A stretch of 30,288 nt of DNA from Candidatus Babeliales bacterium (GTDB taxonomy: Bacteria; Babelota; Babeliae; Babelales; JABDEC01): positions 1 through 30,288 of the forward strand of contig JARLHJ010000044.1 in assembly GCA_031292305.1 (NCBI GenBank), written 5' to 3'. The position numbers and the translations under genes were made by a program. The first letter of the stretch is position 1. The number at the start of each line of letters is the position of its first letter. The notes beneath the pieces were generated by a model. The model searched no databases. It saw only the letters and a program-made list of their open reading frames with translations, and was not told the DNA's origin. Below, in pieces: positions 1 to 30,288 of this stretch.

Positions 1-1
1 T

Positions 2-631
2 AGTTTTGATATTAATTTAATAAAAAACTTTAATTGTAATGTTTTTTGTTTTGATCCTACACCTAGAGCTATTCAACACATTAAGAACTTAGAAGAAAAT
101 ACTAATCAAAATATACCATTTTATTCAGGTCCAGATAAAATAGCTTATAATGCAAATAAAGCTATTTTAAATAAATTTCATTTTCATCCATTTGGAATTT
201 GGAATAAAAATACAACAATCCGTTTTTATTCTCCTCAAGACCCTGCTCATGTCTCTCATTCAATAACAAATTTGCAAAAAACAGAAACTTACTTTGAAGC
301 TCAATGTTATACCCTAAAAACATTAATGAATAAATTTAAACATAAAAAATTAAACTTATTAAAATTAGATATTGAAGGTGCAGAGATAGCTGTAATTAAC
401 TATATATTAAAAGAAAAAATTGATATTGATTGTCTTTGTTTTGAATTTGATGAATTTGCAGGAAACAATCTAAAACAAAATAAAGATATTCCAGCAAGTA
501 AAAACAAAGCCGATAAAATAATAAAACGATTAATTAAAAATGGCTATGAACTAATATACCGTTCTGGTTATATTAGTTTAACTTTTCTAAAAAAAGAAAT
601 TTGTAATAATTTAAAAATAAAAAGGGGATAG
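2..631 (+). CDS. FkbM-family methyltransferase, 5' truncated by window edge
   Basis: The reading frame is open from base 2 to the TAG at 629-631, so the N-terminus lies outside the window. The visible 209 residues match the FkbM-type SAM-dependent methyltransferase fold: a VFCFDPTP segment near the start (the acidic SAM-ribose strand) and, later, LLKLDIEGAE followed by a CFEFDE strand, both typical of FkbM proteins. FkbM enzymes usually O-methylate sugars or secondary metabolites. The next gene starts one base after the stop, so this is probably the first visible gene of an operon with two glycosyltransferases, which suggests methylation of the same glycan. A TTG at 272 could be taken as a start, but it would remove the SAM-binding half and is rejected. 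Family call is firm; the substrate is unknown. Confidence 0.8.
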   Translation, partial: SFDINLIKNFNCNVFCFDPTPRAIQHIKNLEENTNQNIPFYSGPDKIAYNANKAILNKFHFHPFGIWNKNTTIRFYSPQDPAHVSHSITNLQKTETYFEAQCYTLKTLMNKFKHKKLNLLKLDIEGAEIAVINYILKEKIDIDCLCFEFDEFAGNNLKQNKDIPASKNKADKIIKRLIKNGYELIYRSGYISLTFLKKEICNNLKIKRG

Positions 632-632
632 A

Positions 633-1361
633 ATGTTAAAAATGAAAAAAATAATTTTGTTAATTTCTATAATTTCCAGTTCTGCGCTTTTTTCAAAACC
701 TGCTGATACAAGAATAAAAATGTATGCATTATATACACCCTCACATAAAATCTTAGTGGATAAATACTTTTTACCGAGCATTAAAGATAATTTCAATCTT
801 ATAATAGATACATTTAAACAACAATGCCCTACAGGTCAATTTAATAGTGAGGGTTGGAACACCACAATGCTTGATAAAGTAGATGTGATAATTAATGCTA
901 TCAAATCTAATAAGAACAAAATTTTTATCTTTTCTGATGTAGATATTATTTTTATTAGACCTGTTGAAAAAGAATTAAAAAAATTAATGAAAACATATGA
1001 ATTTGTAATTCAAAAATCTTCAGAAAAATTACCTAATTGTTGCACTGGCTTCTTTGCTATGATTGGTAATGAAAAGAATTTAAAGTTATGGATAGACATC
1101 AAAAAATTCATGTTAAAGAATCCAAAACTTTCTGAAGAAGATGTTCTTAACTTCTTTATTAAACAAGGTAGATTGAATAACATCAAATGGTCACAGTTGC
1201 CAAAAGAATATAATACAGGCGGAATGTTTACAGGATCTAGATGGGTTCCGGGCATTGAATTACAATTACCAGAAAACATACTTTTACATCATGCTAATTG
1301 GACTGTTGGAATAGACAATAAAATAGCGCAACTTGAGTATGTACTTAAAAAAACAAAATAA
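633..1361 (+). CDS. Signal-peptide-bearing DxD glycosyltransferase (nucleotide-diphospho-sugar transferase-like)
   Basis: 242 residues. Residues about 4-21 form a basic-hydrophobic leader ending near LFSK, consistent with Sec export or a membrane anchor. The core resembles the nucleotide-diphospho-sugar transferase family (PF03407 type): IFSDVDIIFIRP holds the metal-binding DxD at residues 102-104, followed by a CCTGFFAM segment and SEEDVLNFF. Such enzymes transfer a sugar from a nucleotide donor. The ATG at 633 has an AGGGG ribosome site about 5 bases upstream; the ATG at 642 would be too far from it, so 633 is chosen. The gene lies 1 bp after the FkbM-like gene and 3 bp before the exostosin-like gene, so the three are probably one transcript. 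Donor and acceptor cannot be told from sequence. Confidence 0.78.
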   Translation: MLKMKKIILLISIISSSALFSKPADTRIKMYALYTPSHKILVDKYFLPSIKDNFNLIIDTFKQQCPTGQFNSEGWNTTMLDKVDVIINAIKSNKNKIFIFSDVDIIFIRPVEKELKKLMKTYEFVIQKSSEKLPNCCTGFFAMIGNEKNLKLWIDIKKFMLKNPKLSEEDVLNFFIKQGRLNNIKWSQLPKEYNTGGMFTGSRWVPGIELQLPENILLHHANWTVGIDNKIAQLEYVLKKTK

Positions 1362-1364
1362 AGT

Positions 1365-2264
1365 ATGAACAAAAAACTAATATTTTTTTTATTAAGCTGT
1401 CTTGTTAGCAACACAATAAATAGTTTAATTTTTCATGAATATTATTTAGATTTATTTAAAGAAGAACCTGTCCCTACAGAGTATCTTGCATATAAACTAT
1501 TAAAAAAAAATCCAATTAAAAAAAATATTAATTATTTGGCAGTTCCATGGACACAGTTAATACATAAGAACCAATTGGATAAAGCGCCTAACATTAAATT
1601 AAATGGTGGCTTTACTATTTGCCAACATATCGATTACGAAAAAATTATGCCTATTTTAGAAAAAATAGGCATAAATGTTTTATTTGCTCCCCATGTTAAT
1701 AAACAATATAAAAATATAACAGTTTTGCCATTTGCTCATGTAGCCGTAAATGGCATTTCACCTAGATTAAATAAAGATATTTTTTATTCTTTTATTGGAT
1801 TAGAAAGAACGCATTGGACACGCAAAGAGATCTTTAATATGAAACACTCCAAAAATACGGTTATTATTGAACGCAAAGATTGGCATTTTTGGATAAATAA
1901 ACAGAATTCAAAAGAACTAGAACTTAGACAAAATAAAGAAAAAAAAGAATATCAAGATGTTTTAGCCCGTTCAATATTTTCTTTGTGCCCCCGTGGTACT
2001 GGGGCTAGCACTATAAGATTTTGGGAATCACTAAAATCAGGTTCTGTTCCTGTTTTAATTGCTGATGATATGATGCTTCCTGCTGGATTTGATTGGAATA
2101 GCTGCATTATTAAATTAGAAGAAAAAAATGTAAAAAACATACCTACAATTTTATCTAATATTAGCGCAGAAAAATATACCCAAATGTCTATCAACTGCAT
2201 AAAGGCTTATTCTTTATTTTCTGGTAAAAACTTTGTCAGAACTATTAGAGATTATTTTAAATAA
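1365..2264 (+). CDS. Exostosin-like (GT47) glycosyltransferase with signal peptide, copy 1
   Basis: 299 residues. The leader (about residues 1-20, MNKKLIFFLLSCLVSNTINS) looks like a Sec signal. Residues about 206-231 carry the C-terminal exostosin signature: SLCPRGTG, then IRFWESLKSGSVPVL and a LPAGFDW segment. This is the nucleotide-sugar-binding half of GT47 enzymes, the family that in animals polymerises heparan sulfate and in plants makes pectin and xyloglucan chains. A paralogue lies at 6133-7062 on the other strand. The two share long conserved stretches (LLKKNPI, KLNGGFTI, KDIFYSFIG) across their whole length. The gene ends one base short of the convergent gene. In the island it is the best clue that a polysaccharide backbone is made. 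Exact sugar specificity is not readable. Confidence 0.8.
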   Translation: MNKKLIFFLLSCLVSNTINSLIFHEYYLDLFKEEPVPTEYLAYKLLKKNPIKKNINYLAVPWTQLIHKNQLDKAPNIKLNGGFTICQHIDYEKIMPILEKIGINVLFAPHVNKQYKNITVLPFAHVAVNGISPRLNKDIFYSFIGLERTHWTRKEIFNMKHSKNTVIIERKDWHFWINKQNSKELELRQNKEKKEYQDVLARSIFSLCPRGTGASTIRFWESLKSGSVPVLIADDMMLPAGFDWNSCIIKLEEKNVKNIPTILSNISAEKYTQMSINCIKAYSLFSGKNFVRTIRDYFK

Positions 2265-2265
2265 A

Positions 2266-3342
2266 TTATTTATTCAAACTAGATATTGACCCTTTAATAG
2301 CTATTTTTGTCATAATAAGTTTATTTTCTTGCCAGATACAATCTAACGGAAAAATAACAAATTTATGATTACCCATAATTTCGGATATTCTAGGAAAATA
2401 TGATTCTGACCTAATTAAACCATCAAAAAGTGACATTTTATATAAATCTGTATAAATACGTTCTTTAAAAGATAGTTTTCTATTATCTTGATAATAAAAT
2501 ACAATATTTTTTCTATTTGCAGCTTTCTTTAATCTATCAATTAACGCATATGGATTATTGTCATCGGTAAAAATTTCTATAAATAATTTATGCATTTTCA
2601 ATTCATCCGCTACTTTGCAAATTTGATCGACATAATATTGTTCTGGGGGAAATTTTGTCATATAACGCTCAATTTTATCTAATGATAATATTGAGTCATT
2701 ATCTACAGAGCTTTTGGTTTTGGGACCTATTGCATTTACAATTTCACCATTTTCTAATCTTTGATAATGAGCAAGATCAAACGGATAATTAAAATAATTA
2801 TTTACATAAACTACATCAGACCTATTAAAATTAAAATACTGTAAAGAAGATTGCTCGCCATCATATACTTCTCCGCCACCATTACCTTTTCTTATATGTA
2901 GTGCTATAGTAATTTTATCTTTTGGCAAAGGTTTAACATTAGGTATATTTTTGAATCTTATTAATTTTTTAATAAGATTCCACCAATCTTTATTCATTGG
3001 TTGAATTTTTACACCCAAATGGGGTCTTAATAACACATCTAAATTTTTATATTTAACATTATTTATATCTTTAATATCTGCATAAATAATATCTGTAAAA
3101 TCCTTGATTTCTTGGTTATTAATTCTTTTTTCTTTAATATCCAAAATAAATAAATCACTATATCTAAACGGTGAATAATAAAATGGAATATCATATTTTA
3201 TTGATAAAAGTTTTGCTAAAATAAACCGAGCAATACTATCACCTACTTGAGATACTGGCCTATTAGTTATAATCTGCTCAGAGATTATTGAATTTAAACA
3301 AAATAAAATATTAAAAAATAAAATTAATTTAATGATTTTCAT
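2266..3342 (-). CDS. Fucosyltransferase-like glycosyltransferase with signal peptide
   Basis: 358 residues with an N-terminal hydrophobic leader (about residues 1-21, ending in SIISEQ). Residues 147-154 read ALHIRKGN, resembling the donor-binding HxRxG motif of GDP-fucose transferases (GT11/GT23/GT65-type fold). Further on, EIFTDDNNP and FDGLIRSESYFP match the late conserved strands of that fold, where a side chain contacts the nucleotide. The family assignment rests on these short motifs only, so it is tentative. The start is an ATG with a GAGGGA ribosome site 3-4 bases upstream. It is the only minus-strand gene between the first two plus-strand gene groups, so it has its own promoter in the 3343-3466 spacer, although no strong promoter match was found there. 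Confidence 0.55.
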   Translation of the reverse strand: MKIIKLILFFNILFCLNSIISEQIITNRPVSQVGDSIARFILAKLLSIKYDIPFYYSPFRYSDLFILDIKEKRINNQEIKDFTDIIYADIKDINNVKYKNLDVLLRPHLGVKIQPMNKDWWNLIKKLIRFKNIPNVKPLPKDKITIALHIRKGNGGGEVYDGEQSSLQYFNFNRSDVVYVNNYFNYPFDLAHYQRLENGEIVNAIGPKTKSSVDNDSILSLDKIERYMTKFPPEQYYVDQICKVADELKMHKLFIEIFTDDNNPYALIDRLKKAANRKNIVFYYQDNRKLSFKERIYTDLYKMSLFDGLIRSESYFPRISEIMGNHKFVIFPLDCIWQENKLIMTKIAIKGSISSLNK

Positions 3343-3430
3343 AGATTCCCTCGAGTTATAAAAATATTAAATAAGAATTTAGACAATTATTTTAAAATAA
3401 GCTAACTTTTAGAAAATTATTTAACCCAAG

Positions 3431-3457
3431 CTTCGCCCTAGGCTACGTCGGGCAAAG
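3431..3457 (+). repeat. Imperfect hairpin-forming repeat-like element fused to a ribosome-binding site
   Basis: CTTCGCCC (3431-3438) and GGGCAAAG (3450-3457) form an 8-bp stem with one mismatch around an 11-base loop. The element is markedly GC-rich beside its AT-rich surroundings. Its right arm runs straight into AAAGGGGAG (3454-3462), the ribosome site of the next gene. It resembles the short GC-rich dispersed palindromes seen in several small bacterial genomes, but only one copy of this exact type is in the window, so repeat status is inferred. Confidence 0.45.
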
Positions 3458-3466
3458 GGGAGAAAA

Positions 3467-4474
3467 TTGAAGAATTTAATTTGTTTATTAAATTTATTAT
3501 TATTTAGTTATATTACTTTAAATCATTGCGAAGTGTATATAGTGACCAGATTATACTGTGATTCAAAAGAAGAAGAATCACTTTATCCAAATAATAATAG
3601 TTACAACAAATCTTCTAGTGATGAATTTCAAAAAATTTATTGGCAATGCGCTTGTGTAATGTTTGCATCCAGCAAAAAATTTAATCCTAATGCTAAACAT
3701 ATTCTTTTTACAAATAAAGACACTATACCCTTACAATTTGATTTATTGCTTAAAGCAATCGGTGTAGAAATAATAAATATTCCTATGACATATCAAACTC
3801 CTAAAGATTTTTATGCCCATTTTAGAAATTCATTCTACATGCTGGATGTGATAAATTATTTATCATTAAATTGCAACCAAAATGACAAAATAATAATCTT
3901 AGATAGCGATTGCATTTGGACCAAATCCGCAAATCTAATATTGAAAGATATAGAAAAATATAAACTATTAAATTATGACCTAGGATATTCTCCACATTAT
4001 TCTATTGGCACATTAACACGTATAGACTATCAGACAATATATCAAGATATCTTAAACCAAAAAATAGATACATTTCCAAAGCATTTTGGCGCAGAAATAA
4101 TTGCCTGTGATTATGAAACATTAAATAATATATCTCGCGAGATTAATCCTGTATGGAAAAATATGCTATATCGGTTTAAAACGAATAAAAAAAAATTTGT
4201 TACAGAAGAACATGTTTTAAGCTTTATTTATTTTAAGCTTAATTTAACTCAAGGATATGCAAAAAAATATATAAAACGTATTTGGACATCCCATCTTTTT
4301 AATAATGTTTCAGGAAATGAAGCTAATTTTACAATATGGCATTTACCAACAGAAAAAAATACTGGTTTTGTTAATTTATTTAATAGTTTAATTAATCCGG
4401 CATCAGAATTTATGAAATTAAAAACTAAAGAATTTGCACAATTTTGTGCAAAAAGTTGTTCCATAATCATATAA
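3467..4474 (+). CDS. DxD glycosyltransferase-like protein with signal peptide
   Basis: 335 residues. The leader (about residues 1-20, rich in Leu) points to export or a membrane anchor. IIILDSDCIW places a DxD-type metal site at residues 146-148, and the order of strands around it (KHILFTNKD before it, a FGAEIIACD strand after it) suits a GT-A fold. I cannot assign a CAZy family with confidence. The start is a TTG at 3467, chosen because AAAGGGGAG lies 4 bases upstream and because it gives a complete leader; no ATG fits as well. It is followed after 11 bp by a sulfotransferase gene, so both are probably co-transcribed. An alternative is a non-catalytic GT-A-like protein, since the catalytic base cannot be seen. 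Confidence 0.65.
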   Translation: MKNLICLLNLLLFSYITLNHCEVYIVTRLYCDSKEEESLYPNNNSYNKSSSDEFQKIYWQCACVMFASSKKFNPNAKHILFTNKDTIPLQFDLLLKAIGVEIINIPMTYQTPKDFYAHFRNSFYMLDVINYLSLNCNQNDKIIILDSDCIWTKSANLILKDIEKYKLLNYDLGYSPHYSIGTLTRIDYQTIYQDILNQKIDTFPKHFGAEIIACDYETLNNISREINPVWKNMLYRFKTNKKKFVTEEHVLSFIYFKLNLTQGYAKKYIKRIWTSHLFNNVSGNEANFTIWHLPTEKNTGFVNLFNSLINPASEFMKLKTKEFAQFCAKSCSIII

Positions 4475-4485
4475 AGGAGATCGCT

Positions 4486-5238
4486 ATGTCACTTAAGTTT
4501 AATGCTTTTATTTTTAGCTTATTATTTTCAACGATAGGCAATGCCCAAAATTCAGAGAAAATATTTTTTTCTTCTATTCCAAAATGCGGGACTCACTTAC
4601 TTAAAGAAACAATCACCTTTTTAACTAAAAAAAAATATAAACATTGTTCTCATTTTAAATCTGGAAGAGAAGATCATTTACCTACTTTTGACCCTAGCAA
4701 AGAATTTATTTTTTGGCATATACCGTATTCAACCTATGCTTCAAATAGTTTAACAAAACAGAATTTCAGATCTATATTTTTATACCGTGACCCTAGAGAC
4801 CAATTAATTTCTTATATCTTTTGGGTAATTAAAGATCCTAGCCAAATTCCTTTCTCGCAAACTAAAAAATTATATCCATTTGATTGGAATGATTTCTTAA
4901 CAATATTAATACAGAATGTTAATGAATTTTATAAGTCATATATTCCTTGGATTAATAGTCCAAATGTACTTTCTGTAAAATTTGAAGATTTAATATCTAA
5001 GGATAAAAACATACAAATTAATACAATAAAAAAAATCTGTTCTCATATCAAAGTAAAACCGACAGAAGATTTAATAAGCAACTGTTATAAAGAAACTTTT
5101 GGAAAAGCGGGAACTTTCAGAGAAGGCAAAAAAGGCGCTTGGAGAAAATATTTCTCGAAAGAACATGTACACTTATTTAAAAAACATGCCGGTCAATTGC
5201 TAATTGATCTTAAATATGAAAAAGATTTTAATTGGTAA
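4486..5238 (+). CDS. SULT-type PAPS-dependent sulfotransferase with signal peptide, copy 1
   Basis: 250 residues. A sulfotransferase moves the sulfuryl group of PAPS to a hydroxyl or amine. The diagnostic motifs are in order: PKCGTHLL at 32-39 (5'-phosphosulfate loop), WHIP with H78 where the SULT catalytic histidine sits, RDPRDQLIS at 101-109 (3'-phosphate site), a VKFEDLI strand, and FREGKKGAWRKYF at 211-223, the C-terminal PAPS-clamping motif of eukaryotic cytosolic SULTs. Residues 1-20 are a clear signal peptide with a GNAQ cleavage site, absent from cytosolic SULTs. The ATG at 4486 follows AAAGGAGA by 5 bases; an upstream in-frame extension to 4444 would overlap the previous gene and hide the leader, so it is rejected. 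A paralogue follows 11 bp downstream. The acceptor is unknown, presumably a glycan given the neighbours. Confidence 0.88.
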   Translation: MSLKFNAFIFSLLFSTIGNAQNSEKIFFSSIPKCGTHLLKETITFLTKKKYKHCSHFKSGREDHLPTFDPSKEFIFWHIPYSTYASNSLTKQNFRSIFLYRDPRDQLISYIFWVIKDPSQIPFSQTKKLYPFDWNDFLTILIQNVNEFYKSYIPWINSPNVLSVKFEDLISKDKNIQINTIKKICSHIKVKPTEDLISNCYKETFGKAGTFREGKKGAWRKYFSKEHVHLFKKHAGQLLIDLKYEKDFNW

Positions 5239-5249
5239 GGAAAAATAAT

Positions 5250-6143
5250 ATGATTAATTTTCTTAAATATCTAACAATAATAAGTTGTTTTGTAACACCA
5301 TTATTAGCAAAACAAGACACAAGGCCTTTAATTATTTCCATACCTAAGTGTGGAACTCATTTATTGCAAAAATGCATTCAACTTATTATTAAAGATAAAG
5401 AATTATGCTCATATGCGCATGCCAGATATAGCCCTGATAAAATAAGTATTATAAATAATCGTAAAAGTTTTTTTATAATACGTGACCCTAGAGATCAATT
5501 AATTTCATTTATTTACCATGTTATAATAAGGATTAATGTTTACAAAGACAATCCTGAAATGAGAGAGAAGCTGAAAAGTTTTTGGCAGTATGAAAATTTA
5601 AGCTTTTCGGAAAAAATCTCACACTTAATTGATAGAGGTGCGCCTTATTATGACATTTACAGATCTTCTGCTGAAGAATCTCAAAAGAGCTATTTGGAAT
5701 GGCAGCAGAGTTTGTTGAAAATTAAAAACCACCAAAATAATCCTCAAATTAAATATCAGTTACAAAGCTTCATGGATTATAAAAACCCAACTGGTAATAC
5801 TACTCATGGAATAAATCAATTTTATAGTGAGTATTTAGGTTGGCAAAAAGTTCCTGGAATTTGCAATATTAAATTTGAAAATTTAGTAGGACCAAAAGGT
5901 GGTGGAACATTAGAAAAACAACTTGCAGAGATTAAAAAAATTGCTCATCATTTAGGCAAACACTTAAGTGATAAAGAAATTAAAGAAGTTGCTAAAAATT
6001 TATTTGGTGAATCAAATACATTTAGAAAAGGAAAAATAGGCTCTTGGAAAAAGCATTTTAATGATGATCATAAAAATCATTTTAAAAGGCTTGCAGGGTC
6101 ACTTTTAATTAATTTAGGATATGAAAAAGATTTTAATTGGTAA
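5250..6143 (+). CDS. SULT-type PAPS-dependent sulfotransferase with signal peptide, copy 2
   Basis: 297 residues, paralogous to the preceding gene. It has PKCGTHLL at 32-39, IIRDPRDQLIS at 77-87, IKFENLV, and FRKGKIGSWKKHF at 258-270; both proteins end in YEKDFNW. Residues 1-21 form a signal peptide ending near LLAKQ. It differs from copy 1 in two ways. The segment before the RDPRD motif is shorter, with AHARYS (H57) the only plausible match for the catalytic histidine. A Lys/Gln/Tyr-rich insertion of about 50-60 residues follows the motif (about 95-185), in the zone that forms the acceptor pocket in SULTs. The ATG at 5250 has AAGGA 8 bases upstream. The last 11 bases overlap the end of the convergent exostosin-like gene. 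Probably acts on a different acceptor from copy 1. Confidence 0.86.
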   Translation: MINFLKYLTIISCFVTPLLAKQDTRPLIISIPKCGTHLLQKCIQLIIKDKELCSYAHARYSPDKISIINNRKSFFIIRDPRDQLISFIYHVIIRINVYKDNPEMREKLKSFWQYENLSFSEKISHLIDRGAPYYDIYRSSAEESQKSYLEWQQSLLKIKNHQNNPQIKYQLQSFMDYKNPTGNTTHGINQFYSEYLGWQKVPGICNIKFENLVGPKGGGTLEKQLAEIKKIAHHLGKHLSDKEIKEVAKNLFGESNTFRKGKIGSWKKHFNDDHKNHFKRLAGSLLINLGYEKDFNW

Positions 6144-7062
6144 TTATATTATTTTCATAATAATTCTTAATAACTTTTATAAGATTATTATTTGAAAATA
6201 ATTTGTGAGCTCTTAAACATTTTTTTCTCATTTTTGCTTCTTGATCTTGCGATATCGATGTTAAGATTTCAGAAATATTATTTATATCTATTTCTGAAAT
6301 CTTAACAATGCAAGATTCCCAGTCAAAACCAGAAGGCAATGCCAAATTACATTCGATCAAAACTGGAATAGCACCTGCTTGTAAAGATTCCCAAAACCTT
6401 AATGTCCCAGGTCCTCTTCCATTTGGGCATAAAGAAAATCTAGAACGTGAAAGAATATTTTGGTATTCAATTTTCTCTTGTTCTTTTCTAATTTTAGCTT
6501 CTTGCGATTTTTCCCATATATCAATATAAAAATGTAGCGTTTTTCTTTTAATTATAACGGCTTTTTTTGAATGTTTTGCCCGAAAAATTTTTTTTCTTAG
6601 TGGATTATCTTCACAACCTATAAATGAATAAAATATGTCTTTATTCTTATTGGGCAAAGTACCGTTTAAATTAAAATGGGGCATGGGTAGAACTTTAATG
6701 CTTTTATATTCTTTTAAAGTTGCGTGTGGAGTAAATATAACATTAATTCCAATCTCACTTAAAATAGGAAATAATTTTTCAAAATGAACACTTCTGGTAA
6801 TGGTAAAGCCACCATTTAATTTAATTTTTGGAACTAAATCTAATCTGTTTGTATCAATAAGATAAGCCCAAGGAATGGCTAGATAATTTACATTTGTTAA
6901 AATAGGATTTTTTTTTAACAAATGATAGGCAGGATATTCTAGAGGAATCATATCCTGTTGCCACAAATCAGTATAATATTCATAGGTTCTCATTAGTTGA
7001 CTATGAATGGGAGTAAAAAGAAATAAATTTAAAAAATATATAAAAAATAAATTTTGTTTCAT
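6133..7062 (-). CDS. Exostosin-like (GT47) glycosyltransferase with signal peptide, copy 2
   Basis: 309 residues from the ATG at 7062; a TTG at 7098 gives 12 more residues but neither start has a strong ribosome site, and 7062 yields a clean leader (about residues 1-22, ending IHSQ) that lines up with the leader of copy 1 at 1365-2264. The GT47 signature lies at about 209-235: SLCPNGRG, LRFWESLQAGAIPVL, then LPSGFDWESC. It shares KLNGGFTI and KDIFYSFIG with copy 1, so the pair arose by duplication and has since been separated onto opposite strands. Animal heparan sulfate polymerisation also uses two exostosin-type proteins, but that parallel is only suggestive. The 3' end overlaps the convergent sulfotransferase gene by 11 bp. 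Shares a 97-bp divergent spacer with the PAPS synthetase gene. Confidence 0.8.
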   Translation of the reverse strand: MKQNLFFIYFLNLFLFTPIHSQLMRTYEYYTDLWQQDMIPLEYPAYHLLKKNPILTNVNYLAIPWAYLIDTNRLDLVPKIKLNGGFTITRSVHFEKLFPILSEIGINVIFTPHATLKEYKSIKVLPMPHFNLNGTLPNKNKDIFYSFIGCEDNPLRKKIFRAKHSKKAVIIKRKTLHFYIDIWEKSQEAKIRKEQEKIEYQNILSRSRFSLCPNGRGPGTLRFWESLQAGAIPVLIECNLALPSGFDWESCIVKISEIDINNISEILTSISQDQEAKMRKKCLRAHKLFSNNNLIKVIKNYYENNIITN

Positions 7063-7159
7063 ACGCAAACCATAATAAAAAACTCTTATTGATTTCAACT
7101 GTTAAAAATAGTAAGAATGTTAATAGTTGGTATTTAACAAAAAAAAGGAGAATGCTGTT

Positions 7160-8848
7160 ATGAAGTTATTACGTTATATTTTTATTTTTACCTATTGCAT
7201 TAATGCATGGGCCATATCTATTCCTACGGAAGAATCATTAACTTTAACCCAACGACAATTATGTGATCTTGAGTTAATATTAAACGAAGGATTTGCACCG
7301 CTCAAAGGCTTTATGAATCAAAGCGATTATACTAAAGTAATAGAAGAAATGAGATTAACTGATGGAACAGTTTGGCCAATGCCAATAACATTAGACATCT
7401 CAGAAGATTTCGCAAAGAAGATAAACCCTGGATGCAAAATAGTCTTAAAAGGTCAAGAAGGTCACCCACTTGCTAATTTATATGTAGAAGATGTTTATAA
7501 GCCAAATAAAACTGCAGAAGCACAAGGTGTTTTTTCAACCACAGATACAACACATCCTGGAGTAAATTATTTATTTAATACTACAAAAGATTATTACGTT
7601 GGTGGTAAAATCGAAAAAATAGCAATGCCTAAACATTATGATTTTGTGGAATTGCGTAAAACACCGCAAGAAATTAAAGAATACTTTAAGCGTAATAATA
7701 TTAATAAGATTGTGGCTTTCCAAACAAGAAACCCAATGCACAGAGCACATATAGAATTAACAATGCGCGCATCAAGAGACTTAGACGCACATTTATTAAT
7801 TCATCCAGCTGTTGGGTTAACAAAACCTGGGGACGTTGATCATTTTACACGTGTTAAATGTTATAAAAAAATATTAAATTATTTTTCTTCAGAAGCAGTA
7901 ACACTAAGCTTGCTACCTATTTCAATGCGTATGGCTGGACCAAAAGAAGCATTGTGGCATGCAATAATTAGAAAAAATTACGGCGTGACACACTTTATTG
8001 TAGGCAGAGACCATGCAGGTCCTGGCAAAGATAAAAATGGCAAAGATTTCTATGGTCCATATGACGCACAAGAATTAGTAAAAAAATATGAAGATGAAAT
8101 TGGTATTAAAATGGTACCATTTAAAGAAATGGTTTATGTACCAGACCAAGACAAATACTTCTCTGTTGATGAAATTTCTAAAGATACAAAAGTATTAAAT
8201 ATTTCTGGCACAGAGTTACGTAAAATCTTACAAGAAGGCAAAGAAATGCCAACTTGGTTTACTTACCCAGAAATTGCTGAAGAATTAAGAAAAACTTCTC
8301 CTGCACGTTCTAAACAAGGTTTTACAATTTTCTTTACTGGTTTATCTGGAGCAGGTAAATCAACAATTGCTAATGCATTAGCAATAAAATTAATGGAAAT
8401 TCAAAACCGTAAAATAAGTTTATTAGATGGTGATGTAGTAAGGCTAAACTTATCAAAGGGATTAGGATTTTCTAAAGAAGACAGATCTACTAACGTACGC
8501 CGTGTAGGATATGTTTCAAATGAAATTACTAAAAATGGTGGCATCGCATTATGTGCTTTAGTGTCTCCTTATGAAAATGATAGACAATCTAATAGAAATC
8601 TAATTTTAGAAAACGGTGGCTATATTGAAGTTCATGTAGCGACTTCATTACATGAATGTGAATTACGTGATGATAAAGGCTTATATGCATTAGCTAAAGC
8701 TGGAAAAATACCTAATTTCACTGGTATAAGCGATCCGTATGAAACGCCTTCTAACCCTGAACTAATAATTGATACAGAAAAAGTTTCTGTAAGTGAGGCA
8801 ATTGATTTAATTATTAATAAATTAAAAATTGAAGGATATTTAGAATAA
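7160..8848 (+). CDS. sat/cysC: Bifunctional ATP sulfurylase / APS kinase (PAPS synthetase) with signal-peptide-like leader
   Basis: 562 residues. It should convert sulfate and ATP to APS, then phosphorylate APS to PAPS, the donor used by the two sulfotransferases nearby. The ATP sulfurylase domain (about 20-375) has QTRNPMHRAH at 188-197 and GRDHAGPG at 282-289. The APS kinase domain (about 385-562) has an intact P-loop GLSGAGKST at 394-402, LDGD at 422-425, LGFSKEDR and RDDKGLY, so the kinase should be active, unlike the degenerate one of fungal ATP sulfurylases. Domain order is sulfurylase first, opposite to animal PAPS synthetase. Homologues normally begin at the equivalent of residue 20; here an extra MKLLRYIFIFTYCINAWA leader precedes. 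The ATG at 7160 follows AAGGAG by 9 bases, so the leader is real; an in-frame start at 7127 would also include it. Function is firm; export is inference. Confidence 0.93.
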   Translation: MKLLRYIFIFTYCINAWAISIPTEESLTLTQRQLCDLELILNEGFAPLKGFMNQSDYTKVIEEMRLTDGTVWPMPITLDISEDFAKKINPGCKIVLKGQEGHPLANLYVEDVYKPNKTAEAQGVFSTTDTTHPGVNYLFNTTKDYYVGGKIEKIAMPKHYDFVELRKTPQEIKEYFKRNNINKIVAFQTRNPMHRAHIELTMRASRDLDAHLLIHPAVGLTKPGDVDHFTRVKCYKKILNYFSSEAVTLSLLPISMRMAGPKEALWHAIIRKNYGVTHFIVGRDHAGPGKDKNGKDFYGPYDAQELVKKYEDEIGIKMVPFKEMVYVPDQDKYFSVDEISKDTKVLNISGTELRKILQEGKEMPTWFTYPEIAEELRKTSPARSKQGFTIFFTGLSGAGKSTIANALAIKLMEIQNRKISLLDGDVVRLNLSKGLGFSKEDRSTNVRRVGYVSNEITKNGGIALCALVSPYENDRQSNRNLILENGGYIEVHVATSLHECELRDDKGLYALAKAGKIPNFTGISDPYETPSNPELIIDTEKVSVSEAIDLIINKLKIEGYLE

Positions 8849-8884
8849 GTTTAATTTTTAAAATTAATTTGATAATATGTTTTA

Positions 8885-9877
8885 ATGAAAAAAATACTTG
8901 TTCTATTATTTATCTTATCAGTCAATATGAATAACACCTGCATTACCCCAAAAATTATTGGGTTAATGCAGGTCAGAAATGAATCTCCTATAATAGAAGT
9001 CGCACTTCGCGCAATGGCCGTATACACAGATTCAATAGTCGTTTTAGATGACGATTCCGCTGACAATACTGTAGCTATTATAAAATCTCTTAGTAAAGAA
9101 TTAAATATTGAAAAAATAATTGAAAAAAAAGAATGTGCCTGGTTTTATAAAACAGAACTTGATAGCAAGCAAGAACTTCTTAATGCTGCTCGATCTTTAG
9201 GTGGAACACATTTCATCCATTTAGATGCCGATGAAATACTTACGTCTAATTGCGCCAAAGACAATTGGTTAAGAAAAAAAATTTTAGCACTTGACCGCGG
9301 ACAAGTATTAGTTTTAAGAATGATTCATCCTTGGAAAGGAGTAGATTATTATAGAGACGACGAACATATGACTCCTAATAAACTCGGTATTGGCGCATTT
9401 ATGCATGACGATGGAGTTTGCAGCATGAAAGACAATAAAAACACATCTTCATCAGGTTTTATTCATATTGGAAGATTTCCTGTAACTAAAAATATCGTTA
9501 GCATAAATGATGTTGAACATTGTATTATTCATTTTAAATTCGTAAATTTTGAAGATATGAGAATTAAAATTGCCTGGTACATGTGCTTAGAAAGAATAAG
9601 ATTAATTGAGAATTTATCTTTAAAGCATCCAAATCGAACAATAGAAAATATAAATAAATACTATAGCTACTATCAACCATTCTTTGAAGATGAACATATT
9701 GTATTAAGACCAATGAGAAATACATGGTTAAATTATAAATTTTTTAATCCTGATGTATTTCATAAACAACATATCTGGAGAAAAAAAGAAATAAGAAATT
9801 GGTTTAAAAAACATGGTATTAGTTATTTTAAGAAATTAAATATTTGGAATCTTGGAATTAATTGGAAAAACTTCTAA
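8885..9877 (+). CDS. GT2-family glycosyltransferase with signal-peptide-like leader
   Basis: 330 residues. Residues 1-19 are hydrophobic (MKKILVLLFILSVNM...). The core starts directly after with IIGLMQVRNES and a VVLDDDSADNT strand (D55-D57), then HFIHLDADE (D114, D116), matching the family-2 transferases that use a DDxS plus DxD arrangement. The region up to about 125 is the donor-binding half; the rest, with several WY-rich segments, is the acceptor half and is not diagnostic. The leader abuts the first beta strand, so the start could alternatively be read as a cytosolic protein with a hydrophobic N-terminus, but its pattern agrees with every other gene of the island. No good ribosome site precedes the ATG. 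It lies 36 bp after the PAPS synthetase gene and is probably co-transcribed with it. Confidence 0.75.
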   Translation: MKKILVLLFILSVNMNNTCITPKIIGLMQVRNESPIIEVALRAMAVYTDSIVVLDDDSADNTVAIIKSLSKELNIEKIIEKKECAWFYKTELDSKQELLNAARSLGGTHFIHLDADEILTSNCAKDNWLRKKILALDRGQVLVLRMIHPWKGVDYYRDDEHMTPNKLGIGAFMHDDGVCSMKDNKNTSSSGFIHIGRFPVTKNIVSINDVEHCIIHFKFVNFEDMRIKIAWYMCLERIRLIENLSLKHPNRTIENINKYYSYYQPFFEDEHIVLRPMRNTWLNYKFFNPDVFHKQHIWRKKEIRNWFKKHGISYFKKLNIWNLGINWKNF

Positions 9878-9908
9878 TTTATCCAAGACTTCAAATATAA
9901 TAATAAAT

Positions 9909-11258
9909 TTATTTAACTATTTTATCTTGAACTTCAATTCCCATTTCTTTTAATTTATCTCTTATTTCATCAGATTTTTTCCAATTTTTTTCTGCGCGGG
10001 CTGCTATTCTTTCATCTATTAATTTTTGAATTTCTGGAGTTATTTCTCTTTTAGGCTCTTCTAATTTAATTAATTTCAGACCCATAACTTGATTAAAAAA
10101 ACTTTTTATTAAACTTGCTTGCTGCTTATCATTTTCTAAAATGTTAATATTTTCAAACACTACACCTAACATACCTGCCATATTAAGATCATCACATAAA
10201 AAACTAAGCATTTTTTGCAATACAAGAGAACTTGAAGCTTGATCAATATCAATATCTTGCAAGCTCACCCCATCAAAGACTTTGCAAAGTTTTTGATAAC
10301 TCTTTTTAGTGCTTTCTAAATCTTCAAAAGAGAAATCCATTGGAATATTATAATTGTGGTTTATATAATAAAATCTGATCACCATAGGATCAAATTGTTT
10401 AAATACATCCCTAAGCGTAAAGAAATTATTTAAAGACTTAGACATCTTTTCTTTATTTATGCGTACAAATGCATTATGAATCCAATACCTTGCAAATACA
10501 GGTCCAAATAAACCTTCAGATTGTGCAACTTCATTTTCATGATGCGGGAAAATAAGATCCATACCACCACCATGAATGTCTATATGCTCACCTAGAAATT
10601 TTAATGCCATTGCCGAACATTCAATATGCCAACCGGGTCTGCCATAACCCCATGGACTTTTAAAAAATTGTCCTTCTGGTTCAGATTTCCATAAAGCAAA
10701 GTCTAAAGGGTCTCGCTTTCTTGTATCTACTTCTATACGAGCGCCTGATTTTAAATCTTCTAATTTGCGTTTGGATAATTTGCCGTAATCCGGCAAAGCT
10801 TTAATTTCAAAATAAACATCACCATCAACTTCATAAGCCATCTTTTTGTCAATTAGGCCTTGAACAAATTCTATTATTTCTGGTATAACTTCTGTTACTT
10901 TAGGTTCATAATCTGGAGATAGGCAATCTAAAGTTTTTATATCTTCATGAAAAGCATTGATATAGCGTTCAGATATTTTTGAGTATTGAAATTTATCATT
11001 AAATTCTTGCTGAGCTTTATTTATAATCTTATCATCAATATCGGTAAAGTTTCTGCAATAACTAACTTTATATTCTAAAAAATTAAGCAATCTATATAGA
11101 ACATCAAAGGTAACATAGACTCTACCGTGTCCAATATGTGCATAATCATAAGGTGTAACCCCACAAACATACATTTTTACTTTATCTTTTTCTATAGGTT
11201 CAAATTTTTCTTTTTTGCCACTCAAGGTATTTGTTATAAAAAAATCTTTTTTAATCAT
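9909..11258 (-). CDS. cysS: Cysteinyl-tRNA synthetase
   Basis: 449 residues, the normal family length. It charges tRNA-Cys in the cytosol. The class I signatures are present: YVCGVTPYDYAHIGHGR holds C32 and the HIGH motif at 41-44, and KMSKS is at 271-275. The zinc ligands C32, C214 (HIECSAM), H239 and E243 (HHENE) are all in place. The C-terminal helical domain ends with the IDERIAARAEKNW region typical of CysS. The ATG at 11258 is chosen, with a GAGAG ribosome site about 5 bases upstream; a TTG at 11273 would add five residues with no support. It is divergent from bamA and shares a 91-bp promoter region with it. No leader peptide, in contrast to the island on its other side. Confidence 0.97.
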   Translation of the reverse strand: MIKKDFFITNTLSGKKEKFEPIEKDKVKMYVCGVTPYDYAHIGHGRVYVTFDVLYRLLNFLEYKVSYCRNFTDIDDKIINKAQQEFNDKFQYSKISERYINAFHEDIKTLDCLSPDYEPKVTEVIPEIIEFVQGLIDKKMAYEVDGDVYFEIKALPDYGKLSKRKLEDLKSGARIEVDTRKRDPLDFALWKSEPEGQFFKSPWGYGRPGWHIECSAMALKFLGEHIDIHGGGMDLIFPHHENEVAQSEGLFGPVFARYWIHNAFVRINKEKMSKSLNNFFTLRDVFKQFDPMVIRFYYINHNYNIPMDFSFEDLESTKKSYQKLCKVFDGVSLQDIDIDQASSSLVLQKMLSFLCDDLNMAGMLGVVFENINILENDKQQASLIKSFFNQVMGLKLIKLEEPKREITPEIQKLIDERIAARAEKNWKKSDEIRDKLKEMGIEVQDKIVK

Positions 11259-11275
11259 TATTCTCTCTTTCAAGT

Positions 11276-11291
11276 TAATTTGGCCAAATTA
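11276..11291. promoter_or_regulatory. Perfect 16-bp palindrome in the cysS-bamA divergent spacer
   Basis: TAATTTGGCCAAATTA is its own reverse complement. It lies between the divergent genes and overlaps the candidate -35 box of bamA (11280-11285). Its position suits an operator for a dimeric regulator, but AT-rich palindromes arise by chance, so the role is unproven. Confidence 0.35.
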
Positions 11292-11323
11292 CAAAAAAAT
11301 AGTATTATAAACTTAATTATAAT
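11280..11323 (+). promoter_or_regulatory. Candidate bamA promoter(s)
   Basis: TTGGCC (11280-11285) and TATTAT (11303-11308) are 17 bp apart, a fair sigma70 match. A second, perfect -10 box TATAAT sits at 11318-11323 without a clear -35. The ribosome site AGGAG (11337-11341) lies 8 bases before the bamA ATG. Confidence 0.45.
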
Positions 11324-11349
11324 AACGTACGCCATCAGGAGCTTTTTGC

Positions 11350-13809
11350 ATGAGCTTATTTAGAAAATTAATTCTTTCCTATTTTACCATTTTTTTTATT
11401 ATTTTAACAAACGTGTCTACTAATGTTGTAGCTCAAGAAGATATAAATAATTCTAAAGAACAAGAAGAATCTTTAACAATAAATAAAATTATTGTTGTCA
11501 GAAAAAATAAAAATAAATATTTAACAAACGAAGCTATTTTAAATAGTATTCCCGTACGTGAAGGCAATATATTTGATCCAAGAAAGACTAGCTCGATTAT
11601 AAAAAACTTACACAATCTTGCAAGGCCTTTTAGTTATTTTAATCAGATACAAGTATTAGGTGAATTATTAGATAATAATTTAATGAACCTTTATATAGTA
11701 ACCTATGAAAAATATGAATTAAAAGAATTCATATTAAATGGGAACAAACAAGTCACATTAGCCGATATAACTAAAAAATTTACTTTTGATGATATACATA
11801 CAATTAATGAAACAGATTTAGAAAGAATAAAAAAAGAACTAAAACAATTATATATAGAAAAAAATTATCACTTAGCAGAAATAAATTCTGAGTTAAAAAT
11901 AGAAGACGGGAAAGCTACTGCTGTAATAAATATTAATGAAAATAAAAAATCTTTAATCAGAAGAATATTCTTTAATGGTAATGATAATATAAATGCAGCT
12001 CGCTTAAAGCGCGTTATGTATTCTAGAGAAGATTGGGTTTTAGGATTTTTAGCAAAAGCCGGTAGCTACAGGCCTGAAATGGTAGAAGCGGACAAGCATG
12101 TAATAGAAAATTATTATAAAAATAATGGTTATTTTATGGCAAAAGTTGTAAATACAAACGCTACCATGAACCCTACTACTAAACAATTTGATATTACTTT
12201 TGATATTAAAGAAGATTGTTTATACACAATTAAATCAGTTAAAGTTGTAGGTGGTGACGATATTACCTGTGAAGAAGGTTTTCTTTCATTGCTTCCGTTA
12301 ACTGTGAACGCACTATATTCTGCGGACAACCTAAGGAGTTCAATTGAAAGATTGCGTACTTTTACAGGCAGATTTGGTTATATTTTTGCAGATATAGATC
12401 CTATTATTATTCCTGATGAAAAAACAAAAACATTAGATATCACTTTTAATATAGAACTTGCAAATAAAGTTTATGCAAATCGTATTAATATTTTTGGCAA
12501 CAAAAAAACCAGAGAAAAAGTTATAAGAAGACGACTTATTATTGATGAAGGTGATCTTGTCACTACATTGGCAATGGATGAATCCAAGGATCGCGTTGAA
12601 GGATTAGGTTATTTCAGCCCGCAAAATGGTGCTAACTGGAAAATAAATAGATTAGATGATGAAAATGTTGATTTAGATTTGATTTTAAATGAAATTAAAA
12701 CTGGTAGAATTGGCGGTCAAATGGGCTTTGGTGGTAACCCTGCAGATATGCAAGATATCACAAAATCATTTAAATTCGGTGGCTCTATTACAGAAAACAA
12801 TCTTTGGGGTAATGGAAATAGGCTGAATTTAACAGGTGAATGGTCGCAAGCAGAATGGACAATAGCATTTAACGTTGCTAACCCATACTTTATGGAACGC
12901 AACCTACTTGCTGAATATGATGCATATGTAACAAAAAGCCAATATACTGAAGAACTTAAAAATGTTGCTGGATTTACTGAAGATGTAATGGGAACGTCTG
13001 TCGGTTTTGGTTTTACAACTTCAAGATCTAGTTTTTTAGATGAAACAAGCATAATGTTTAAAATCGGTGTTGATGATACTAAACAAAATCGTAGACCTGT
13101 AGTAAGCCAACTATTAACAATTCCTGGCCAAAGAGCTGAACTACAAGAAATAATGAATGAGCGATTCAAAAACGGTACTATGCTTTTATTAATTAACAAA
13201 ATTTATCAAGATACAAGAAACCATTCTCTGCACCCAAGCAGAGGACATAGATGTACAATAACATCTAAGTTGGGAGTTAATGTAAGTGGTTGCTTAAGTT
13301 TTGCAAAATTTGAAGTAGATGCAAGTTGGTATACTCCTTTAATAGATGAAAACAAATTAGTTTTTGCTTTACATGGCTTTATTGGCGTTGTAGGTCATCT
13401 TGGTGATTCTATAATCCCGTATAGAGAACTGTTCCATATTGGTGGCCCTGCCAGTGTTCGCGGGTTCTTATTCGGTGATATTGGTCCCCAGTTTGCAGGT
13501 GATTCTATTGGTGGTAAAAATGCAGCTTTTGTAAATGCTGAACTTATTTTCCCAATTGCCAAAGATTTTTCTATAAAAGGTGCATTCTTTTATGATGGCG
13601 GTGCTGGTTGGCAAACACCTAAACAAGGTTTGACTAATTTGCAATATGACAGAATTAAAAACAATAGATTCGATTATAGACACGCAATTGGTTTTGGGAT
13701 ACGTATGTTGCAGCCTACACCTGTAAAAATTGATTGGGGCTTTAAATTAGATAGAAGAGAAGGCGAAAAAGCTTACGAGCTTCATTTATCTATGTACAGG
13801 GACTTCTAA
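11350..13809 (+). CDS. bamA: Outer-membrane protein assembly factor BamA (Omp85)
   Basis: 819 residues, in the usual BamA size range. BamA inserts beta-barrel proteins into the outer membrane. Residues 1-28 form a signal peptide ending NVVAQ. The periplasmic part (about 30-440) contains repeated POTRA-type modules, recognisable by motifs such as EFILNGNKQV, RIFFNGNDNI, VKVVGGDD and INIFGNKKT, each preceding the POTRA helices, consistent with five domains. The C-terminal half is a beta barrel, with SVRGFLFGD carrying the conserved VRGF motif of the L6 loop and a terminal aromatic residue (YRDF) like the insertion signal of outer-membrane proteins. The ATG at 11350 has AGGAG 8 bases upstream. 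Its presence shows that the organism has an outer membrane. No ompH/skp or lpx gene follows, unlike many Gram-negatives. Confidence 0.95.
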   Translation: MSLFRKLILSYFTIFFIILTNVSTNVVAQEDINNSKEQEESLTINKIIVVRKNKNKYLTNEAILNSIPVREGNIFDPRKTSSIIKNLHNLARPFSYFNQIQVLGELLDNNLMNLYIVTYEKYELKEFILNGNKQVTLADITKKFTFDDIHTINETDLERIKKELKQLYIEKNYHLAEINSELKIEDGKATAVININENKKSLIRRIFFNGNDNINAARLKRVMYSREDWVLGFLAKAGSYRPEMVEADKHVIENYYKNNGYFMAKVVNTNATMNPTTKQFDITFDIKEDCLYTIKSVKVVGGDDITCEEGFLSLLPLTVNALYSADNLRSSIERLRTFTGRFGYIFADIDPIIIPDEKTKTLDITFNIELANKVYANRINIFGNKKTREKVIRRRLIIDEGDLVTTLAMDESKDRVEGLGYFSPQNGANWKINRLDDENVDLDLILNEIKTGRIGGQMGFGGNPADMQDITKSFKFGGSITENNLWGNGNRLNLTGEWSQAEWTIAFNVANPYFMERNLLAEYDAYVTKSQYTEELKNVAGFTEDVMGTSVGFGFTTSRSSFLDETSIMFKIGVDDTKQNRRPVVSQLLTIPGQRAELQEIMNERFKNGTMLLLINKIYQDTRNHSLHPSRGHRCTITSKLGVNVSGCLSFAKFEVDASWYTPLIDENKLVFALHGFIGVVGHLGDSIIPYRELFHIGGPASVRGFLFGDIGPQFAGDSIGGKNAAFVNAELIFPIAKDFSIKGAFFYDGGAGWQTPKQGLTNLQYDRIKNNRFDYRHAIGFGIRMLQPTPVKIDWGFKLDRREGEKAYELHLSMYRDF

Positions 13810-13861
13810 GAAAATATAAACTTGATCAAATCCACGCATTAATCCTAATTGAAACTTTGCA

Positions 13862-13891
13862 TTGCTTTTTGGTTTATTTATTTGGTAAAAT
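13862..13891 (+). promoter_or_regulatory. Candidate promoter for the coiled-coil secreted protein gene
   Basis: TTGCTT (13862-13867) and TAAAAT (13886-13891) are separated by 18 bp, and TGG directly before the -10 makes an extended -10. The gene starts 50 bases downstream. Confidence 0.4.
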
Positions 13892-13941
13892 AAAAGTAGT
13901 GCAAAATTTCATTGTGAAAATAACGTTATCTAGGGGGAATT

Positions 13942-14553
13942 ATGATCGAAACAAAAAACTTTGCTTTTTTACTTAGCTTTATTTTATTAACTACCAATAT
14001 ATTTTCGTCAGAGTTCCGTCTAACAACAACACCAGAACAAGAAACATTATTCGATCCTGAAATAGAAAAAATAGAATTTAATACTGGTGATGCACTTGAT
14101 TATTCATCAGATGAATCTGAATATGAATCTCAAGCAGACGAGCCTGTTTCTGAATTAGAAAAAGCAGAAAAGGAGTACGAAGAACTTAATAACAAATATA
14201 ACCGATACCTAGACTATAAAGATTGGTTAAAACAAAGAATAGATTCATGCAATATATATAAAGAATCTAGTTATAATAATCCAACAACTGGAAAGTTTAA
14301 TCGCGAGATTGAAGAAAAAGAAAAAGAACTCAGAATGGCGCAAGAGCTTTATCCGAAAATGCTTGAACTTATAAAATTAAAACGTGATGCAGCATATGAC
14401 AAATTATTAGCTAATTCTGAATCTAAATATAGAAATTTAAGATTAAAATTGCCTACTTTAGAAGTTACTGAAACTACTGATGCGCAAAACACAGATTACT
14501 CAGAGCCTCACGCCCCTTTGTTTGGCAGACAAAATAAGAAATGTTCTTGGTAA
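13942..14553 (+). CDS. Secreted acidic coiled-coil protein, unknown function
   Basis: 203 residues, no recognised family. Residues 1-22 form a signal peptide (LLSFILLTTNIFSSE). A low-complexity acidic stretch follows (about 45-72, rich in D, E and S), and then an alpha-helical, heptad-like region rich in Glu, Lys and Leu (about 72-160) that should form a coiled coil. The C-terminus is polar and ends CSW. The ATG is preceded by AGGGGGA, a strong ribosome site 3-4 bases away. It sits alone between bamA and the cell-division genes, with its own likely promoter. The shape (signal peptide plus coiled coil) recalls Skp/OmpH periplasmic chaperones, which often follow bamA, but the size, the acidic linker and the lack of a clear Skp signature argue against that call. 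Could equally be an exported effector. Confidence 0.7.
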   Translation: MIETKNFAFLLSFILLTTNIFSSEFRLTTTPEQETLFDPEIEKIEFNTGDALDYSSDESEYESQADEPVSELEKAEKEYEELNNKYNRYLDYKDWLKQRIDSCNIYKESSYNNPTTGKFNREIEEKEKELRMAQELYPKMLELIKLKRDAAYDKLLANSESKYRNLRLKLPTLEVTETTDAQNTDYSEPHAPLFGRQNKKCSW

Positions 14554-14633
14554 CATAAGATTTTGAACAATCTATTTACAAACCCCCATTATAAGAATTA
14601 GTATTAAATCGATTATATTAAATAGGTTGATCC

Positions 14634-14667
14634 TTCGACTCAGCTTTGCCTCGCTTTAGTTAGAGTC
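14634..14667. repeat. GC-rich dispersed-repeat-like element upstream of ftsL
   Basis: The element begins TTCGACTCAGCTTTGCCTCG and ends in GAGTC. GACTC (14637-14641) and GAGTC (14663-14667) form short inverted arms. The first half aligns with the reverse complement of the element at 18939-18973 (shared TTCGACTC then GCTT and TCGCT), so the two are probably diverged copies of one family. It ends 18 bases before the ftsL-like start. Confidence 0.5.
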
Positions 14668-14685
14668 AAAATATAGAGATTGTAA

Positions 14686-14961
14686 ATGAAGAAAAAAAGT
14701 AATTATTTTATTTATATTTTTATAGCAGTAAACCTATTATTTATTTTCCTGCAAATTTATAAGCAAAGTAATTTTGTAAAACTTTCTTACAAAAAACAGA
14801 GACTAGAAAAAGAAAAAGATTTATTAATACAAAAGCGCGATAACCTAAATCAAAAGTTTTTAGAACTTAAAAATCCTAATGCTGTAAAAAATGCAGTAAT
14901 CAAAGACTTGAATATGAAAAGAGTAGGTATAAACCAAGTAAAAAAAGCAATATATGAATAA
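14686..14961 (+). CDS. ftsL: FtsL/FtsB-like divisome membrane protein
   Basis: 91 residues. Architecture: a short basic N-terminus, one membrane helix (about 6-24), then a Lys/Glu/Leu-rich coiled coil (about 33-62) and a short C-terminal segment with LNMKRVG, much like the C-terminus of FtsL/DivIC family proteins. These proteins form a trimeric scaffold that activates septal peptidoglycan synthesis. The gene overlaps the start of ftsI by 8 bp, the typical ftsL-ftsI order of the division cluster, and this position is the main reason for choosing FtsL over FtsB. Sequence identity across this family is always low, so the call rests on size, topology and context. The ribosome site (AGAG) is weak. 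No mraZ or mraW (rsmH) gene precedes it, so the division cluster is fragmented here. Confidence 0.7.
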   Translation: MKKKSNYFIYIFIAVNLLFIFLQIYKQSNFVKLSYKKQRLEKEKDLLIQKRDNLNQKFLELKNPNAVKNAVIKDLNMKRVGINQVKKAIYE

Positions 14962-16588
14962 CGATTTTAAGTTAAGAAGCTTTATTGTATTTAGTTTGTT
15001 TTGCCTTTTTTATTTTATCTTGCTTATAAACTTATATGTAATCCAAGTATTTCGTGCAAATTATTATGCAGGCTTAGCAAATAAGCAGCATTTTATTACA
15101 ACAAAAATAAACCCACCGCGTGCATTAATTTTAGACCGCAATAATAAGCCAGTTGCGCTTAATAAAGAAAGCTTGTCAGCTTTTATTTTGCCACATAAAT
15201 TAGAAGATCCAGATAGACTAAAAACTTTTTTAAAATCCCATTTTCCTAATTCTTTAGCACGTTTAAAAACCAATAAAAACAAATACTTTATGTATGTTAA
15301 AAGAAAATTAACAAATTCAGAACTCGAATTAATTGAAAAAAGTGAATTAAGAGACATAAAAATATTAAAGGAACCAAGTAGATTCTATCCAGTAGAATCT
15401 ATGGCAACCGTAGTGGGTGTAACGGATATAGATAATAATGGGTTATTTGGTATTGAACTTCAATTTAATAAACGCCTGGCAGGAACACCTAAAGTAGTAA
15501 CACTAGAAAAAGATGCAAGATCTGGGCATTTCTATTTTAAAAAAGAAACATTAAAAGAAGGTACGAGTAGCCAGCCCATTAAATTGACCATAGACAGTGA
15601 ATTACAATACTTAATACAAGAAGAGTTAAATGAAACGGTTACTAAGCTAGAATCAAAAGATGGTAATGTTATTGTAATGGACCCTGTTACCGGTGATATT
15701 TTGGCAATGGTAAATGCGCCTTCATTTGACCCAAATAATACAGCTGCAATTGATATGGAGATGACTAAAAACAAGGTAATAGCAGATGCTTATGAGCGCG
15801 GTTCAGTAATGAAAATATTTGTAGCTTTAGCAGCTTTTGAAGAAGGCCTTACAACCCCAGAAGAATTAATTGATTGTGAAAATAAAAAAATTGTAACAAT
15901 AGATAGAATGACCTTTTCAACTTGGAAGGCACATGGCATTCTGCCCTTTTCTGAGGTTCTAGAAAAATCTAACAATGTCGGAATGGTAAAAATAGCACAA
16001 CGTGTAGGCAAAAAATTATATGATCATTATCTAAAAATGTTATTTGCGACCAAAACTGATATACCATTACCTGGTGAACAAAAAGGTTTTATTACACATC
16101 CTAAAAATTGGTCAAAGCGATCCATAGTTTCATTGTCTTTTGGTTATGAAATTACATCTACTTTAATTCAATTGGCGCGCGCATTTTGTATTATTGCTAA
16201 TTCAGGATATTCTGTGAAACCCAAATTAATTTATGATGAAAAAACAGAAAAATCCGAAAATCCAATTTATTCTGAACAATCTATGAATTGGATTAGAGAA
16301 ATAATGCAAAATACAGTAAATCAAGGCACAGCACGCCGAGCCGCTATTAAGGGTTATAATATAATGGCTAAAACTGGTACTGCTAATATTGCAATAAATG
16401 GTGAATATTCTAAAACAAAAAACATGTATTGCTGCGCAGGTATTATAGAAAAAGGAAATTACAAACGTGTAATTGTTACCTCTTTGCGCGAAGCTAATAT
16501 ACCTAATGCTTTAGCATCTAATACTGCGGTTCCCTTATTTGAGCAAATTGCTGAAAAAATTTTAATTCATGATAAACTAATTCAATAA
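14954..16588 (+). CDS. ftsI: Class B penicillin-binding protein FtsI (septal transpeptidase)
   Basis: 544 residues, the normal size. It crosslinks peptidoglycan at the septum, anchored in the inner membrane by a helix at about 9-33. The dimerisation domain begins with PPRALILDRNNKPVA (54-68). The transpeptidase domain has all three active-site motifs: SVMK at 284-287 (nucleophile S284), SNN at 339-341 and KTG at 473-475, plus LSFGYE near 394-399, usual for the class. No C-terminal PASTA domain is seen. Together with the FtsL-like protein it shows that the organism keeps at least part of the peptidoglycan division machinery. The next gene starts 22 bp downstream, so read-through into the aldolase gene is likely. 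Confidence 0.94.
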   Translation: MNNDFKLRSFIVFSLFCLFYFILLINLYVIQVFRANYYAGLANKQHFITTKINPPRALILDRNNKPVALNKESLSAFILPHKLEDPDRLKTFLKSHFPNSLARLKTNKNKYFMYVKRKLTNSELELIEKSELRDIKILKEPSRFYPVESMATVVGVTDIDNNGLFGIELQFNKRLAGTPKVVTLEKDARSGHFYFKKETLKEGTSSQPIKLTIDSELQYLIQEELNETVTKLESKDGNVIVMDPVTGDILAMVNAPSFDPNNTAAIDMEMTKNKVIADAYERGSVMKIFVALAAFEEGLTTPEELIDCENKKIVTIDRMTFSTWKAHGILPFSEVLEKSNNVGMVKIAQRVGKKLYDHYLKMLFATKTDIPLPGEQKGFITHPKNWSKRSIVSLSFGYEITSTLIQLARAFCIIANSGYSVKPKLIYDEKTEKSENPIYSEQSMNWIREIMQNTVNQGTARRAAIKGYNIMAKTGTANIAINGEYSKTKNMYCCAGIIEKGNYKRVIVTSLREANIPNALASNTAVPLFEQIAEKILIHDKLIQ

Positions 16589-16610
16589 TATATTTAGATT
16601 TTAGGAAATA

Positions 16611-17519
16611 ATGAACACACCTGCTGACGTACCAAATGCACAACAAAACGAATTCTTACAAAATTATAATAAAATTACTCAGGGTACAAATAGATTAATG
16701 CTATTTGCAGCAGATCAAAAAATTGAACACTTAAATAATGATTTTTATGGCGATTTTATACACCCTGAAGCAAATCATTCAAAACATATTTTTAATATAG
16801 CTGCACAAGGCAGAATTGGCGCGTTAGCTACTCATTTAGGTTTAATTGCTAGATATGGTTCAGAATTTAAAGATGTAAATTATATTGTAAAGCTAAATGG
16901 GAAAACAAATTTAATAGAAACAAATAAAAAAGATCCAATGGGTTCTTTATTATGGACTATAGAAGATATCATAAAATTTAAAAAAGATTCTGGGTTTAAT
17001 ATTTGCGGCGTAGGATACTCACTTTATATTGGCAGTGAATTTGAAGCACAAATGTTACAAGAAGCTGCACAAGTTATTTATAAAGCACATCAAAATGGTT
17101 TAGTTGCTATTTTATGGGTATATCCAAGAGGCAAAAATATAAATAAAACTAACATAGATTTAACATCAGGGGCTACAGGGCTTGCAAATGCTTTAGGTGC
17201 AGATTTTGTAAAAATAAAAGCACCAGAAGAGAATGATTATGAAATAAGCCCTTTTGAAAGCCTGAAAATTGCAACACATGCAGCTGGAAATACTAAAGTA
17301 ATTTGTGCTGGTGGCGAACCTGAAGACACTGCAACTTTTTTAAAAAAATTATATGAACAAATTAATATAGGTGGCACATGCGGCAATGCAACCGGGCGCA
17401 ATATTTTCCAACGCTCTTTGCATGATGCCATTGCATTTACTAATGCAATTTCTGCAATTGTTTATGATAATAAATCTGCTAATGAAGCGATTAAAATTTA
17501 TAACTCTATGGCAAAATAA
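16611..17519 (+). CDS. fbaB: Class I fructose-bisphosphate aldolase, archaeal/DhnA type
   Basis: 302 residues. Members cleave fructose 1,6-bisphosphate to two triose phosphates through a Schiff base. The DeoC/FbaB (PF01791) barrel is recognised by FAADQKIEH near residue 32-40, by ADFVKIKAPE at 197-206 where K201 or K203 should be the Schiff-base lysine, by ICAGGEP, and by GGTCGNATGRNIFQR at 254-268, the phosphate-binding loop of this family. It belongs to the archaeal-type class I group, not to the muscle-type enzymes. The ATG has TTAGGAAA just upstream. No leader is present, so it is cytosolic. It may be co-transcribed with ftsI and ends at a bidirectional terminator. An LsrF- or transaldolase-like role is possible within the same superfamily. 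Confidence 0.88.
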   Translation: MNTPADVPNAQQNEFLQNYNKITQGTNRLMLFAADQKIEHLNNDFYGDFIHPEANHSKHIFNIAAQGRIGALATHLGLIARYGSEFKDVNYIVKLNGKTNLIETNKKDPMGSLLWTIEDIIKFKKDSGFNICGVGYSLYIGSEFEAQMLQEAAQVIYKAHQNGLVAILWVYPRGKNINKTNIDLTSGATGLANALGADFVKIKAPEENDYEISPFESLKIATHAAGNTKVICAGGEPEDTATFLKKLYEQINIGGTCGNATGRNIFQRSLHDAIAFTNAISAIVYDNKSANEAIKIYNSMAK

Positions 17520-17533
17520 ATTTTGAATGCAAA

Positions 17534-17567
17534 AAGCCGCAAGTTGAAATTAATTACTTTGCGGCTT
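17534..17567. terminator. Bidirectional terminator hairpin between fbaB and a convergent gene
   Basis: AAGCCGCAA (17534-17542) pairs with TTGCGGCTT (17559-17567) around a 16-base loop, with A-rich sequence to the left and T-rich sequence to the right. It can serve both convergent genes. A near copy exists at 19070-19100. Confidence 0.8.
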
Positions 17568-17590
17568 AGTTATTTTTAAATTTTAAATAT

Positions 17591-18115
17591 TTACCAAATT
17601 TTATACCAAGGTTCTTCAACCTCTTGCTGCACAATACTTAAATCAAGAGTTTGACCAAAATTTATGCCTTTTCTGTAAGAAATCGTAGAATCAGTTAATG
17701 TTGATATATATTCTCTAGTAGGTCTGCATGGACCTATATACTTAGAACTATCTAGTATGTTTCCGTTCATGTCGTAAAAAACTATCCAATATCCTGGCGC
17801 TTCTGTTTTCCTACGACGATCGTGATAAACTATTTTAAATTTAATTGGTCTAGGTTTAGGTGCATTTGGATCAACCATCTTTGTCATAGCGACATGCATA
17901 CTAAAATCATATTCATCGCAATTCATTCTTTTGAGTAGTTTTCCATCAAATGTATAAAAACAGGCTTGCTTGAGAGGGCTATAAATATCACCACCTATTT
18001 CTTGCTTGTCAAAAACCATATATGATGCATTTGTAATAATATTATTTTTTTTATTTTTAGCTTCCAAACCAAAAACTATGCATAATACTAAGATAATAGT
18101 CAGTTTTTTACTCAT
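17591..18115 (-). CDS. Secreted protein of unknown function
   Basis: 174 residues, no recognised family. Residues 1-19 are a signal peptide (MSKKLTIILVLCIVFGLEA). The mature part is rich in beta-strand-type residues, with repeated strand-turn patterns (YTFDGKLLKRMN and FYDMNGNILDSS), a basic HDRRRK turn, and a Trp-rich C-terminus (PWYKIW). The paired phrases with a DG/NG turn suggest a small beta-sheet domain with an internal repeat. The ATG follows AGGAGA by 7 bases, and a very good promoter lies upstream, so the gene is expressed on its own. The opposite end faces the terminator at 17534-17567. No catalytic motif can be seen. Confidence 0.75.
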   Translation of the reverse strand: MSKKLTIILVLCIVFGLEAKNKKNNIITNASYMVFDKQEIGGDIYSPLKQACFYTFDGKLLKRMNCDEYDFSMHVAMTKMVDPNAPKPRPIKFKIVYHDRRRKTEAPGYWIVFYDMNGNILDSSKYIGPCRPTREYISTLTDSTISYRKGINFGQTLDLSIVQQEVEEPWYKIW

Positions 18116-18157
18116 GCAAATCTCCTAAAAGTATTAAAAAAACATTTGCCATAACTA

Positions 18158-18186
18158 ATTATATAGCACTTAGGAGTTTTTGTAAA
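18158..18186 (-). promoter_or_regulatory. Sigma70-type promoter for the 17591-18115 gene
   Basis: On the minus strand TTTACA (18186-18181) and TATAAT (18163-18158) are 17 bp apart, a near-consensus match. The start codon is 42 bases downstream of the -10. Confidence 0.7.
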
Positions 18187-18197
18187 AATTACGAGAC

Positions 18198-18980
18198 TCA
18201 AAACAAATGAGATAGAAGCTTCATAGTAGACTTCCAATCTTTATGCAAAATTCCATTAATTCCCAAAGAATTAGCAGCATCAATATTTTCTTGTAGATCA
18301 TCTATAAAATAATAATCTGATGGATTATTATCTTTAATAACTATTTTAAAAGCTTGCAAGTCTGGCTTTGCTTTTTTGTGATGACCAGAAATTATAACGT
18401 TTTCTGGTTTAAATAAATTAAATAACTCAGGAAATTTGTTTTTAATTAGCTCAATAGAAACTGCATCCCAATTGGATAGAATAAATAATTCATGGCCTAA
18501 TTCAGCACATTTTTTTACTATCTTAAAACCTTCTTGATCTAAATTAGTAATTTTTAGAATATTCTCTGGCAATAATAAATATATACCTGTGGCTATGAGA
18601 TTACGTTCCGATTTGTTTTTAAAAAAACTTGAATACTCTTCTTTATAAATATTTTCAGAAATTATTGCGATCAATTCTTGATTTGTAATTTGACCGGCAA
18701 ACCATGCATTTCTACAGTCTTGTTTTAAAACAATATCCCCAAATTGAAAGATTCTGTAATATGCTGCAATCAGTGACTTATTATTATAATAATATTTAGC
18801 TATATTTAATGGGCCTACAATCGAAATTATATGACTATAAGATCTAATGCCTCTTTGATGTAATAAAACTTCACCTAAATCAAAAATTATTTTTGCACTG
18901 TACGATATTGAAGAGGTAAATAACAAAATTAATACTAGCCCGCTCATACTGAGCGAACGAAGCGAGTCGAACGTATTCAT
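18198..18980 (-). CDS. HAD-superfamily hydrolase with signal-peptide-like leader
   Basis: 260 residues. HAD enzymes are mostly phosphatases using an aspartate nucleophile. Motif I is IIFDLGEVLL with D34, the FDLGxV form seen in YihX-like phosphatases; motif II is LSNWD (S169); motif III is KAKPD (K203 or K205); motif IV is FIDDLQENIDAA (D227, D228). The cap is the helical stretch of about 45-145. The mature domain starts right after a hydrophobic leader (about 13-29, SGLVLILLFTSSISYSA), so the enzyme is probably exported. The first dozen codons (residues 3-14) are made of a GC-rich dispersed repeat read in frame. The ATG at 18980 has GGGGG about 5 bases upstream; a TTG at 18992 lacks that spacing. 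Confidence 0.85.
   Translation of the reverse strand: MNTFDSLRSLSMSGLVLILLFTSSISYSAKIIFDLGEVLLHQRGIRSYSHIISIVGPLNIAKYYYNNKSLIAAYYRIFQFGDIVLKQDCRNAWFAGQITNQELIAIISENIYKEEYSSFFKNKSERNLIATGIYLLLPENILKITNLDQEGFKIVKKCAELGHELFILSNWDAVSIELIKNKFPELFNLFKPENVIISGHHKKAKPDLQAFKIVIKDNNPSDYYFIDDLQENIDAANSLGINGILHKDWKSTMKLLSHLF
18939..18973. repeat. GC-rich dispersed-repeat-like element inside the 5' end of the HAD gene
   Basis: CGCTCA (18941-18946) and TGAGCG (18950-18955) form a perfect 6-bp stem with a TAC loop, followed by GAACGAAGCGAGTCGAACG. It is GC-rich in an AT-rich gene. The reverse complement aligns with the element at 14634-14667. It encodes residues 3-14 (TFDSLRSLSMSG) of the HAD protein. Confidence 0.6.
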
Positions 18981-19069
18981 TTCTACCCCCAATTTTATTC
19001 TTGATTAATATAATCAATTTTAGAATAAAATCTTTCTCTGGAAAATATCAATACTATCAAAATACAAAA

Positions 19070-19100
19070 AGCCGCAAGGTAAATTAATTACTTTGCGGCT
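19070..19100. terminator. Terminator-like hairpin, second copy of the 17534-17567 element
   Basis: AGCCGCAA (19070-19077) pairs with TTGCGGCT (19093-19100), with an A-tract on the left and T-rich sequence on the right. The loop also resembles that of the first copy (AATTAATTACTTTGCGGCT in both), so they share descent and not only function. It lies just past the stop of the 19142-19726 gene, so it is likely its terminator. Confidence 0.7.
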
Positions 19101-19141
19101 CATTTATTTTTAATTGAATCTGGCGATTGCTTTGGATCAAA

Positions 19142-19726
19142 CTACCCAATAACAGCTTTTTTTATTTTCCAAGCACCATAAGCTGATGCAGCATAAAATG
19201 CAAGCTTAACTGGTTCTGAAGTTTTTATACCTGCTGTAAGAAACACTTCTGTTTTACCGTTACCAAAATTGGTAGCACTATCATATTTATTGCGCTTCTT
19301 ATATTTTTTGGATGCAAGATTTTCTTTAATAAGCTGAGCTGCTACTAAACTACTAAATACAATTAAACCCGTTTTCCAAGGATTATCGTGAATTTTTTGA
19401 ACAACCGCTTTTGATGCATCTACTACAGGTGTCGGAATTGCTTCAACAGCCATATCTTTGAGTTCGGTAGCTACTTCTGCAGCATCGCTAGCAGCCGCAT
19501 AGAAATCATCTAACCAACCCGTACCAGGAGTTGCCGGTGAAACAACTGGAGGAACTACAAAAGCTCCTGGATCCATTATTTCTTGTCCCTTAGCTACAAA
19601 AGGAGAAGCAACACCTCCTCTTAAAAGAATATTAGCCCATTGACGAAATTGCTGCAAATAAGATTCTTCGCCTGCAAAGGCTTGCGTGCTTATAAATAAA
19701 CTAATTAAAATTAACTTCTTAAACAT
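19142..19726 (-). CDS. Secreted/membrane protein of unknown function
   Basis: 194 residues, no recognised family. Residues 1-18 are a textbook signal peptide with an AFAG cleavage site. Then come a Pro/Val/Thr-rich linker (about 47-70), a helical Ala-rich stretch, and one probable membrane helix at about 118-132 (TGLIVFSSLVAAQLI) followed by a basic run KKYKKRNKY. A second, less certain hydrophobic stretch is near the C-terminus (YAASAYGAWKI). The order signal peptide, soluble helices, membrane helix, basic patch, tail is shared with the next gene on the other strand (19955-20632), although their sequences are not clearly alike. The ribosome site is GGGGG, 4 bases from the ATG. Probably held in the inner membrane with most of the protein in the periplasm. 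Confidence 0.72.
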   Translation of the reverse strand: MFKKLILISLFISTQAFAGEESYLQQFRQWANILLRGGVASPFVAKGQEIMDPGAFVVPPVVSPATPGTGWLDDFYAAASDAAEVATELKDMAVEAIPTPVVDASKAVVQKIHDNPWKTGLIVFSSLVAAQLIKENLASKKYKKRNKYDSATNFGNGKTEVFLTAGIKTSEPVKLAFYAASAYGAWKIKKAVIG

Positions 19727-19954
19727 ATTGCCCCCAAATTTAAAATACTATCTATTATTAATATTAATCTTAAAATAGGCGCTGTCAATTGGTATACCCC
19801 CAAATGTTGGCACTAGAGGTGGATTTCTTAAATTTACCCTGTAATAAAGCGGAGTTGCCTGGACCATTTTACAAAAACTGTCTTTTGACCTAAAATTATA
19901 ATTATATTGCAATAAAGGTTAAATTAACTATTAAAAATTCAAATGGAATAAAAA
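19727..19954. other. Divergent intergenic spacer, longest non-coding stretch
   Basis: This 228-bp spacer separates two divergent genes. It has no convincing ORF. A possible plus-strand promoter is TTGACC (19885-19890) with TGCAAT (19908-19913) at 17 bp, 41 bases before the downstream ATG; the -10 match is weak. The part around 19778-19865 is less AT-rich than its flanks and could be the remnant of a lost gene or hold an RNA, but no structure is clear. Confidence 0.35.
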
Positions 19955-20632
19955 ATGAACAAGTTTATACTAGCTTTCCTATTTCTTTTAACTGCAAATT
20001 TAAATGCCGCCGAAAGACCAGATTTTAGTTTTTCATATAATTTAGCGAACAATTTAAGAACAATATTTAGTAATGCGAGCATTGAAAGAGAAGCTGCTGC
20101 AAGAATAGCCAGAGAAAAAGCTGAAGAAGAATTAGCCAGATTAAATGTAAGAAAAGAAGAAATCTTGAAAGAACGCATAGAAGCTATGAAAATTTTAGCG
20201 GCGGGAACTTGGTGGTTAGTATCTAATGGTGTTAAATTGACATGGAATGGATTTAAATTTGTTATCGAGACCACTAAAGACACAGGCAATACCGCTTGTG
20301 AATTATTTACAGATGCAGAATCTGTTGCTAATAAATTAAATGCTGGGGATAAAAGAGCAATACGTGGCTGCATTGGCTTAGCTATTATCACAATATCTGC
20401 ATTTGTTATGTATAATAACAAAAAAAAGAGACCACAAAAAAGGTACAACTATGTGAATAATGGGTATAGCAACCCACCAGCTTGCAACCCTAACCCTCAT
20501 TTATCTTATCAGCCAGCCGTTTATTCTTATCCACCTATTGCAGGAGCAAGTGCGCCAGATAACAATAGAAGTGAAGGACAAGCATATGCCCCAGGTGGAC
20601 CTAAGATATACCCGAATGTTGATAGAAACTAA
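19955..20632 (+). CDS. Secreted/membrane protein with coiled coil and Pro-rich tail, unknown function
   Basis: 225 residues, no recognised family. Residues 1-19 are a signal peptide (ending NLNAAE). A highly charged helix follows (about 45-75, REAAARIAREKAEEELARL), likely a coiled coil. A membrane helix lies at about 141-152 (IGLAIITISAFVMY), followed by a basic NKKKRPQKR patch and a low-complexity tail (about 165-225) rich in Pro, Tyr, Asn and Gly. With the leader cleaved, the tail would be on the cytosolic side of the inner membrane. The downstream gene starts 11 bp later, so the two probably form an operon. The ribosome site is weak. Pro/Tyr-rich tails can bind proteins, but there is no motif specific enough to name a partner. 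Confidence 0.72.
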   Translation: MNKFILAFLFLLTANLNAAERPDFSFSYNLANNLRTIFSNASIEREAAARIAREKAEEELARLNVRKEEILKERIEAMKILAAGTWWLVSNGVKLTWNGFKFVIETTKDTGNTACELFTDAESVANKLNAGDKRAIRGCIGLAIITISAFVMYNNKKKRPQKRYNYVNNGYSNPPACNPNPHLSYQPAVYSYPPIAGASAPDNNRSEGQAYAPGGPKIYPNVDRN

Positions 20633-20643
20633 TAAGAGAAATT

Positions 20644-21462
20644 ATGTTGAATAAGTTAAAATTATTTTTTTTAATTATTTTTGCTCAATCAGCAAATGCA
20701 ATGGTTGTGGATAAAGCACTTTCCAAATTTGTTAACTCAACTAATCAAGCATCAGTCTTAAGTAAAACAATTATAGGTTCAAAGTTAGAAATTATTCAAC
20801 CGGTTAAAACATTATCAAATCAAATTGTTGCGGCAGCCAAAAATGTAATGCCCAATGCAATGACTTCTTTATGCAGTGTTTTTAATAACCCTTATGTGTT
20901 GTTAATTAAAAGCCAAGCATTAGCATTAACATATATTATTTATGTAAATTCATGCGATCACCAAACAAATCTTATATCATCTATATTTTCACCTGACGCT
21001 GTTGGAAAATTTATTCAAAGCGCTGCTCCGTATTTAATTGAAGGCTGCGTTTATGCAGCGGGAGAGGCAGCATATAAGAAGTCTAATGCTGTGGTGCAAA
21101 AAAGAGCTGGAGCAGGCGCGGTGGCTTTAATTTGCTTAGATTTTGTTTGCCAAGATTGTTACAAAGCAAAATTACCTGAGGCAGCTAAAACTTTATTAAC
21201 AGCTGTGGCAACATCTGGTACATTAGATTTAATTCAAAATAAAGTCGAAAAAAAGAAAGAAGATATAAAATCTTTTGTAAAAAAACCAATTGTTATTGGA
21301 ACTTTAATTACTGCAGGCTTGCTTACTTGCACATATTTATATAATTCTTTTGATACAGAAAATATTCCAACTTTAATTCCATCAATTATAACAATGGTTG
21401 AACAATCATTATTTTATAATTGTGCTTATAAATTCAGCAAACAAATACTCTCAAAAAAATAG
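20644..21462 (+). CDS. Secreted/membrane protein of unknown function
   Basis: 272 residues, no recognised family. Residues 1-19 are a signal peptide ending SANAM. The body is Ala-, Val- and Ile-rich with several stretches that could be amphipathic or membrane helices (about 86-101 PYVLLIKSQALALTYI, 155-165 GAVALICLDFV, 215-228 IGTLITAGLLTCTY), and it carries about ten cysteines, unusual in this AT-rich proteome. A Lys/Glu-rich linker (about 200-213) precedes the last hydrophobic helix. The start has AAGAGA upstream. It is probably co-transcribed with the preceding gene, from which it is 11 bp away. Membrane protein in the inner membrane is the best guess; the exact number of helices cannot be settled by eye. 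Confidence 0.65.
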   Translation: MLNKLKLFFLIIFAQSANAMVVDKALSKFVNSTNQASVLSKTIIGSKLEIIQPVKTLSNQIVAAAKNVMPNAMTSLCSVFNNPYVLLIKSQALALTYIIYVNSCDHQTNLISSIFSPDAVGKFIQSAAPYLIEGCVYAAGEAAYKKSNAVVQKRAGAGAVALICLDFVCQDCYKAKLPEAAKTLLTAVATSGTLDLIQNKVEKKKEDIKSFVKKPIVIGTLITAGLLTCTYLYNSFDTENIPTLIPSIITMVEQSLFYNCAYKFSKQILSKK

Positions 21463-21489
21463 GGCCTTACATATTTCTATGTAAAGCCC
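21462..21489. terminator. Bidirectional terminator between convergent genes
   Basis: GGGCCTTACAT (21462-21472) pairs with ATGTAAAGCCC (21479-21489), one mismatch, with a 6-base loop. An A-tract (CAAAAAAAT) precedes it, giving a U-tract for minus-strand transcripts. Confidence 0.75.
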
Positions 21490-21509
21490 ACAAATATTTA
21501 AAAACTAAT

Positions 21510-22034
21510 TTAGTTAGTAACTTCTGTTTCTGTTTGTAGCATTTCTGTGTTTAATGGTTCTAAGTCTAATTCTTGGTTATTTATTGGCATAAATTCCATC
21601 ATTATATCTTGAACTATTTTCATTATAATCTGAGATGATTCATTCATAATTTCTGATGTTGTTTCTATTGTCTTTAAACCAACAGGTGATTTATAAAATT
21701 TTAAAAGTTCAGAAATTTCTGCATTACTATAATGTTTTGTATAACATGTAAACATTTCTTGTCTAACTTCTGGGGAATTAAATTTCTCTTCAAATTTATT
21801 TAACATCTTTTCTGATACATTGCTTTGTTCTTCAGCTATACCTCTTGTAGTTTGAGTAAAGACACTTTTCATGTTTTTCATTAACAAATCGCGCTGCATT
21901 AATAAATTTAATAGCTCTGTTAAATCCTCATTAACTTCAAGATTGCAATTAGTTGCAGGAGCCATATTATCATCAGCTATAATTACACTTGTAGATAAAG
22001 TTAAAGCTAATAAAAGTGCATATGCATTTTTCAT
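21510..22034 (-). CDS. DUF2059-like exported protein
   Basis: 174 residues. Residues 1-20 are a signal peptide (LLLALTLSTSVIIAD). The C-terminal half matches the DUF2059 pattern: a helix, then CYTKHYSNAEISELLKFYKSPVGLKTIETT, where the FYxSPxG core is diagnostic, then a long Met/Ile/Gln-rich helix. Family members are small periplasmic or secreted helical proteins of unknown function. The N-terminal part (about 30-95) is also helical and polar. The tail is Leu/Glu/Thr-rich. A paralogue with the same layout lies immediately upstream (22109-22534), from which it is separated by 74 bp. The start has a GGGGA ribosome site. Confidence 0.8.
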   Translation of the reverse strand: MKNAYALLLALTLSTSVIIADDNMAPATNCNLEVNEDLTELLNLLMQRDLLMKNMKSVFTQTTRGIAEEQSNVSEKMLNKFEEKFNSPEVRQEMFTCYTKHYSNAEISELLKFYKSPVGLKTIETTSEIMNESSQIIMKIVQDIMMEFMPINNQELDLEPLNTEMLQTETEVTN

Positions 22035-22108
22035 GAAATTCCCCTATTAAATTTGTTATAAAAATTACCAAGATCCAGTCTATCAGAATATAAAATATTG
22101 CCAAAAAA

Positions 22109-22534
22109 TTACTTGGAACTTTTCTTGATGGTATACTTTCCGTTACTATCGTTAATAGCACCGATTAGTCCTTCCTTCAAAATATCAGGCAATTTTTCCA
22201 TAATAACTTTAGTATTTGATAACCATTTTTGACCAGTTTCAGTTTTCAAAAATTGCAGTAATTCTGAAGCTTCTTGAGCTGTATACATCTGTAAAATTAA
22301 TTTTGTGTACCCAAACGTACAACGTTCTACCGCTTTTAATATTAAATCTTCTAAAGCACTCATTCCAGAATTAGCCAGCGACGTTTTTAATAATTCGCCT
22401 ATATTTTCTCGCGATAAATAAATTTTAGCTAATTCAAACGCATCTCTTTTGTGCTCAAGTGTATAAGATGGTTCACTTGCTTTGATCGATGTTACGAAAG
22501 TAAAAGTTAGCAACATTGTATATAAATTTTTCAT
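22109..22534 (-). CDS. DUF2059-like exported protein, diverged paralogue
   Basis: 141 residues. Residues 1-19 are a signal peptide (TMLLTFTFVTSIKAS). The core MYTAQEASELLQFLKTETGQKWL is a diverged version of the DUF2059 core of its neighbour (SNAEISELLKFYKSPVG), with Tyr-Lys-Ser-Pro replaced by Leu-Lys-Thr-Glu. The preceding helix (ELLKTSLANSGMSALE) and the following Met/Leu-rich helix also fit. The tail is Lys/Ser-rich (KYTIKKSSK). It is upstream of the other copy on the same strand, so tandem duplication is likely. The family call for this copy is weaker. Ribosome site: GAGG about 5 bases before the ATG. Confidence 0.65.
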   Translation of the reverse strand: MKNLYTMLLTFTFVTSIKASEPSYTLEHKRDAFELAKIYLSRENIGELLKTSLANSGMSALEDLILKAVERCTFGYTKLILQMYTAQEASELLQFLKTETGQKWLSNTKVIMEKLPDILKEGLIGAINDSNGKYTIKKSSK

Positions 22535-22573
22535 GATACCTCAATTGATATTTTTTATTAAATTACCAATATT

Positions 22574-22579
22574 AGTATA
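22574..22579 (-). promoter_or_regulatory. Possible extended -10 element for the DUF2059 pair
   Basis: On the minus strand TGT then TATACT (22579-22574) makes an extended -10, about 40 bases before the ATG at 22534. No -35 match is visible, because that position is occupied by the upstream terminator hairpin. Confidence 0.3.
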
Positions 22580-22590
22580 ACAAAAAAATA

Positions 22591-22623
22591 GTTCCTGATT
22601 ATTAAAATTTAATAACCAGGAAC
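22591..22623 (-). terminator. Rho-independent terminator of the ftsY-to-22650 operon
   Basis: GTTCCTGATTATTAAA (22591-22606) and TTTAATAACCAGGAAC (22608-22623) form a long stem with one mismatch. On the minus strand the stem is followed by CTATTTTTTTG, a good U-tract. It lies 27 bp past the stop of the last operon gene. Confidence 0.85.
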
Positions 22624-22649
22624 TCAAAATTATAAATAACAAAAATAAA

Positions 22650-30274: not shown

Positions 30275-30288
30275 ATTTATAATTTATA

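What the first reader, a model, noticed from the sequence alone, without database searches (positions are those of the whole stretch)
4486..8848. A complete activated-sulfate-plus-sulfotransferase module in which every protein carries an export signal
Seen: two SULT-type sulfotransferases (PKCGTHLL, RDPRDQLIS and FRxGKxGxW motifs) and a sulfurylase/APS kinase with all motifs intact lie within 4.4 kb, and each starts with a signal-peptide-like leader after a good ribosome site. Known: sulfotransferases of this type need PAPS, and this enzyme pair makes PAPS; both classes are normally cytosolic when built like this. No cysH, cysI or cysJ is near. Inference: the bacterium may export a full sulfation system to its periplasm, surface or host compartment and sulfate a glycan or host molecule there. 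I know of no described bacterial system of this kind.
Basis: partly seen in the sequence, partly recalled or inferred. Interest (0 to 1): 0.92.

Follow-up and report, generated by a model that had tools for sequence, protein, structure and literature searches.

The report
Exported sulfation kit in intracellular bacteria
A bacterium of a phylum that lives inside single-celled hosts carries the enzymes that make activated sulfate and attach it to other molecules, and all of them have export tags instead of staying in the cell interior as such enzymes normally do, which suggests that it sulfates something outside its own cytoplasm, perhaps in the host.

Summary
ST1 (4486-5238) and ST2 (5250-6143) are SULT-type sulfotransferases; 7160-8848 is an intact bifunctional ATP sulfurylase/APS kinase (PAPS synthetase). 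Each begins with a Sec-type leader after a good ribosome site. The genome has no other APS kinase and no PAPS reductase, so the pathway is not assimilatory. The lineage is Dependentiae/Babelota: relative G004 has exactly the published chromosome length of Babela massiliensis, whose "ATP sulfurylase" was reported as unexplained. All six PAPS synthetases of the phylum carry an unconserved hydrophobic leader where leaderless relatives have a soluble segment; 79 of 80 matches elsewhere lack one. The exception is a chlamydia-like MAG; together these seven form one clade (100/99). PAPS synthetase genomes always hold ST2-like enzymes (6/6 versus 9/95, p=4e-6).

Two corrections. Leaders are common here (53% of sampled ORFs), so three in a row is not rare; the enzyme class is what surprises. 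And the kit is larger: neighbouring glycosyltransferases, and elsewhere UDP-glucose dehydrogenase, epimerases and FkbM methyltransferases, also have leaders.

Best reading: exported enzymes use host ATP and sulfate to sulfate a glycan or other acceptor outside the bacterial cytoplasm. Destination and acceptor are untested.

The parts
4486..5238 (+). ST1, SULT-type PAPS-dependent sulfotransferase, 250 aa, leader 1-20 (MSLKFNAFIFSLLFSTIGNA|QN)
   Evidence: PF00685 39.4 bits; PSB loop PKCGTHLL, RDPRDQLIS, FREGKKGAW; AlphaFold model pLDDT 81.5 with residues 1-19 of low confidence, best PDB matches SULT-type sulfotransferases
5250..6143 (+). ST2, SULT-type sulfotransferase, 297 aa, leader 1-20 (MINFLKYLTIISCFVTPLLA|KQ); 11 nt after ST1
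   Evidence: PF00685 35.7 bits; invariant K33, H57, R78-R81, S86, G261, W266 across 21 relatives
7160..8848 (+). Bifunctional ATP sulfurylase / APS kinase (PAPS synthetase), 562 aa, leader 1-18 (MKLLRYIFIFTYCINAWA|IS)
   Evidence: PF01747, PF01583, PF14306; NF004040 equivalog 869 bits; QTRNPMHRAH, GRDHAG, P-loop GLSGAGKST intact
3467..4474 (+). Leader-bearing ORF upstream of ST1 on the same strand, 335 aa, no Pfam match, DSDCIW (DxD-like) motif; probable glycosyltransferase
   Evidence: function inferred from the motif only
6133..7062 (-). Exostosin-type GT47 glycosyltransferase with leader, between ST2 and the PAPS synthetase on the opposite strand
   Evidence: PF03016 56.5 bits, leader
8885..9877 (+). 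GT2 glycosyltransferase with hydrophobic leader/anchor (no clear cleavage site)
   Evidence: PF13704, PF00535
633..1361 (+). Nucleotide-diphospho-sugar transferase (PF03407) with leader
1365..2264 (+). Exostosin-type GT47 glycosyltransferase with leader
   Evidence: PF03016 60.6 bits
2266..3342 (-). Leader-bearing ORF, 358 aa, no Pfam family at E<=0.001; possible fucosyltransferase-like enzyme (inference)

Best explanation
This is an extracytoplasmic sulfation kit. The PAPS synthetase and the sulfotransferases are made as precursors and cross the inner membrane through Sec (inferred from leaders). Outside the bacterial cytoplasm the synthetase turns host ATP and sulfate into PAPS, and the SULT-type enzymes pass the sulfonate to an acceptor, most likely a glycan built by the co-exported glycosyltransferases, or a host molecule. 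The site must be reached by host-cytosol metabolites: either the host cytosol after release through the type II-like pathway or outer-membrane vesicles, or a periplasm that fills with host ATP, as it must where inner-membrane ATP/ADP translocases feed on it. I favour delivery beyond the periplasm, weakly. Shown: gene identity, intact motifs, leaders and their recurrence, co-occurrence, absence of another PAPS route. Inferred: secretion, activity, ATP source, destination, acceptor.
For: Six of six PAPS synthetases in the phylum have a leader; before the conserved LTxRQLCDLEL only Met1 is invariant while the mature parts are 60-65% identical, the pattern of signal peptides (five of the six scored, the G053 leader read by eye). 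Most other bacterial homologues carry a soluble N-terminal stretch in that place and no leader, 79 of 80. The exception, a chlamydia-like MAG with several ATP/ADP translocases, also has two leader-bearing STs and joins the clade at 100/99. 36 of 40 ST ORFs from the lineage have a leader or hydrophobic anchor. Co-occurrence 6/6 versus 9/95, p=3.9e-6. One APS kinase, no PAPS reductase, two TLC translocase genes in the genome. Nine genomes have ST2-like enzymes but no PAPS synthetase (seven of them at least 95% complete), which fits use of host PAPS. Exported proteins here are rich in cysteine (1.59%) with odd counts common, unlike E. coli exported proteins (0.43%, none odd), which suggests a non-oxidising destination.
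Against: No SignalP/DeepTMHMM run; my rule is simple and its threshold was lowered to admit the window's synthetase. No secretion, activity or localisation data exist. No exported pyrophosphatase (the one PPase found is leaderless) and no CysQ-type PAP phosphatase were found, so how products are cleared is unknown. The cysteine argument also fits a periplasm without Dsb. The ST pair and the synthetase are not one operon.
Confidence: 0.62

Rival explanations
1. The kit works strictly in the bacterial periplasm, sulfating a glycan of the bacterium's own envelope, with ATP entering from the host through outer-membrane channels; nothing is released into the host.
For: Leaders send proteins at least to the periplasm. 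Glycosyltransferases, UDP-glucose dehydrogenase and epimerases are co-exported. TLC translocases in the genome imply that ATP reaches the periplasm.
Against: Free and odd cysteines are as frequent as in cytosolic proteins; NAD, SAM, ATP and UDP-sugars would all be needed in a small periplasm; ST-only genomes would need host PAPS to enter it.
Confidence: 0.24
2. The leaders are not functional: the hydrophobic N-termini anchor the enzymes at the inner face of the membrane, or are mis-chosen starts, and PAPS is made and used in the bacterial cytoplasm as usual.
For: The window's synthetase has only a moderately hydrophobic core (1.79). Half of all ORFs pass the rule, which could hint at a composition effect in an A+T-rich genome.
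Against: Ribosome sites sit at the leader starts; 0 of 10 orthologues of E. coli cytosolic proteins and 2.5% of internal Met positions pass; leaderless and leader-bearing UDP-glucose dehydrogenases coexist in the phylum; leaders are absent from 79 of 80 outside homologues.
Confidence: 0.1
3. The PAPS synthetase is a relic of sulfate assimilation or serves detoxification and is unrelated to the sulfotransferases.
For: The two are not co-transcribed here. The B. massiliensis authors could assign no role to the ATP sulfurylase (PMC4378268).
Against: No PAPS reductase in the genome; perfect nesting of PAPS synthetase genomes within ST2-like genomes; in G058 the synthetase starts about 40 nt after an ST gene on the same strand.
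Confidence: 0.04

Closest known systems
Bifunctional sulfate adenylyltransferase/APS kinase (NF004040; Aquifex aeolicus 2gks; Penicillium 1i2d)
   Same: Domain order, length, ATP sulfurylase and APS kinase motifs, about 60% identity to bacterial homologues
   Different: Soluble N-terminal segment replaced by an export leader; one separate clade shared with a chlamydia-like MAG
Cytosolic SULT sulfotransferases (PF00685; SULT7A1 5x2b, SULT2A1, SULT1C2)
   Same: Fold and PAPS-binding motifs PKxGT, RDPRDxxxS, FRxGxxGxW
   Different: Only 14-20% identity; leader added; ST2 has a shortened stretch between the first two motifs and an insert
Periplasmic arylsulfate sulfotransferase AssT/ASST with DsbL/DsbI (E. 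coli CFT073)
   Same: A bacterial sulfotransferase outside the cytoplasm (PMC13426309)
   Different: AssT is PAPS-independent, of an unrelated family, and uses aryl sulfate donors; here PAPS enzymes are exported together with their donor synthetase
Eukaryotic Golgi sulfation
   Same: Sulfotransferases and glycosyltransferases share an extracytoplasmic compartment (own knowledge)
   Different: The Golgi imports PAPS made in the cytosol or nucleus through a transporter; here the PAPS synthetase itself appears to be exported
RaxST of Xanthomonas oryzae (tyrosine sulfation)
   Same: Bacterial PAPS-dependent sulfation in a host-interaction context (PMC4216712, abstract shown)
   Different: As far as I know RaxST and its PAPS enzymes are cytoplasmic and the sulfated product is exported afterwards

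Membership tests
Bifunctional SAT/APS kinase (NF004040) | Scores above the curated equivalog cut-off over both domains | tested here: met
   869 bits against 669, residues 22-562
Bifunctional SAT/APS kinase (NF004040) | ATP sulfurylase nucleotide site (QTRNPMHRAH, GRDHAG) and intact APS-kinase P-loop GLSGAGKST | tested here: met
   Invariant or intact in the alignment of six; the fungal chain 1i2d, whose kinase domain is inactive (own knowledge), has GYMNSGKDA there
Bifunctional SAT/APS kinase (NF004040) | Makes PAPS | not testable with these tools
   needs purified protein
PAPS-dependent SULT sulfotransferase (PF00685) | 5'-phosphosulfate loop, 3'-phosphate site and RKGxxGxWK-type motif | tested here: met
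PAPS-dependent SULT sulfotransferase (PF00685) | SULT fold | tested here: met
   ST1 model, 61 PDB matches at E<=0.001; the 50 listed are SULT-family or related PAPS sulfotransferases; the ST2 model is poor (pLDDT 67.5)
PAPS-dependent SULT sulfotransferase (PF00685) | Sulfotransferase activity and acceptor | not testable with these tools
   acceptor unknown
Sec-exported protein | Positively charged n-region, hydrophobic core, small residues before a cleavage site | tested here: met
   weak for the window's own synthetase, strong in four scored orthologues
Sec-exported protein | SignalP/DeepTMHMM prediction or observed cleavage | not testable with these tools
   no predictor or proteome at hand
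Assimilatory sulfate reduction | PAPS/APS reductase in the genome | tested here: not met
   PF01507 absent from the genome (92% complete), while all 14 control genomes ring
Arylsulfate sulfotransferase (AssT/ASST) | AssT-family domain | tested here: not met
   only PF00685 matches in the STs
Anti-phage defence (PADLOC) | Match to a defence model | tested here: not met
   one marginal P-loop match only

The most novel reading that the evidence does not exclude
Babelota, and by shared ancestry or transfer some chlamydia-like bacteria, run sulfonucleotide and sugar-nucleotide metabolism outside their own cytoplasm: PAPS synthetase, sulfotransferases, UDP-glucose dehydrogenase, epimerases, nucleotidyltransferase-like enzymes, FkbM methyltransferases and large glycosyltransferase arrays are all exported and use host ATP, NAD, SAM and UDP-sugars to build a sulfated glycan or remodel the host.
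Probability: 0.45. Interest if true: 0.93.

Novelty: new variant of a known kind. Interest (0 to 1): 0.8.

Why it matters
PAPS chemistry is taught as cytosolic in bacteria; the periplasmic sulfotransferases known so far avoid PAPS. An exported PAPS synthetase would show nucleotide-driven biosynthesis outside the bacterial cytoplasm, powered by the host. It also gives a testable role to the ATP sulfurylase that the Babela massiliensis authors could not explain, in a bacterium that is cultured in Acanthamoeba, so the claim can be checked directly.

Tried and rejected
Viral collection: no PAPS synthetase relatives; the nine ST relatives found there are distant and appear leaderless (one rule hit, L237, is the enzyme's own first strand). 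Idea that a conserved PHGG motif marks all cytosolic homologues: wrong, only 11 of 80 have it; the soluble segment is of another form in Rhodobacterales. Assimilatory sulfate reduction: rejected. Anti-phage defence: no support. Single operon: rejected, a convergent GT47 gene intervenes. Rossmann proteins give false positives in my rule (leaderless UDP-glucose dehydrogenases), so those were judged by the position of the GxGxxG motif instead. A first cytosolic control set was too small (5 proteins) and was enlarged to 10. The ST2 structure model was too poor to use. The chlamydial nature of the REEB169 MAG was not proven; it rests on translocases and a SET protein.
Full report
What is in the window. 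ST1 (4486-5238), ST2 (5250-6143) and the PAPS synthetase (7160-8848) are present and intact, each with an ATG start behind a ribosome site. ST1 and ST2 lie 11 nt apart and follow a leader-bearing ORF (3467-4474). A GT47 gene on the minus strand (6133-7062) separates ST2 from the synthetase. Around them, 633-9877 is a run of nine genes; all nine have a leader or hydrophobic anchor, and besides the three sulfation genes at least four are glycosyltransferases by Pfam. Housekeeping genes of the same window (CysS and the aldolase by NCBIfam; MutL, PrmC and FtsY recognised from their sequences) have none.

Which organism. G000 is 1.53 Mb in 47 contigs. Relative G004 of the same order is one contig of 1,118,422 bases, exactly the length published for Babela massiliensis (PMC4378268). 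The lineage is therefore Dependentiae/Babelota, obligate intracellular bacteria of protists. In Chromulinavorax 44% of proteins have a predicted signal (PMC6561590). My rule finds 206 of 386 ORFs in 457 kb of G000.

Are the leaders real. The rule was checked on 130 E. coli proteins: 18 of 19 exported and 3 of 111 cytosolic ones passed. In G000, 0 of 10 orthologues of cytosolic E. coli proteins pass and 2.5% of internal Met positions do. The window's synthetase scored 1.79 and first failed the 1.9 threshold; I then used 1.75. The orthologues in G004, G058, G060 and G092 score 2.34-3.02. The one in G053 was read from the alignment and not scored. In that alignment the leader positions share only Met1 while the mature proteins are 60-65% identical. 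Outside this clade, most homologues carry a soluble N-terminal segment instead, and 79 of 80 have no leader.

Evolution. Six of 101 genomes of the phylum have the full synthetase. The one outside homologue with a leader, from a MAG named Verrucomicrobiota (REEB169), begins MRYIVLFLCAFLQVEA|VS. Its genome has several ATP/ADP translocases, and two STs of the same family with leaders (the ST leaders were read from the frames, as the gene caller chose other starts). In a tree of 28 synthetases the seven leader-bearing ones form one clade at 100/99; whether the six Babelota alone are a clade is open (AU p 0.29). So the exported form probably arose once and was shared between intracellular lineages.

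Function. The genome has one APS kinase and no PAPS reductase. All six genomes with the synthetase also have ST2-like enzymes, against nine of the other 95 (Fisher p 3.9e-6; genomes are related and some incomplete, so this is indicative). Nine genomes have ST2-like enzymes and no synthetase; seven of them are at least 95% complete. These would need PAPS from elsewhere, most simply the host. STs keep Lys33, His57, the RDPR...S site and the G..G.W motif (Lys33, His57, Arg78-Arg81, Ser86, Gly261 and Trp266 of ST2 are invariant in 21 sequences). ST1 folds like cytosolic SULTs.

Where does it act. Two TLC genes mean that host ATP must reach the outer face of the inner membrane (inference from what this transporter family does). 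Exported proteins in G000 hold 1.59% cysteine, with odd counts in 84 of 182; the 13 E. coli exported proteins hold 0.43% and none is odd (Fisher 7e-4; small E. coli set). That favours a non-oxidising site, host cytosol or a Dsb-free periplasm. B. massiliensis is reported to have a type II system as its only secretion system. Destination stays inference.

A wider exported set. A cluster on contig C8 has about eight GT4-like genes (two confirmed by Pfam), two STs and a UDP-glucose dehydrogenase, nearly all with leaders. Of 27 UDP-glucose dehydrogenases inspected, 16 have 23-38 residues including a leader before the GxGxxG motif and 11 start 7-11 residues before it (classified by that distance). 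GDP-mannose dehydratase, epimerase and NTP_transferase proteins with leaders occur in G092. In B. massiliensis four leader-bearing GT4-like genes sit next to the PAPS synthetase (one confirmed by Pfam).

Literature. The B. massiliensis paper lists the ATP sulfurylase among enzymes of unclear function. Searches of the open-access library for exported PAPS enzymes returned nothing on such a system; subscription papers are not held, so prior description cannot be excluded.

Verdict. The most defensible claim is an export-tagged PAPS-synthesis and sulfotransfer kit, conserved in some Babelota and shared with a chlamydia-like lineage. Site and acceptor need experiments.

Noticed in passing
L078:2109-3512 (G000 contig C8) and L187-L216: UDP-glucose dehydrogenase with an export-type leader; in the phylum leader-bearing and leaderless forms of this enzyme coexist, which suggests exported sugar-nucleotide metabolism.
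   Followed up: partly
L077:5463-14403 (G000 contig C8); L082:4170-9244 (Babela massiliensis): Arrays of GT4-like glycosyltransferases, most with leaders; in B. massiliensis four of them are adjacent to the PAPS synthetase.
   Followed up: partly
L101:2723-4411, L181, L182: A chlamydia-like MAG (named Verrucomicrobiota REEB169) carries the same leader-bearing PAPS synthetase and STs, a possible transfer between intracellular lineages.
   Followed up: partly
G000 sample: Exported proteins of this genome are cysteine-rich with odd cysteine counts, unlike E. coli exported proteins.
   Followed up: partly
L085:741-2027 and 3832-5040 (G060): The PAPS synthetase is flanked by two leader-bearing ORFs with very weak ATP-grasp-like matches.
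   Followed up: no
window 18198-18980 -: Weakly HAD-like hydrolase with a leader-like N-terminus (no net positive charge before the core); secreted HAD enzymes are also reported in Chromulinavorax.
   Followed up: no
L074:9058-9756: FkbM-type methyltransferase (PF05050) with a hydrophobic leader, which would need SAM outside the cytoplasm.
   Followed up: no
window 28077-29138 - and 29317-29616 +: A protein with a hydrophobic leader that looks like ankyrin repeats by eye, and a small cysteine-rich secreted protein, both effector-like.
   Followed up: no
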